Positions 1 to 64,000 of a stretch of DNA of 64,000 bases are shown here, in pieces. Source of the DNA: Pseudomonadota bacterium (GTDB lineage: Bacteria; Pseudomonadota; Gammaproteobacteria; Burkholderiales; Methylophilaceae); contig JAKQIT010000091.1 in the NCBI GenBank assembly GCA_029556915.1, positions 1-64,000 on the forward strand. Direction: 5' to 3'. Position 1 is the stretch's first letter. Every line of letters begins with the position of its first letter. The position numbers were made by a program, and so were the translations under genes. The notes below the pieces were generated by a model. It saw only the letters and a program-made list of their open reading frames with translations. It did no database searches and was not told the origin of the DNA.

Positions 1-39
1 GATTCAGACACAGTGCAACTAAACCAAAAAAGGAGGTGA
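1..39 (+). CDS. C-terminal end of an unidentified ORF, possibly an IS21-type IstB helper
   Basis: The open frame from base 1 encodes about 12 residues (DSDTVQLNQKRR) and stops at 37-39. A charged KRR-type ending just inside an insertion-sequence end is common in IstB-like ATPases of the IS21 family, and the repeats that follow at 89-137 fit that reading. The piece is too short to identify by itself. Confidence 0.2.
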   Translation, partial: DSDTVQLNQKRR

Positions 40-88
40 AAACAAGTGACGTAAAATTAACTTTAGAGATAGAATAATTAACTTAAGG

Positions 89-140
89 GTGGGTCAATAT
101 TCGATGCATTTAGTGGGTCAGATTTAGATGCAATTTAACA
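89..140. mobile_element. Putative right end of an IS21-like insertion sequence with two tandem subterminal repeats
   Basis: Two near-identical units sit head to tail at 89-112 and 113-137. Both begin GTGGGTCA and share a GATGCA(A)TTTA ending. Multiple short direct repeats near the tips are typical of IS21-family elements. Directly after ...TTAACA (ending at 140) the recombinase reading frame resumes in sense, so the element most likely inserted into that gene and its tip lies near 140. Family assignment is an inference from repeat layout and the disrupted gene; the transposase is outside the window. Confidence 0.35.
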
Positions 141-533
141 GCTATAGAAACGGGAGCGTCTGAAACGGTTTTATTGACTAGACGGCTAACAGAATTAGAT
201 GTCAAAAAAAATCAATTTGAAAAGCAACTTGCGGCACAAACAAGTTACATACAAGATGTTGAACCGTTTCTACCTAGAGCATTAGATACCTACAAAAATA
301 TGGTACAAAACCTTCCAGAAGCTTGTAAGGAACATGCTGCACCCGTTCGTGAAAAACTAAGCAAACTTCTTGGAGGTAAGGTTTCCTTAAGAAGAACTGA
401 ACATGGAGGATGGGAGGGCTCCTATCAAGGCTCGTACTCTGGCTTGATTAGATTAGGAACCTCTCCCCTAGAAATAAGTGACGAGACGCTTTGCCTCCTT
501 TTTTATTTTGTATTAAATAATTTGTCATTTTAA
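141..533 (+). pseudogene. C-terminal fragment of a large serine recombinase
   Basis: From 141 the frame reads a coiled-coil-like stretch (SETVLLTRRLTELDVKK) followed by a helical segment with LPEACKEHAAPVREKLSKLL and a short beta tail. This is the usual C-terminal layout of large serine recombinases, after the zinc-ribbon domain. The catalytic resolvase domain, recombinase domain and zinc ribbon are missing. A TTG at 174 can open the frame, but similarity in pattern begins upstream of it, so this is a truncated remnant rather than a small gene. The apparent IS end immediately upstream explains the truncation. It will not be active. Confidence 0.5.
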
Positions 534-557
534 GGTTTCTCACCATAAAATAACATC

Positions 558-986
558 ATGAAACCAAGCTTAAAAGTAGGTATTCGATATACCCATGTGT
601 TTAAAGTACCACAGTCAAAAACTGTGCCTGCGCTTTACCCTGAAGCGCAAGAGTTTGTAGCCATGCCCGATGTGTTTGCCACAGGTTTTTTGGTCGGTTT
701 TTTAGAGTGGGCTTGTATTAAAGCAATTAATCCACACCTTGATTGGCCGCAAGAGCAAACCGTTGGCACCCATATCAATGTTAGCCACCAAGCCGCGACA
801 CCTATTGGGCTTGAAGTGACTGCTAATGTCGAGTTGGTAGCTGTTGAAGGCAGAAAGCTTGTGTTTAAGGTTGAAGCAAACGATGGCATCGAAATGATTT
901 CAATAGGTACACACGAACGATTTATTATCAACCGAGAAAAATTTGATGCTAAATTAACTAGTAAGAAAGTAAAACTCTCCACATGA
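558..986 (+). CDS. FlK-type hotdog-fold thioesterase
   Basis: The 142-residue protein has the length and pattern of the fluoroacetyl-CoA thioesterase (FlK)-like family: a hotdog fold with a central helix VGFLEWACIKAI and the sheet motif TVGTHINVSHQAATPIG. The residues that form the FlK active site are present at matching places: Thr42, Glu50 and a His at 77. Family members hydrolyse acyl-CoA thioesters, and most are not specific for fluoroacetyl-CoA. The substrate here is unknown; a housekeeping acyl-CoA clean-up role is likely. It overlaps the next gene by four bases (ATGA), so the two are translationally coupled. Confidence 0.75.
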   Translation: MKPSLKVGIRYTHVFKVPQSKTVPALYPEAQEFVAMPDVFATGFLVGFLEWACIKAINPHLDWPQEQTVGTHINVSHQAATPIGLEVTANVELVAVEGRKLVFKVEANDGIEMISIGTHERFIINREKFDAKLTSKKVKLST

Positions 987-1597
987 CCGACCTCATAACT
1001 AATCTAGCGCTTGCTGGCGGCCTTAGCTGGGCAAGCGGATTACGGCTTTACATCACGGTGTTTGCGGTGGGCATGTTAAATAAGTTTGACTATATTCACT
1101 TACCCGCCACTTTAGATGTACTCAGCAATCCGATTGTCATTGCCGTAGCTGGCTTGTTATCTGTCATAGAGTTTTTAGCCGATAAAATCCCATATATTGA
1201 TACCGTGTGGGACAGTATTCATACGTTTATCCGTATTCCCGCAGGTGCTTTGCTAGCTATGGGTGCCATTAATACCAGCGACCCAGCGATTGCCACCATT
1301 GCAGCCCTTCTAGGTGGAACGCTTGCAGGTGCAACGCATGCCACCAAAGCGGGAAGCCGCGCATTGATTAACACCTCACCAGAACCTGTTACCAATATCG
1401 CGGCATCATTTGGTGAAGAAAGCGCACTTATTATGGGTGGCTGGCTGGCATTCGCGCACCCAGCGGTGTTTATTGGCATTCTTTGCGGATTCATCGTGCT
1501 GATGTTTTGGTTACTACCAAAAGTCTGGCGCGGGGTTAGGATGGTACTGAATAGTTTTAGTAAAAAAATGCTTCGTCATAAAAATGACTCCTCTTAA
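983..1597 (+). CDS. DUF4126-family integral membrane protein
   Basis: 204 residues with about four to five hydrophobic segments. The pattern LALAGGLSWASGLRLYITVFAVG at the N-terminus, a ...YIDTVWDSIHTFIRIPAGALLA loop and TLAGATHATKAGSRA in the middle are typical of the DUF4126 family. The function of the family is not known. It overlaps both neighbours: ATGA with the thioesterase upstream and 14 bases with the metallopeptidase downstream. These three genes therefore form one transcription unit that ends before the chemotaxis block. Confidence 0.75.
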   Translation: MTDLITNLALAGGLSWASGLRLYITVFAVGMLNKFDYIHLPATLDVLSNPIVIAVAGLLSVIEFLADKIPYIDTVWDSIHTFIRIPAGALLAMGAINTSDPAIATIAALLGGTLAGATHATKAGSRALINTSPEPVTNIAASFGEESALIMGGWLAFAHPAVFIGILCGFIVLMFWLLPKVWRGVRMVLNSFSKKMLRHKNDSS

Positions 1598-2084
1598 ATA
1601 CCTCCAGCACTACCCGCTTCATCTGCAAAACCAAATTTTGCAATTACAAGCGCAAAACAAGTTGGGTGATTATATTGCTGTGCGCTACCCAAACTCGCAT
1701 ACCATACAAACCGACAAGGCTTTATATACCTATTGTAATGACATTAGGCAGACTTATATGCGCAACTCGCCGCAGCTAGATAAAGTGCATTATGACAGCC
1801 ATTTAGGGATAGAGCATCACGCGTTGGGGCTAAATACTGCCATTTCGCGCGTGCAAGGTGGCAAGTTAAAAGCTAAAAAAGAAATCAAGATTTCGGCGTT
1901 TTTTAAAGAAGCCCCTGCCGAATTTTTGCGCATGATTGTGGTGCATGAATTGGCGCATTTAAAAGAGCGTAATCACGACAAAGCCTTTTATCAACTTTGC
2001 CAATTTATGGAGCCTGATTATCATCAATTTGAGTTTGATTGCCGCGTTTATCTAACGTGGAAAAATCAAGCCAACTCTTCTTAG
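1584..2084 (+). CDS. YgjP-like (DUF45/M48-related) zinc metallopeptidase
   Basis: 166 residues carrying the zincin motif HELAHLKERNHDKAFY near residue 133. HExxH supplies two ligands, and the later His/Asp region (NHD) resembles the third-ligand site of YgjP/SprT-like proteins. The ending FEFDCRVYLTW also fits this group. No signal peptide is seen, so it is probably cytoplasmic. Substrate unknown. It is the last gene of a three-gene unit and faces cheZ across a 137-bp intergenic region holding repeat copy 1. Confidence 0.7.
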   Translation: MTPLKYLQHYPLHLQNQILQLQAQNKLGDYIAVRYPNSHTIQTDKALYTYCNDIRQTYMRNSPQLDKVHYDSHLGIEHHALGLNTAISRVQGGKLKAKKEIKISAFFKEAPAEFLRMIVVHELAHLKERNHDKAFYQLCQFMEPDYHQFEFDCRVYLTWKNQANSS

Positions 2085-2139
2085 TTCAATCTTTTTTAAC
2101 TCGAAACAGCCCTGCTATTTTTGCCCAGCAAAAAAAGAT

Positions 2140-2188
2140 GCCCTGAGAGCCAATATCCATGCGGCTTACAGGGCAGAGGGGAGGATTA
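2140..2188 (+). repeat. Dispersed intergenic palindrome, copy 1
   Basis: Arms GCCCTGAGAGCC and GGCTTACAGGGC (2140-2174) flank TATCCATGC. The tag side reads GAGGGGAGG rather than CTCTCGGGG, so this is a diverged copy. It lies between convergent ends of the metallopeptidase gene and cheZ and may act as a two-way terminator. See copies at 6799, 27246, 36923, 50170, 54813 and 60927. Confidence 0.7.
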
Positions 2189-2221
2189 GTGTAAAAAATT
2201 CGTCTAAAATTTGCTTTATTT

Positions 2222-2890
2222 TTAAAAGCCCAAACTATCGAGCAAGTCATCCACTTGTTCTTGGCTTGCAACTACATCGGCAGTATTTTCAGGGTCAATT
2301 TGCGGCCCATTGAGCAACTGATTATCCGTTTCTTTTTTGATTGCATTGGGTGAAAAATCCACCAAAACTTGCACTAATTGCTGCTCAAGTTCTTGCGCTA
2401 ATGTGGTGATTTTTTTGATAACTTGCCCCGTTAAATCTTGAAAGTCTTGCGCCATCATAATATCCATCAGCAAGGCTTTGGTTTCGGTGGCGTTTTGGGT
2501 GCTACTATCTAAAAAGGCCAATGTCTCAGTCGCAATTTCGTTATATTCACTTTTGAGTGAAGCGTTTTCTAAAATAGTTTTCCATCTATTTTGCAAGTCC
2601 CCCGCTTGGGAGCTAATATTTTCTTGAAGCGGAATGGCTGCATCTGTCGCGTTCAAAACACGCTCGGCAGCTTGCTCGGTCATTTTGGCCACATATTTCA
2701 GGCGGTCGCGCGCATCAGGAATCTCATTGGCGACCTGCTCCATAATTTTATCTAGCCCTAAACCTCTTAGGCTGTCATGTAGCGCCCTCGTGACATGCCC
2801 AATGCGATTGAGCATTTCATCCTGCGGGGTCACTGCTTGCAATTGGTGTGCAAGCGTGGGTTGCGATTTTAACGCTTCGCTGTTAATCAT
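2222..2890 (-). CDS. cheZ: Chemotaxis protein phosphatase CheZ
   Basis: 222 residues, the usual CheZ length. The long helical hairpin carries MMAQDFQDLTGQVIKK around residues 145-160. The catalytic pair corresponding to E. coli Asp143/Gln147 is Asp152 and Gln156. The C-terminus ends VDDLLDSLGF, the amphipathic peptide that docks CheY-P. CheZ dephosphorylates CheY-P at the receptor array or in the cytoplasm. The start ATG overlaps the cheY stop (TAATG), so cheY and cheZ are translationally coupled and share the sigma28-type promoter upstream of cheY. Confidence 0.97.
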   Translation of the reverse strand: MINSEALKSQPTLAHQLQAVTPQDEMLNRIGHVTRALHDSLRGLGLDKIMEQVANEIPDARDRLKYVAKMTEQAAERVLNATDAAIPLQENISSQAGDLQNRWKTILENASLKSEYNEIATETLAFLDSSTQNATETKALLMDIMMAQDFQDLTGQVIKKITTLAQELEQQLVQVLVDFSPNAIKKETDNQLLNGPQIDPENTADVVASQEQVDDLLDSLGF

Positions 2891-3288
2891 TAAGCAGCTG
2901 CTTTCTCTAGCTTCTCAAATATTTTAGCTAGCTTTTCATCTAACGTAGCCGCAGTGAAAGGCTTCACCACGTAACCATTTGCCCCTGCTTGCGCAGCTGC
3001 GATAATATTTTCCTTTTTAGCCTCTGCCGTCACCATCAATACGGGCAAATGCTTAAGTTCTGGATCCGCTCGCATTTGCTGTAGCATGGTTAAACCATCC
3101 ATATTAGGCATATTCCAGTCTGAAACCACAAAGTCAAAATCCCCACCTTTGAGCTTACTTAATGCAACAACGCCGTCTTCAGCTTCATCTACATTGTTAT
3201 ACCCAAGTTCTTTTAGTAGATTTCGCACTATTCTGCGCATAGTAGAAAAGTCATCTACAACAAGAAATTTAGTATTTGGGTTGGCCAT
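2890..3288 (-). CDS. cheY: Chemotaxis response regulator CheY
   Basis: 132-residue single receiver domain. The acidic pair Asp12/Asp13, phospho-acceptor Asp57 ([10 protein letters not shown]), switch Thr87 and Lys109 all fall at the same numbers as in E. coli CheY. CheY-P binds FliM/FliN to change motor rotation. It is co-transcribed with cheZ, which makes it the best candidate for the motor-binding CheY of the two in the window. A sigma28-type promoter lies 63-89 bases upstream of its start. Confidence 0.97.
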
Positions 3289-3350
3289 GCATTACTCCGT
3301 TATTTTTGTAATCAATGTTTATGAATAACTATTTCGATTTAGTTAATTCA

Positions 3351-3377
3351 TTATCGGTTAAATTGATAAAAACTTTA
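3351..3377 (-). promoter_or_regulatory. Sigma28 (FliA) promoter for cheY-cheZ
   Basis: On the minus strand the -35 element is TAAAGTTT (3377-3370) and the -10 element ACCGATAA (3358-3351), separated by exactly 11 bases. This differs from the enterobacterial FliA consensus (TAAAGTTT-N11-GCCGATAA) at one base. FliA itself is encoded at 35440. Confidence 0.85.
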
Positions 3378-3413
3378 GCCAGAAAAAGAAAGGCAAAAAG
3401 CTGTCTTTTCTCG

Positions 3414-4478
3414 CTAAACACGCAAAGCACGAGCGCTATTGGCCGTTAAATAATTCAGCACCAATTTGGGTAACTCTTGCAAATGTGCCACTTCGTCCAC
3501 CCCACCGTGTGCAACGGCTTCTCGCGGCATACCATACACCACACAGCTTTCTTCATTTTGTGCAAAGTTATAAGCGCCCGCTTGTTTCATATTTGCCATG
3601 CCTACTGCGCCATCTTTACCCATGCCAGTTAATATTACCCCTATTGCGTTTTTACCTGCCAAAGCCGCCGCGGAATCAAACAGCACATCGACAGAAGGTT
3701 TATGGCGATTCACAGGCGGCGCATCACTCAGTTGGGTCACATAATTTGCACCACTTCTTGCAAGCAATAAATGTTTGTCGCCAGGCGCAATATACGCATG
3801 GCCAGGCAAAATACGCTCGCCACCTTGCGCTTCTTTTACTGAAATTTTGCACAGCGAATCAAGCCTATTAGCAAATGATTTTGTGAAGCCTGCTGGCATA
3901 TGCTGAGTAATCACAATGCCAGGACAATCTGATGGCATTTGTAGCAAAAATGCTTTAATCGCTTCAGTGCCTCCAGTCGATGCGCCAATAATCAGCAGCT
4001 TTTCACTACTAATCAATGGGTTACGCAATAGTGCTGGCGCGCTATTTTGTGCGGTAGGTTGGCGCGATAATGTTTGCACTCTAGCCTTTGAGGCAGCTCG
4101 GATTTTATCGGTAATTTCGTCAGTGTATTCACGCATACCTTCAGTAATCGACATTTTCGGCTTGGTGACAAAATCTGTTGCACCCAACTCTAACGCACGC
4201 ATGGTAATCTCCGAACCCCGCTCAGTCAGGGTAGAAACCATTACCACTGGCATTGGGCGCAAGCGCATTAAGCGCTCAAGAAAATCCAAGCCATCCATTT
4301 TAGGCATCTCTACATCTAGCGTAAGTACATCAGGATTTAATTGCTTAATCATATCGCGCGCAATCAATGGGTCTGGCGCAGCGCCTACAACTTCCATGTC
4401 TTTTTGGCTGTTGATAATTTCTGTTAAAAGACTACGAATAAGCGCGGAGTCATCAATGACCAGAACTTTTATTTTCAT
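3414..4478 (-). CDS. cheB: Chemotaxis response regulator protein-glutamate methylesterase CheB
   Basis: 354 residues: an N-terminal receiver domain with phospho-acceptor Asp55 ([10 protein letters not shown]), a linker at about 130-158, and the methylesterase domain. The catalytic triad is visible as Ser167 (GASTGG), His193 (TQHMP) and Asp289 (GMGKDG). CheB removes methyl groups from receptor glutamates and deamidates glutamines, working against CheR during adaptation. It follows cheR and cheD but is separated from cheD by the ~100-bp inverted repeat at 4496-4596, which occupies almost the whole gap. Confidence 0.97.
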
Positions 4479-4495
4479 TTTTCACCATCTCGTTA

Positions 4496-4596
4496 ATTTG
4501 AAGCGTATTTAAGCGAAGACAAGGCGGAGGGGCGCAGGCAGTACAAGTGTACGACAAGCCCCGACAACGCAGTATTCGCTTAAATACGCTTCAAAT
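4496..4596. repeat. ~100-bp inverted-repeat element between cheD and cheB
   Basis: The outer 22 bases at 4496-4517 are a perfect inverted repeat of 4575-4596 (core AAGCGTATTTAAGCG). Inside are GGGGC/GCCCC and a small GTAC-AAGT-GTAC hairpin, so transcript from either strand can fold into one long stem with side branches. It starts four bases past the cheD stop. It resembles a mobile non-coding repeat unit (MITE or large REP-like) more than a simple terminator, since no U-tract follows. Confidence 0.75.
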
Positions 4597-4599
4597 AAG

Positions 4600-5211
4600 T
4601 TAAAACAAATCAATTTCGCCACCCACATCCGCTGTTTTGAGCTTGCTAGCGTAAGCTTCTTCACGTTTGTAAATGGTATCGTTATGCATATTTTTCAATT
4701 TTTTAACCAACACCTTGCCAGTTTTAGGAAAGTAATAGACTTTTCTTGGATAAATATCTAATAAATCCTCGCCAGTGACTCGAATACGCTCATCCTTTAA
4801 GAATTTTTTGACAAACAACGCATTACGGTCACCCACATTCATGGTGGTAAAACTTTTTAGCACATTACCGCCACCAAATATTTTGGCTTCCAAGTTCTCG
4901 CGGCGCGCACCATTACGCAATAACTGGTTAATTAACACTTCCATGGCATAAGTGCCGTAACGCATAGATTCTGATACCGGGCTATCTTTATCGGCTGCCG
5001 CACTATCGGGCAACATAAAATGATTCATGCCACCAATACCTGAAACGCTATCTCTAACGCAGGCAGAAACGCATGAACCCAACACCGTGACAATCACCAT
5101 ATCTTTATCGGTAAAATAATACTCACCTGGCGATATTTTGGCGGCATTGCAATCAAACGTGCGATCGTAATATAACGTGGTGGAGATTTCTTCTTCTAGC
5201 ATACTCATCAT
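4600..5211 (-). CDS. cheD: Chemoreceptor glutamine deamidase CheD
   Basis: 203 residues. The deamidase active site is seen as Cys47 (TVLGSCVSAC) and His64 (GGMNHFMLP). CheD converts receptor glutamines to glutamates and tunes receptor activity. The first ATG at 5211 overlaps the cheR stop; a second ATG at 5208 is better spaced from the GAGGTG ribosome-binding site, so either is possible. The C-terminus ends GGEIDLF, very like the tail of the CheZ-like protein at 24628 (GDIELF), and is not part of the catalytic fold. Confidence 0.95.
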   Translation of the reverse strand: MMSMLEEEISTTLYYDRTFDCNAAKISPGEYYFTDKDMVIVTVLGSCVSACVRDSVSGIGGMNHFMLPDSAAADKDSPVSESMRYGTYAMEVLINQLLRNGARRENLEAKIFGGGNVLKSFTTMNVGDRNALFVKKFLKDERIRVTGEDLLDIYPRKVYYFPKTGKVLVKKLKNMHNDTIYKREEAYASKLKTADVGGEIDLF

Positions 5212-6083
5212 GCCACCTCAGCTAGACGGCCTAATGCTGACTTACCAGCACTGGCTTTTAAGTCATAGACCGTTTTTCCCCTTAAATGTAACGCATCTGA
5301 AATATATAAAAAGTTTTCAGAGTGCCCTGCAAATAGCAAGGCATGCGGCTTCATCAATGGTAGAAAGCGGCTAATGATTTTTGATTGGGTAGGTTTATCA
5401 AAATAGATCATTACATTTCGGCAAAAAATCACATCAAATGGCTCTTTAAGAGGCCATTGATCATCTAATAAATTGAGTTGGTGGAAAGTAATCAGGCTTT
5501 TTAATTCGTTACGCACGCGTACTGAGCCTGCATTCGCACCCGTACCGCGTTGAAAAAATTTCTTGCAACGCACTTCAGATAACTTGCTCACCCGATCATC
5601 CGCATAAACCCCACGGGCTGCGGTGGCTAACACGTTAGTATCAATATCCGTGGCAATAATTTCTACTGGGGGGCGCATGGTGCCAAATGCTTCGCACGCC
5701 GTCATCGCAATAGTGTATGGTTCTTCCCCCGTTGAGGCGGCTGAGCACCAAATTCGAATCGGCGTTTTAAGTGCCTGCAAATGCTCGGCCAAAATAGGAA
5801 AATGATGTTCTTCACGAAAAAACGATGTTAAATTTGTGGTCAACGCATTGGTAAATGCCTGCCACTCTTCCGCACTGTCTTCATTTTCCAAATGGTCTAA
5901 ATACTCTTTAAAAGTCGCCAAGCCCAACACCCGAAGCCGACGACCCACACGGCTATAAACCATATCGGTTTTGGCTTCAGAAAGTGAAATGCCCGCATGC
6001 TGATAAATCAGTTTGCGCACTCTGGCAAAATCTTGTGCCGTAAAATCAAATTCTCGGCTTTCTTGTTGCGCTGCTTTTGCCAT
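5208..6083 (-). CDS. cheR: Chemotaxis protein methyltransferase CheR
   Basis: About 291 residues: an N-terminal helical CheR domain (FTAQDFARVRKLIYQHAGI) and a SAM-binding Rossmann domain with IRIWCSAASTGEEPYTIAM and DVIFCRNVMIYF. It methylates receptor glutamates using S-adenosylmethionine. The frame can open at GTG 6095, but ATG 6083 sits at a workable distance from AAGGG and gives the start MAKAAQQ. Three of the four receptors here end in a W-x-x-F pentapeptide that CheR-type enzymes use as a tether, which supports a working adaptation system. Confidence 0.95.
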   Translation of the reverse strand: MAKAAQQESREFDFTAQDFARVRKLIYQHAGISLSEAKTDMVYSRVGRRLRVLGLATFKEYLDHLENEDSAEEWQAFTNALTTNLTSFFREEHHFPILAEHLQALKTPIRIWCSAASTGEEPYTIAMTACEAFGTMRPPVEIIATDIDTNVLATAARGVYADDRVSKLSEVRCKKFFQRGTGANAGSVRVRNELKSLITFHQLNLLDDQWPLKEPFDVIFCRNVMIYFDKPTQSKIISRFLPLMKPHALLFAGHSENFLYISDALHLRGKTVYDLKASAGKSALGRLAEVA

Positions 6084-6142
6084 GTTACTCATCACCCTTT
6101 TTTATTCATACATCACGTCAAAATAACGTGTACTCAAGCCAA

Positions 6143-6170
6143 AACCCCTTTAAGCTTTAGCTCAAAGGTT
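6143..6170 (-). terminator. Possible terminator after the fae homologue
   Basis: On the minus strand AACCTTTGAGCT-AA-AGCTTAAAGGGGTT can form a nearly complete stem with a two-base loop, followed by TTGG. It lies 16 bases past the fae stop and 60 bases before cheR. The U-tract is short, so it may only reduce read-through into cheR. Confidence 0.4.
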
Positions 6171-6185
6171 GACTAATATTGATGC

Positions 6186-6749
6186 TTATCTATCCGTTGC
6201 GCGTCTTTTTTCTGGGTTTGCTGCAAATGGATGTGCAGACTCTTTATATACTTTTAGCAATTCAGCCGCTTTAGGTTCACGCGCAATCGCATTTTTAATC
6301 GCTTGCTTAGTGGCTTGGTAATTCCACTCTTGAATACGTTGGTCTATATCCGCAGATTGGTCAATAAACACACCCACACAAATAAACACATCGTCAGCCT
6401 CTTCAACTGGAATGGTGCCATCAGCGACGCAATCCATCACCGCCATCGAAACACCGCGCTGCGCTGGGCCAAACATTTGCACAGACTGCTTAGTGTTTCT
6501 AAGCGTAACTTTATTAAACATCACCGTATTTGGTTTCACCATCATATTAGGTGCCACAATCGCCAATAAACCATTCACACCCTCTTTTTGGTCGGTCAAT
6601 GTTCGGCAAAATGCATCTTCAGCCGCACTGCCACGTGGCCCCATAATGAGGTCAATGTGCGCTACATTTTTTAAGTCCAGTCCATTGCCATCAGGGCGAT
6701 TTTCAATCACCAATGCTTCACCAATTAACACACGATCAATCACAGCCAT
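6186..6749 (-). CDS. Formaldehyde-activating enzyme homologue (Fae family)
   Basis: 187 residues matching the Fae family almost end to end: VAHIDLIMGPRG, LTDQKEG, APNMMVKPNTVM, KQSVQMFGPAQRG, VADGTIP, VGVFI and YQATKQAIKNA are family signatures. Fae condenses formaldehyde with tetrahydromethanopterin in the cytoplasm of methylotrophs. The conserved His of the active site is His31; canonical enzymes have it near residue 17, because this protein has an insertion of roughly a dozen residues after GEALV. The C-terminus also extends past the usual ending at AHPF. It has a good AAGGAG ribosome-binding site. It sits between a receptor gene and cheR, far from any visible methanopterin pathway gene. 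It is probably a paralogue (Fae2/Fae3-like); catalysis versus formaldehyde sensing is open. Confidence 0.92.
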   Translation of the reverse strand: MAVIDRVLIGEALVIENRPDGNGLDLKNVAHIDLIMGPRGSAAEDAFCRTLTDQKEGVNGLLAIVAPNMMVKPNTVMFNKVTLRNTKQSVQMFGPAQRGVSMAVMDCVADGTIPVEEADDVFICVGVFIDQSADIDQRIQEWNYQATKQAIKNAIAREPKAAELLKVYKESAHPFAANPEKRRATDR

Positions 6750-6798
6750 ATCAATACTCCTTATATTAAAAATTAAGCAGTTTTAACTCAAATTAATT

Positions 6799-6855
6799 GC
6801 CCGAGAGAAATTCACTGCCCTGCAAGCCGCTATTTATAAGGCTTCCAGCCCTATG
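6799..6855 (-). repeat. Dispersed intergenic palindrome, copy 2
   Basis: On the plus strand GCCCTGCAAGCC (6817-6828) and GGCTTCCAGCCC flank TATTTATAA. The tag lies on the left as CCCGAGAGAAA, which is TTTCTCTCGGG on the minus strand. So this copy is in the opposite orientation to copies 3 and 4. It lies between the poly-HAMP receptor stop (6919) and the fae start. Confidence 0.75.
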
Positions 6856-6918
6856 CAAAAGAAGACGGCATATTTTTTGTGCTTTTACACACGCTTACTA
6901 CACTGCAAAATAAGTGCT

Positions 6919-9468
6919 TTATCCGTTAATCACGCGTAACTTTTTATGATTCATTGCACCCATTTTTTCTTCTAAACTAAATACACTCACGGCGTTCATT
7001 AACGCATCCGCTTGTTCCATTAAAGACTCTGCCGCCGCTGCCGCTTCTTCAACTAAAGCGGTATTTTGTTGCGTCACGTCGTCCATTTGCATAATTGCAT
7101 CGTTCACTTGTTCAATACCCGCGCTTTGTTCGCTTGAAGCTGCCGCAATTTCACCAATAATGTCCGTCACACGTTTGACAGAAACCACAATCTCTTGCAT
7201 GGTGCTGCCGGCATTTTCAACTTGCTGTGTGCCTTCAGCTGTTTTGTTCACTGAGTCAGTGATAAGCTCTTTAATCTCTTTTGCTGCACTGGCTGAACGC
7301 TGTGCCAAATTACGCACTTCACCTGCTACCACCGCAAAGCCTCGGCCTTGTTCACCTGCCCGCGCCGCTTCAACGGCTGCGTTTAGGGCTAAAATATTCG
7401 TTTGGAAGGCTATACCGTCAATGACAGAGATAATATCTTCAATTTTCTTGGCACTTTCGTTAATCGCGCTCATGGTACCAACCACCTCAGCAACCACATT
7501 ACCGCCCTTAACTGCAACACTAGAAGCTGCATTGGCTAATTGATTGGCTTGTTTAGCGTTGTCCGCATTTTGCTTCACTGTTGAAGAAAGCTCTTCCATG
7601 CTAGCAGCCGTTTTTTCTAAGTTGGCTGCTTGATCTTCTGTGCGGCGACTTAAATCAGCATTACCTTGCGCAATCTCTTTTGAGGCCGTGTTGATGGTTT
7701 CAACGGCATTTTTGACTGTAACGATAGGCGCTGCAATCATGCCCAGTGTTTCATTCATGCCATCAACAATCTTGCGGTAGTCGCCAAGGTGGCGAGAAGA
7801 GTCTGCACGCATATATACTTTGCCTTGGCGCGCTGCGGATGCCAGCATTTGCGCATCCTCATTGAGTGCTTTTAAGTTGGCGCGAACTTGCTCAATCGCT
7901 TCATTTACAAATGCTTTTTTGCCTGGGAATTTTTCTAATGACGCATCAAAATCGCCTTCACCAAAGGCTTTAATACAAGTGAGCGCTTTTTCTGTAAGTT
8001 CAATCTGACCCGCAACGATGGCATTAATCGCCGAGACTATTTCACTAAAACCACCTTTAAACAAATGCGCATGCAAACTCATGTCGATATTGCCTTGCAT
8101 ATGCTCGTTTGTGACCCATTTCACGGAATCTAAAACACCTTTTAATTTGCCTTTTAGGCGATCTAAATTAGTATTAATTTCCGCCTTTTTACCTGGATAT
8201 TGCTGAATTTGCACATCAAAATCGCCATCCCCAAGTGAGCGCATGACTTGAATCATTTCACCCTTTTCGCGCACATGGCCACTTACCATCAAGTTCACCC
8301 CCTGCGCCATTTGCGTGTATGCGCCTTTGTATTTATCGGCATCAATCAACACATCCACATCGCCCGCATCATGCTCTTTAGACATGTTTTCCATGTCAGA
8401 AATAAAGGATTTAATATTGCTTCTTAGCAACTCTACACCTTCATTGATAAAAGCGCGTTGACCAGGAAACTGCTCTAAAGGGGCATTAAAATTACCATTG
8501 GCAAACTCTGCAATACAAGCAGTTACTTTACGCATCACATCGGCCTGATTAGCCACCATTAGGTTAACGTTAGCTGTCATGGTTTTGTAGCTACCGTGAT
8601 ATTTATCTACATTAATCGCAGCATTGATATTGCCTGCTTTATTTTCTTCGGCCACCATTGATTGCTCATCAATCATACTTTTGAGCGTCTGTTGCATTTT
8701 TTGCATCGACACCATTAGGCTGTTGCTATCACCAGATTTCAGCTCAATTGGGCTATTTAAGTCACCATTAGCAATACGGTTAGCAATTTCAGCCACATCA
8801 TTCGGCTCGCCACCCAGCTGTTTACGTAAATTACATGTAATCAAATATCCAATCACTGCTGTCGCCAACAAGATAAGCGCACTGAGCATCATTGAAAAAT
8901 TTTCAGCTTTATCTTTAACTAATGCTGCGGCCTGCGCGCTAGATTGTCCTAGCTTTAACTTGTAATCGATGTGCGCTGCTATTTCGTTATTTGCTTTTTC
9001 TGCAGGCATTCTAATTGCAATATACAACTCATGCGCAAGCGCTTTATTATTTAAGCGTGAAGCATTTAAAATAGGTTCCATACGTGTGTAGTATTCCTGC
9101 AGCCCTGCTTTATCAGCTTGTAATAATTGTTTTTCTTTTTCATCCGCCAAGTAAACTTCATAGCCTTTAAACAACTCTGCCAACTCTGATTGCAAGTTTT
9201 GAATTGCCACTTCCACTTCAGCCATTCTTTCAGGCTCTTTAATCAGTGTATGGTTAGCCACACGAATACGTAATGTATTAAATTTGTAACGGATTTTATC
9301 CAGTTCAACCATGCTAGGCACAATATTCGTGTTTGCATAATTGGTTTCATTAAAAACATTGCCCATCTGGTACTGCCCAAGAAAGGCTATTCCAGTCAGA
9401 CCTAGGACTGAAATAAGCGTAAGTAATAACATTTTTTTAGCGACTGTCATATTTTTAATCCATTTCAT
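6919..9468 (-). CDS. Methyl-accepting chemotaxis protein with a poly-HAMP-like array
   Basis: 849 residues. A transmembrane helix at ~10-30, a helical periplasmic domain of four-helix-bundle type to ~190, a second transmembrane helix at ~191-212, then HAMP and at least three tandem ~85-residue units. Each unit carries a G-[DN]-F-[DN] segment, PG(K/Q)(K/R)A and a partner GVNLMV/AINAIV helix. The signalling domain has the invariant tip [20 protein letters not shown] near 690. Unlike its three neighbours it ends KKLRVING, without the W-x-x-F tether. The DNA just upstream of the ATG can form a hairpin (9474-9493, ACTGTA/TACAGT) that may limit initiation. Ligand unknown. Confidence 0.9.
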
Positions 9469-9576
9469 TTCTAACTGTATTTTTAATTACAGTCGTGTTA
9501 GTAATTTTAGCGATGTGTAACATATTCAATTAGTCAATAAACAAGCGCTTATTGCACCAATTCATCGCTTTAAAGA

Positions 9577-9601
9577 GCGCTTTTAACAATCATAAAAGCG
9601 C
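9577..9601 (-). terminator. Perfect hairpin overlapping the stop of the 54-residue ORF
   Basis: GCGCTTTTA (9577-9585) pairs perfectly with TAAAAGCGC (9593-9601) around a seven-base loop that contains the ORF stop codon. On the minus strand TCTTT follows the stem. It could terminate the small transcript at 9590-9754, although the U-tract is short. Confidence 0.5.
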
Positions 9602-9754
9602 ATACTGACTGATTTCATCACAAAAGTTTTTACTACATGTTGTGTGTGGCTTACTGTATTGCGGCGATTGATTTACCATTACGCAGGTGACCAAAACGGC
9701 AAAAATAGCGCATGTGGTTAAAATGGCATAAAGTGTTTTTACAATATAATCCAT
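9590..9754 (-). CDS. Small putative membrane protein (54 residues)
   Basis: This ORF is unrecognised. From ATG 9754 it encodes a single hydrophobic segment, about residues 4-27 (IVKTLYAILTTCAIFAVLV), followed by a polar tail with Cys40 and Cys45 and the end DEISQYALL. It looks like a signal-anchor protein with a short periplasmic tail. Support for a real gene is contextual: a sigma28-like promoter (9815-9841) ends about 60 bases upstream, a perfect hairpin covers its stop, and the previous receptor gene is closed off by a strong terminator at 9871-9914. The ribosome-binding site is weak (GAG at about nine bases). A chance ORF cannot be excluded. Confidence 0.4.
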   Translation of the reverse strand: MDYIVKTLYAILTTCAIFAVLVTCVMVNQSPQYSKPHTTCSKNFCDEISQYALL

Positions 9755-9870
9755 GATGTAATCTCGACAATAATTGACAATGGCTTTAAACCAATTTAAA
9801 GCTTCTAATGAATTACAACGGCATAAAAATATAAAACTTAAACTTTTTTAGTTACAATTTGCAACAAATA
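9755..9870 (-). other. Leader region between the receptor terminator and the small ORF
   Basis: The 532-base gap 9469-10000 holds, from right to left: a rho-independent terminator, a sigma28-like promoter, the 54-residue ORF with its end hairpin, and the receptor leader hairpin. The remaining bases of this interval are AT-rich with nothing else recognisable. Confidence 0.5.
9815..9841 (-). promoter_or_regulatory. Sigma28-like promoter before the 54-residue ORF
   Basis: On the minus strand TTAAGTTT (9841-9834), an 11-base spacer, then GCCGTTGT (9822-9815). The -35 matches the FliA consensus at seven of eight bases and the -10 keeps GCCG. The variant -10 resembles those before cheY at 24498 and flgK. 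It could also feed the poly-HAMP receptor gene by read-through of the 9577-9601 hairpin. Confidence 0.5.
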
Positions 9871-9914
9871 TTAAAAAAAATGGTGTTGCCTTTATTTAAA
9901 AAAGCAACACCATT
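9871..9914 (-). terminator. Rho-independent terminator after the 1067-residue receptor gene
   Basis: AATGGTGTTGC (9879-9889) pairs with GCAACACCATT (9904-9914); on the minus strand the stem runs directly into eight T residues (complement of 9873-9880). It lies 87 bases beyond the receptor stop and marks the end of that transcription unit. Confidence 0.85.
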
Positions 9915-10000
9915 ATATTTAAGTGATTTATTAGATAAATCTATTAACTAACTGATTCTATTATTTATAAACATTTATTATTTGGGTTTTAAATTCATAC

Positions 10001-13000
10001 TTAAAACTCTTCCCACTCACCATCATCTGTACCGTTTTTTACAGTAGCTACTTTCACTGCTTTTATCGGTGCTGGCTTTAAAGGTTTGCTGCCAGCGCGT
10101 AAAGCACTGCTAGGGGCACGGCGTTCTTTTCTGTCAGATTCGCCCTCTAATTGAAACACACTGACCGCATTCATCAGCTCATCGGCTTGCTCAAGCATGG
10201 ATTCTGCCGCCGCTGCCGCTTCTTCAACTAGCGCGGTATTTTGCTGTGTCACATCATCCATCTTCATAATGGCGTCGTTCACTTGCTCAATACCTGCACT
10301 TTGCTCACTTGAGGCAGCAGCAATTTCACCAATGATGTCAGTCACTCGTTTGACAGATACAACAATCTCTTGCATGGTTTGACCCGCGTTTTCTACTTGT
10401 TGCGTACCTGCTGCCGTTTTATTCACTGAGTCAGCAATTAACTCTTTAATCTCTTTGGCTGCGGTAGCTGAGCGCTGTGCTAGGTTGCGCACTTCACCCG
10501 CCACCACCGCAAAACCTCGACCTTGCTCACCTGCACGCGCCGCTTCAACGGCTGCGTTAAGGGCTAAGATATTAGTTTGGAAGGCTATGCCGTCAATCAC
10601 TGAGATAATATCCTCAATTTTCTTAGCACTGTGATTGATGTCAGCCATAGTACTTACAACCTCTGAAACGACTTCGCCACCTTTAATCGCCACGCCAGAT
10701 GCGGCTGAGGCGAGCTGATTAGCCTGCTTCGCATTATCCGCATTTTGTTTTACTGTTGAGGCTAACTCTTCCATACTTGCCGCTGTTTTTTCTAAGTTAG
10801 CTGCTTGCTCTTCCGTGCGGCGACTTAAATCAGCATTACCTTGCGCAATCTCTTTTGTAGCTGTGTTAATCGTTTCCACTGCCACTTTAACCGTAGCAAT
10901 TGGCCCTACAATCATTTCCAAAGTCTCGTTGACGCCCTCTACAATCTTGCGGAAATCCCCTTCATGGGCACTTGCATCTGCGCGCACTGAAACGCGACCT
11001 TCATGCGCAGCATTGGCTAACATTTGCACATCGCCAACTAAGGCGTTAATAGAGGCAATACAGGTGTTTAAATTATCTTTAATATTGTTAAAGTCGCCTT
11101 GATAACGTGCAGAAATTTGTGATGGAATCTCCCCACGTGCAATACTTGCTAAGTTTTCGGCCGCCATATTTAATGGGGTTGCTATCGCATCTAAAGTTGC
11201 ATTTAAACCTTCAACCACCTTGCGATATTCGCCTAAATGTTGTGTTGCGTCAGCGCGAGTTGAAAGCACTCCTGACTCTGCCGCCTCAGCTAATAAATTT
11301 CCGTCTGCCACTAAAGCCTTAATAGCATGACCACAAGCATTTAAATTATTTTTAATAATGTTAAAGTCACCATGATATTCAGCGTTAATTTCAGCCGGAA
11401 TGACCCCTTTTGATAGGTTATCAACATAATCAGCCGCCATATTGAGTGGATTAATGACAGCTTCTAACAGTTGATTGATACCCTTACTAATATCCTGCAT
11501 AAAGCCTTCAGGTAAGGTTGTTGCATCAATGCGTTTAGTTAAATCACCCGCAACCGTTTGGCCAATCAACTCTGCCACTTTTTGCTCAGCCAACACTTCT
11601 GCAGTGCGGTCAACCCATTGCGTCATGCGGCCTAAATACTTACCATCATCTTGGTCATATACTGGGTTAAGTAACAACTCTAAATGATGCCCAGCATTAA
11701 AGGTGTCTATTTTTTTAGGGCCTTTTAGTTCCAAAGCAAAATTTGCACGGTCAGCATCATTTTCAAGATATTGCCCAACTTTGGTACCCATCATTTTTTC
11801 AACGGCAAAACCTGGGTGGCGTGTGGCAATGCCATTACGCATATTTTCAAATAATGTTACAGCAGCTTTATTCATGTAAATTAGCAGGTTATGTTCATTA
11901 GAAACCGTAACCGCCATCGAGGCATTTTCTAATGCCGCTTTAATACGGTTAACCCCATTCAATGTTTCGGTATGGTCAAAATCTAACCGTGCCTTTAACG
12001 CGCGATAAGCATCCATCACATCAGTTAATTCATCACGGTGGCCTGTTCGGCGCACGGATTCATGGTCAACCCCTTGCGCACTTAATATCAGGTAACGCAC
12101 TGCATCATGTATGCGTGGCATAATGGTTTGATAAAGCATCCATCCTAACAAAGCTGTTAGCGCCAAACCAATGACAAGAAATGCAATGCCAATTATGCTA
12201 TGCAGTTTATAATCAGATTCAGCATCTGCATAAACGTCAGCCGAAACTTTGAGTTGTAAATTAGTGAGCGCATTAATTTTATCTGAGAGCGGGTCAATTG
12301 CGGGGTATAACTCAGCACGGGTAAAATCGCTCAGGCGTTTTTCATCATGTGTGCGCAAAATGGCTTGCAAGTTAGTTGTTGCCACGTTGGCTTTAGCAAA
12401 TAATGGCTCAACCTCAGCAATCAGTTTTTTCTCGTCATCTACTAAATACGTTGATGTATAAGCTTTCCATTGTTTATCCACTTCTTTTAATGCATTGTCC
12501 ACATTGGCTTCACCTTCTGCCCATGAAAGATTACCATTACGCACTTTATGTGAAGTATCTACAATATTCACCGCATACATATCGGCTACCGTTTTCAATT
12601 GTTGCAGCGGAATCACGCGGTCTTGGTAAAGCGTCATAACAGCTTCATTGGTATTTTCAACACCCTTGATCCCCACAAAACCCACTAAAGAAATTGACAT
12701 GGTTACTGCTATAAAAATGGAGATAATGCGCGCTTTTATAGTGAAATTACGCTTATAAGCACGCAATTTATCCATCATGTTGGCAGCCCAGCTTTGCCCT
12801 TCTTTTAACTTACGGTGGTAACGCATCGCGCCTTCAATTTGCTGGCGTGAGGCTTTTTTACGCACTGAAATAAACCCAGCAGGTTGACCATGTTCAGTCA
12901 CAGGTGAAACAATGGCTTCTACCCAATAGAAGTCACCATTTTTACAACGGTTTTTAACAATCCCAATCCAGGGTTTACCCGCTTTTACCGTAGTCCATAA

Positions 13001-13204
13001 ATCTTCAAACGCTTCTGGTGGCATGTCTGGGTGACGCACAATATTATGGCTTTGACCAACCAGCTCAGCCTCACTAAAACCGCTAATATCTATAAACTCA
13101 CGGTTAACAAAAGTTATACGACCTTTTAAGTCGGTTTTTGAGACAATTTGAGCACCCTCTTTTAGCTCAACTTGTGTCTGGGTGATGGGCATATTAATTT
13201 TCAT
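10001..13204 (-). CDS. PAS-containing methyl-accepting chemotaxis protein (Aer-like N-terminus)
   Basis: 1067 residues. An Aer-type PAS domain at ~20-120 ([33 protein letters not shown]), a transmembrane helix at ~156-178, a helical extracytoplasmic domain, a second transmembrane helix at ~340-362, HAMP, a second PAS-like region at ~405-510, two or three HAMP-like repeats with [18 protein letters not shown] units at ~545-770, and the signalling domain with its tip near 888. It ends [13 protein letters not shown] fits the CheR/CheB-binding pentapeptide pattern. The Aer-like PAS suggests redox or energy sensing through a bound cofactor, but the cofactor cannot be read from sequence. Confidence 0.92.
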
Positions 13205-13426
13205 TTCAATTCCTTATTTTTGGCGCTGCCAATTTCATATCATCAACACTTTTGATGTGTTAGATATTTTTCAATCAATTACAATACCTTCTCTTTAATA
13301 TTCTGCTTATAAGGTACAGAATCTACTCAACTTAATTACGGCTAATATTGACTTTAATTCAGCAATCTGCTGTGTTATCTTTCTGATTAAAATCAATAAA
13401 AATGCTATAACATTCATCATTATGCG

Positions 13427-14758
13427 TTACACAACCTGCTGTGTTTCAACACGTTGTTGTAATTTGAGCGCATCTTTCTTTACTAAATTGCGCATGGCTA
13501 TGCGTTCAAGCTCTTTACGATTATCAACCTTAAATGTCAGTACAAAGGCCAGTAACATTAAGCCGCCTGCCAACATAAAAGATTGGTAACTTGACCCTGT
13601 ACTCACCGAAATTTTCTCGGATACTTTAATCAAAACAAACCCACCAATACCCCATGCAGTAAACAGCATTCCATAAATCGCACCAAAATGACGCATCCCC
13701 CAAAAGTCTTTAACGTAATTTGGAAAGAGCACTAAATTAGCGCCATAACTCATTCCGATTAAAGTGGCAGCTGACATAATCCAAAATGAATGTACAGACT
13801 TCGAAAGTGAAAATGCTGCAAACATGAGAACAGTTTGCAATAAAAAGGCTGCACTCAGTACATTTCTGCGACCAAAGCGGGTTGATAATGTACCAGTCAG
13901 TATGCGGCCAGTTGCATCACCAACAGCTAAAATCACTATGGCCAAATAAGCCAATTCACCCATACTCAATTTAGCTAATGGCTTTAAATTGCCGATTACC
14001 ATTAAGCCAGCACCAGCACCAATGAACATCAACATCCATAACACCCAAAATCTCGACTCTCTCAAGACATGCAAAGGTGATAATACATCTTCATCAAGAT
14101 GTGACATGGCATCACGTTTTCTATCATTTCTTGCAGCACGTCTTTCTTCAAAACCTGGTGGTACATAACCATAAGGTGGTGTATGCAAAAAAAATGAAAA
14201 AAGTGAAATCAATAAGAAAAATTGCAATGCAAAAAACAGCATGGTTTTATTTAAACCACTACCTGTGACTAAATAGCTAGCCAATGGCGCCACGTAAACC
14301 GACGCTAAAGCAAAACCAGAAACCACTACGCCTGTGACTAAACCACTTTTATTTGGGGCAAACCACTTAAGCGCAGCTGGTGTGGTTGAGGCATACGCAA
14401 AACCAATACCGGCACCAACTAAGCCGCCAAAACCTATCATCCATACCCAATAATTCACTGAACTAGCAATCAACAAAAAACCAGCTGCACCCAACAAACC
14501 ACCCATAAGTGCTACTTTTTTTGGCCCTAAAGTATCTTGCAAACGCCCAGCAGGCACCATCACAATAGCAAAAACCAAACAGCAAAGCGCGTAAGGGTCG
14601 TTAATAGAAGTTATATCCCATTGGAAAGCATTTACCCCACCAGCTTGAATAGAGGTCACAATTGCTTCTTTAAAGATGCTCCAAGCATATAGAACGCCAA
14701 TCACCAGATTAATGCCCGCCGCTGCAGCAACGACAGTTTTATGTTTAGCAGAAAACAT
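13427..14758 (-). CDS. MFS transporter of the oxalate/formate antiporter (OFA) family
   Basis: 443 residues with about 12 hydrophobic helices. OFA-family features are AGINLVIGVLYAWSIF at the N-terminus, a GRLQDTLGPKKVALMGG loop between helices 2 and 3, GVVVSGFALASV in helix 5, and the PPGF segment in the central loop. OFA members exchange or import small carboxylates such as oxalate, formate or related monocarboxylates across the inner membrane. The substrate here is not known. The gene lies in tandem between two chemoreceptor genes and is the only transporter in the chemotaxis block. Confidence 0.85.
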   Translation of the reverse strand: MFSAKHKTVVAAAAGINLVIGVLYAWSIFKEAIVTSIQAGGVNAFQWDITSINDPYALCCLVFAIVMVPAGRLQDTLGPKKVALMGGLLGAAGFLLIASSVNYWVWMIGFGGLVGAGIGFAYASTTPAALKWFAPNKSGLVTGVVVSGFALASVYVAPLASYLVTGSGLNKTMLFFALQFFLLISLFSFFLHTPPYGYVPPGFEERRAARNDRKRDAMSHLDEDVLSPLHVLRESRFWVLWMLMFIGAGAGLMVIGNLKPLAKLSMGELAYLAIVILAVGDATGRILTGTLSTRFGRRNVLSAAFLLQTVLMFAAFSLSKSVHSFWIMSAATLIGMSYGANLVLFPNYVKDFWGMRHFGAIYGMLFTAWGIGGFVLIKVSEKISVSTGSSYQSFMLAGGLMLLAFVLTFKVDNRKELERIAMRNLVKKDALKLQQRVETQQVV

Positions 14759-14829
14759 TAATCACTACTCCAAAGGTAACTTATTAAATACAGCTTCATT
14801 AATAACGCAAGTGTTATATTCTTTTTCAA

Positions 14830-17800
14830 TTAAAACTCTTCCCACTCGCCGTCATCAGTGCCAGTTTTTGCTAACACTTTTACTGGTGCTGGTTTTGCTG
14901 CCATTTTTGTTGTAGTATTGTTTACTGGTTTATTTGCAGTTAGAATAGGTTTTCGCAATGGGCTGTTGCTTGCACGGCGCTCTAGGGTAGAGTTGCTTCC
15001 ATTTAGTTTGAATGCGCTCACCACATCAATTAAGCTTTCGGCTTGCTCTACCAAACTTTCGGCTGCCGCTGCGGCCTCCTCAACCAAGGCAGCATTTTGT
15101 TGGGTCACTTCATCCATGCTGGTTACCGCACTATTGACTTGGTCAATGCCTGCGCTTTGTTCTACTGACGCCGCTGTAATTTCACCCATAATATCTGTCA
15201 CACGCTGTACTGAGCTGACGATTTCTTGCATGGTTTTACCTGCATTTTCTACTTGCGCTGTTCCTTCTGCCGTTTTGCTAACTGAATCAGTGATCAGTTC
15301 TTTAATCTCTTTTGCAGCAGTGGCTGAACGTTGTGCTAAGTTGCGCACTTCACCCGCCACCACGGCAAAGCCGCGGCCTTGTTCGCCTGCTCGTGCAGCT
15401 TCTACAGCAGCGTTGAGTGCAAGAATATTGGTTTGGAAGGCAATACCATCAATGACTGAAATAATATCTTCAATCTTTTTAGCACTTTGGTTAATCGCGC
15501 TCATTGTGTTCACCACTTGCCCAACCACTTCGCCGCCTTTAACCGCTACAGTAGAGGCACTGGCAGCCAGTTGATTGGCTTGTTTAGCATTTTCAGCATT
15601 ATTTTTAACGGTTGAAGCAAGCTCTTCCATGCTGGCAGCGGTTTCTTCTAAGCTTGAAGCTTGTTGCTCAGTGCGGCTTGAAAGGTCATTATTGCCAGAA
15701 GATATTTCACCCGCAGCAGTGTTAATGGTTTCACCAGCCTCACGAACTTGCACAATCACTTCGGTCATTTTGTCCATTAAGGCATTCACACCATCGCAAA
15801 GGCTAGCAATAGCGCCAGTTTTACCCTCTAGCGGCACACGGCTAGTTAAATCTCCTGTTTTTGCGCCTTCAATCACATGTTGAGTTTCTTCAACGGCATC
15901 CGCTAAAGTTGCTGCATTATTGTATTGCTCAGTAATATCGGTTGCGTATTTCACCACTTTGAATGGTTTACCGTTCATATCCATAATTGGGTTGTAGCTG
16001 GCTTGTAGCCATACTTCACGACCACCTTTGGCAATACGTTTGTATTGACCTGCATCCGCTTCACCTCTGGCTAATTTTTCCCAGAATGCCTTATATTCAT
16101 GGCTAGATTTATATGCTGGCTCCACAAACATGCTGTGATGATTGCCTACGATTTCTTTTTCACTATAACCAGTCACAGCGGCAAAGTTATCATTCACCGC
16201 TGTGATATTACCTTTGAGGTCAAACTCAATCACACCTTGAATTTTACTAATAGCGGTGATTTGACCCGCATTATCAGCGGCTTGAATTTTTTGCTCAGTA
16301 ATGTCGATGGTGTAGTTCACAATCTTAAATGGGTTGCCCTTCAAGTCGTAAATTGGGTTGTATGAAGCTTGAATCCAGACTTCACGGCCACCTTTGGCTA
16401 TACGTTTGTATTGGCCAGCATCGGTACCACCACTGACTAATTTAGCCCATAAATCTCTATAGGCTTGGCTATTAGCAAAAGTTGGGTCTAATACCATGCT
16501 GACATGTTTACCTAGCAACTCATGTTCTTGATAGCCAAGCATATCCAGATACACTTGGTTGACCTTGGTAATAATGCCATCTAAACAAACCTCAATCACA
16601 CCTTGAGATTTCCCAATAGCCGTCATTTGGCCTTCAAAGTCGGCATTTTTATTTTTTTGTTCGGTAATATCAGTCGCATATTTCACAACTTTGTATGGCT
16701 TACCTGCTGCGCTTAAAATTGGATTGTAAGAGGCTTCCAACCAAACTTCTTTGCCACCCTTGCCCACACGTGAGAATTGACCAGAAACGGCTTCACCACG
16801 ATTGAGTTTTTCCCAAAATGCTTTGTATTCTGCACTGGTTTTGTATTCAGATTCTACAAATTGACTATGATGTTGACCTATTGCCTCTTCACGGCTATAG
16901 CCCAGCACTTTTAAGAAAATATCATTGGCAGCAATCACTTTGCCATCCAGGCTAAATTCAATCACACCAGTAGATTTGCTAATTGCAGCTAATTGATTTT
17001 CATATAAAGTTGATTGTTCAATTGTTTCAGCGGCACTCTCTTTTAAGGTGTTTTCGTTCACACTAAGTAAAGTTTGCATTTTTTTCAACGCTTGCAACAC
17101 TTGGCTTAACTCATTGTTGCCTTGAGCATCAATAGCAGCACTGTAGTTACCCGCGGTTATTTGCCCCAACGCACTAATCGACTTTTCTAAAGGTTTTGTA
17201 ATTGAGCGTGAAATCAACAAGCCTAACCAAGATAAAAGCACAACAACTAAAGCTAAACCTGCAAATGTAAGCAAGCGTACTGATTCAAATCGGCTTATGG
17301 CAGATTGATGTTCATTTTTGGCAATATCTAGCTGTAGATCTTTTAAAGCTTGCAAATCTTTATCAGTTGCATTATACAAATCGCGGACATTTGCGTTTAC
17401 CCGCGCTAATTCTTGATAATTTCCTGCCCGTAATTGTGCTATTGCTGGCTTTAAGGCTTTAGCTACATATTCGTCACGGCTTACAGCAAATTTATCAGCC
17501 AAAAGTTTCTCTTCTGGTGTGATATAGGTAGCCAAGTAAGCGGACCATTTCTTATTGATTTCTTCAATTTTTAACTCTATATAATGCGCCTCTTTCAAAG
17601 CATTTTGAGTATCTAGAGTCAGTGCTGACTTTTTATCTGCACCAATCACAGTATGCGTTTCATTTAAGGCGGCATGGATATGCGCGCGACTTTTAAGCAT
17701 ATACATACCAATATTATCCAACTGTTCTAACGGCACCATTCGATCTTCATAAACTGTCTTCATGCTATTGTCTGCTTTTGACATCTCAAATAAGCCTATG

Positions 17801-18357
17801 CTGGCTTGCGCGACAACCACTGCAACAGCTAAGGCCACCACGCCAAGTAATCGCTGGGTGACTTTAATATTGCTAAGTTTATTTTTAAGCTTGGTATAGC
17901 TGGAGTTTTTAACTACTTTTCCATCTAAAATGCTGAGGCCTTTAGCATTGCCATCTTTAAATAAGCGATAAGCCGCAGTTGCTGCCTCAACTTGTTGGCG
18001 CGTTGGTTTTCTACGCACTGACAAAAAGCCAACAACTTGATTGTTTTCCATAATAGGCGTTGCATTGGCTTCCACCCAGTAAAAATCGCCACTCTTGGTG
18101 CGATTTTTAACTAAACCTGTCCATGGTTTACCCGCCTTTAGGCTTCGCCACATATCCTCAAATGCCTCCACAGGCATATCAGGGTGGCGCACAATATTGT
18201 GGTTAGAGCCTACAAGCTCTGCTTCGCTGAAGCCACTAATGGTGATAAAGTCCTTATTAGCGTAAGTGATAGCGCCTTTAAGGTCTGTTTTGGTTAACAT
18301 AAACTGTGAATCATCAAATTGAATTTCTGTATTGGTGACTGGCATATTGATTTGCAT
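14830..18357 (-). CDS. Membrane chemoreceptor with four PAS domains
   Basis: 1175 residues. Aer-type PAS at ~20-115, a transmembrane helix at ~170-192, a helical periplasmic domain, a second transmembrane helix at ~365-388, HAMP at ~390-445, then three closely similar cytoplasmic PAS/PAC units at ~460-560, 580-685 and 705-805. Each unit has GYS/GYQ plus H..MF/FVE plus a GGREVW or GGKEVW(I/L)(Q/E)ASYNPI strand. A HAMP-like linker and signalling domain follow, tip near 986. It ends DDGEWEEF, a receptor tether. The PAS repeats probably arose by internal duplication. Cofactor and ligand unknown. Confidence 0.92.
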
Positions 18358-18418
18358 TTTATTTCCTTTACTTCATTTAGCTTATAATGTGTGAGACTCT
18401 AAGTGTCCCAGAGTTTTT

Positions 18419-21043
18419 CTAAAACTCTTCCCAATCACCATCATCAGTGCCAGTTTTTGCTACGGCTTTAGTGGGTGATGGACGTGGTGCTGGCTTAGTC
18501 GCTGGAGTGCGTGATGCCACTGGGCGACTTGGTGCTGCACTTCGCATTGGGCTTTGATTTGAACGCCGTTCAGTTTTGCCTGCATTAGCATTATTTAACT
18601 TAAACCCATTAACCGTATCCATCAGGGTCACCGCCTGCTCTACCAAGCTTTCTGCAGCCGCAGCGGCTTCTTCTACCAATGCAGCATTTTGTTGGGTGAC
18701 TTCATCCATGCTGGTGATGGCGTTGTTTACTTGGTCAATACCAGCGCTTTGCTCGCTTGATGCTGCGGAAATTTCACCCATAATATCGGTAACACGCTGC
18801 ACAGAGCTTACAATCTCTTGCATGGTTTTACCTGCATTTTCTACTTGCACAGTACCTTCGGCTGTTTTGCGCACTGAGTCTGTAATCAACTCTTTAATTT
18901 CTTTAGCAGCTGAGGCTGAACGTTGTGCCAAATTACGCACTTCCCCTGCCACCACCGCAAAGCCTCGGCCTTGTTCGCCAGCCCGCGCCGCCTCAACGGC
19001 AGCGTTTAAGGCTAAGATATTAGTTTGGAAGGCAATGCCATCAATGACTGAAATAATATCTTCAATTTTCTTGGCACTTTCGTTGATTGAGCTCATGGTG
19101 GAGACCACTTGACCTACGACTTCGCCACCTTTAATTGCAACACCAGAAGCTGCTGCTGCCAGTTGATTTGCCTGTTTAGCATTTTCTGCATTTTGTTTTA
19201 CTGTCGAAGCGAGTTCTTCCATACTAGAAGCGGTTTCTTCTAAACTAGAGGCTTGTTGTTCGGTGCGGCTTGAAAGGTCATTATTGCCTGTAGAAATTTC
19301 ACCAGCAGCAGTGTTAATGGTTTCACCCGCTTCACGTACCTGAAATATGATATCGTTCACACTATCAAGTAGATGATTCACCGCCTCCATTGTTTTCGCT
19401 GCTGCCCCTTTAACATTACTGTAATCAAGTCGATGACTCAAATCCCCACTGGCTGCAGCCTCAACCACATCCTTAATTTCTGACTCAGCACGTTTTTCTT
19501 CTGTCAAATTCACCCACTCTGCAACACTGCCGATACGCTCACCTTTTTCGTCAAATATTGGGCTAGCAGTAATGCGTAAAAATAAATCGCTTACTGGCAT
19601 TTCAACTGTATGCTTTTGAGATAATCCAGCTAACAGACTGCGTTGGTGTGCGGGATTTTTATGGAAAACATCAAAGTTTTGCCCGATTAATTTATCTGCA
19701 TCAAAATTGGGTAAGACCTTACGCATAGAAGTTTGTATCTCGCGCATCATCGCAAGTGTCGATGGATTCATATAGGTGATGATTCCATTGTTATCTGCTA
19801 CCATCAAATTTGCAGATGATGACTCTAGAGAGTTTTTAATCATCATTGATTCAAGCGCATTTTTAGCTTGCTCTTTTTCAGCTATCACTGACTTTGTAAT
19901 ATCTGTAGCATATTTAACCACTTTATACGGTTTGCCATTTGCGTCAAAAATCGGGTTATAAGTAGCCTGTAACCAGACTTCTTTACCGCCTTTTCCAATA
20001 CGTTTATAAACGCCACCATCTGGCTCGCCTTTTCCTAATTTATCCCAAAAAGCTTTATATTCACTACTAGATTTATAAGTGGCATCCACAAACATGCTAT
20101 GGTGACTCCCTACAATCTCTTGCTTGCTGTAGCCAGTCACCGCCGCAAAGTTGTCATTCACATCTAAAATTTTTCCAGTTAAATCAAATTGAATCACCCC
20201 TTGCAATTTGTTAATTGCTTTCAATTGCCCTTCATAGTCAGCAATTTTCATTTTTTCTGCAGTAATGCAATAGGAGTAAACAACAACTTTATAAGGTCTA
20301 CCAGACTCATCACTAATAGGTACATAGGTTGATTGAAACCAATATTCTTTTCGGTCTTTTGAGATGCGGCGGATTTGTCTGGTTACGCTTTTCCCAGCGT
20401 TAAGTTCTTCCCACATTTTTTTGTACTCAGTGCTTTGCCCCACTTCTGGTGGCAGCAATATCCCGACGTGATGACCTACTAGCTCATCTCGCTTGTAACC
20501 TAGCGGCTCCATAAAAATTGAGTTACATTCGGTAATATTGCCCGTCATGTCACATTCCATGACACCAAAAGTCTGATTGAGCGCTTCATCCTCACCCTGA
20601 AGTATCATCGCTCGGGTGAGCTCAGCCGTAATATCAGTTAAATAACTGACCACCTTAATAAGTTGATGTTTGCTATTAATGACTGGCGCGTAATAGCCTT
20701 GAAACCAAACATCAGCGCCACTTTTGCTTTTAAATTTAAACTTGCCAGTTTGTGTAGTGCCACCCTGCAGATTTTCCCAAAAAGCTTCATATTCTGGACG
20801 GTTACTTTCAGTACTACCTACTAACACGCGATGATGTTCACTAATGATGTCAGACTGACTATAACCAAGCGCTTTTAAGGCGTTTTGATTTATGGCGATA
20901 ATTTTGCCTTTTGCATCAAACTCAAGCACAGAGCGCGCTTTGTTAATTTCTGCTTTTAAGGCACGAAACTCAGTGACTTCATCGATAATTTTTTTTGTCG
21001 CTTTTGTGCTACCAGCAAGCTTATTAATAATGGATGCAAACAT
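18419..21043 (-). CDS. Soluble chemoreceptor with four PAS domains
   Basis: 874 residues with no hydrophobic segment long enough to span the membrane, so it is probably cytoplasmic and joins the array through its signalling domain. PAS/PAC units lie at ~35-135, 155-260, 275-385 and 400-515; the third is very close to PAS units of the 1175-residue receptor ([11 protein letters not shown]). A HAMP-like segment at ~520-575 precedes the signalling domain, tip near 684. It ends DDGDWEEF, again a W-x-x-F tether. It follows cheW by 42 bases and is likely in the cheY-cheA-cheW unit. Confidence 0.92.
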
Positions 21044-21085
21044 AATTGTTACCTTTACTTTTTTTGGTCATTTTTAGTTTTTGAA

Positions 21086-21601
21086 TTAATGCACAGCTAC
21101 AGAATCCATAAGCGCCATTTCATTGCTACTCATGAGTTGCTCAATGTCCACCAAAATAAACATCTGCTCTTCAACCGTTGCCAGTCCGACAATATATTTA
21201 GTGTCAATATTTGAAACCAAGGCTGGTACGTCGCGAATTTGCTCATCCTTAAGTGCTTTTACATCAGATACACCATCTACCACGATGCCAACTACGCGGC
21301 CACTGAGATTTAAGATAATCACGACTGTAAATTCATCGTATTCCACCTTGCCTAAATTAAATTTAATGCGTAAATCAACAATAGGCACAATTTTTCCGCG
21401 CAGATTAACTACACCTTTAATGAAGTCTGGTGTGTTGGCTATTTGTGTCACCGTGTCATAACCACGGATTTCTTGCACTTTTAAAATCTCTAGGCCGTAC
21501 TGCTCATCGCCCAAGACAAAAGTGAGATATTCCCCACCAGCAACCTTTAATTTGCTGGTATTAGTAGAAGTGGTGGTGTTAGTTTCTGTATTCATCGTCA
21601 T
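21086..21601 (-). CDS. cheW: Chemotaxis adaptor protein CheW
   Basis: 171 residues. A Thr/Asn-rich N-terminal tail of about 20 residues precedes a single CheW fold: [37 protein letters not shown] and a C-terminal ILVDIEQLM strand. CheW couples CheA to receptors in the hexagonal array. It lies 36 bases after cheA and 42 before the soluble receptor gene. Confidence 0.96.
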
Positions 21602-21637
21602 GGTTTAACTCCTATTTGCCTTACTTGTATTTTTTAA

Positions 21638-24073
21638 TTAATTCGCTGAAATTGCATTGTGTTGATAGTTTGAAAACGTTCTTGCACCTGTGATGTAATT
21701 GGCTGTTTGTCCCATATGAATAATGGCAGGTACATCAAGAATTAAAGCCACAGAACCATCGCCCATAATGGTTGCGCCAGAGACTCCTTGCACCTTGCGG
21801 TAATTAGTTTCTAAGCTCTTAATCACCACTTGTTGCTGACCAACCAAACGGTCTACAAATAGCGCGGATTTTTTACCATCTGATTCAATCAACACTAAAA
21901 CACCTTGGGTTGGGTCGGTAATATCAGTGTGTTGATTAAACAAGCTATGCAGGGCAATAATCGGCAAGTATTCCCCACGCACATGCACCATACGGCCTTC
22001 ACCTGTCACCGTTTTAATATCTTCAGCGCATGGTTGTAGCGTTTCGACTATTAAGTTGAGTGGAATGACATAAACACTGTTACCTAATGACACTGACATA
22101 CCATCTAAAATAGCTAGTGTGAGTGGCAGTGCGATTGAAATTGTGGTGCCAAAACCAAGTGCTGAGCGAATTTCTACTACACCATTCATGGCCGTGATGT
22201 TTCGCTTTACCACATCCATGCCCACACCTCGGCCTGAAACATCTGTGACTACTTCCGCAGTAGAAAAACCTGGGGCAAAAATGAGATTAAATACTTCAGC
22301 ATCTGTCATATTTTCGCTCACTGGCAAGCCATTTTTAGCGGCTTTTGCCAGCAATTTATCGCGGTTAAGCCCTGCGCCGTCATCAGTCACTTCAATTACA
22401 ATACTGCCGCCCTTATGCGCAGCAGAAAGTGTTAATGTGCCTGTTTCTGATTTTCCTGCTGCCCGACGTTTATCTGGTGTTTCAATACCGTGGTCAACAC
22501 TGTTACGCACTAAATGGGTGAGTGGGTCAACAATGCGCTCAATCAAGCCTTTATCTAACTCGGTAGTAGCACCCACTGTGACAAATTCCACTTTCTTGCT
22601 TAGTTTTCCTGCTAAATCACGCACCATGCGAGGGAAGCGTGAGAACACAAAATCCATCGGCATCATGCGGATAGACATCACTGACTCTTGCAAATCACGC
22701 GTATTACGTGTGAGTTGGCTAACACTGTTAATTAATTGCTCGTGGTGTACCGGGTCAAGCGCACTAATGCGTTGCTCAATCATGGCTTGTGTAATGACTA
22801 ATTCGCCCACTAAGTTAATCAGTTGATCAACTTTTTCTACCCCCACGCGTATTGAGGATGTTTCAGCATTGGCTGGGGCTTTGTCTGTTTCACGGCGTGG
22901 CGCAGCAGCCCTTTTTTCAGTTGCAGCAACAGAGGTTTCTTGCTTAGTAGCATCAATTACCTTAGCCGTTTCAGTTTGACCAGAATTAGCTTCTGTTGGC
23001 ACTGTATCATCACCAATCAGGGTTGTTTTTACTGCATCAGCATGTGGTTTAAACGGTGCAAAAAAGCCGTAGCCTTCTTCTTCATTTTCTTTGCCATCAG
23101 CGGCAAATAAACCATAACCTACTTCTTCGTGAATTTTTACTTTACCGCTATCATCACTTGCTGCTAGAGGTGTTTCATCAGATTTTGAAGTGACAGGGGC
23201 TGAAATTGTTGCTACTGGTGTACTTGCTTTTGCGCCACCTAAAGTTGGAATATCATCAAAGAAACCAAATCCAGGGTCTTCTTCAACAATGGCTTTAATC
23301 TCTACTGGAGCAGTTACTGGAATAGGTGCATTACCTGTTGTAATTAGCAGATCATCAGGATCTAAAATAAATGAGCAGATTGAAATAATATCGGCTTGTG
23401 TTGAGTCTGTTTTAAGCTTTAGTTCAGTGCGACCTTGTGCATTTTTAGCGGCTGAAACATCGCCCAGCAAGCCAAGCTCTTCTTGTAGATTACTAATATC
23501 TTTATCTGATAGCGCTGGCAACACAATATTAAAATGGGTTAAACCATCACTTGCTGCCTGTGCGACTTGTGGTTTTTCATCAACTGGGGTTGCAACTGGT
23601 GTAACTACAGGAGTTGGTTCTGGTTCAATTATTGGTGCTGATGGTGCGCTAGCGACTGTTGGAGGCGCGCTGATTGTCACGCCACCAGCCTCGGAAAGTG
23701 ATTTCAACATCATTTTCACATCAGCCACTTGCTCTTGATCAACCGCCGTAGCTAAACGATGGCCGTCTAATTCCATTTTCAATACATCTTTTGCAGCCAA
23801 AAACGCATCTACATGTTCGGTAGTGAGTGCCATTTCATTTTTACGAATTTTATCCAGCAGGTTTTCAAGTACATGGGTAATTTCAGTCATGTCCATAAAA
23901 CCAAAAGTCGCTGCCCCTCCTTTTATTGAGTGGGCCGCGCGAAAAATGGCATTAAGATCTTCTGCATCAGGGTTTTCTATATCAAGGCCAAGCAATAAGC
24001 GTTCAGCCTCAGCTAGTAGCTCTTCTGCCTCGTCAAAGAAAACCTCATAAAACTGACTCATATCAATTGACAT
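21638..24073 (-). CDS. cheA: Chemotaxis histidine kinase CheA
   Basis: 811 residues, longer than the ~650 of E. coli CheA because of extended linkers. P1 phosphotransfer domain with His48 (AAHSIKGGAATFG); a Pro/Val/Thr-rich linker at ~130-175; a P2-like CheY-binding domain at ~175-250; a second acidic linker containing GFGFFDD, GYGLFA and GYGFFAP motifs; P3 dimerisation at ~405-470; P4 kinase with N box HLVRNSVDHG, DDGAGLN and GRGVGMDVV; P5 CheW-like domain from ~650. It phosphorylates CheY and CheB under receptor control. Confidence 0.97.
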   Translation of the reverse strand: MSIDMSQFYEVFFDEAEELLAEAERLLLGLDIENPDAEDLNAIFRAAHSIKGGAATFGFMDMTEITHVLENLLDKIRKNEMALTTEHVDAFLAAKDVLKMELDGHRLATAVDQEQVADVKMMLKSLSEAGGVTISAPPTVASAPSAPIIEPEPTPVVTPVATPVDEKPQVAQAASDGLTHFNIVLPALSDKDISNLQEELGLLGDVSAAKNAQGRTELKLKTDSTQADIISICSFILDPDDLLITTGNAPIPVTAPVEIKAIVEEDPGFGFFDDIPTLGGAKASTPVATISAPVTSKSDETPLAASDDSGKVKIHEEVGYGLFAADGKENEEEGYGFFAPFKPHADAVKTTLIGDDTVPTEANSGQTETAKVIDATKQETSVAATEKRAAAPRRETDKAPANAETSSIRVGVEKVDQLINLVGELVITQAMIEQRISALDPVHHEQLINSVSQLTRNTRDLQESVMSIRMMPMDFVFSRFPRMVRDLAGKLSKKVEFVTVGATTELDKGLIERIVDPLTHLVRNSVDHGIETPDKRRAAGKSETGTLTLSAAHKGGSIVIEVTDDGAGLNRDKLLAKAAKNGLPVSENMTDAEVFNLIFAPGFSTAEVVTDVSGRGVGMDVVKRNITAMNGVVEIRSALGFGTTISIALPLTLAILDGMSVSLGNSVYVIPLNLIVETLQPCAEDIKTVTGEGRMVHVRGEYLPIIALHSLFNQHTDITDPTQGVLVLIESDGKKSALFVDRLVGQQQVVIKSLETNYRKVQGVSGATIMGDGSVALILDVPAIIHMGQTANYITGARTFSNYQHNAISAN

Positions 24074-24132
24074 TGTTGTACTCCGTTTTTGCTAGTTAGC
24101 TCGTTTAAGCGCGCGCAAATTTTCTGTAATAT

Positions 24133-24498
24133 TTATCCGATGACTTTTTGTACAACTTCAATTAAACGTTTTGGGTCAAACGGTTTCACTAGCCAGCCAT
24201 TAGCCCCTGCTGCTTTGCCTTTAGCTTTCATTTCATCACTTGATTCGGTAGTGAGCATTAAAATAGGCACTCTTTGATAAGAGCCTAACTCACGCAAGTT
24301 TTTAATGAGTGTTAGGCCATCCATGATGGGCATGTTTTGGTCGGTGAGTACCAAATCGACAGTCTTTTCTTTTGCTTTATCCAAGCCATCTTGACCATCT
24401 ACAGCTTGCACAACATCGTAACCTGCTGCTTTTAGACTAAATGCCACCATTTGGCGAAGAGAGCCAGAGTCATCCACTGCTAGAATTGTTTTTGCCAT
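24133..24498 (-). CDS. cheY: CheY-like response regulator (second CheY)
   Basis: 121-residue receiver domain with acidic pair Asp9/Asp10, phospho-acceptor Asp53 (LTDQNMPIMDG), Thr at 83 region (LMLTTES) and Lys near 105 (WLVKPFD). It lies 59 bases before cheA, as in many betaproteobacterial clusters. It may be a second output regulator or a phosphate sink that speeds signal decay; sequence alone does not decide. A sigma28-like promoter lies 93-119 bases upstream. Confidence 0.93.
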   Translation of the reverse strand: MAKTILAVDDSGSLRQMVAFSLKAAGYDVVQAVDGQDGLDKAKEKTVDLVLTDQNMPIMDGLTLIKNLRELGSYQRVPILMLTTESSDEMKAKGKAAGANGWLVKPFDPKRLIEVVQKVIG

Positions 24499-24590
24499 TT
24501 AAATTACTCGCTTTTTTAATATTAATCAGTTAGTTAAAACATTTAATTAATGTTTTTTGTTACAATAAAAATACAGCTATTCAGTATTGC

Positions 24591-24617
24591 TTTACGGCAT
24601 AAAAACCGTAATATTTA
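24591..24617 (-). promoter_or_regulatory. Sigma28-like promoter before the cheY-cheA-cheW unit
   Basis: On the minus strand TAAATATT (24617-24610), an 11-base spacer, then GCCGTAAA (24598-24591). Spacing is exact; the -35 keeps TAAA and the -10 keeps GCCG. The same bases can also form a TTACGG/CCGTAA hairpin, so a terminator role for the gene upstream is the alternative. Confidence 0.55.
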
Positions 24618-24627
24618 GTTTTTATCG

Positions 24628-25176
24628 TTAAAAAAGTTCAATATCGCCAGTCACCATGTCCTGCTGATCTACTGAACGTCGCAAGCCTCCTGAAAGTGCT
24701 CGGCTCCCAATATGTAAACTTTGGCTAATTTCTTCTAAAAACTTGACGATGGCTTCATGTTCGTGTGTAGGCTCAATTTCATCACCATGCGTAGCTAGCT
24801 CTTGCAACAAATCTTTTAGCCCGTTAACACGTTTAATGGTGCGGCTAATTAGCTGACTGGTTAAATCTTGAAATTGCAAACCAGTCACGGCTGCATTTAC
24901 TTCTTCACCAATCTTTTGTTTAAAAATTTCAAGTTGCTGGGTTTCTTTTTCATCAAACTGATGTTGATGCATCAACGCATTAATCACCTGTTGCTGTTGC
25001 GTTACCGCTTCATGCACCGCCATAAAACTAGCCCCCAGTTTTTCTATCGCCTCACTGAGTAAAAACGTGGTTTGCAGTAAATCAGCCTCAACCTCAACCA
25101 AATGCTGTTTGCCGTGGTCAGATACTGCAGCCAACAAGCTTCTCAACTCGTTCATGGGTAATGTTTTCATTTCCAT
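24628..25176 (-). CDS. CheZ-like chemotaxis protein (possible second CheY phosphatase)
   Basis: 182 residues, almost all helical. Its core TGLQFQDLTSQLISRTIKR at ~99-117 parallels the CheZ active-site helix QDFQDLTGQVIKK; the catalytic pair would be Asp104 and Gln108. It lacks the CheZ C-terminal CheY-docking peptide (DDLLDSLGF type) and ends TGDIELF instead, like the tail of CheD. It lies between motB and cheY. A phosphatase acting on the adjacent CheY is a reasonable inference from the helix and position, but it is shorter than CheZ and could be an array or motor accessory protein. Confidence 0.6.
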   Translation of the reverse strand: MEMKTLPMNELRSLLAAVSDHGKQHLVEVEADLLQTTFLLSEAIEKLGASFMAVHEAVTQQQQVINALMHQHQFDEKETQQLEIFKQKIGEEVNAAVTGLQFQDLTSQLISRTIKRVNGLKDLLQELATHGDEIEPTHEHEAIVKFLEEISQSLHIGSRALSGGLRRSVDQQDMVTGDIELF

Positions 25177-25215
25177 ACCAATTTTGTTCCTAAAAGTGCA
25201 ATCTCTATCAATGAT

Positions 25216-26157
25216 TTATTCTTTGGCTACAGCACTATCTATTTCCGCTTCATTTGCTGTTGAAGGCAAATTCACAGAGGCGTTATCTTTCATGACTTTC
25301 TCTTCTGCCTCTTTATTCATCACAATAATACTGATGCGACGATTACTTGGATTGAGCGGGTTGTCTTTGTCAAACAGTGATGCAGAGCCCAAACCCACAA
25401 CTTTCAATATTTTCGTTTCATCCATCCCACCAGAAACCAACTCTCGCCTTGAAGCATTAGCACGGTCTGCAGAAAGCTCCCAATTACTATAACCAGCTTC
25501 TCCACCCGCATATTGCACGGCATCGGTATGGCCCGATAAACCTACTTTATTGTCAACGCCATTCAGCACTTTGCCAATTTCTTGCAAAATCTGCCGCGCA
25601 TAAGGCTGCATTTGCGCTTTAGACGATTCAAACATCGGGCGATTTTGCTCATCCACCACTTGAATACGCAAGCCCTCAGAAGTAATGTCCATCATGAGTT
25701 GGTTTTTAAATTTGCTCAGTGCAGGACTATCTTCAATGGCTTTTTCCATCTTTTCTTTTAACTCTTCAAGCTTGGCAGCTTCGGCTTTTTTAAGTGCCTC
25801 TTCTGCTTGTTTAATATCGACTGTTTTTTCTTTTCCTTTAGAGCCATCGTCTGGTTTTACTTGGCCTTGTTTTTTAGTGATGTCTTTGCCGCCAGTATCT
25901 TTCATGATGGAGTCACTCGCGCCCACGGCTGGACCCCCTGTATTTTTGATGGCCACCATTAATGGCGTTTTAAAATAATCAGAAATTCCCTCTTTTTGCG
26001 CTTTTGAGGTTGAGCCTAAAAGCCACATCAATAAAAAGAACGCCATCATTGCCGTCACAAAGTCAGCATAGGCAATTTTCCAAGCACCACCGTGGTGGCC
26101 GCCACCGCCCTTTTTAATCTTTTTAACAATAATGGTTTTTTTGAGTTCTTCAGCCAT
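25216..26157 (-). CDS. motB: Flagellar motor stator protein MotB
   Basis: 313 residues: a basic N-terminus with GGGGHHGGAWKIAYADF, one transmembrane helix at ~30-50 carrying the proton-binding Asp in YADFVTAMMAFF, a long charged linker, and a C-terminal OmpA-like peptidoglycan-binding domain (VGLSGHTDAVQY, NWELSADRANASRREL, NRRISIIVM). It anchors the stator to the wall. It starts 16 bases after motA. Confidence 0.96.
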   Translation of the reverse strand: MAEELKKTIIVKKIKKGGGGHHGGAWKIAYADFVTAMMAFFLLMWLLGSTSKAQKEGISDYFKTPLMVAIKNTGGPAVGASDSIMKDTGGKDITKKQGQVKPDDGSKGKEKTVDIKQAEEALKKAEAAKLEELKEKMEKAIEDSPALSKFKNQLMMDITSEGLRIQVVDEQNRPMFESSKAQMQPYARQILQEIGKVLNGVDNKVGLSGHTDAVQYAGGEAGYSNWELSADRANASRRELVSGGMDETKILKVVGLGSASLFDKDNPLNPSNRRISIIVMNKEAEEKVMKDNASVNLPSTANEAEIDSAVAKE

Positions 26158-26173
26158 TACAATCTCCGCTTAT

Positions 26174-27034
26174 TTATTTGCCTTTTGCTTGCTTAACGTG
26201 GTCTTCAAGCTCAGCAAAGCCTGGACGCTCGGTTGAATAAAGCACTTTGCGGCCAAATTCCACCGCAATAGCAGGGGCGTAGCCATTTAAACTGGCGAGC
26301 AATGTGACTTTGACGGTTTGAAACATTTTTGTGCCCTCCTCCAGCTTTTGCTCCACCAAACCAGCTAATGGCCCTACAAAACCGTACGCAAGTAAAATCC
26401 CCAAGAATGTCCCCACCAGCGCATGGCCAATCAACACGCCTAACTCATTAGGTGGTAGATGCAAACTTTCCATGGTATGCACCACACCCATCACCGCCGC
26501 AACAATACCAAAAGCAGGCAAGCCGTCGCCCAATTTGGAAATACAATGGGCAGGTACGTGGCCTTCTTGGTGATGCGTTTCAATTTCGTTATCCATCAAG
26601 TTTTCCACTTGAAAGGCATCCATATTGCCAGACACCATTAAGCGCAGATAATCGGTAATAAATTCGGTGATATGGTGGTCAGCTAAAATTTTGGGATATT
26701 TACTAAATACGGGGCTGGCTTCTGGATTTTCGATGTCATTTTCAATCGCCATCATGCCTTCTTTGCGAATTTTGCTCAGAATCTCAAACAGCAGCGCGAG
26801 TAAATCCATATAAAGCGCTTTGTTATACTTTGAGCCTTTAAACAAGGTTGGCAGCACTTTAACTGTGGCTTTAAGCGCTTTACTATCATTACCCACCACA
26901 AAAGCACCGAGTGCGCCGCCAAAAATCATGACAACCTCTAAAGGTTGCCACAAGCCACCTAAATGACCACCCGCCATTGCATAGCCGCCAAACACTGCGC
27001 CACAAATGACAATGTACCCAATAATAATAAACAT
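26174..27034 (-). CDS. motA: Flagellar motor stator protein MotA
   Basis: 286 residues with four predicted membrane helices in the MotA pattern: two at the N-terminus (MFIIIGYIVICGAVFGGYAM, VVMIFGGALGAFVVG) and two after the cytoplasmic loop (LPAFGIVAAVMGVVHTM, LVGTFLGILLAYGFVGPLA). The conserved Pro-Ala-x-Gly region before helix 3 is present. With MotB it forms a proton channel that drives rotation. No sigma28 motif was found directly upstream. This pair is distinct from motC/motD at 36156-37843. Confidence 0.96.
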   Translation of the reverse strand: MFIIIGYIVICGAVFGGYAMAGGHLGGLWQPLEVVMIFGGALGAFVVGNDSKALKATVKVLPTLFKGSKYNKALYMDLLALLFEILSKIRKEGMMAIENDIENPEASPVFSKYPKILADHHITEFITDYLRLMVSGNMDAFQVENLMDNEIETHHQEGHVPAHCISKLGDGLPAFGIVAAVMGVVHTMESLHLPPNELGVLIGHALVGTFLGILLAYGFVGPLAGLVEQKLEEGTKMFQTVKVTLLASLNGYAPAIAVEFGRKVLYSTERPGFAELEDHVKQAKGK

Positions 27035-27245
27035 ACTGCAATCTCCAAAAACTGAAAAAATGGGTTAAAACTTGCTAACTTTTTATTTCACGCTGCCAGA
27101 ATAGCAACAAGTTGTGTAAATCAATTTGGAGAATAAAGGGCTTTTTGCGGTGCTAAATTCAATTAAGCTGCAGTAAAAATGGCATGATTTTCGACAAGCA
27201 AAAATATTGCGTTTATTGGCAAATTTTGCCTATCTTCATTGGCAC

Positions 27246-27300
27246 TGCCCTGCAAGCCAGTATCTATGCGGCTTCCAGAGGCATGATTTTCTCTCGGGGG
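27246..27300 (+). repeat. Dispersed intergenic palindrome, copy 3
   Basis: GCCCTGCAAGCC and GGCTTCCAGAGGC flank AGTATCTATGC, followed by ATGATTTT and the tag CTCTCGGGGG (27291-27300). Located upstream of motA, between motA and the methyltransferase gene. The 522-base gap 27035-27556 otherwise holds four small stem-loops at 27417-27549 and no convincing gene. Confidence 0.8.
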
Positions 27301-27416
27301 AGTTTAGTGCATTTTATTACAAGAAATTTGACACACAAATTGCGTGCTAAGGAAACATGGAAATTCGTTGGCGAACGTGATGAAGTGTACCAGTACTTGG
27401 CATGTCCGTAGAATAT

Positions 27417-27549
27417 ATGCGCTAAAGCGCATTATTCATACGCCAAAGGCGCACGGAACGCAGAAACCTAGTTAGTATGCGTTATACAGCGAGGTTGCGA
27501 GTACCGCGCAACAACGCAATTCGTCCGTGCAGACACGAATTGCTGCGTT
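27417..27549. repeat. Row of four small stem-loops downstream of the methyltransferase gene
   Basis: ATGCGCT-AA-AGCGCAT (27417-27432); CGCC-AAA-GGCG (27441-27451); GTTGCG/CGCAAC (27494-27512); AACGC-AATTCGT paired with ACGAATT-GCT-GCGTT (27513-27549). The last begins eight bases past the methyltransferase stop on the minus strand and may act as its terminator, though no U-tract follows. The clustering suggests a structured RNA or a decayed repeat element. Confidence 0.5.
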
Positions 27550-27556
27550 TCCCCAA

Positions 27557-28393
27557 CTACATGCGCCAAACATATAAATTGGGCGATTGATCTTTAGGGG
27601 TGATGATGTTGGTGGGTTGCATTTGCTCAATTTCAAACTCTAGGCTAACGAGCAAACTGCCAGGTTTCATTTCTTGCATGGCTTTATTCCACAATAGCGG
27701 CATGGCAACAGGCGATAAATAGGCAAAAATAATGTCGTAATCGGCAAAGTTTAAATCGTAATAATCGCCCAGCTTAAAGCGCGCACGCGATTGTTTAAAA
27801 AATCCGCGTACTTGACTCACCACCCAAGGTAGCGGCGCAATTTCAATACCTTCGGCTTGGCATAGTGGGCGCTGGTTGGCAATGTACATGGCCATATCAC
27901 CCAAACCACTGCCAATATCAATCACCCGCGTGGGGCGATGCTGCGGAATAAGTTGTTCAATCTCTTGCCAAACGGCAGGACGTGAGGGGAAAAATGGCAC
28001 TTGACTACGAAATGTCGTCCAAAAAATGCCCGTGGTGACAATGAAACATGCTAAATAAATTTCGCTAGGCAGTTGAATTTGCATCATGCCCCATACCGCA
28101 AATGCAAAGCCAAAGTGAATCCAGCGCCACCAATGTGCTTGTTTGGCAATGTAGGCATATAAAGTGCTCAAGACTGAGTGCATTAACACCCATGCAAATA
28201 CAGAAAGTGTTAGATTAAATCCCCATAGCTGCGCAATTTCTCGCACCAGCCAAACCAGCAAAAAAACGCTGCAAGCTGCACTCATCTGCAACAGCAAAGC
28301 TAAACTAGCTGGTTTAATTTTTGCTGATTGCGCAGTGCTTTGCGCTTGCCAATCACTTGCGTTGATTGGCTGGCTGAGATGTAAATGTTGCAT
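27557..28393 (-). CDS. Membrane-anchored SAM-dependent methyltransferase
   Basis: 278 residues: about four hydrophobic segments at ~30-125, then a class I methyltransferase domain with motif I VIDIGSGLGDMAMYIA near 147 and an acidic residue after the second strand (AEGIEIAP). The acceptor substrate cannot be told. It begins seven bases after flhC ends and so is probably co-transcribed with flhDC. That position hints at a flagellar or membrane-lipid methylation role, but nothing in the sequence confirms it. Confidence 0.75.
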   Translation of the reverse strand: MQHLHLSQPINASDWQAQSTAQSAKIKPASLALLLQMSAACSVFLLVWLVREIAQLWGFNLTLSVFAWVLMHSVLSTLYAYIAKQAHWWRWIHFGFAFAVWGMMQIQLPSEIYLACFIVTTGIFWTTFRSQVPFFPSRPAVWQEIEQLIPQHRPTRVIDIGSGLGDMAMYIANQRPLCQAEGIEIAPLPWVVSQVRGFFKQSRARFKLGDYYDLNFADYDIIFAYLSPVAMPLLWNKAMQEMKPGSLLVSLEFEIEQMQPTNIITPKDQSPNLYVWRM

Positions 28394-28400
28394 AAAAATC

Positions 28401-28967
28401 CTATGCGCTCATCGAAACCAATTTGTAAGATAATTCTTTGGCTTTTTTGGTTTTGCCCGCGCGAGAAGGCACATGGCATAAATTACAAGCGTAATTTTGG
28501 TTTAAATCATAGGTATTGGTAATAAACTCACCACCGCAACATTGGCAGGCTTTCATTGATAGCATTTTACTTTCAACAAAACGCACCAGCGTCCAAGCAC
28601 GTGTTAGAGATAGTACTGGCTCAACATCGACATTCACTTCTTCATCTGCTACTTGCTCAAGATACAAACTGTAAGCACGAATAATCGCCTGAATGCCTTT
28701 AGTATCGGTGTAAGTCACCATAAACTTGTAGATATTGTAAAAAATGGAAGCGTGGATATTGGGCTGCCATGTTAAAAACCAGTCCGTTGAAAATGGCAGC
28801 ATCCCTTTTGGTGGCGAAACGCCTTTTAACTCTTTATACAATTTTATTAAACGCTCACGGGATAAAGTCGTTTGCGATTCTAATAATTGCAACCGAGCGC
28901 CCAGTTTAATCATTTGCATTGCCAATTGGATTTGCTCTGATTCATTCACGATACTTTTTTTAGTCAT
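28401..28967 (-). CDS. flhC: Flagellar master transcription activator subunit FlhC
   Basis: 188 residues. The N-terminal helix-rich region (LAMQMIKLGARLQLLESQT) and a C-terminal zinc site formed by CQCCGGEF and CNLC match FlhC. With FlhD it forms the FlhD4C2 activator that binds class 2 flagellar promoters and recruits RNA polymerase. It follows flhD by 55 bases. Confidence 0.96.
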   Translation of the reverse strand: MTKKSIVNESEQIQLAMQMIKLGARLQLLESQTTLSRERLIKLYKELKGVSPPKGMLPFSTDWFLTWQPNIHASIFYNIYKFMVTYTDTKGIQAIIRAYSLYLEQVADEEVNVDVEPVLSLTRAWTLVRFVESKMLSMKACQCCGGEFITNTYDLNQNYACNLCHVPSRAGKTKKAKELSYKLVSMSA

Positions 28968-29022
28968 GATGTTTCCCCTGATGAATACTGCTTAATTAAT
29001 TGATCACTCAATTAAAATATTT

Positions 29023-29340
29023 TTATGCCATTGCCTCAGCTGTTTGGCCAGACATTAACACTGCCTTGTGTAATTGTGCTTGTGTGCTGTTTTTTGTGTA
29101 GTTGGTCAACATACCCAAAATAGCACTATCATCAAAGCGAAAGCGCGCTAACATCATGCTACTGCTGCTTAATTTGAGTAATTGTAAATTGCTTAAACCT
29201 TCTAATAGGTCTGCAATATCTTTGCTGATACCTAAGCGAAAAATCGCTGTAGCTTTATCTGAACGTATCATTTGTTGCGCTAACATTAAGTAGTTAAGAT
29301 TAGCATCACGAATTTCTGACATCATTTCTGCTTCATTCAT
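29023..29340 (-). CDS. flhD: Flagellar master transcription activator subunit FlhD
   Basis: 105 residues, the usual FlhD length: DANLNYLMLAQQMIRSDKATAIFRLGI is the family signature near the N-terminus. It partners FlhC. The ribosome-binding site AGGGG lies before the ATG. A 5' leader with a 7-bp hairpin (29378-29407) precedes it, and the long AT-rich intergenic region upstream is shared with flhB. Confidence 0.95.
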   Translation of the reverse strand: MNEAEMMSEIRDANLNYLMLAQQMIRSDKATAIFRLGISKDIADLLEGLSNLQLLKLSSSSMMLARFRFDDSAILGMLTNYTKNSTQAQLHKAVLMSGQTAEAMA

Positions 29341-29377
29341 TTTTATTACCCCTGAAAAATTTTTTAATCGTTAATTT

Positions 29378-29407
29378 AAAGTACATCTATTGCGTTAGGC
29401 GTACTTT
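29378..29407 (-). promoter_or_regulatory. Leader hairpin upstream of flhD
   Basis: AAAGTAC (29378-29384) pairs with GTACTTT (29401-29407) around a 16-base loop, 38 bases upstream of the flhD start. Long flhDC leaders are often control points for RNA-binding regulators in other bacteria; here only the structure is seen. Confidence 0.4.
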
Positions 29408-29479
29408 GAACCTATCGAAGGGGTGTCACAATGAGCGTTTAGCGGTTTATTTTATGAGAGAAACGGACATGCCCATGTA

Positions 29480-29500
29480 GGTGTTTGTCCTACAAACACC
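29480..29500. promoter_or_regulatory. Perfect 9-bp inverted repeat upstream of flhD
   Basis: GGTGTTTGT-CCT-ACAAACACC at 29480-29500, with CATG repeated just outside at both ends. It lies 140 bases upstream of flhD. The short spacer and symmetry fit either an operator for a dimeric regulator or a stable hairpin in the transcript. Confidence 0.45.
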
Positions 29501-29833
29501 ACCATGAGATAGAATAAACTGTTATTTTTCATACAGTTAAGAATTTTAAAAATGACTATTTTATGTTGTCATTGGTGTAAAACTTACGGTTTCATTTTCT
29601 ATACTTTAAATATTTTCCTAAATTATTTTAAGTTTTAGTCGATATTCTTTGCTTTTTCGCAACACCTCACTAAAACAAACTTTTATCACTTAGCTCGTTA
29701 ACGTCTCGCTTTAAAAAAACTTTAGCGTTTTTTATAAAAAATTTTAAAAATATTGTTATCTTGTTGTTTTATTTGAACTTTATTTTTATTTTTTTATTTT
29801 TATTTCCATCCAACCATGCTTTTTTTGCATTAC

Positions 29834-29870
29834 TGAATAAAAGAAAGGTGCATTTTCACCCTTTTATTCA
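29834..29870. promoter_or_regulatory. Stem-loop upstream of flhB
   Basis: TGAATAAAAG-aaa-GGTG pairs with CACCCTTTTATTCA around CATTTT, giving a 14-bp stem with a three-base bulge, 74 bases before flhB. It could be an attenuator or an operator in front of the flhBAFG-fliA unit. Confidence 0.45.
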
Positions 29871-29943
29871 ACGGATGAAATTGCCCAGACTTATTCAATA
29901 ATGGCAGTGTGAAATAAAAAAGGTTTATTTTTAAGGACATAAA

Positions 29944-31119
29944 ATGGCTGAAGACAGCGATTTAGAAAAGACAGAACAGGCCTCGCCCAAGCGATTAGAA
30001 ACCGCTCGGGAAGAAGGCGACGTTCCCCGCTCACGCGAGCTGGCAACGGTTTCTGTGCTTTTTGCAGCTGGATTAAGCTTTTGGATGATGGGTAGCCATC
30101 TCAACAGTGCGTTAAAAATTTCTATGCAACAGGGACTAAGCCTAGAGCGTGCTGATGCATTTGACCCGATTAAGTTGCTGATGAAAATTTCCAACATGAC
30201 GATTGACTTACTTATTGCTTTTGCACCGTTTGCGCTCGTGCTACTGGTGGTTGCACTCGCCTCACCTGCCTTGATTGGCGGCTGGGTAGTCAGCAGAAAA
30301 TCTATCATGCCGCAATTTGGCCGCCTTAACCCAATAAAAGGTTTAAGCAATATGGTGTCAAAAAACGCAGCGGTTGAATTGATTAAATCTATTGCCAAAA
30401 CAATACTGGTAGCAACCGTTGCATATATTGTGATTGCAGGTGAGCTAGAGCCTATTCTTTCACTCTCATCTATGTCTGTGACAAATGGTGTTTCAGAAGT
30501 AAGCCATTTATTAATAGTTGGATTTTTATCCATCGTCAGTGCATTGGTACTGATTGCTGCTATTGATGTGCCTTACCAACTTTATCAATACGCGCAAAAA
30601 CTTAAAATGACCAAAGAAGAAGTACGTCAAGAATCGAAAGAATCTGAGGGAAATCCTGAGATTAAAGCCCGCGTGCGTCAACAACAGCGTGAAATGGCAA
30701 GACGCAGAATGATGTCAGAAGTACCAAAAGCTGATGTAGTCATTACCAACCCAACGCATTATGCAGTCGCCATTCAATATCAAGAAAATGGCTCACGCGC
30801 GCCGGTAGTCATCGCTAAGGGCGCAGATACCATAGCTTTAAAAATAAGAGAAATCGCTAAAGAACATCAAGTGATGACTTTAGAAGCCCCCAAATTAGCG
30901 CGTGCCTTGTATGCGCACACTGAATTGGGCGACGAAATACCACAAACGCTCTACTCTGCAGTTGCTGAAGTATTGGCTTATGTGTTTCAAATGCGTATTT
31001 TTAATAAAGATGGTGGTTATCGTCCAGAAATGCCGACATCACTTCTGGTGCCTGAAGGTATGGATCCGCATAGTTTATTGCCAATACCTAACACTGTTAC
31101 AGATGAGGTACTTGCATAA
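29944..31119 (+). CDS. flhB: Flagellar type III export switch protein FlhB
   Basis: 391 residues. N-terminal EKTEQASPKRLETAREEG signature, four membrane helices to ~215, and a cytoplasmic domain with the autocleavage motif Asn269-Pro-Thr-His. FlhB changes export specificity from rod/hook to filament substrates after interacting with FliK. The stop overlaps the flhA start (TAATG). Confidence 0.97.
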   Translation: MAEDSDLEKTEQASPKRLETAREEGDVPRSRELATVSVLFAAGLSFWMMGSHLNSALKISMQQGLSLERADAFDPIKLLMKISNMTIDLLIAFAPFALVLLVVALASPALIGGWVVSRKSIMPQFGRLNPIKGLSNMVSKNAAVELIKSIAKTILVATVAYIVIAGELEPILSLSSMSVTNGVSEVSHLLIVGFLSIVSALVLIAAIDVPYQLYQYAQKLKMTKEEVRQESKESEGNPEIKARVRQQQREMARRRMMSEVPKADVVITNPTHYAVAIQYQENGSRAPVVIAKGADTIALKIREIAKEHQVMTLEAPKLARALYAHTELGDEIPQTLYSAVAEVLAYVFQMRIFNKDGGYRPEMPTSLLVPEGMDPHSLLPIPNTVTDEVLA

Positions 31120-33200
31120 TGAATGGTTTTAAATTACCCGCTTGGGCAGCAACATTGGGCAATCGCAATGTAGCCGCACCGCTCATTATTGTATTGCTAT
31201 TGGCAATGATGATATTGCCTTTGCCTGCACTCGCTTTAGATGCGCTTTTTAGCTTCAATATTGCACTTTCTATTATGGTATTGCTAATTGGCTTACAAAC
31301 CAAAAAAGCACTCGACTTTATTGCTTTTCCAACGGTGTTACTTGTTACAACCATGTTGCGCTTATCACTCAACGTCGCATCAACACGTGTAGTTTTAACA
31401 GAGGGGCACACTGGACCAGATGCAGCAGGTAAAGTCATTGAAGCTTTTGGTCATTTTTTGATTGGTGGCAATTACACCGTAGGTATCGTTGTGTTTGTGA
31501 TTTTAACCATCATCAACTTTACAGTGGTGACCAAAGGTGCTGGCCGTATTGCAGAAGTGGGTGCCCGTTTTACCTTAGATGCTATGCCAGGCAAACAAAT
31601 GGCGATTGATGCAGACTTAAATGCAGGGTTGATTGGTGAAGATGAAGCCAGACGTCGGCGTTCTGAAGTGAGCCAAGAGTCTGAGTTTTATGGAGCAATG
31701 GATGGTGCAAGTAAATATGTGCGCGGTGATGCGGTTGCAGGTATTTTAGTCACCATCATTAATATTGTCGGTGGGCTCATTGTTGGCATGGTGCAGCATG
31801 ATATGGCATTTGCCGATGCCATTAAGAACTATACCCTACTCGCCATTGGTGATGGTTTGGTTGCACAAATTCCATCTCTGATTATTTCAGTCGCCGCAGG
31901 TGTGGTGGTGTCACGCGTAGCCAATAAAGAAGATATTGGTGGGCAACTCGTTACGCAGCTTTTTACAAATCCAAATGTCATTTTCATCACAGCAGGCATT
32001 ATTGGCTGTATGGGCTTAATTCCGGGAATGCCTAATTTTGCATTCTTATTTTTAGCTACCCTTTTAGCAGGCCTTGGATACTCTGTAAGAAAAAAACAAC
32101 TCGCTGCAGAAGTTGAACCAGAAGTTGAAGAAAAAACTGAAGTGGTGGCAGAAACTGAAGATGCCAGTTGGGATGACGTATTACCGGTAGATTTGGTTGG
32201 CTTAGAGGTTGGCTATCGCTTAATCCCCTTAGTTGATAAAGCACAAGGCGGTGATTTGCTTAAACGCATTAAAGGCATACGCAAAAAATTTGCACAAGAA
32301 GTCGGCTTTTTAGCACCCACTGTGCATATCCGCGACAATTTAGAATTAAAACCGTCAAGCTATCGCATTACTCTTAAGGGCGTTGAAATTGCCAGCGGTG
32401 AATCTCATTATGGTCAACTGTTGGCAATTGATCCTGGCATGGTCACAGGTACACTAGCAGGACAAACCACAACTGACCCAGCATTTGGCTTACCAGCAGT
32501 GTGGATTGACAATAATACGCGTGACGAAGCGCAAAATATGGGTTTCACAGTTGTGGATGCTGGCACCGTCATTGCCACGCACTTAAACCATATTATTTCT
32601 AGTCATGCCGCAGATTTACTCGGCCGCCAAGAGGTTCAACAACTGTTAGACCACATTAGTAAAGAGTCACCAAAGTTGGTTGAAGATCTTGTGCCTAAGC
32701 TGTTGCCACTTTCTATGGTGCAAAAAGTATTGCAAAACTTACTTTCTGAAGGTGTGCATATTCGTGATATGCGCACAATTATTGAAACCTTGGCTGAATA
32801 CGCTACCCAAACACAAGACGCTAGCGAGTTAACCGCTCAAATACGCGTCAAACTTGGGCGCGCAATTGTGCAACAACTGTTCCCATCAGGCAACGAAGTC
32901 TCAGTTATCACTTTAGATAATAATTTAGAGCGCCTACTGACTCAAGCTGTGCAATCTAATAGTGCTAGCACAGCCATTGAACCCAATATGGCTGAAACAC
33001 TCGCTCGCCAAGCAGAGTCTGCAGCTAAACAACAAGAGCAAATGGGCATGTCACCCGTGTTGCTAGTATCCGCACCCATTCGAGCGGCATTAGCTAAATT
33101 TTTGCGTCGCTCTGTGCCGCACTTACGCGTGCTATCGCACGAAGAGTTACCAGATTCTAAAATTATTCGCGTTACAAATCTTATCGGAGGTTCAGCATGA
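31119..33200 (+). CDS. flhA: Flagellar export gate protein FlhA
   Basis: 693 residues. About eight membrane helices occupy the first ~330 residues with the FHIPEP-family segments PTVLLVTTMLRLSLNVASTR and GDGLVAQIPSLIISVAAG; a cytoplasmic substrate- and chaperone-docking domain follows an acidic linker. It is the ion-driven export gate of the flagellar type III system. It overlaps flhB by one base and flhF by four. Confidence 0.97.
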   Translation: MNGFKLPAWAATLGNRNVAAPLIIVLLLAMMILPLPALALDALFSFNIALSIMVLLIGLQTKKALDFIAFPTVLLVTTMLRLSLNVASTRVVLTEGHTGPDAAGKVIEAFGHFLIGGNYTVGIVVFVILTIINFTVVTKGAGRIAEVGARFTLDAMPGKQMAIDADLNAGLIGEDEARRRRSEVSQESEFYGAMDGASKYVRGDAVAGILVTIINIVGGLIVGMVQHDMAFADAIKNYTLLAIGDGLVAQIPSLIISVAAGVVVSRVANKEDIGGQLVTQLFTNPNVIFITAGIIGCMGLIPGMPNFAFLFLATLLAGLGYSVRKKQLAAEVEPEVEEKTEVVAETEDASWDDVLPVDLVGLEVGYRLIPLVDKAQGGDLLKRIKGIRKKFAQEVGFLAPTVHIRDNLELKPSSYRITLKGVEIASGESHYGQLLAIDPGMVTGTLAGQTTTDPAFGLPAVWIDNNTRDEAQNMGFTVVDAGTVIATHLNHIISSHAADLLGRQEVQQLLDHISKESPKLVEDLVPKLLPLSMVQKVLQNLLSEGVHIRDMRTIIETLAEYATQTQDASELTAQIRVKLGRAIVQQLFPSGNEVSVITLDNNLERLLTQAVQSNSASTAIEPNMAETLARQAESAAKQQEQMGMSPVLLVSAPIRAALAKFLRRSVPHLRVLSHEELPDSKIIRVTNLIGGSA

Positions 33201-34615
33201 ACTTAAAACGTTTTTTCGGCAAAAACTCACGTGAGGCACTCAATATGGTGCGCAGAGCTTTAGGAGAAAATGCCGTCATTATTTCAAACCGTGCGTTTGA
33301 AGGTGGCAATGAAATTATTGCCGTAAAAGAAGAAGAAATGCACGCGATGGCAGTGGATGGTCTGGTAAATGACTATCCCGTCCAAAACATGCAATCTCCT
33401 ATCGAAAAACAGATGCAAGAAGAATTCAGTAATGCAACACGCAGCGAACCAATGACTTTGCTCGAAATGTTGCAACAAAAAAATCAGCAAGTCATGCCTA
33501 ATTTGGCACAACAAAGTGCAGAAATGATTAACCAGCAGCCTGAGCCGCGTGTGCAAGCAGCACAAGTTAAACATGCCGAACCAAGCAAATCGCTGCAATC
33601 AGGCATCCAGCAGGCTTCCGCAAGTAGTGAGGCTAACATTTCTAACCAAGAAATTACTCAGATTTTAAGTGAAATGCGCAGTATGCGTAGCGCACTTGAA
33701 TCACAACTCACCACACTTTCTTGGGCTGGCATTCAGCAACATGATCCGATTAAAGCGCAAGTGTTGAGTACGTTGTTATCGGCAGGCTTTAGCGCTGCAC
33801 TTTCAAGAAAATTAGCGGAGAAACTTCCAGCCAATATTGATTACAGCCAGGCGATTGCATGGTTAAAGTCTGTACTTTCTAAAAATCTCAGTGCGCTAGA
33901 AGATGAATCAGAAATGCTTCAGCAAGGTGGTGTATTCGCCCTGATTGGACCGACTGGGGTTGGAAAAACCACCACGGTTGCTAAACTGGCCGCGCGCTAT
34001 GTGATGAAATATGGCACACAAAACTTAGGTCTTATCACAACTGATGCTTATCGTATTGGCGGTCATGAGCAATTGCGAATTTATGGAAAAATTCTTGGCG
34101 TCATGGTGCATAGCGTTAAAGATGAGGCTGATTTAAAAATTGCTTTAAATGAATTAAAAGGCAAACACACCGTGTTGATAGACACCGTTGGTATGAGTCA
34201 ACGTGACCAAATGGTGAATGAGCAAATTGCCATGCTATCCAATACTCAAACCCCTATTAAACGCCTACTTTGCCTTAATGCCACCAGCACTGGCGAGACT
34301 CTTGCTAACGTAATAAAAGCCTATAAAGGCAGAGGCTTAGAAGGCTGCATTATGACTAAAATAGACGAAGCAGCCACTATTGGCAATGGGTTAGATGCCA
34401 TTATTCGAGAGCGACTTAAACTTTATTATGTCACGAATGGGCAACGTGTCCCTGAAGACATTTTGATTGCAAATAAACAGCATTTGATTCAAGAAGCGCT
34501 AAATCATGAGAGTCTGCAGTATTTACCTTATAAGTATTTAGCTGATGAGCTGCCAATAGTGATGGCGAATACAGTAGGTAATAGCAACAATTATGCGGAG
34601 GTGCAATATGCATAA
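33197..34615 (+). CDS. flhF: Signal-recognition-particle-type GTPase FlhF
   Basis: 472 residues. The variable basic N-terminal region (MNLKRFFGKNSREAL) and Gln-rich linker precede an NG GTPase domain: P-loop GPTGVGKTTT at ~252, TTDAYRIGGHEQL, DTVGMSQRDQ, and TKIDEA. FlhF sets the site of flagellar assembly, typically a pole. Its C-terminal end overlaps the flhG start. Confidence 0.95.
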   Translation: MNLKRFFGKNSREALNMVRRALGENAVIISNRAFEGGNEIIAVKEEEMHAMAVDGLVNDYPVQNMQSPIEKQMQEEFSNATRSEPMTLLEMLQQKNQQVMPNLAQQSAEMINQQPEPRVQAAQVKHAEPSKSLQSGIQQASASSEANISNQEITQILSEMRSMRSALESQLTTLSWAGIQQHDPIKAQVLSTLLSAGFSAALSRKLAEKLPANIDYSQAIAWLKSVLSKNLSALEDESEMLQQGGVFALIGPTGVGKTTTVAKLAARYVMKYGTQNLGLITTDAYRIGGHEQLRIYGKILGVMVHSVKDEADLKIALNELKGKHTVLIDTVGMSQRDQMVNEQIAMLSNTQTPIKRLLCLNATSTGETLANVIKAYKGRGLEGCIMTKIDEAATIGNGLDAIIRERLKLYYVTNGQRVPEDILIANKQHLIQEALNHESLQYLPYKYLADELPIVMANTVGNSNNYAEVQYA

Positions 34616-35429
34616 TTTTCATAATGACCAAGCTGCTGGCTTGAGAAGAATTATGTCAGCACCCAAGCCACGGGTGGTATCTATTATATCTGCTTGCCTA
34701 GAAACCACTCAGCCACGCATAATGACAAACCTTGCTGCATCTTTACAGATGCAAGGTCAAGAAGTGTTGATTATGCATGCTTCACAACACTCTCGTGACT
34801 CACAATACGCGCTGACTAAAGCGGTGTCCATTTACGACATTTGCCAAAGTAACATGAACAATGAAAAAGCAGTAAAAGTTTCTCCTTACGCGTTTTCAGT
34901 AGCTAAACTCGCGAATAAAAATCAACAAGCCACTGTTGACGAAACCTTGCAATTACAAGCCAACCAACGTGTTCAACAACTCGCTGAACAATTTGACATG
35001 ATATTGGTTGATGTCTCAATGAATGATGAAGGCAAGCTAGCGCTACCCATTTTGAATGAAAGCGAAATCATCATTCAACTTTCAAGAAATCCTGCTTCCA
35101 TTAAGCAAGCATACGCTGTGATTAAATTGTTATGCAGTCAACTAGGCAGACGCAGCTTTGGCATTATTGTGAGTGATGCTGATAATCTGCAGGCCGAAAT
35201 CGTGTTTAAAAATATCCAGCAAGTTGCTAAACGTTTTTTGCAAATTGAGCTTGAATTTTTTGGCGCAATTCCGAATGACGACCACTTAGTGCGTGCCACA
35301 AAATTAGGGCGGACGGTGATTGATGCATTTCCTAAGGCAAAAGTGTCAGCTGCATTAAGCCATATCGCCAAAAAATTTGGTGAAAATATGCACGCAAACA
35401 TTTCTTTTAAACAAGTATCTTATCGTTAA
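34608..35429 (+). CDS. flhG: FlhG/FleN-like MinD-family protein with a degenerate Walker A motif
   Basis: 273 residues. Position after flhF and the C-terminal pattern FFGAIPNDDHLVRATKLGRTVIDAFPKAK with a following ALxxIAKKF helix identify it as FlhG-like, a regulator of flagellar number. The site that should read KGGVGKT reads ACLETTQPRIMTNLA, so the P-loop lysines are gone, and the DADxGLxN motif is replaced by MHASQHS. Nucleotide binding is therefore doubtful. ATG 34608 was chosen because GGAGGTG sits five bases before it; an in-frame ATG at 34593 lies upstream of that site. Confidence 0.75.
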   Translation: MHNFHNDQAAGLRRIMSAPKPRVVSIISACLETTQPRIMTNLAASLQMQGQEVLIMHASQHSRDSQYALTKAVSIYDICQSNMNNEKAVKVSPYAFSVAKLANKNQQATVDETLQLQANQRVQQLAEQFDMILVDVSMNDEGKLALPILNESEIIIQLSRNPASIKQAYAVIKLLCSQLGRRSFGIIVSDADNLQAEIVFKNIQQVAKRFLQIELEFFGAIPNDDHLVRATKLGRTVIDAFPKAKVSAALSHIAKKFGENMHANISFKQVSYR

Positions 35430-35439
35430 GGTTGTGACT

Positions 35440-36174
35440 ATGTACACAGCAAAAGGCAAACAAGACCAGAAGGATGTGTTACTAAAAACACATGCCACTT
35501 TGGTTAAAAAAATCGCATATCAACTAAAGGCCAAATTACCACCCAATGTGGAAATTGATGATCTGATTCAAGCAGGCATGATGGGCTTACTCGATGCTAT
35601 CAACCGCTATGAAGATACGCATGGTGCTCAGTTTGAAACATACGCCACGCAACGGATTCGCGGTAATATGCTAGACGAACTGCGCAGTGCCGATTGGTTG
35701 CCACGAAGCATTCGTAAAAATATGCGCGATGTCGAAGTTGCCATCAGTCAATTAGAGCAGCAATTAGGCAGACCGCCCACAGAAAATGAAGTGGCTAAAA
35801 AACTGCAGCTATCACTTGCAGAATATTACGACATGCTGGCAGATTGCTCTGGTCACCAATTAGTGTATTACGAAGATTTTCATGAAGCAGATGAAGGCGA
35901 GCACTTTTTAGATCGTTTTCAAAGTGATGAAAAAGGCGATCCGATTAAAGGTTTGCTTGAAAGTGACTTTAGAGAAACCCTTATTGAAGCCATTGATGCA
36001 CTGCCAGAGCGCGAAAAAATGCTGCTAGGCTTATATTACGAACAAGAACTAAATTTAAAAGAAATAGGCGCTGTGATGAGCGTTTCAGAGTCACGTGTTT
36101 GTCAACTACATAGCCAAGCAGTCGCCCGATTGCGCTCAAGTTTAAGAGAGAAATCATGGACTGGAGTAGCGTAG
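35440..36174 (+). CDS. fliA: Flagellar sigma factor FliA (sigma28)
   Basis: 244 residues from ATG 35440 (MYTAKGKQDQ), preceded by AAGGT; a longer frame from 35377 would overlap flhG and adds unrelated residues. Region 2 (DDLIQAGMMGLLDAINRYE, RIRGNMLDELR), region 3 and region 4 (LKEIGAVMSVSESRVCQLH) are complete. FliA transcribes late flagellar, motor and chemotaxis genes and is held back by FlgM (38371). Sigma28-type promoters are seen at 3351, 24591, 38756 and 47135. Confidence 0.97.
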   Translation: MYTAKGKQDQKDVLLKTHATLVKKIAYQLKAKLPPNVEIDDLIQAGMMGLLDAINRYEDTHGAQFETYATQRIRGNMLDELRSADWLPRSIRKNMRDVEVAISQLEQQLGRPPTENEVAKKLQLSLAEYYDMLADCSGHQLVYYEDFHEADEGEHFLDRFQSDEKGDPIKGLLESDFRETLIEAIDALPEREKMLLGLYYEQELNLKEIGAVMSVSESRVCQLHSQAVARLRSSLREKSWTGVA

Positions 36175-36896
36175 TTGGTCTAGTCGTTGCCCTCATTGGC
36201 ATTATCGCAGGGCAAGCAATAGAAGGTGGGCACATTGGCTCTTTAGTGCAGCCAGCCGCTTTTATTATCGTGCTATGTGGCACATTTGGTGCTGTCATTT
36301 TACAAACAAACACAAAAAACTTTATTGCTGGCATCAAAATGCTAAGGCAAGTTTTCACCTTACCCGTGGATGACAGACAAGAACTCGCAAAACGCGCGAA
36401 TACTTGGAGCACATACGCACGCAAAGAAGGTTTATTCATGTTGGAATCTTACATGAATCGTGAAAGTGAGCCTTATATTAAAAAAGGTTTGCAACTGATG
36501 ATTGATGGCACTCCGCCTGACAAAATTCGTGAAATCATCGCTATTGATATGCATTTTCACGAAATGGATTTACGCAACTCCGCCAAAATCTGGAGTGCTG
36601 CCGGAGGTTATGCGCCTACGGTAGGGATTTTGGGGGCGGTGCTAGGTTTAATTCACGTGATGGAAAACTTATCTGACCCGAGCAAATTAGGCAGTGGAAT
36701 TGCTGTGGCTTTTGTGGCCACTATTTACGGCGTTGCATTAGCTAACTTAGTATTTTTGCCGATAGCCAATAAACTTAAAAATCACATTCAGTTTGAAATG
36801 ATGCGCCGTGAAATGTTACTCAACGCATGGGTTTCTATTGCAAAAGGTGACCACCCTAATGTGGTGGCTGAGCGACTATTTTCGTACATGAAATAA
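36156..36896 (+). CDS. motC: Second stator channel protein MotC (MotA family)
   Basis: 246 residues. Four membrane helices in the MotA/PomA pattern (VVGLVVALIGIIAGQAIEGG, VQPAAFIIVLCGTFGAVI, GYAPTVGILGAVLGLIHVM, GIAVAFVATIYGVALANLVFL), with a cytoplasmic loop shorter than in MotA. It overlaps the fliA stop by 19 bases. With MotD it forms a second stator complex, as in Pseudomonas. Confidence 0.9.
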   Translation: MDWSSVVGLVVALIGIIAGQAIEGGHIGSLVQPAAFIIVLCGTFGAVILQTNTKNFIAGIKMLRQVFTLPVDDRQELAKRANTWSTYARKEGLFMLESYMNRESEPYIKKGLQLMIDGTPPDKIREIIAIDMHFHEMDLRNSAKIWSAAGGYAPTVGILGAVLGLIHVMENLSDPSKLGSGIAVAFVATIYGVALANLVFLPIANKLKNHIQFEMMRREMLLNAWVSIAKGDHPNVVAERLFSYMK

Positions 36897-36922
36897 ACCA
36901 TTTTCAGCACATATCCTTAACG

Positions 36923-36978
36923 ATGCTCTGCAAGCCGCATAGAATAAGGCTTCCAGAGCATGAACTTTCTCTCGGGGA
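36923..36978 (+). repeat. Dispersed intergenic palindrome, copy 4
   Basis: ATGCTCTGCAAGCC and GGCTTCCAGAGCAT pair over 13 of 14 bases around GCATAGAATAA, then GAACTTT and the tag CTCTCGGGG (36970-36978). It lies between motC and motD, inside what would otherwise be one stator unit. Confidence 0.8.
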
Positions 36979-37036
36979 TTTTAGCTTGGGATTTTTTGTT
37001 AATTTTTAGCACCATTTTTGATACAAAGTAAATGAC

Positions 37037-37843
37037 ATGATAAGAAGAAAGCACTTAGAAGACGATGATGATAACCACGAAAGATGGTTAGTGTCGTATG
37101 CCGATTTTATTACACTTTTATTTGCTTTTTTTGTGGTGATGTATGCGATTTCATCAGTCAATCAAAGTAAATATGAACAACTCACCTCAGCCATGGGTTC
37201 AGCGTTTATGGGCAATTTATCACCCGATGGAAAAATCATCCAAATTAACAAAGATTCTGCAACTCAGGCAACACAGCCAAAATCAATGCTAAAACCGTTG
37301 CCACTTTCACACATCTACGCTGAAAGGTCTCATAAAGAACGCGAAGCGATGCTTAAAGTTGGCGTGGATTTATCTAGCAAACTTTCTACACTTGTTAGCG
37401 AGAATAAGGTGAATATTGGACAAAATAGTCGTGGTGTGCAAATCGACATCAATGATTCACTGCTATTTGAAGCGGGTTCAGCTGAATTATCTGAAAAAGC
37501 GAGGCCTATTATGCTTGAAGTGGCCACTATTCTCAAAGCTACGCCTTACGCCATTCAAGTAGAAGGCCATACCGATAACACACCTATACATAGTGAAATA
37601 TTAATTTCTAATTGGGAGCTTTCAGCCCTACGTGCCAGCAGCGTGGTGCGTATGCTAAGTAGTCTTGAAATTGCTGAGAATCGCCTAAGTGCAACAGGTT
37701 TTGGCTCAACGCAACCGATTAGTGAAAACGAAACACCTGAAGGCCGTGGTAAAAACCGCCGTGTAGCCATTTTGATTTTGTATGGATCAAAAAATCAGAT
37801 AGATGATGTCATGCCTATCACTGCAGCAAGCAAAATTGAATAA
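37037..37843 (+). CDS. motD: Second stator protein MotD (MotB family)
   Basis: 268 residues. One N-terminal membrane helix carries the channel Asp in VSYADFITLLFAFFVVMY, and an OmpA-like wall-binding domain at ~150-255 has VEGHTDNTPI, SNWELSALRASSVVR and GKNRRVAILI. It is separated from motC by 140 bases that contain repeat copy 4. Confidence 0.92.
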   Translation: MIRRKHLEDDDDNHERWLVSYADFITLLFAFFVVMYAISSVNQSKYEQLTSAMGSAFMGNLSPDGKIIQINKDSATQATQPKSMLKPLPLSHIYAERSHKEREAMLKVGVDLSSKLSTLVSENKVNIGQNSRGVQIDINDSLLFEAGSAELSEKARPIMLEVATILKATPYAIQVEGHTDNTPIHSEILISNWELSALRASSVVRMLSSLEIAENRLSATGFGSTQPISENETPEGRGKNRRVAILILYGSKNQIDDVMPITAASKIE

Positions 37844-37861
37844 GAATTAATTTTAAGATTA

Positions 37862-37890
37862 TTGCGCACGACAACTGTACGCAACATTTT
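37862..37890. terminator. Possible two-way terminator between motD and flgN
   Basis: TTGCG (37862-37866) and CGCAA (37880-37884) can pair; ATTTTT follows on the plus strand. The stem is short, so this is a weak call, but it sits in the 53-base gap between convergent genes. Confidence 0.35.
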
Positions 37891-37896
37891 TAAAGG

Positions 37897-38364
37897 TTAT
37901 GCAAGCAATACAGAACGATTGTACTGAGAGGTTTTAGCTTGACCATTTTTACCGTAAACACTGGCTGAGTCTTGTTTACCTTGCAGATGGTTTAATAACT
38001 GCTGATTGCGATTAAAATGTTTGTTGATTAAAACACCATTGAGCCTATTGGTTTCTTTAGTGCGGGCTAGCTCCATTTGAAAGCGATCCCAAGCTTTTTG
38101 CATGTTGGTATCTGCTTGCAGCTTAATCCAAGCCACCATACCAGATTCATTTGCCTCAAAACCATTATTTGCCAATACTTCATAACGGTTTTTTGCCACA
38201 GAACTAAGCTGCTGTAACAGCGTAAATTTGCGGTCAATAATGGATTCCACCAGTTCAATATCACCCCGTACTAAAGCAGATTGCTCAAGCAACAACTCTT
38301 CGAGTAAACTTTTTACTAAGTTAGCATCTTGCTCAAAAGAGATAGGTGATTTAGTTTTTAGCAT
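37897..38364 (-). CDS. flgN: Export chaperone FlgN for hook-associated proteins
   Basis: 155 residues, all helical: LVKSLLEELLLEQSALVRGDIELVESII and LLNHLQGK fit FlgN. It binds FlgK and FlgL before export. The frame can also open at TTG 38370; ATG 38364 is preferred, but no clear ribosome-binding site supports either. It directly follows flgM and shares its promoter. Confidence 0.85.
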   Translation of the reverse strand: MLKTKSPISFEQDANLVKSLLEELLLEQSALVRGDIELVESIIDRKFTLLQQLSSVAKNRYEVLANNGFEANESGMVAWIKLQADTNMQKAWDRFQMELARTKETNRLNGVLINKHFNRNQQLLNHLQGKQDSASVYGKNGQAKTSQYNRSVLLA

Positions 38365-38370
38365 GATCAA

Positions 38371-38700
38371 TTATTTTTTAGTAGTCAGTAAATCTTTAAC
38401 CGTTTGTATTAAGCCATCCGCCACTTTTTCAGAGTCCACTTTAAACTGGCCACTTGAAATAGCAGACTTTATCGCTTCCACTTTATCAGCGTCAAATACA
38501 CCTGCAGTTGCTTCAGCCTCTATTGATTTCATTTGTGCAGACAAAGGTGATAGCGTTACACTCTCACCACTAGACACTTGACTCACGGCGGCTGATTTAT
38601 CTTTGGTTGCCTGCGTAGATTTAGATGTTGATTTTTCAATCAGCGTTTTATCGCCAGCGACACCTAATTTACTTTTGATAGAATCATTAATATTCATCAC
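38371..38700 (-). CDS. flgM: Anti-sigma28 factor FlgM
   Basis: 109 residues. The polar, disordered N-terminal half and the C-terminal sigma-binding region (DADKVEAIKSAISSGQFKVDSEKVADGLIQ) are typical. FlgM holds FliA inactive until it is exported through the completed hook. It has a sigma28 promoter of its own (38756-38782), giving feedback control. Confidence 0.95.
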   Translation of the reverse strand: MMNINDSIKSKLGVAGDKTLIEKSTSKSTQATKDKSAAVSQVSSGESVTLSPLSAQMKSIEAEATAGVFDADKVEAIKSAISSGQFKVDSEKVADGLIQTVKDLLTTKK

Positions 38701-38755
38701 GTTACTCCTCGTTATCCTAAACCAATTGTGCTAATGACTAGCATCTATAATGCAC

Positions 38756-38782
38756 ATATCGGCATAGTTTAAGCGAACTTTA
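38756..38782 (-). promoter_or_regulatory. Sigma28 (FliA) promoter for flgM-flgN
   Basis: On the minus strand TAAAGTTC (38782-38775), an 11-base spacer, then GCCGATAT (38763-38756). Each element differs from the FliA consensus by one base. It lies 56 bases upstream of flgM. Confidence 0.85.
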
Positions 38783-38859
38783 ATTTTTTTAATATATTTA
38801 TCCATTTTTGTTCAATTAAAATCACATAAAAACGAGTTTTTATATTTCAAGGTATTTAT

Positions 38860-39651
38860 CTAAAAGACAACTTCAACTTGTCCGCCCTGCCGTGCAATGC
38901 CAGTGACTACTTTACCACTCGCAACTTTTACTTGCACGACTTGGCCTTCATTAGCCTTTGCTAATGCTAAGCCTTCAGCCGACACTGAAAATCCATTACC
39001 CGAAGACACAACTTTTACGGTTTGACCTTGTTGTACAATTGGAGGCACTTTTAACATTTCTTGCCTTAGCACCGTACCCGCAGTCATCGAAATCTGCACG
39101 CTGCGCCCTAGCGCATGCGACTGCTCGGTAAATATACCTGCTGGCAAACGTGTTAAATCGCCCTTCTCGTATATTACGTCATGCTCTGATATAACTTGAC
39201 CCTGCGCCAATGGCGACGCGGCCACTAAGTAATTTCCAATCACACTAACTGAGCTTTGCACGTAAATACCCCATTTGCTGGGCGCTAAGCATTGCACGCC
39301 TACACTCGTTTTACCCCATGCTTTACTGCCACTAGGTAAATTGACTTGCAGATTTTCACATGCTGGCAATTTTAAATTTGGGTCTATCGCACCCACTTGT
39401 ACACGCACTTCACCAGGATACCCAACTGTTTGCATCGTCAAAAATTCATTTATTTTTGCCTTAACTGCTTCTAAGTTTTGCTTTTGCACAACCAGTGATG
39501 AGGCCGTGGCCTGTGCAACTTTCAGTTTGCTTTCTGGCAATTTAGTTTCTGCTTGGCCAACAGTGACGTGAAGCAAACCAAGATTCAGCAATGCAATTGC
39601 AACACATTGATTAAAATGGTTAATTTTTAAATATTGTTGCTTTTTATGCAT
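38860..39651 (-). CDS. flgA: P-ring assembly chaperone FlgA
   Basis: 263 residues from ATG 39651, chosen because GAGG lies seven bases before it and a signal peptide (FNQCVAIALLNLGLLHVTVGQA) follows at once; an in-frame start at 39699 would bury that signal. The C-terminal SAF domain is seen as VAASPLAQGQVISEHDVIYE and the end KVASGKVVTGIARQGGQVEV. It works in the periplasm to help FlgI assemble. It is divergent from flgB. Confidence 0.92.
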   Translation of the reverse strand: MHKKQQYLKINHFNQCVAIALLNLGLLHVTVGQAETKLPESKLKVAQATASSLVVQKQNLEAVKAKINEFLTMQTVGYPGEVRVQVGAIDPNLKLPACENLQVNLPSGSKAWGKTSVGVQCLAPSKWGIYVQSSVSVIGNYLVAASPLAQGQVISEHDVIYEKGDLTRLPAGIFTEQSHALGRSVQISMTAGTVLRQEMLKVPPIVQQGQTVKVVSSGNGFSVSAEGLALAKANEGQVVQVKVASGKVVTGIARQGGQVEVVF

Positions 39652-39837
39652 ATTTTGCCTCATTTCACTTTTTTCATGACAGTCATTGTACGCACGCATG
39701 TCTATTACAAATCCAAGAATAAGGCAGTTTTTCTCCTTTTACTTTAACAATTAAAAATGGCTGCTGCACTTTAGACTGCTAGGCATGAATAAAAGCGTTT
39801 TTAGGACAATCATCCAAAACGAGTTAAAGAGACAGCT

Positions 39838-40269
39838 ATGTTAAACAAATTAGATGCTGAGTTAAGTTTTCACCAAACCTCGCTAAGAGTGCGCGGGCAA
39901 CGTCAAGAGCTAATCGCGGCCAATATTGCCAATGCGGATACGCCTAACTTTAAAGCGCGCGATTTAGATTTTGCTGCGGCGATGCAACAAGCCATGAGCC
40001 AAAACGATCCTGCACAAGCCAAAACCAATCAAATTACTAAAACATCTGATAAACATTTTGATGCCCTGCCAACAACACATTTACAAATGACAAGTGGCGC
40101 TGGCGAGCCATTATATCGCCCCATTATTCAAGGTAGTGTAGATGGTAATACGGTTGATATGGATGTAGAGCGCAATCAGTTTGTTGATAACGGCATTCGC
40201 TATGAAGCGAGTTTAACGATGATTAACGGACAACTTAAAAAAATGCTAGCTGCAATACAAGGGCAATAA
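39838..40269 (+). CDS. flgB: Flagellar proximal rod protein FlgB
   Basis: 143 residues. The rod signature LIAANIANADTPNFKARDLDF follows the N-terminal helix, and the C-terminal helix RYEASLTMINGQLKKMLAAI matches FlgB. First gene of the flgB-flgL series; ribosome-binding site AAGAGA. The 186-base divergent region with flgA holds no recognisable sigma54 or sigma28 site. Confidence 0.96.
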   Translation: MLNKLDAELSFHQTSLRVRGQRQELIAANIANADTPNFKARDLDFAAAMQQAMSQNDPAQAKTNQITKTSDKHFDALPTTHLQMTSGAGEPLYRPIIQGSVDGNTVDMDVERNQFVDNGIRYEASLTMINGQLKKMLAAIQGQ

Positions 40270-40300
40270 GTAAGCACCCTTTAAATTAAAGGAATAAAAC

Positions 40301-40708
40301 ATGTCACTTTTTAATGTATTCAATATTTCAGGCTCTGCCATGAGCGCGCAGTCACAGCGCCTAAACGCTGTGGCCAGCAATTTAGCCAATGCTGACAGCG
40401 CGACCAGTGCGAATGGTAAGCCTTATAAAGCCAAGCAAGTAGTGTTTAGCGCCATACCAAGTGCCAGCCCTGAAGCTCAAGCGGTTAAAGTGACCAAAGT
40501 AGTCGAAGATACCTCACCCGCAAAAATAATTTATGACCCAAAACACCCATTAGCGAATGAACAAGGTTACGTCACCATGCCCAATGTGAATGTCACGGAA
40601 GAAATGGTGAATATGATTTCTGCTTCTCGTGCTTATCAAAACAACGTAGAAACGATGAACGCAGCTAAGGCTATGTTGCTTAAAACACTGAGCATTGGTC
40701 AATCTTAA
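40301..40708 (+). CDS. flgC: Flagellar proximal rod protein FlgC
   Basis: 135 residues: MSLFNVFNISGSAMSAQSQR at the start, LNAVASNLANADSA, and the C-terminal VNVTEEMVNMISASRAYQNNVE. Built into the rod after FlgB. It follows flgB by 31 bases. Confidence 0.96.
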   Translation: MSLFNVFNISGSAMSAQSQRLNAVASNLANADSATSANGKPYKAKQVVFSAIPSASPEAQAVKVTKVVEDTSPAKIIYDPKHPLANEQGYVTMPNVNVTEEMVNMISASRAYQNNVETMNAAKAMLLKTLSIGQS

Positions 40709-40747
40709 TTTATGCAATTAAAGCACATTAAAAAATAAAGGGACATT

Positions 40748-41425
40748 ATGGCTACCACTGTACAAAATACCAGCAACACCGCTTCACAAGCGCTGCTAGA
40801 TAGTGTTAACGGCACTAAAAATAAAGCAGATACGACACAAGAAGCACAAGACCGCTTTATGACTTTGCTAGTTACACAAATGAAAAATCAAGATCCACTT
40901 AATCCTATGGATAACGCACAAGTCACCAGCCAAATGGCGCAACTATCCACAGTTAGTGGCATTAATAAACTCAACAGCACTGTTGAATCGCTCATGAGCA
41001 GCATGCAAATGGGGCAATCCTATCAAGCTGCCAATATGATTGGTCATGGTGTACTAGTAGAAGGCAAAGACATTGCACTAGATAGTGACGGTGGTGTATT
41101 TGGTGTTGAATTACCCGTAGGGGCAGACAAAATGACCATCAATATCAAAGACAGCGCTGGCAATATCGTCAGAACACTTGAATTTGGTGCACAAACAGCT
41201 GGGAGCGTGCCAGTTACTTGGGATGGATATGCCAATGACGGTGCACTTGCCGCTAACGGAAAATACCAATTTGATGTAGCGGCTACAGTTAACGGACAGC
41301 CCGTGCAATCAACACGCTTAAGTTTTGCACAAGTGATGAGCGTCTCAAATAGCGCCAGCGGCGTAACATTAAATTTGAGTAACGCTTCTTCAGTAAACAC
41401 CCAAGACGTAAAAGAAATTTTTTAA
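40748..41425 (+). CDS. flgD: Hook assembly scaffold FlgD
   Basis: 225 residues. FMTLLVTQMKNQDPLNPMDNAQ near residue 38 is the hook-capping signature, and a FlgD Ig/Tudor-like region follows (NIVRTLEFGAQTAGSVPVTWDG). It caps the growing hook and is removed later. Confidence 0.96.
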   Translation: MATTVQNTSNTASQALLDSVNGTKNKADTTQEAQDRFMTLLVTQMKNQDPLNPMDNAQVTSQMAQLSTVSGINKLNSTVESLMSSMQMGQSYQAANMIGHGVLVEGKDIALDSDGGVFGVELPVGADKMTINIKDSAGNIVRTLEFGAQTAGSVPVTWDGYANDGALAANGKYQFDVAATVNGQPVQSTRLSFAQVMSVSNSASGVTLNLSNASSVNTQDVKEIF

Positions 41426-41497
41426 TAGTTACAAAAGTTAAAGCAACATTTAAAACACATTTATTAATTTATCGCGCATCAAGTACAGGAGAATCAC

Positions 41498-42721
41498 ATG
41501 AGTTTTCAACAAGGTTTAAGCGGATTAAACGCAGCTTCAAAAACATTAGAAGTGATTGGTAACAACGTATCTAACGCCAATACGGTTGGTTTTAAACAGT
41601 CTCGCGCAGAATTCGCTGATGTTTATGCTAACTCACTCACAGGTGGAGGTGCTTCACAAATTGGTATTGGTACTAACCTAGCTAATGTTTCACAGCAATA
41701 CTCTCAAGGCAATATTACCAGCACAAGCAATACCTTAGATATTGCGATTAATGGTGGTGGATTTTTCCGTATGAGCAATAACGGCGCAATCACTTATTCT
41801 AGAAATGGGCAATTTCAAATGGATAAGTTTGGTTATATTGTAGATGCTGAAAACAAAAGACTCACTGGTTACACTGCTGATGCCAATGGCGTACTTTCTA
41901 CAGGAACAGCAACAGATATCAACATTAACACTGCCGACTTGCAGCCTTCAGCCAGTACAGAATACACGGGTGTTGTTAATCTAGATTCCCGAAACACCGC
42001 TTTACCAGCTGCGAGCTTTGACCCTGCAGACCCAACAACTTATCACAACTCAACAGCTATTACAGTTTTTGATAGTTTAGGTAACTCGCATACAGTACAA
42101 AACTTTTTTGTAAAAACTGCGCCTGGTGCATGGAGTGTATTCACCACAGCAGATGGTACGCCTACAACAGCATTACCGACACCAACTGCCACGATGACAT
42201 TTACTGGTACTGGCGTTACCCCCACTATTGTACCAGCGACACCTACAGTAAACTTTGTTCCAACAACAGGTGCCAGTGCTGTTGCATTAAATATGGATTA
42301 TTCAGGCAGCACACAATTTGGTTCAAATTTCAGCATTAATAGTATATCGCAAGACGGCTATACTTCAGGCCGCTTAGCTAGCTTTAATACAGGCAAAGAT
42401 GGCACAATTGTTGGCCGTTACACAAATGGTCAATCAAAAACTTTAGGTCAAGTAGTGCTAGCTAACTTTGTAAATCCCAATGGATTGCAATCTTTAGGTG
42501 GCAATGCTTGGGTAGAGAGTGCTGATTCAGGCGTACCACTTGTAGGAACACCTAATACGGGCTCTATGGGTGTGTTGCAATCATCTGCTGTAGAAGATTC
42601 TAACGTTGATTTAACTGCTGAATTAGTCAATATGATTACCGCACAACGTGTCTATCAAGCCAATGCGCAAACGATTAAAACACAAGATCAAGTGTTGCAA
42701 ACTTTAGTTAATCTTCGTTAA
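41498..42721 (+). CDS. flgE: Flagellar hook protein FlgE
   Basis: 407 residues. N-terminal GLSGLNAASKTLEVIGNNVSNANTVGFKQSRAEF motifs and the C-terminal VDLTAELVNMITAQRVYQANA heptad region define FlgE. The middle has the TYHNSTAITVFDSLGNSH hook domain and a Thr/Pro-rich variable region. Preceded by CAGGAG ribosome-binding site. Confidence 0.96.
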   Translation: MSFQQGLSGLNAASKTLEVIGNNVSNANTVGFKQSRAEFADVYANSLTGGGASQIGIGTNLANVSQQYSQGNITSTSNTLDIAINGGGFFRMSNNGAITYSRNGQFQMDKFGYIVDAENKRLTGYTADANGVLSTGTATDININTADLQPSASTEYTGVVNLDSRNTALPAASFDPADPTTYHNSTAITVFDSLGNSHTVQNFFVKTAPGAWSVFTTADGTPTTALPTPTATMTFTGTGVTPTIVPATPTVNFVPTTGASAVALNMDYSGSTQFGSNFSINSISQDGYTSGRLASFNTGKDGTIVGRYTNGQSKTLGQVVLANFVNPNGLQSLGGNAWVESADSGVPLVGTPNTGSMGVLQSSAVEDSNVDLTAELVNMITAQRVYQANAQTIKTQDQVLQTLVNLR

Positions 42722-42761
42722 TCACATTGATTAAGTAAAGAGCGTTTAGCAGGAGACTCAC

Positions 42762-43502
42762 ATGGATCGCATGATATATACAGCAATGACAGGGGCAAAA
42801 CATATCCTCGAACAGCAGGCTACCACTGCTCACAATCTTGCTAACGTTACTTCTACTGGTTTTAAAGCACAAATTGATTCGTTTCGTGCAGTTCCTGTGC
42901 TTAGCGATGGTTTGCCAACGCGAGCATTTGTAGTGGACTCCACCGTTGGTGCAGACTTTAATGCTGGCACTATTCAGCAAACTGGGCGCGAGTTGGACGT
43001 TGCAGTGCATGGCAAAGGTTGGCTTGCAGTGCAACGTGCTGATGGCTCAGAAGGATATACCCGTAACGGATCACTAAAAGTGAATGAAAACGGAATATTA
43101 CAAACCGCAAATGGACTAACCGTATTAGGTGACGGCGGTCCAATTACCATTCCACCTGACATTGCCATATCTATTGGTAAAGACGGCACAATCTCATCCG
43201 TTTCAAATGCCACCCTCCCCGGTCCTAGCAATGCTCTGGGACGATTAAAGCTAGTTAATCCAGATGAAGCAACTCTAAAGCGCTCTGATGAAGGATTATT
43301 TGTTACTAAAAATGGCGTTCCTGCAGATGCAGATGCCGAAGTGCAAGTCATTAGCGGTGCATTGGAAAGTAGCAATGTTAATGTTGTTGATGCCATGGTC
43401 ACAATGATTAGTCTAGCGCGGCAGTTTGAAATGCAAATGAAGTTAGTACAAAGCGCTGAGAATAACGCCAATAAAGCCAGTCAGCTCCTCAATATGAGTT
43501 AA
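42762..43502 (+). CDS. flgF: Flagellar proximal rod protein FlgF
   Basis: 246 residues: MDRMIYTAMTGAKHILEQQ, NLANVTSTGFKAQIDSF, and the C-terminal SNVNVVDAMVTMISLARQFE. Ribosome-binding site CAGGAG. Rod subunit between FlgC and FlgG. Confidence 0.95.
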   Translation: MDRMIYTAMTGAKHILEQQATTAHNLANVTSTGFKAQIDSFRAVPVLSDGLPTRAFVVDSTVGADFNAGTIQQTGRELDVAVHGKGWLAVQRADGSEGYTRNGSLKVNENGILQTANGLTVLGDGGPITIPPDIAISIGKDGTISSVSNATLPGPSNALGRLKLVNPDEATLKRSDEGLFVTKNGVPADADAEVQVISGALESSNVNVVDAMVTMISLARQFEMQMKLVQSAENNANKASQLLNMS

Positions 43503-43553
43503 GGCACTATGCAGTACTATAGGCTTAACAACTATTTTGAAAGGAATTAAAAA

Positions 43554-44336
43554 ATGATGCGTTCATTATGGATTTCAAAAACTGGACTAGATGCGCAGCA
43601 GACACAGATGGATGTGATTGCTAACAACTTAGCAAACGTGAGTACAAGTGGATTTAAACGTTCTCGCGCCGTATTTGAAGATTTGATTTATCAAAACATT
43701 CGCCAACCTGGTGCACAGTCTTCCCAGCAAACTCAGCTACCTTCAGGCTTACAACTCGGCACAGGGGTAAGACCTGTGGCAACTGAGCGTATTTTTACAC
43801 AGGGTAATTTGCAACTCACTAGTAATGATAAAGACGTGGCCATTCAAGGTGCGGGATTTTTTCAAGTGCTGTTACCCGATGGCAGCACCGCTTATACGCG
43901 CGATGGTTCATTTCAAACGGATAGCCAAGGTCAATTGGTAACTTCAAGCGGATTTCCTGTTCAACCAGCTATCACTATTCCAGCCAATGCACAGAGTTTA
44001 ACTATTGGTCGAGATGGTACAGTTTCAGTCACGATACCTGGCGCTTCAGCTCCCACTCAAGTGGGCGCACTTCAACTAGCCACTTTTATTAACCCTGCTG
44101 GCTTACAGGCAAAAGGTGAAAACTTATATGTTGAAACTTCTGCTTCTGGTAATGCTAATACCAATGCACCAGGTGCTAACGGTGCAGGCTTGCTCACACA
44201 AGGTTATGTTGAAACTTCAAATGTGAATGTTGTAGAAGAATTAGTCAACATGATACAAACACAGCGGGCATATGAGATTAATAGTAAAGCAATTACTACA
44301 TCAGATCAAATGCTACAAAAACTAACACAGATGTAA
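43554..44336 (+). CDS. flgG: Flagellar distal rod protein FlgG
   Basis: 260 residues, the normal FlgG length: [41 protein letters not shown] and C-terminal [20 protein letters not shown]. Main component of the distal rod. Confidence 0.97.
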
Positions 44337-44351
44337 ACGAATAATTACCTA

Positions 44352-45035
44352 ATGAAAAAGTTATTTATCGCTGCTCAAAACGCAATACATTATGGCTTCT
44401 TATGCCTGATAGTGTCTTTATCTGTTGGATGTGCAATTGCGCCAGATTCTATCGTTAAACAACCCACCACTGCAAAGCCTCAACCCGTTGTGGCAAATAC
44501 AGCTAAATCTGGCGCTATTTTCAATAATAGCGCTTACAAACCTTTATTTGAAGATAGAAAAGCACGTAATGTAGGAGATATTTTAACTGTTACTATTGCT
44601 GAAAACACCAGTGCAACTAAAGCAAATGGTGACTCAGGCAGCAAAGATGGCAAGGCGGAAGGTGGCATCACCAAACTACTTGGTAAAGCTTTTCCAAAAA
44701 CTGAATTTAGTGCCAGTTCATCAACTTCATATGAAGGGAAAAACGCAGCCAATGCTAGCAATGTTTTTAACGGATCAGTCACAGCCACTGTAACCGAAGT
44801 CCTTGCTAATGGTAATTTGGTAGTTGCCGGTGAAAAACAAGTTTCTTTTGATAAAAGTACTGAATTTGTGCGATTTTCTGGGGTAGTAAATCCAGACACC
44901 ATTACTGCTGGTAACGTGGTTACTTCAACCAAAATAGCAGATGCACGGATTGAATATCGCACGAGTAGCAAAGTGGATTTAGCAGAAGTCGCCTCTATGT
45001 TTGCGCGATTCTTTTTAAGTATGGCCGCATTTTAG
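44352..45035 (+). CDS. flgH: L-ring lipoprotein FlgH
   Basis: 227 residues. The signal sequence ends in a lipobox (SLSVGC) with lipidation at Cys27. LFEDRKARNVGDILTVTIAENTSA and GNLVVAGEKQ are FlgH signatures. It forms the outer-membrane bushing of the rod. Confidence 0.95.
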   Translation: MKKLFIAAQNAIHYGFLCLIVSLSVGCAIAPDSIVKQPTTAKPQPVVANTAKSGAIFNNSAYKPLFEDRKARNVGDILTVTIAENTSATKANGDSGSKDGKAEGGITKLLGKAFPKTEFSASSSTSYEGKNAANASNVFNGSVTATVTEVLANGNLVVAGEKQVSFDKSTEFVRFSGVVNPDTITAGNVVTSTKIADARIEYRTSSKVDLAEVASMFARFFLSMAAF

Positions 45036-45044
45036 GTTACTTGC

Positions 45045-46184
45045 ATGTACGCTCAAAACAAAATAAACGAATTCAAACCAACGATATTACCAAGTTTGGT
45101 TCTGCTTTTAGGCATAATAATGAGCTGCCTATCCGCCCCTGCTCACGCTGAACGTATTAAAGACATTGCTACCATTCAAGGAGTGCGCAGCAATCAGCTT
45201 CTTGGATATGGATTGGTAGTTGGACTAGATGGCACGGGCGACCAAACAACGCAAACACCGTTTACTGTACAAAGCATTCTAAGCATGATGCAACAAATGG
45301 GGGTAAGTTTGCCACCAGGTACAAATTTACAACTTAAAAACGTTGCTGCCGTCATGGTGACAGGTAGTTTGCCCGCATTTGCTCAGCCAGGCCAAACGCT
45401 AGATATTACAGTATCTTCGATGGGAAATGCCAAAAGCTTACGTGGTGGCACATTGCTTATGACACCTCTTAAAGGTGCGGATGGCCAGATTTATGCGATA
45501 GCGCAAGGAAATTTAATAGTAGGTGGTGTGGGAGCCTCTGCCAATGGCAGTCAAACACAAATTAATCATTTAAGTGTTGGTCGGATTTCAGATGGTGCAA
45601 CAGTAGAACGCGCCCTACCAAATGCAATTAATCAAAATGACAGTATCAACCTTGAGCTCAAAGAATCTGACTTTTCTACAGCTTCATCGGCTGTTGACGC
45701 AATTAATCGTCAATTTGGCGCTAATACAGCCGTTGCTGAGGATGGTCGCGTCATTAAAGTAACGCCACCAGCTAATAAAAATCGCGTGTCTTTTTTAGCC
45801 GCATTAGAATCTATTAATGTAACGCCTGCTGCAACGACCGCAAAAATCATTTTAAATGCACGCACTGGCTCAGTTGTGATGAACCGCGCTGTAACTCTAG
45901 AGCCATGTGCAGTCTCCCATGGCAATTTAACAGTAGTGATAGATACTTCACCCGTCATTAGTCAACCAGCCCCACTTTCTAACGGACAAACTGTATCAAC
46001 CGCACGCTCTCAGATTGAAATCTCTAAAGAGCCAGGCAAAGTGCTCAAGCTTAATAGTGGCACTAATTTATCTGATGTTGTAAAAGCACTCAATGCGATT
46101 GGCGCTACGCCGCAAGATTTACTAGCAATTTTACAAGCCATCAAGGCTGCTGGTGCTTTAAAAGCAGATTTGGAGATTATCTAA
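45045..46184 (+). CDS. flgI: P-ring protein FlgI
   Basis: 379 residues with a signal peptide ending near SAPAHA. RIKDIATIQGVRSNQLLGYG, LVVGLDGTGDQT, and the C-terminal LNAIGATPQDLLAILQAIKAAGAL are typical. It forms the ring in the peptidoglycan layer with FlgA's help. Two bases separate it from flgJ. Confidence 0.96.
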   Translation: MYAQNKINEFKPTILPSLVLLLGIIMSCLSAPAHAERIKDIATIQGVRSNQLLGYGLVVGLDGTGDQTTQTPFTVQSILSMMQQMGVSLPPGTNLQLKNVAAVMVTGSLPAFAQPGQTLDITVSSMGNAKSLRGGTLLMTPLKGADGQIYAIAQGNLIVGGVGASANGSQTQINHLSVGRISDGATVERALPNAINQNDSINLELKESDFSTASSAVDAINRQFGANTAVAEDGRVIKVTPPANKNRVSFLAALESINVTPAATTAKIILNARTGSVVMNRAVTLEPCAVSHGNLTVVIDTSPVISQPAPLSNGQTVSTARSQIEISKEPGKVLKLNSGTNLSDVVKALNAIGATPQDLLAILQAIKAAGALKADLEII

Positions 46185-46186
46185 AT

Positions 46187-47113
46187 ATGGTCAACGGCAC
46201 TGACTTATCAGGGAAAATTGCCATAGATGCCAATGGGTTAAGCAGCCTGAAGCAGGCGGCAAAAGAAAACTCGCCTGAAGCCATCAAAGAAGTTGCTAAG
46301 CAATTTGAAGCCATTTTTATGAATATGATGCTTAAAAGTATGCGTGAGGCCTCTTCATCAGAAGATAACCCTTTTGACAATGAACAAAGCCGCACTTTTA
46401 CGGCAATGTTAGATCAGCAATTAAGCAGTAATTTGTCTTCAAAAGGCTTAGGCTTGGCGGAAGTATTAGCAAGACAACTCAGTAAAACTGATCACCTTAG
46501 CAACATGGCAACATCTGTTGATGACACTGACGCCAAATTAAGTTCTGATAAAAATTTGCCAACAAACACACATTCTAATTTATTCAACGCAAACCCTATT
46601 ATTAGCAATCCACTCGCAGTTGCAAGTAAGGTTGAGACCAATAAATCATCTGAGTCAAGCGTTGCGGCTTTTCAAGCCAAAATGGCAACACATGCACAAG
46701 AAGCTAGTCGTTCAACTGGGATTCCAGCAAACCTAATGTTAGGGCAAGCAGCATTAGAAAGTGGCTGGGGCAAACGCGAAATAAAAAGCTCTGATGGTAC
46801 CAATAGCCACAATCTTTTCGGTATTAAAGCAACCGGTAACTGGGATGGTAAAGTAGTAGAAACCATGACTACTGAATATATTAATGGCATTAAACAAAAG
46901 CGCATTGAAAAGTTTCGAGCCTACGACAGCTACGCTGATTCATTTAAAGACTTTGCGCAACTCATGCAAAATAACCCCCGCTATGAAAAAGTATTGTCAA
47001 ATGTGCACGATACGCAAGCTTATGCCAAAGCGATGCAACAGTCTGGCTATGCAACAGACCCACAATATGCCAGCAAGTTGGCTAATGTCATCGATAAAGT
47101 CTCATCTCTATGA
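46187..47113 (+). CDS. flgJ: Rod-cap and peptidoglycan hydrolase FlgJ
   Basis: 308 residues, two domains. The N-terminal rod-binding domain (AKQFEAIFMNMMLKSMREAS) and the C-terminal glucosaminidase domain (GIPANLMLGQAALESGWG, NLFGIKA, YDSYADSFKDFAQLM). It caps the rod and opens the wall for it. The dual-domain form is the usual beta/gammaproteobacterial one. Confidence 0.95.
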   Translation: MVNGTDLSGKIAIDANGLSSLKQAAKENSPEAIKEVAKQFEAIFMNMMLKSMREASSSEDNPFDNEQSRTFTAMLDQQLSSNLSSKGLGLAEVLARQLSKTDHLSNMATSVDDTDAKLSSDKNLPTNTHSNLFNANPIISNPLAVASKVETNKSSESSVAAFQAKMATHAQEASRSTGIPANLMLGQAALESGWGKREIKSSDGTNSHNLFGIKATGNWDGKVVETMTTEYINGIKQKRIEKFRAYDSYADSFKDFAQLMQNNPRYEKVLSNVHDTQAYAKAMQQSGYATDPQYASKLANVIDKVSSL

Positions 47114-47134
47114 AATGCAAATTTTTCTTACCGC

Positions 47135-47161
47135 TAAAGTTTATGGATTTAATGTCGTAAT
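47135..47161 (+). promoter_or_regulatory. Sigma28 (FliA) promoter for flgK-flgL
   Basis: TAAAGTTT (47135-47142), an 11-base spacer, then GTCGTAAT (47154-47161). The -35 is perfect; the -10 shows the same TAA-shifted variant seen upstream of cheY at 24498. It ends 32 bases before the flgK start. Confidence 0.75.
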
Positions 47162-47193
47162 GCACATTATGTAAGACTAAAAAAGGCAACATC

Positions 47194-49149
47194 ATGGCGA
47201 CCTCTAACATATTAAGCATAGGAAAAACGGCTCTCAATGCCGCACAAGTGGGTATTAGCACCACAGGGCATAACATTGCTAATGCATCTACAGTAGGCTA
47301 CTCAAGACAAGTAGTTGTGCAATCGGCAGCGTCTTCACAAAACTTTGGTTATGGATATGTTGGACAAGGTACTGAAGTAGCATCAGTATCTCGTGTTTAT
47401 AATGAGTTGCTGGCAAAACAAGCTGTGAACAGCCAATCTGTCAGTTCAGGGCTCGATACTTACGCTGCACAAATGACAACGATAGACAATATGCTGTCTA
47501 ATTCTGCTGCAGGGTTAAATCCAACTCTAAATGATTTTTTTGCCAGTGTAAAAAGTTTGGCGGCTAATCCTAATGACCCTAGCACACGCCAAACAATGTT
47601 ATCCAATGCACAATCTTTGGTTAATCGCTTTCATTCTACTAATAGTCGGTTAGATGAAATTAGAGAAGGTGTAAACACCCAGATATCTTCAAGTGTTGGT
47701 TTAGTGAACACTTATGCAAAAGAACTTGCAAATTTAAACGACACCATTGATAAAGCTATTAGCGCTACTGGCAATCAGCCCAATGACTTATTAGACCAAC
47801 GTGATCAATTAGTCACGGAATTAAGCAAGCTGGTTAAAACAACCGTTGTGCCTCAAGGCCAAGGCGGCTATAACATTTTTGTAGGTAATGGTTTACCACT
47901 AGTAGTTGGCACCACCAATTTTGCGCTTACCACAGCAGCCTCACCAACCGACCCTAGTCGCGTAGAAGTGGCTTATCAAAGTAACGGCAAAACATCTATA
48001 TTAAGCCCTGAAAGCCTACCAGGTGGCACTATTGGTGGTTTATTGCAGTTTAGAGCAGAATCTCTGGATACTATACAAAATAAAATTGGTCAAATTGCCG
48101 TGGCTTTGGGTGGCACCTTTAATGCGCAACACATGCAAGGCACAGATAAAAACGGCAACCCCGGCGGGGCGCTATTTTCAATCGCAGCGCCTATTGTTAA
48201 CAGCAATAGCAATAATACTGGCAATGCAGTAATCAGCAGTCAAATTGTGGACGCTAGTGCTGTGACCAGCAGTGATTACCGCTTACAGTATGATGGCACT
48301 AATTACAAAATTACCCGTTTATCAGATAAATCTGTGCAAACTTTCACAAGTCTGCCACAAACAGTCGATGGGCTAAGCTTTACACAAGTTTCAGGGACTA
48401 TCAATGCAAACGATGACTATTTGATTCGCCCTACATTAAATGCTGCAAATACCTTAAGCGTAGCGATTAGCGATGTCAATAAACTAGCTGTTGGTGGCCC
48501 GGCGGTTAGCGCCGCGGCAAGTTCGGGCAACACAGGTAGCGCAAATTTAAGCGCTTTAAGCGTTAATAGTAATTATGCAGCTAGCCCAATCGGCTCACCG
48601 CTGTCGTTCACTTACACTAGTGGCGTACCCGGCACATTTGCTATGGCACCCTCAACGCAAGCAGTAACAGTGAGCAATGGCGGCACAAGTACCACTTTTC
48701 CGCCTGGAACACCTATTACATACACTAGCGGTGCAACCATCTCAGTGGCAAATTTGAGTTTTGTTTTATCTGGTGCGCCCGCAAACGGCGACACCTTTAC
48801 CGTATCACCTAGTGCTACAAATTCACCGAGCGATAACCGAAATGGTTTATTACTCGCTAATCTTGAAAATGGTAATAATGTTTCCTTAGGTTCTTCACAA
48901 GGGAGTTACCACAATGCCTTTGCGCAAGTAGTGAGCAATGTCGGCAATAAAACGCGGGAGCTAAAAGTCACTGGTGCGGCAGAAGCCAAAGTGCTGGAGC
49001 AAGCTAACACAGCGATGCAATCAGAATCTGGCGTGAATTTAGATGAAGAAGCGGCAAATTTACTCAGGTATCAGCAAGCATATCAAGCGGCCGGAAAAAT
49101 GATGCAAATTGCCAGCCAATTATTTGATGTATTGCTGCAAATTGGCTAA
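47194..49149 (+). CDS. flgK: Hook-filament junction protein FlgK (HAP1)
   Basis: 651 residues, about 100 longer than the E. coli protein because of a Ser/Thr/Gly-rich insertion at ~430-570. The N-terminal GISTTGHNIANASTVGYSRQ and C-terminal GVNLDEEAANLLRYQQAYQAA helices are conserved. It joins hook and filament and is exported with FlgN. Confidence 0.95.
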   Translation: MATSNILSIGKTALNAAQVGISTTGHNIANASTVGYSRQVVVQSAASSQNFGYGYVGQGTEVASVSRVYNELLAKQAVNSQSVSSGLDTYAAQMTTIDNMLSNSAAGLNPTLNDFFASVKSLAANPNDPSTRQTMLSNAQSLVNRFHSTNSRLDEIREGVNTQISSSVGLVNTYAKELANLNDTIDKAISATGNQPNDLLDQRDQLVTELSKLVKTTVVPQGQGGYNIFVGNGLPLVVGTTNFALTTAASPTDPSRVEVAYQSNGKTSILSPESLPGGTIGGLLQFRAESLDTIQNKIGQIAVALGGTFNAQHMQGTDKNGNPGGALFSIAAPIVNSNSNNTGNAVISSQIVDASAVTSSDYRLQYDGTNYKITRLSDKSVQTFTSLPQTVDGLSFTQVSGTINANDDYLIRPTLNAANTLSVAISDVNKLAVGGPAVSAAASSGNTGSANLSALSVNSNYAASPIGSPLSFTYTSGVPGTFAMAPSTQAVTVSNGGTSTTFPPGTPITYTSGATISVANLSFVLSGAPANGDTFTVSPSATNSPSDNRNGLLLANLENGNNVSLGSSQGSYHNAFAQVVSNVGNKTRELKVTGAAEAKVLEQANTAMQSESGVNLDEEAANLLRYQQAYQAAGKMMQIASQLFDVLLQIG

Positions 49150-49184
49150 TTAAGCTGCTACACCATTTTATTTGAGGTTTTATT

Positions 49185-50102
49185 ATGCGCATTAGTACCA
49201 ATACCATTTACCAAACAGGTATATCAAAATTAAGCGATTTGCAAATCAATCAATCTAAATTGCAACAACAAATTGCGACGGGCAGACGCATTTTAAGTCC
49301 ATCAGATGACCCCATTGCTGCCGCAAGAGCATTAGAAGTATCGCACGAAAAAGAAGTCAATAAATCGTTTGCAGATACGCGCCAAACGGCAACATTAAAG
49401 CTCAACACTTTAGAGGCAAACTTAACCAGTGTTACTAATTTATTGGTTGCCACACAATCTACCCTTGTGGGCGCGGGTAATGGCAGCCTATCTAACAGTG
49501 AGCGTAAAATCTTTGCGACGGAGCTTAAAGGCTCACTAGAGGCTTTGATTGGGCTGGCAAATACGCAAGATGCTTCAGGCAACTATATTTATTCTGGCTT
49601 CAAATCAAGCACCCCCACTTACACAGCCACAGCAACGGGAGCAACCTACAATGGCGACGCTCAACAACAGTTATTGCAGGTGGATCCACAACGCCAAATG
49701 AGCGTGAATGTAACGGGAGACAGTTTATTTACTGGCGGTGCAAATGACGCATTTGCCACTTTAACTAATATTGTCAATCTGCTTAACACACCCATTACAA
49801 ACGCAGCCACCCAAACTAATTTCACAAACGGTTTAACTAGCGCTATCGGCAACATGCAGGCTGCGGTAGATAATGTGCTTAATGTACGCACTTCTATTGG
49901 TACAAAATTGAACGAATTAGAAGCCTTAGATGTAGCGGGCACAGATCGTGATTTACAATACCGTGCAGCGTTGTCTGACTTACAAGACTTAGATTACACC
50001 GCAGCGCTGTCTGATTTAGCAAAACTAGATACTATCTTGCAAGCGGCGCAGAAATCATTTGTAACCACCACTAGTTTATCGCTATTTAATTTCATGAATT
50101 AG
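49185..50102 (+). CDS. flgL: Hook-filament junction protein FlgL (HAP3)
   Basis: 305 residues: MRISTNTIYQTGISKLSDLQ, GRRILSPSDDPIAAARALEVS and a C-terminal flagellin-like helix (DLQDLDYTAALSDLAKLDTILQAAQ). Ribosome-binding site GAGG. Last gene of the flg series and followed by a strong terminator. Confidence 0.95.
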   Translation: MRISTNTIYQTGISKLSDLQINQSKLQQQIATGRRILSPSDDPIAAARALEVSHEKEVNKSFADTRQTATLKLNTLEANLTSVTNLLVATQSTLVGAGNGSLSNSERKIFATELKGSLEALIGLANTQDASGNYIYSGFKSSTPTYTATATGATYNGDAQQQLLQVDPQRQMSVNVTGDSLFTGGANDAFATLTNIVNLLNTPITNAATQTNFTNGLTSAIGNMQAAVDNVLNVRTSIGTKLNELEALDVAGTDRDLQYRAALSDLQDLDYTAALSDLAKLDTILQAAQKSFVTTTSLSLFNFMN

Positions 50103-50130
50103 TCAGCTAAGATAACTAAATTTGCTTATT

Positions 50131-50159
50131 AAAAATGCGTTTATTTAACGCATTTTTTT
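50131..50159 (+). terminator. Rho-independent terminator after flgL
   Basis: AAAATGCGTT (50132-50141) pairs perfectly with AACGCATTTT (50147-50156) around TATTT, running into a T-tract to 50159. It starts 29 bases after the flgL stop. Confidence 0.92.
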
Positions 50160-50169
50160 CGCCTAAATA

Positions 50170-50225
50170 CTCCCGAGATATTTTTATGCCTCTGCAAGCC
50201 GCATGGATACTGGCTTACAGAGCAT
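50170..50225 (-). repeat. Dispersed intergenic palindrome, copy 5
   Basis: ATGCCTCTGCAAGCC and GGCTTACAGAGCAT (50186-50225) flank GCATGGATACT. The tag is on the left as CTCCCGAGA (TCTCGGGAG on the minus strand), so orientation is reversed like copy 2. It lies between convergent flgL and fliR. Confidence 0.78.
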
Positions 50226-50308
50226 CTAGGATGAAGATGGGATAATTAAGCGATAAAATAAGCATTTTTCCTGCGCACTTTTAAGGCGCTTAAATCACGA
50301 GTTTAACC

Positions 50309-51085
50309 CTATGGATTAGCGCTAATTTCGGCCATGTGGCTAATGCCCAGTTCAATCAAATTTTCAATGGGCTTTAGCATGCCTGGTAAGGTGAGTAAAA
50401 TAATGAGCAAGCCTACGCTCAAGGTAATAGGAAAACCAATACCAAATAAATTCAGTTGTGGTGCGGTTCTCGTTAAAATGCCCAGCGCCATATTGGTGAG
50501 TAAAAGCGCAGCTACTGCGGGCAATGCTAACAGTAAACCTGTGCTAAAAATGGTTTCTGCCCAGTTGACGATTTTCATCGGGTCAATGCCAGGGCCATTT
50601 AAGGCGATAGGCATGCTAACAAAACTGTTGGCTACTGCGCTCACTATCATTAAATGCCCATCTAAACTTAAAAACACCATCATTGTCAGTAGCATTAAAA
50701 ACTGTGTAAGTGCAGTACTCTGCCCGCGTGTGTTTGGGTCAAAAAAGCTGGCAAAGCCTAAGCCCATCGTCATGCCTATCACCTGCCCTGCAATATCAAC
50801 CGCTGAAAATACCAGTTGCATGCTAAAACCTATAGCCAGACCAATAACTAGCTGCTCAGCTAAAATCAGCAAGCCGCTCATAGAAAAAATCTCAAATTGT
50901 GGTAATGGTGGCAAAGTTGGCATCACCACCAATGTAAGCATGATGGCAAAACCGAGCTTAACTTGATTTGGAATAACGCGGTTATTAAATATGGGCGCAG
51001 TCGCTATCACCCCTAGAATTCGTGTGAGTGGCCATAACAAGCCAATAATCCATGTTTGCAGAAGTTCGCTACTAATTGAAATCAT
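50309..51085 (-). CDS. fliR: Flagellar export gate protein FliR
   Basis: 258 residues with six hydrophobic helices: TWIIGLLWPLTRILGVIATAP at the N-terminus, IAGQVIGMTMGLGFASFFDP and GILTRTAPQLNLFGIGFPI are FliR signatures. With FliP and FliQ it forms the core export channel. Last gene of the fliLMNOPQR unit. Confidence 0.96.
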   Translation of the reverse strand: MISISSELLQTWIIGLLWPLTRILGVIATAPIFNNRVIPNQVKLGFAIMLTLVVMPTLPPLPQFEIFSMSGLLILAEQLVIGLAIGFSMQLVFSAVDIAGQVIGMTMGLGFASFFDPNTRGQSTALTQFLMLLTMMVFLSLDGHLMIVSAVANSFVSMPIALNGPGIDPMKIVNWAETIFSTGLLLALPAVAALLLTNMALGILTRTAPQLNLFGIGFPITLSVGLLIILLTLPGMLKPIENLIELGISHMAEISANP

Positions 51086-51117
51086 ATAAGCGTACGTTGC
51101 CTAATTTTAGAGACAAC

Positions 51118-51387
51118 TTAATTGGCCATAGCAGGAATACTGGTAATCACGCGGTGCATATAATCCACCAAAGTAGTGAGCATCCACGGGCCAGCCACCA
51201 CTAAAGATGCAAACACGCCAACCAATTTTGGAATAAATGATAAGGTTTGCTCATTAATTTGCGTGGCGGCTTGAAAAATACTCACCACCAAACCAATAAT
51301 CAACACGGTGAGCAATATCGGTGCAGCCACCAATAAGGTGATGCCCATTGCATCCATGCCTAAGCCCATCACGCTTTCTGGGGTCAT
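51118..51387 (-). CDS. fliQ: Flagellar export gate protein FliQ
   Basis: 89 residues, two membrane helices: MTPESVMGLGMDAMGITLLV and VSIFQAATQINEQTLSFIPKL are typical. Gaps of 32 bases on both sides. Confidence 0.96.
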   Translation of the reverse strand: MTPESVMGLGMDAMGITLLVAAPILLTVLIIGLVVSIFQAATQINEQTLSFIPKLVGVFASLVVAGPWMLTTLVDYMHRVITSIPAMAN

Positions 51388-51419
51388 GTTGTGTCCTTTA
51401 TATTATTTTTTACAAATTT

Positions 51420-52175
51420 TTAGAAAAAGCTTTGCACGAGCGAACCCATCAACAAGGCCCAACCATCCACCAAAACAAATAACATCAATTTGAACGGCAG
51501 CGCCACAATAGAAGGTGAAACCATCATCATCCCCATCGACATCAACACGCTAGCCACCACCATATCAATAATCAAAAATGGAATAAAAATCGCAAAGCCA
51601 ATTTGAAAAGCCGTTTTAAGCTCACTGGTCATAAAAGCGGGCACCAGCACTTTAAGTGGCACTTGCTCAGGAGACTCTAAACTTTCAATTTGTGCCATTT
51701 TTACAAACAAGGCTAAATCTGACTCGCGTGTTTGCTTAAGCATAAATTCTTTTAAGGGTTTGGAGCCTGATTCAATGGCTTGCTCAGTGGTAATTTTATT
51801 TTCAGATAATGGTTGGTAAGCATCGACATACACTTTATCAATCACCGGGCTCATGACAAAAAAGGTTAAAAATAGTGACAGACCTATCATGACTTGATTG
51901 GGCGGCGCAGATTGTGTGCCTAATGCTTGCCTTAGTAACGACAGCACAATGATGATGCGTGTAAACCCTGTCATCATCAACACCATGGCAGGAATAAACG
52001 TAAGCGAAGTGAGTAAAATGAGCGTTTGCAAGCTCAATGTGTAATTTTGCCCACCACCCGCAGCTGGTGCGGCATTCACCAAAGGCAAACCATTTTCAGC
52101 CAATCCAGTGACTGGCAGCAGCATTACGGCTAAAAAGATGAGCTTAACAATAGTTATTACATTACTTTTTTGCAT
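51420..52175 (-). CDS. fliP: Flagellar export gate protein FliP
   Basis: 251 residues. A cleavable signal peptide (ending near TGLAEN) and membrane helices with [35 protein letters not shown] and [21 protein letters not shown]. It overlaps the fliO end by 14 bases, so their translation is coupled. Confidence 0.97.
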
Positions 52176-52656
52176 TTGATTGCTCTAATATTTTATTTTT
52201 TGAGTTGGTTATCCACTGAGCAAAATGGGGCACAAAAGCTTTTGTCATGCCCTCTAAACCACCAGCGCTCGGTGCGTGCACTTGTTGTAAGGTGTTAGTA
52301 ATCGCATTGTTATCTTTTTCAAGGTCGGCAATACCATGCACCTGCCCTGCCGCTACGCCAACCACGAGCCAACGGCCAGCGACTTCAAGTACTACTACGC
52401 GCTCACGGGTACCAACACTGACTCCCCCCACCACTTTAATCACTGACTGTTGACCACTCACACCTGGCATCATGCGCTTTAGCAACCAAGTAATGCCAGC
52501 CATGACCAGTAATACCACCGTTAAGCCGAGTAACACTTTAAAAATACCACCAGTAGGTGAAGGCGCACTAACAGCCGTTGTAGCTGCATGTGCATACATT
52601 GGCATACTTGCTAGTGCAAGCAACGCCAACTTTGTATAAAAATTTTTAACCAACAT
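52162..52656 (-). CDS. fliO: Flagellar export assembly protein FliO
   Basis: 164 residues. Signal-like N-terminus, one membrane helix at ~38-60 ([21 protein letters not shown]), then a small cytoplasmic domain ([29 protein letters not shown]). It stabilises FliP during gate assembly. Confidence 0.92.
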
Positions 52657-52666
52657 AACGACCCAA

Positions 52667-53140
52667 TTAGCGATTGATTTTGCGAATACGCTCGGCTGGC
52701 GTAATGATGTCCGTCAGGCGAATGCCAAATTTATCATTCACCACCACCACTTCACCTTGTGCAATTAAACAGCCATTGACCAGTACATCCATGGGTTCGC
52801 CTGCCATGCCGTCAAGCTCAACAACGGAGCCTTGCGCAAGTTGCAATAAATTTTTGATAGCAATTTTGGTTCGGCCTAATTCAACGGTAAGCTGAACGGG
52901 AATATCTAAAATAAAATCAATATCGTTTTGCGTATCTTGCAGCTTATTTTTAGCAGAAAACTCAGTAAAAACTTGTGATTGATCTGCCTTATTTGCTTGT
53001 AAAGCAGAGGCCTGCTCGCTCATTGCCGCGTCCCAATCTTCCTCGGCAGTACCTTCTGCGGCAGATTGCTCTGCCATTGCCGCACCCCAATCATCTTCGG
53101 CAATTGCTTCTGCATTGGTTTCATCTGGGTTAGTCGCCAT
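52667..53140 (-). CDS. fliN: Flagellar motor switch protein FliN
   Basis: 157 residues from ATG 53140, which follows AAGGAGAG; a frame extension to 53158 is unlikely. The C-terminal SpoA domain is complete (LDIPVQLTVELGRTKIAIKNLL, GEPMDVLVNGCLIAQGEVVVV). The acidic N-terminal tail holds two copies of a D-W-x-A-A-M-x-E-Q motif (DDWGAAMAEQ and EDWDAAMSEQ). It forms the bottom of the C-ring and binds CheY-P. The start lies inside the end of fliM. Confidence 0.95.
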   Translation of the reverse strand: MATNPDETNAEAIAEDDWGAAMAEQSAAEGTAEEDWDAAMSEQASALQANKADQSQVFTEFSAKNKLQDTQNDIDFILDIPVQLTVELGRTKIAIKNLLQLAQGSVVELDGMAGEPMDVLVNGCLIAQGEVVVVNDKFGIRLTDIITPAERIRKINR

Positions 53141-54134
53141 AAGGCTCTCCTTTAACATATTCTGTTGAGTTTGATCTCAATAACTTTTCTACACGTAATG
53201 CGTATTGCCCATTAAATACGCCGTATTTACACAGCATAACGGGAATCCCATCGACATTTGCCTCTACGGCCTCATCAATTTGTAGTGGAATCACATCGCC
53301 CACTTTCATGTTCAGCACATCACCCAAACGCATATTGGTTTTTGCTAAATCAGCCACAATTTGCACTTCAGCCGCTTGTACTTGTTGCGTCATGAGTTTG
53401 ACCCAGCGCTTATCTACGCCTAGCACCTCACCTTGCAAGGGCGAAGCAAGCAAATCACGAATCGGTTCAATCATCGAGTATGGAATGCATAAATGCACTT
53501 CACCATTGGCTGGCCCAAGTTCGATATTAAACGTGACTTCCACCACCACTTCATTCGGTGTAGCAATATTGGCAAACTGGGTATTCATCTCTGAACGTAT
53601 GTATTCAAAGCGCACTGGGTAAACAGGCTCCCAAGATTTGGCGTAAGTATCAAACACAATGTTTAAAATGCGCTGAATAATACGTTGCTCGGTTTGGGTA
53701 AAATCGCGGCCCTCAATACGGGTATGAAAACGGCCATCACCGCCAAACATATTGTCCACCACCAAAAAAACCAATGTGGGGTCAAACACCATTAAAGCGG
53801 TTCCGCGCAACGGGTGGATATTGATTAGGTTAAGATTTGTTGGCACCACCAAATTACGAATAAACTCGCTATATTTGGTAATTTTGACTGGCCCGACAGA
53901 AACCTCTACTGCGCGGCGTAAAAAATTAAATAGTTCAATGCGCAAAAGCCGCGCAAAACGTTCATTAATAATTTCCAACGTCGGCATGCGGCCACGCACA
54001 ATGCGCTCTTGCGTGGCAAGATTATACGGCCGCACCTCACTGGCGTCTGCCGTGGATTGCGCCTCGTCATCATCGCCATCTACGCCTTTTAACAGCGCAT
54101 CGACTTCGTCTTGAGATAGAAATTTATCAGCCAC
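53130..54134 (-). CDS. fliM: Flagellar motor switch protein FliM
   Basis: 334 residues. The N-terminal CheY-P-binding peptide LSQDEVDALLKGV is at residues 5-17, followed by the CheC-like middle domain (FARLLRIELFNFLRRAVEVSVG) and a C-terminal SpoA domain (VGDVIPLQIDEAVEANVDGIP). It follows fliL by 15 bases. Confidence 0.97.
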   Translation of the reverse strand: MADKFLSQDEVDALLKGVDGDDDEAQSTADASEVRPYNLATQERIVRGRMPTLEIINERFARLLRIELFNFLRRAVEVSVGPVKITKYSEFIRNLVVPTNLNLINIHPLRGTALMVFDPTLVFLVVDNMFGGDGRFHTRIEGRDFTQTEQRIIQRILNIVFDTYAKSWEPVYPVRFEYIRSEMNTQFANIATPNEVVVEVTFNIELGPANGEVHLCIPYSMIEPIRDLLASPLQGEVLGVDKRWVKLMTQQVQAAEVQIVADLAKTNMRLGDVLNMKVGDVIPLQIDEAVEANVDGIPVMLCKYGVFNGQYALRVEKLLRSNSTEYVKGEPYGD

Positions 54135-54149
54135 AATACAATACTCAGG

Positions 54150-54641
54150 CTATTGAATCACAAATGAGGTAAAAAACACGCCTAAAATTTCTTGCGGCTT
54201 GCCTTTTTCGGTATAAGGCTTTTTGAGTTCAGTAATAATTTCTTCAGTTAATGCTTGCTTGCCTTCAGCACTAGAAATTTCAGCAGCTTGCTTGCTAGTA
54301 AGCAACATTAACAAACGACTACGAATTTGCGGCATTTGCGCTTTTAGCTTTTCGCCCTCTTCGGCTGACTTTACTTGCATCGTAATATCGAGCTGCAAAA
54401 ATCGCTCATCTGGGTCTGGCTGCAAATTCACCGTAAATGTTTCTAGTGGAATAAACACAGGTGCTGCTTCTACTTCTTCATGTTTAACTTCTTTTTTATG
54501 ATCAGCCTTTGCGCCCATAAAATACCAAGCTGCACCGCCACCACCCGCCAACAAAACAACCGCCGCGATAATAATTATCAGTTTCTTTTTTGAAGATTTT
54601 GCTGGGGCTTCTGCTTCAGCGGGTTTATTTTCTTGCGCCAT
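54150..54641 (-). CDS. fliL: Basal-body-associated protein FliL
   Basis: 163 residues: one membrane helix at ~20-42 (LIIIIAAVVLLAGGGGAAWYF) after a Lys/Ala-rich head, then a periplasmic domain with FTVNLQPDPDERFLQLDITMQV and the ending VFFTSFVIQ. FliL surrounds or stabilises the stator. First gene of fliLMNOPQR. A possible sigma28-like site upstream has a perfect -35 but a poor -10. Confidence 0.95.
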   Translation of the reverse strand: MAQENKPAEAEAPAKSSKKKLIIIIAAVVLLAGGGGAAWYFMGAKADHKKEVKHEEVEAAPVFIPLETFTVNLQPDPDERFLQLDITMQVKSAEEGEKLKAQMPQIRSRLLMLLTSKQAAEISSAEGKQALTEEIITELKKPYTEKGKPQEILGVFFTSFVIQ

Positions 54642-54684
54642 GTTGTTGCCTTTCTTCGTTCATAATTTTTACACGCCTATTATG

Positions 54685-54711
54685 AAAAAAAAAAGCGCCA
54701 CAACATGCGCT
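54685..54711 (-). terminator. Rho-independent terminator upstream of fliL
   Basis: AGCGC (54694-54698) pairs with GCGCT (54707-54711); the minus-strand stem runs directly into about ten T residues (54685-54694). It closes the tolC-to-GGDEF/EAL operon before fliL. Confidence 0.8.
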
Positions 54712-54812
54712 AATAAGAGGGGGAAAAAGGCGTTATATCTAAGTTTCTAGAGCTAAACTTTATAGATGTATCAACAAGAAAAAATAGCTAACATTTAAAC
54801 AACTTCTTTTTG

Positions 54813-54852
54813 ATGCTCTGTAAGCCCCGCCGTTACTGGCTTGCAGAGCGAT
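54813..54852 (+). repeat. Dispersed intergenic palindrome, copy 6
   Basis: ATGCTCTGTAAGCC and GGCTTGCAGAGC flank CCGCCGTTACT, with TTTTATCGTG on the right as a decayed tag. It lies in the 294-base gap between the GGDEF/EAL gene and fliL, upstream of the fliL terminator. Confidence 0.7.
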
Positions 54853-54935
54853 TATTTTTTATCGTGTCAATTCGGAAGCAATAATTGCGATTTTTAGTCG
54901 GATTATATTTAGCTAAAAATTGCATACTTTAATCA

Positions 54936-57407
54936 CTAAGCTATTTTTTTAATTAAATCTTCATCTTGAGGATTTTGCACCAAAAATTGGTGATATTTTT
55001 TCTCAAAATCTGCTATCGGCAATGCTTTATCATACAAATAGCCTTGACCATAATCGCAGTGAAATTGCCGCAATCTATCTGCTTGTACTTCTAGCTCAAC
55101 GCCTTCCGCAACCGTTTTAATGCCTAAAGTACTTGTTAATGTGGTAATGGCCGTCACAATTGCACTGGTTTTATGATTTTCTAACATGCCCACCACAAAT
55201 GAACGATCAATTTTAATCACATCAATGGGCAATTGGTGAATATACCCTAAGGACGAATAACCTGTGCCAAAGTCATCAATAGCAATTTTGAAACCCATGA
55301 GCTTTAATAGCTCAAACTTCGCAATCGTCTCTTTGGCAGATTTCAGCATGATGCTCTCTGTAAATTCCAGTTGAATATTTTTGGCATCTATTTGATACAG
55401 TTTTAAAAATAACTGTAACCGTTCTATAAAGTTAGTTTTTTCAAAATGCCTACCTGAAATATTGACAGACATATAAGGAACAAAAGTATTTTTGCTCCAT
55501 ATTTGTGCTTGCTTAAAGGCAATATGCAGTAAATATTCGCTTAACGGCACAATTAAGTTTGATCTTTCAGCAATTGGGATGAACTCAGCTGGTGAAATAT
55601 AGCCTTTTTCTGGGTGATGCCAACGCACTAATGCCTCAGCGCCAACCAATTTTTGCGTTTCTAAATCAACAATCGGTTGATAATACAAGTTAATTTGGTC
55701 ACTCGCACCAATCGCTTGTTTTAAATCCTCTTCAATTTCAATGCGCTGGCGCAAATCCTCATTCATCGCTTCAGAAAAAAAGGCATGGCGGTTTTTGCCA
55801 GACCTTTTAGCTGAGTACATCGCAATATCCGCATTTCTAAGCAAAGTATCGCTATCTGCTCCATTTTCAGGATACATCGCTACACCCAAACTGGTGCTTA
55901 TCGACAAGGGTCTTCCATGAATATAAATAGGGGTCGCCGCTAAATCAGTAATCAATTTCTCAGCCAAATGTCCTACATCAATGTGTGCGCCTGATTTTAC
56001 ATCTTCAATCAACACGGTAAACTCATCACCCCCTAGGCGAGTGACCATATCATTACTGCGTACAATATTTTTTATGCGGTTGCTCACTTGGATTAAAAAT
56101 TCATCTCCCGCTTCGTGCCCAAGTGTGTCATTGATAAATTTAAAGTTATCTAAATCCATAAAAAACAGAGCGAAAGATTTTTTATTGCGCTTGCTTGATT
56201 TTATCAATTGGCGCATTTGGTCCATAAACAATCGGCGGTTAGGCAAATTTGTTAGCTTGTCATAGAACGCTAGCTGATGTAACTCTTTTTCAAGCTGTTT
56301 ACGCGTATTGATATTTGACAATACCACCAAGATATTCTGATTGCCACTTTGTTCATCTGAGATACACTCCAAACGCACCTCAACATCAATTACAGATTGA
56401 TCATACTTGGTTAAAACTAGATCTCGAGAGCGAGAGTGCTGATGATGCTGAATGTTTATACAATCAAGCTCACGCACCATATCCTCTAAGTTTAAATGCA
56501 GTATATTCGTAACACTCGCCATAGACATATCATGAAAATACGCTGGTGAATAACCAGTCACTTCACTTATCGCATCGTTAGCAAATACAACTTGCATGGC
56601 ATTATCAAGCAATATAATTGCGTCGTTGGTTTGCTCAACAATATGGGCGAGTTGTTGCGTTCTTTGTGTCTGCTCTTGCAAATTAATAGCCATGGTGTTG
56701 ATGGCTTTTGATAATGACCCAATTTCTCCAATGGCGTGTTCAGGCGCTCTTGCTGTTAAATCACCTTCTTGTAATTGCAAACCTGTTTCTGACAACTGCA
56801 ACATCTCAGCCCTAAATTGCTTGGAGTTACGATAAAACAATAGCAATAACAACAAAACCAACACTACTGAAGTTACCCCTACGATGACTGAATATTTATT
56901 CTTAATAAATAAATATTGCTTATCACTCATTCCGACCGTGAGCATTCCCCAACGGATGCCACCTATGTTGATTTGCTGGTGATACATAAAACAATTGACG
57001 TGACTCACCGGATTATTATCAACGTATAACAAAGCATTTTTATTTGGGTTAAGTATCGTTTTGTCAAACTTGTAAACATTCTTGCCTTGTGTCCACTCAT
57101 CCTTATTGATAACTATTTCATCTCCGGATTTAGTAGTAATGACTACAAATAAAATATTTTCTGTGTCTTTTAGCACTTTAAACACATACTCAATCACATC
57201 GCCATAAGACTCAGTATAAAGTTGACTTGTTGTGGCAGCAATCGTGGTATTGGCGAACGTTTGGCCTTGATTTTCAACCATTGCCAGCAGTTGATTTTTA
57301 AAAAATGGCAATAAAATCAATAATAATATGATGGCGAAACTAGCAATCGCAATGGTAGCTCTTGAGAAAAAAAACCCAAAAATGCCAAAAAACCAAGATT
57401 TATTCAT
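54936..57407 (-). CDS. Membrane HAMP-PAS-GGDEF-EAL c-di-GMP protein
   Basis: 823 residues. An N-terminal transmembrane helix, a periplasmic sensor region to ~170, a second helix at ~173-195, HAMP at ~195-250, PAS at ~258-370, GGDEF at ~375-540 and EAL at ~550-800. The GGDEF motif is intact (RLGGDEFTVL), and an RxxD inhibitory site (RSND) stands five residues before it. The EAL motifs GAEALVRW, VNISGRHF, DDFGTGYSSLGY and AEGVE are also intact, so it could both make and break c-di-GMP. Its start shares a base with the stop of the upstream PhnD-like gene. Confidence 0.92.
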   Translation of the reverse strand: MNKSWFFGIFGFFFSRATIAIASFAIILLLILLPFFKNQLLAMVENQGQTFANTTIAATTSQLYTESYGDVIEYVFKVLKDTENILFVVITTKSGDEIVINKDEWTQGKNVYKFDKTILNPNKNALLYVDNNPVSHVNCFMYHQQINIGGIRWGMLTVGMSDKQYLFIKNKYSVIVGVTSVVLVLLLLLLFYRNSKQFRAEMLQLSETGLQLQEGDLTARAPEHAIGEIGSLSKAINTMAINLQEQTQRTQQLAHIVEQTNDAIILLDNAMQVVFANDAISEVTGYSPAYFHDMSMASVTNILHLNLEDMVRELDCINIQHHQHSRSRDLVLTKYDQSVIDVEVRLECISDEQSGNQNILVVLSNINTRKQLEKELHQLAFYDKLTNLPNRRLFMDQMRQLIKSSKRNKKSFALFFMDLDNFKFINDTLGHEAGDEFLIQVSNRIKNIVRSNDMVTRLGGDEFTVLIEDVKSGAHIDVGHLAEKLITDLAATPIYIHGRPLSISTSLGVAMYPENGADSDTLLRNADIAMYSAKRSGKNRHAFFSEAMNEDLRQRIEIEEDLKQAIGASDQINLYYQPIVDLETQKLVGAEALVRWHHPEKGYISPAEFIPIAERSNLIVPLSEYLLHIAFKQAQIWSKNTFVPYMSVNISGRHFEKTNFIERLQLFLKLYQIDAKNIQLEFTESIMLKSAKETIAKFELLKLMGFKIAIDDFGTGYSSLGYIHQLPIDVIKIDRSFVVGMLENHKTSAIVTAITTLTSTLGIKTVAEGVELEVQADRLRQFHCDYGQGYLYDKALPIADFEKKYHQFLVQNPQDEDLIKKIA

Positions 57408-58321
57408 TACTGTTTAGCCTTGTTAAGATTGAGACTTTCCACTAAAGCCCGTACACTTTTTAAGTCTTCAACACTGATCTTTTGCATCATGCCAAATTTA
57501 TAAGATTTCATCAGCGATAAGCGTTGTATAGCAAGTGAAAGCTGCTTCACCGTATCATCTAGATTAAAACTTTTTGTATGTCCATCATCCCTAAATGCGA
57601 GTAAATGTGTCACATATTCAGGTGAAGTTTCAATGACATGCATTTGCTTTTGCAGTTGCGGATTTAGTTCGGCAGCAACCATAAAATCGTTTTCAAGAAT
57701 AACTGCAGCTTCTGTTTCTTTAAAAAACACGGCTGAAGCAACAAGATTTGGGTTTTTCTTAATGATTATTTTGCTAAAAAATGTATCAGATAACCCTAAG
57801 TTTTTATCTTTTAAAGCTTGCTGTAAAAATAAAACGCCCACTTCATCTGTTGTGCAGTAAGCAATTCTTTTTTGTTTTAATTGTGCTAACTGCTTCACAC
57901 CGCTATCATTGCGCACCAATATCACATAGCGCTGCTTTGCTTGATGATTAATAATAGGTACATATAAATGATCTGCACCAAACGTATTCATTTGCTCAAC
58001 AAATATCACAGGGCTACCAAAATAACCTTCAGCCTTATGTTCTGAAATCATTTTTTTGAGTTCAACATCACTCGGGAATACTTTTATTTTAAGGGAGTAA
58101 TCTTTGTCCTTAGAAATTTTGTCTAATTCTGAGTTAAACCCTAGCTCCACCTCTTCAACAGTTGCAAGACGAATACCTTGCTCAGTGACACCAACGACAT
58201 ACTCAGGCTTTGCTTGGCTTTGAAAACTTAATGTGATAAGTAAAAGCGCAAAACAATATTGAAATGCGCTACCAAGAGATTGCATTCTAATAACAGTCAA
58301 ATTATCACGATTATTTAACAT
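57407..58321 (-). CDS. PhnD-like periplasmic substrate-binding protein, second copy
   Basis: 304 residues: a signal peptide ending near SFQSQA, then a PhnD-type fold (phosphate/phosphonate-binding family): VGVTEQGIRLATVEEVELGF, GSPVIFVEQM, LAQLKQKRIAYCTTDEVG, KETEAAVILENDFMV and the helix end SVEDLKSVRALVE. No ABC permease or ATPase is adjacent. It likely feeds the sensor part of the downstream c-di-GMP protein. It overlaps the first copy by 11 bases. Ligand unknown. Confidence 0.82.
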   Translation of the reverse strand: MLNNRDNLTVIRMQSLGSAFQYCFALLLITLSFQSQAKPEYVVGVTEQGIRLATVEEVELGFNSELDKISKDKDYSLKIKVFPSDVELKKMISEHKAEGYFGSPVIFVEQMNTFGADHLYVPIINHQAKQRYVILVRNDSGVKQLAQLKQKRIAYCTTDEVGVLFLQQALKDKNLGLSDTFFSKIIIKKNPNLVASAVFFKETEAAVILENDFMVAAELNPQLQKQMHVIETSPEYVTHLLAFRDDGHTKSFNLDDTVKQLSLAIQRLSLMKSYKFGMMQKISVEDLKSVRALVESLNLNKAKQ

Positions 58322-59207
58322 GATTAAATGCTTTCAATTGTTTATTTTTTTCGACTAATGCACGTACATTTTCAAGCTCGTTAAGTCCGATGACTTTAAA
58401 ACCATCGACTTTTAACAGCTTTAACACACTTCTTCCCTTGCCTGATTTCTCAACATTCAACAACGCAGTCTTAATCGCCTCCATTTTTTCTGGCGGAATG
58501 CTTTTTGAGGTGGCAGATACAAATGTAATATAAGGCTCAGAAGCATGAATCACTTTAGTTTGCTTGCGCATTTGTGGGTTAAGTTCAGCTGCGATATTAA
58601 ATTCGCCCTCACTCATCAGCGCCACATCTGCTTTATTAAAAAACAAGTTCACTAAGGCAACGTTTGATGTGTCTGTTTTGACTATTTCTGAGAAATACAC
58701 TGAAGGAGCAGGTAGTTTTTTTTCTAACAATATTGTTTCTAAATATAAACCGCCTATGTCTTGTATAACCCCTCTTTGTACGGCAATTTTTTTACCCTTA
58801 AGCTGCTCTATCGAATTAGTCTCACTATCTTTTCTAACCAAAATTAATATCTTGGATTTATATTGATTGTTAATTAAGCCACTCATTAAATAAGCGTTTG
58901 TCAGCCATATTTCAGACTGAATATATTCCAGAGGGCTACCAAACATGCCATTCACTTCTCTGTTTTTAATGGCCTCTTTCAAATACTCTGGCTTATCAAA
59001 ATCTTTAAACTCACATTGAATATTTTCACTTGCCAACAAACTGTTGAAAAGTGCATTAAAACCAAGGTGCACATCTTGTTTACTATTTTCACGCGTACCG
59101 ATGACAGAGCTACCTACAACAAGCGCGAAAGGCGTTTCTGCGGCTTGCACCAACAAACTGCCACTTAAGGTGATGACTGCAAAAAATTTTGCTATATAAG
59201 GTTGCAT
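58311..59207 (-). CDS. PhnD-like periplasmic substrate-binding protein, first copy
   Basis: 298 residues with a signal peptide (ITLSGSLLVQAAET) and the same fold: VVGSSVIGTRENSKQDVHLGF, GSPLEYIQSE, IEQLKGKKIAVQRG, NKADVALMSEGEFNIAAELNPQ. The ending LNELENVRALVEKN parallels that of the second copy, so the two arose by duplication. It starts 14 bases after tolC. Confidence 0.82.
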   Translation of the reverse strand: MQPYIAKFFAVITLSGSLLVQAAETPFALVVGSSVIGTRENSKQDVHLGFNALFNSLLASENIQCEFKDFDKPEYLKEAIKNREVNGMFGSPLEYIQSEIWLTNAYLMSGLINNQYKSKILILVRKDSETNSIEQLKGKKIAVQRGVIQDIGGLYLETILLEKKLPAPSVYFSEIVKTDTSNVALVNLFFNKADVALMSEGEFNIAAELNPQMRKQTKVIHASEPYITFVSATSKSIPPEKMEAIKTALLNVEKSGKGRSVLKLLKVDGFKVIGLNELENVRALVEKNKQLKAFNHVK

Positions 59208-59221
59208 AGTTAGCTCAGGTT

Positions 59222-60658
59222 TTATTGATTTAATTGTGTGCCGATAAAGTATTCAATTTCCGCCATGCTATAAGCGCCATCATGCTGGGCTCTTAAATAG
59301 CTACCCTCCACGACTGCGTTATAAATGCTGGCTTGAATCATATCTTCAGGTTTGCTTGCACCAATTTGGTAAGCTTGCTGCGTTAAACGCTCGTAATCTC
59401 TTGAAAAATTAACGGTTTTTTCTGAAAGTAAAATTTGCTGACTGGCAGTATCTAAGCCGATAAATAAATTTTTAATTTGCGCTGCCAAGCCTTGCTCTAC
59501 TAATATTTGCCTTTCAGCCATTTGGTTGCGTTGCAATTTTGCCGTATTAATATGGTTGCTGGTTTTACCAAAATCAAAAATCGGCATACTCATCACCACG
59601 CCTATGGTCCATGAGTTTTTATTGTCATCATTCACCACGCCGCCATCGTATGAATTTTCAATATGGCGTACATTACCGGTAAATGCCACTTGCGGGTAAT
59701 AAGCGCTTTTTGCTTGATTCACGCGCTCATCAGCCACCTTTACGGCTAATTTAATCATGCCCATTTGCGGGTTAAATTGTTGCGCTTGTGAAACTAAAGT
59801 ATCTAATGTTGGCTGATGAGCCGTTTTAGGAAAAGTACTTTCAGCAATATGAATTTCGCTATTCCACGGCACACCCATTGCATGCACTAAGGCGGCAGTA
59901 GCTGACTTTTCTTTAGATACAAACTCCGTTTCTAACGACTTTGCGTAGTTCACGGCCATCTCGGTTTTAAGATAATCAAGCTTGTTAATACTGCCAGCGC
60001 CGCCCTCATAGATGGTTTTAGTTAAATCACGCGTTGTTTGTAATGATTCCACTGTGTCATGTGCAAGTGTAGATAACTGCTGGGTGAGTTGTACGGCGTA
60101 GTAATAACGCTTCACGTCTCGCACCACTTGTAAAGTTGAGCGATGATATTCTTCTTGGGCAATTTGTTTGCCTAATTTTGCTTGGTTAACAATGCTGGTG
60201 ATTTTTCCACCTGTATAGATTGGCACCATCATTTGTAGCGTTGCTGTGGCAGTATCACGGTCCATTAATTTAACTTTTTGCGCGCCTGAATCAAGGGTGG
60301 ATGGAATTACAGGTGCACCGCCAAACAAGGCGCCATTCAAAGGGGCTGCCAAACCCGCAATAGATACTGATGAACCTGGAAAACTAAATGTTGGATCTTC
60401 ATCCATGCGCGTTAGGCTGCCTTGCAAACTAATGGTTGGCCAATGCGCTGAAACCGCTTCTTGATATTGCGACTCAGCAATCGCTGCCGCTTGCAATGAA
60501 ATACGCTGCTCAACATTATTTTTGAGCGCAATGCTAATTGCATCATTTAGGCTCAGGTGCGCATATTGCTCAGCAACCGCTATTTGGCTGGTTAAAACAT
60601 TAAAAATTGTACTTACGATAACCGTTGAAAAAATAACACTTTTGTTGAATTTACGCAT
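59222..60658 (-). CDS. TolC-family outer-membrane efflux protein
   Basis: 478 residues with a signal peptide ending near SQIAVAE. Two outer-membrane-efflux-protein repeats: LSLNDAISIALKNNVEQRISL at the start of each half, SAYYPQVAFTGNVRH, and the long helical hairpins that form the periplasmic tunnel. No inner-membrane pump or membrane-fusion partner is adjacent, which is unusual; instead it heads an operon with two PhnD-like proteins and a c-di-GMP protein. Transported substrate unknown. Confidence 0.88.
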   Translation of the reverse strand: MRKFNKSVIFSTVIVSTIFNVLTSQIAVAEQYAHLSLNDAISIALKNNVEQRISLQAAAIAESQYQEAVSAHWPTISLQGSLTRMDEDPTFSFPGSSVSIAGLAAPLNGALFGGAPVIPSTLDSGAQKVKLMDRDTATATLQMMVPIYTGGKITSIVNQAKLGKQIAQEEYHRSTLQVVRDVKRYYYAVQLTQQLSTLAHDTVESLQTTRDLTKTIYEGGAGSINKLDYLKTEMAVNYAKSLETEFVSKEKSATAALVHAMGVPWNSEIHIAESTFPKTAHQPTLDTLVSQAQQFNPQMGMIKLAVKVADERVNQAKSAYYPQVAFTGNVRHIENSYDGGVVNDDNKNSWTIGVVMSMPIFDFGKTSNHINTAKLQRNQMAERQILVEQGLAAQIKNLFIGLDTASQQILLSEKTVNFSRDYERLTQQAYQIGASKPEDMIQASIYNAVVEGSYLRAQHDGAYSMAEIEYFIGTQLNQ

Positions 60659-61046
60659 GTTGATATCACCCTGATTTGTTAATTAATAATCTCGAACAAA
60701 CTTCAAATAAATCTTGTAAGATATTATTTATTAACGTCATTATTTACATTTAATGAAGTATATAAATTAAAAAAATAGGTGATATTTATTTTTTTTGAAC
60801 ACCCTATTGCTTATAAATAGCAAAGGCTGTACCAAATAGAGTTTAATAGTTAAGAAAATGCATGAATTATGAAAAAAATCATTGAAATGATTGATAAAAA
60901 AGTATGATGTTAGTTAGCACATCAAAATGACAGCCCTGCAAGCCAGTATCCATGCGGCTTACAGGGCTGTCATTTTTTATCGGGGAAATTTGCTATGCTA
61001 TTTTTGTATTAAAAGTTCTGCAAAAAATAACATTGCTATCTGCAAA
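60659..61046. other. AT-rich intergenic region between tolC and fliK
   Basis: This 388-base gap holds repeat copy 7 (60927-60986) and two minor hairpins: AATAGGTG with CACCCTATT (60774-60811) and TTGCT/AGCAA just after. It must contain the tolC operon promoter, but no sigma70 or sigma28 site stands out. No convincing ORF. Confidence 0.5.
60927..60986 (+). repeat. Dispersed intergenic palindrome, copy 7
   Basis: ATGACAGCCCTGCAAGCC and GGCTTACAGGGCTGTCAT pair at 17 of 18 positions around AGTATCCATGC, then TTTTTATCGGGG as a diverged tag. This is the longest and best-paired copy and lies 61 bases past the fliK stop, so it may end that transcript. Confidence 0.85.
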
Positions 61047-62354
61047 TTATGCAAAAGTATCCACCAACCCATTCGTCACCCGAGTGATTTTGTTAGTAGT
61101 TGCATTATTCTGTAAATGTGTGGGGTTATTATCTGCCCTTTGAGGGGATGCTAAACGATTTTTTTCAGCCATGCGCTGAAAATCTTGTCTTGATTGCTCA
61201 CCTGTTTGCACATTTGTTTGGCCTAACTGCACGCCAGATTCGCGCATTTTTTCACGTAGATGCTCTATGCCATCCTGCAAAGCCTGCCTTACATCGGCAT
61301 TATCTGAAGTAAAAGTAGTATCGGCTAAGCCATTATGCACCTGTACCACCACTTGCAATGGGCCTAAATCAGGTGGATTAAGTGTTAATGTGGCAGATTG
61401 TTCTCCTGCCCCCGCCATCCAAACCACGCGCTGGCTAATGGCTTGATTCCAAGCTGTATTACCTAATTTAGCTTCAATCATATTACCTGCAACCGTTTGC
61501 GCGGGCGCAACAGGCATAGGGACTGCGGCAGTTGCTTGCCCACCGCTTTGCAAACCAGTCATCGCTGTAGCAATATTTATGGCCTGTTTATCATCTAACT
61601 TAGCGCTAATAGGCGCCATTATATTTTCTGGCGAAGCAGCCATAGGTATTTTCGCTTCATTTAATTGTGTTGCAAAGGCACTTTGCTCTGGCGTTGGCAT
61701 GATGCTTTGGCTAGCGGGTGCATTCGCAACATTCATGGGTGAAACACTACTTGATACTGCAGGTAAGCCAGTAGCACTCACTGCTTGTGGTTGCGCATTC
61801 GGGCTAGCGGCTTGCGTTACAGACTGGGCTGAGTCTGATTTATTTAGCATACTATTGCCCGCCAACATTGCGCCTGCGATTGCCGCAGCGGCTTGTTCGC
61901 TTGCCGTCGTGTTTTCTGGCATGGGCTCAACCACTACTGCAGCATCTACTTGCGCAGTTTTTGCCTCTACTGGCACAGATAATAATGCCACCATTTCATC
62001 CGCCGCTTTTGCAGCTAATTGCTCATTTTTTTGTTGTTGACTATCAATCGCTACTAAAGTGGAAGTTGCTTGAGCATCCTCTTTTTCTCTATCTTTTGCG
62101 CTCAACCCTTGCGTAGTAGCTTTTGGTGCCTCTGCCTGCAGCATTTGGCGCAAATGAGGTGCGCTTGTTTTGTGCTCATTTTCAGCTGGTTTTTGATTGG
62201 TTTGTTGCGCTGATTGCGTTTGTTTTTTTAATAAGGTTTGAAAAGCATGGGGCACTTGTGCGGCTTCCGCACTGGCATTAGGTTGTTGGTCAACCCCATT
62301 CGACTTATTCACTGGTGCAACTGTAGGCGTCACTGTTGATAATTTTTGCATCAT
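61047..62354 (-). CDS. fliK: Flagellar hook-length control protein FliK
   Basis: 435 residues. Low-complexity Ala/Gln/Pro-rich N-terminal two thirds, as usual for FliK, then the conserved C-terminal domain (TLTLNPPDLGPLQVVVQVHNG, HLREKMRESGVQLGQTNVQ). It measures hook length and triggers the FlhB switch. Confidence 0.93.
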   Translation of the reverse strand: MMQKLSTVTPTVAPVNKSNGVDQQPNASAEAAQVPHAFQTLLKKQTQSAQQTNQKPAENEHKTSAPHLRQMLQAEAPKATTQGLSAKDREKEDAQATSTLVAIDSQQQKNEQLAAKAADEMVALLSVPVEAKTAQVDAAVVVEPMPENTTASEQAAAAIAGAMLAGNSMLNKSDSAQSVTQAASPNAQPQAVSATGLPAVSSSVSPMNVANAPASQSIMPTPEQSAFATQLNEAKIPMAASPENIMAPISAKLDDKQAINIATAMTGLQSGGQATAAVPMPVAPAQTVAGNMIEAKLGNTAWNQAISQRVVWMAGAGEQSATLTLNPPDLGPLQVVVQVHNGLADTTFTSDNADVRQALQDGIEHLREKMRESGVQLGQTNVQTGEQSRQDFQRMAEKNRLASPQRADNNPTHLQNNATTNKITRVTNGLVDTFA

Positions 62355-62393
62355 ACTTTACTCCAATCCATCTTAAAATTTATCGCTATCACA

Positions 62394-62837
62394 TTACTTT
62401 TTATGGCTTGCACGCATGGCAAACTCATCACTTTCTTTTTGGGCCTTTTTGTTGGCGGCCTGATGCATTTTCTTGTCAGACCGTGTTGTTAATACCTCAT
62501 AAGACAATTTTTTACGCTGGCAGGCTTGCCACAATTGCTTTTGTACGGTCACTTGATATTGTGCAGAAACCAACACATCTTTTTGCCCGCTTAAGGCTTG
62601 GTCTAACTTAGCCATAAAATGATGAAAATTTTGGTGCGCCTCAGCATTCATGCCGCTTTCAAGCGTTTTACTCAAATTTGCCAAATAATCCTGACGGTAC
62701 TGAGTCAACATATCGTATTTACTTTGTGCTTCGCTCGCATTTTTCATGGCTTTAGCTAAAGCTTCCGTTGCGATGTCCACCTCTTTACCAGCTGTTTCGC
62801 CCAGCATTTTTAGCACATTTTTAGAAATATTCGCCAT
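62394..62837 (-). CDS. fliJ: Flagellar export protein FliJ
   Basis: 147 residues, nearly all helical (coiled coil): YDMLTQYRQDYLANL and VTVQKQLWQACQRKKLSYEVL are typical. It docks on the FliI hexamer and FlhA. Sixteen bases follow fliI. Confidence 0.9.
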   Translation of the reverse strand: MANISKNVLKMLGETAGKEVDIATEALAKAMKNASEAQSKYDMLTQYRQDYLANLSKTLESGMNAEAHQNFHHFMAKLDQALSGQKDVLVSAQYQVTVQKQLWQACQRKKLSYEVLTTRSDKKMHQAANKKAQKESDEFAMRASHKK

Positions 62838-62853
62838 ATCTATTTATTCGTTA

Positions 62854-64000
62854 TCAATCACCTAAAATGCCCTCTAAGGCGTTTAAGCTATCATTAAATC
62901 CCGCACATTCTGAAATATCTTGCTGTAAAAATGCTTCAACCACTTCATGCTTAGCTATCGCTTGGTCTAGCACAGTGTCGCTACCTGCTTCATACGCACC
63001 CACGTTAATTAAATCAATACTGCGCATATAGCGCGAATTCATCTGTTTTAATTTACGCGCCAGTTTTTGGTGTTTTTGGCTGGTAATATTGTGCATGGCG
63101 CGGCTAATAGACTGTTCAATATCAATGGCTGGGTAGTGCCCACTTTCTGCCAAACTGCGACTTAATACAATATGCCCATCTAAAATCGCCCGTGCCGCAT
63201 CGGCAATCGGGTCTTGCTGGTCATCACCTTCAGTTAACACGGTGTAAAACGCGGTAATTGACCCCTCACCGCGCATGCCGTTACCAGTGCGCTCAACTAA
63301 GGCTGGTAGTTTTGCAAATACGGAAGGTGGGTATCCTTTGGTTGCTGGAGGCTCACCAATAGCGAGTGCAATTTCACGCTGCGCCATCGCATAACGGGTG
63401 AGTGAATCCATAATCAACAATACATTTTTACCTTGGTTTCTGAAGCTTTCAGCAATCGTGGTGGCATAGTTAGCCCCTTGTAATCGCATTAACGCTGAGG
63501 CATCTGCAGGGGCAGCCACCACCACTGATCGCGCCAACCCTTCTTCACCCAAAATATGCTCGATAAACTCTTTTACCTCGCGCCCCCGCTCACCAATTAA
63601 ACCGACCACAATCACATCAGCTGTTGTGTAACGCGCCATCATGCCAAGCAAGACACTCTTACCCACGCCAGAACCCGCAAATAAACCCATGCGTTGACCA
63701 CGCCCAACGGTGAGCATGGCGTTAATGGCGCGCACGCCAACATCTAACGTTTCTTCAATCGGTGCGCGTAAAAGCGGGTTAATTGGGCGCGCACTTAACG
63801 GCGCACTTTTACTGGAAACGATTTTGCCTAAGTTATCTAATGGATTGCCTGCACCATCCACCACGCGGCCTAATAAATCTTCTCCTACCGGCAAATGTCT
63901 TGCGCGGTCTGTCACCCTGCGGCGCGGCGGATTGGCATGATGTGGCTTTGGCAATGCTTCTGCCACTTCCAACGCAAACACTTTGGCACCCGGCACAACA
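62854..64000 (-). CDS. fliI: Flagellum-specific ATPase FliI (5' end outside the window)
   Basis: At least 381 residues are visible; the start lies beyond base 64000, since the family is about 440-460 residues long and the frame stays open to the edge. GTG 63996 is internal. Walker A is [20 protein letters not shown], and Walker B is [36 protein letters not shown] is the usual export-ATPase signature. It powers substrate unfolding at the export gate. Confidence 0.96.

Follow-up and report, generated by a model that had tools for sequence, protein, structure and literature searches.

A gene for formaldehyde-activating enzyme (Fae) has been described at a chemotaxis locus before. The available text of PMC4109929 places one fae in a conserved chemotaxis cluster of new Methylophilaceae and of the earlier Methylotenera, unlike in Methylovorus and Methylobacillus. 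In sediment, expression of an M. versatilis counterpart was raised about ten-fold, and a function in sensing, signalling or regulation was proposed for the fae of this cluster (accessible portions of PMC3728764 and PMC4109929). Formaldehyde-linked chemotaxis is likewise known from another methylotroph, Methylobacterium aquaticum 22A; according to the available part of PMC10613068, its MtpA is a cytosolic receptor, not a Fae, and formaldehyde taxis in 22A works without Fae. Methylobacterium extorquens Fae (PDB 1y5y, 1y60) belongs to the same family as the protein studied here, whose residues 4–178 align with it (E 1.3e-55). The two differ in the loop before the histidine, which is nine residues longer here, in extra C-terminal residues and in the location of our gene in a che operon.

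We analysed a 64,000-nucleotide stretch of Methylophilaceae DNA (the window) that carries such a fae. Gene and arrangement are the same as in the published Methylotenera and their relatives, so the placement itself is not new. Compared with the available text of PMC3728764 and PMC4109929, a C-terminal extension, the empty insertion site and the loss of fae together with che genes are additions made here.

Results

The window encodes a canonical Fae between a chemoreceptor and CheR

The fae gene (6186..6749, reverse strand, as are all genes of the operon) is an intact ORF of 187 codons with an ATG start and an upstream AAGGAG. Over its full length, the product matched both the Pfam Fae model (PF08714), with 207.6 bits (cut-off 27), and NCBIfam TIGR03126, with 199.5 bits (cut-off 118.05). 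Upstream lies a chemoreceptor gene (6919..9468; 4HB_MCP and HAMP domains, MCPsignal), and downstream follow cheR (5208..6095), cheD (4600..5211), cheB (3414..4478), cheY (2890..3288; a response regulator match, named from its position) and cheZ (2222..2890). The codon at 6657..6659 (reverse strand) encodes His31, which aligns with the histidine of Methylobacterium Fae that we take to be catalytic; it lies in an AHID motif, and it was invariant across 31 aligned Methylophilaceae Fae. By model score, tree position and selection on its core, the window protein is best classed as a canonical Fae.

Reference proteins of the tetrahydromethanopterin and RuMP pathways were compared with all window ORFs. 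Only Fae and its paralogues Fae2 and Fae3 gave matches, all at the fae ORF. The preliminary description, made from the window alone, was thus right in placing fae between a chemoreceptor gene and cheR, away from any methanopterin pathway gene. In the window's genome, Mch and its pathway neighbours are on another contig, and no fae was present in the 19.5 kb read around them. The genome has four Fae-family genes, the window fae included: one of the other three is 74% identical to it, and two, presumably Fae2 and Fae3, are distant (about 29–32%).

The 74% copy (L123, 8005–8640, contig C49) is canonical-like and lies beside an amino acid permease gene and near ethanolamine ammonia-lyase genes (EutBC). 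Fae copies of 71–73% identity occur in G144, G171 and G172 and may be of the same type. A distant Fae-like gene (L124, 8235–8783) lies near a sarcosine-oxidase-like operon, which perhaps belongs to the N-methylglutamate pathway. Elsewhere in the window, an MFS transporter gene of the L-lactate/oxalate-formate kind (13427–14758) is situated between chemoreceptor genes, and three chemoreceptors encoded within 10001–21043 end in WEEF, which presumably resembles the pentapeptide that docks CheR in other receptors.

As to co-transcription of fae with the che genes, promoter-like signals numbered 4 against 6.6 in shuffled sequences and terminator-like signals 4 against 3.0, one of them between fae and cheR. 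A search for a sigma-28-like promoter upstream of fae at 30 loci, run without a control, gave best scores of 7–10 of 12 positions, none convincing. The gaps flanking fae were 36–69 bp in Methylophilus and mostly about 100–500 bp on both sides in Methylotenera. In Methylophilus (L093, 9939–10000, and ten relatives), a small hairpin followed by a T run, perhaps a terminator, lies between the receptor stop codon and fae. With five pairs and one two-sided change in one sequence, there was too little to call this hairpin a conserved structure.

The loop insertion before His31 is not related to chemotaxis

An insertion of roughly a dozen residues next to the catalytic histidine had also been reported. 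Its position just before His31 was confirmed; its size is nine residues, because the loop between GEALV and AHID (residues 15–29; 6663..6707, reverse strand) has 15 residues against 6 in Methylobacterium Fae. We then compared loop lengths. All 41 che-linked Fae had 14–16 residues, and so did most Fae from other Methylophilaceae loci (15–16 in 31 of 40; 9 in two; seven unparsed). Methylobacterium Fae has a six-residue loop, as do 34 of 38 Fae from outside the family (four unparsed) and the 2 parsed members out of 14 of a further Methylophilaceae subtype with about 60% identity. Since pathway-linked Methylophilaceae Fae have the same loop length, the insertion was ruled out as a chemotaxis feature.

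The che location is conserved in one branch of the family

For 187 Methylophilaceae genomes, 107 Fae loci were listed with an identity of 69% or more. Sorted by distance, 49 of them fell within 5 kb of CheD, 33 lay no more than 12 kb from Mch, and 25 were near neither, some of these 25 on short contigs. Counted per genome, fae was che-linked in 49, pathway-linked in 25 and both in none. The che-linked genomes mostly carried Mch (46 of 49), and 32 of the 49 had no other Fae of at least 56% identity among those listed. We also scanned named genomes, in which 85 loci contained a relative of the query. Among the best 80, CheR was directly downstream of fae in 40, and 36 of these had the full order Fae-CheR-CheD-CheB-CheY-CheZ; 32 lay among pathway genes, six near neither, and two were labelled as having a chemoreceptor only. 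One of these two (L036) runs off its contig; the other (L110), on reading, is outside this che operon. The gene order, which had been put forward for checking across the family, is thus conserved across the Methylotenera/Methylophilus branch and is not an accident of one genome.

At L110 (1–5488), which comes from a CheD-less genome, fae is oriented divergently from a neighbouring CheW/CheR/receptor-like cluster. This cluster is of a different chemosensory type, with proteins 25–30% identical to those of the window.

A sample of 399 genomes from the order contained Fae in 44, of which 37 were outside the family. Pathway genes accompanied fae at all 30 loci examined from 30 of the 37, and no che gene was found in the flanks of about 1.5 kb at these loci; the other seven genomes, mostly with weaker Fae matches, stand outside this count. 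The pathway location therefore looks ancestral.

Among the 131 Mch-bearing Methylophilaceae genomes, 42 had no listed Fae of at least 56% identity and carried distant Fae-like genes at most; one of them (G150) has a 46-residue Fae fragment. One genome with the pathway but without true Fae had already been published (PMC4109929, available text).

fae probably entered an existing che operon

We built a tree from 142 Fae with FastTree. In it, the che-linked proteins and four Methylotenera Fae from CheD-less genomes formed one clade (local support 0.88), nested among the other, pathway-linked Fae of the family. To this we added ten che regions fetched from other genera; one (G007) proved to be che-linked, leaving nine. 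In seven of the nine, a chemoreceptor gene was directly before cheR, with gaps of 29–391 bp and no fae. Of the remaining two, one was truncated by a contig end and one had no recognised receptor gene at that place. In G022, which belongs to the che branch, 11 bp separate the receptor gene from cheR, and no true Fae is listed for this genome. Together, these data point to a single relocation or copying event that put fae in the che operon. The Fae of three g22 genomes in the che branch is of the other kind and, in two of these genomes, lies near Mch. Copying with a later loss is therefore no less possible than a clean move.

A C-terminal extension accompanies the che-linked Fae

The window protein was said to have a longer C-terminus than canonical Fae, and it indeed extends nine residues beyond Methylobacterium Fae. 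The short tail PEKRRATDR (6189..6215, reverse strand) is a reduced form of an extension found in che-linked Fae. At least 10 residues (range 10–59) followed the HPFxA motif in 40 of 41 che-linked Fae, two of which were read by eye, whereas at other Methylophilaceae loci at most three followed it in 39 of the 40 Fae (duplicates counted; four of the 40 from loci without an assigned pathway gene). Tails of 48–59 residues contain two related repeats and those of 29–34 residues one; these repeats are conserved and helical. The M. mobilis-like group, to which the window belongs, and two further loci have 10–13 residues. There were three exceptions: a che-linked Fae with two residues after the motif (L053), the CheD-less genome whose Fae keeps a short tail (L110), and a pathway-linked Fae with a 12-residue tail ending in RRAEDN (L106). 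In three CheD-less genomes with Fae, 4–6 residues were left.

Seven residues of the first repeat are invariant across 17 aligned copies, which were chosen from gap-free ones. Within four groups, pN/pS of the long tails was 0.17, 0.34, 0.06 and 0.26 (core, 0.02–0.06); when the groups were drawn differently, the values were 0.39 and 0.27. The long tails are under purifying selection. Between groups the value rose to 0.59, with synonymous sites near saturation. In the short-tail group of the window it was 0.43, close to the 0.40 of the terminal codons of one pathway-linked group (few codons), and the window's own tail is therefore no good evidence of function.

We searched 16 genomes for a second protein with the repeat and found none. 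Eight genomes gave matches below E 0.01, all of which were Fae, and other proteins gave partial matches with E values above 0.1; a general targeting tag was thus not supported in these 16 genomes. Nor was an amphipathic helix, as the moment of five repeat units was no higher than that of shuffled sequences. Comparison with solved structures returned weak matches to designed helical repeats only, with no single stretch significant. In the predicted M. methylotrophus Fae the tail is one long helix (186–234), in a poor model (mean pLDDT 58.8). Homology of the tail to chemotaxis proteins was sought and not found. Text searches, which covered few subscription papers, found no paper on a Fae with a C-terminal extension, and the tail that accompanies che-linked Fae seems undescribed.

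Fae is often absent where chemotaxis is absent

A species tree of 100 of the 131 Mch-bearing genomes was built from four pathway proteins rather than general markers. Its midpoint root cannot be relied on, and the positions of G007 and the g22 genomes in it are weak or mixed. In the che branch, 57 genomes were at least 90% complete. Counting Fae as present at 76% identity or more, 32 had both CheD and Fae, 16 neither, seven Fae only and two CheD only (Fisher p 4.5e-7, kinship ignored). Four of the seven Fae-only genomes had a Fae of the che-linked clade and three one of the other kind. When 69 genomes at least 85% complete were used and only losses were allowed, 11 of 16 clades that lost che were exactly clades that lost Fae; missing contigs can mimic losses of either. 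Mch stays in these clades, indicating that Fae is dispensable there.

As a control, we used 28 genomes of other lineages, in which Fae was missing from 5 of 12 CheD-less and 0 of 16 CheD-bearing genomes (tip labels). In these lineages fae and che are mostly unlinked, so part of the association may reflect genome reduction. Neighbouring fae and che genes may also go in one deletion. The losses demonstrate that cells can do without Fae; they do not demonstrate that it serves chemotaxis. In three CheD-less genomes, Fae was retained in a new location beside a gene that we take to be peroxiredoxin-like, indicating that Fae can persist without chemotaxis.

Core pN/pS was 0.03–0.08 in three che-linked groups, 0.06–0.11 in three other groups and 0.04 in the three CheD-less genomes with Fae. 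Constraint on the Fae core is strong and does not depend on where the gene is located.

Discussion

We consider it probable that the window gene encodes a canonical and probably active Fae that was moved or copied once from the pathway cluster and still condenses formaldehyde with tetrahydromethanopterin. In the common ancestor of the Methylotenera/Methylophilus branch, the gene would have left the tetrahydromethanopterin cluster, or been copied from it, and landed between a pre-existing chemoreceptor gene and cheR. The enzyme would retain its cytoplasmic reaction, its new position would provide co-expression with motility, and the extension may localise or dock it to a putative partner. The constraint on the core and the lack of another listed true Fae in 32 of the 49 che-linked genomes suggest a working metabolic Fae under a motility operon. 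The window's species has no more than nine residues of the extension, and a purely metabolic function combined with che co-expression therefore seems most likely there. Of the role in chemotaxis or co-expressed detoxification suggested in the preliminary description, the conserved synteny holds and the canonical protein fits metabolism or co-expressed detoxification, while the insertion is not specific to che-linked Fae. Of the features it named, the longer C-terminus is the informative one, although this species has the short form of it.

Plain relocation would not predict the conserved extension found with the move, and this extension is the only feature that hints at a physical connection with chemotaxis. 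Che-linked Fae might thus have two functions, catalysis and the reporting of formaldehyde or its flux to chemotaxis, with the tail docked on a receptor, CheR, CheD or the array. The near-exclusive occurrence of the tail at che loci, the purifying selection on its long forms, its restriction to Fae among significant matches in 16 genomes, its disappearance in three CheD-less genomes that keep Fae, the joint absence of che and Fae in 11 of 16 clades and the sensing role already proposed in print (PMC3728764, available text) all agree with this. We nevertheless regard it as unlikely: L053, L110 and L106 break the correlation, the window's tail is nine residues long in a weakly constrained group, the tail has no detected homology to chemotaxis proteins, and Fae is also missing from some CheD-less genomes of lineages in which the genes are mostly unlinked, so that shared loss may only reflect genome reduction. 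Moreover, a Methylobacterium fae1 fae2 hgd mutant kept formaldehyde taxis (PMC10613068, available part), and such Fae-free taxis weakens the case for a sensing role of Fae in Methylophilaceae. More specifically, the tail repeats might anchor Fae to the chemoreceptor array or to the adaptation enzymes, and occupancy of the enzyme by formaldehyde or its carrier would then be read directly as a motility signal; this proposal appears quite improbable.

At the other extreme, fae could be a neutral insertion in the che operon and its tail run-on coding sequence of little function. The wide gaps in Methylotenera, as if fae were its own unit there, are consistent with this, as are the variable tail length, with shortening or absence in several lineages, and the between-group pN/pS, subject to its near-saturated synonymous sites. 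But the position has been kept in 49 genomes, the first repeat retains its invariant residues in the gap-free copies chosen, and within-group pN/pS is well below 1, which makes a mere passenger doubtful as well.

A metabolic Fae co-expressed with motility remains our preferred reading. If docking were nonetheless true, the loss of chemotaxis would remove a reason to keep che-linked Fae. The frequent lack of true Fae in genomes that otherwise keep the pathway raises the question of how formaldehyde enters it. The link between Fae and chemotaxis was proposed more than a decade ago, and a defined, removable extension makes the idea directly testable.
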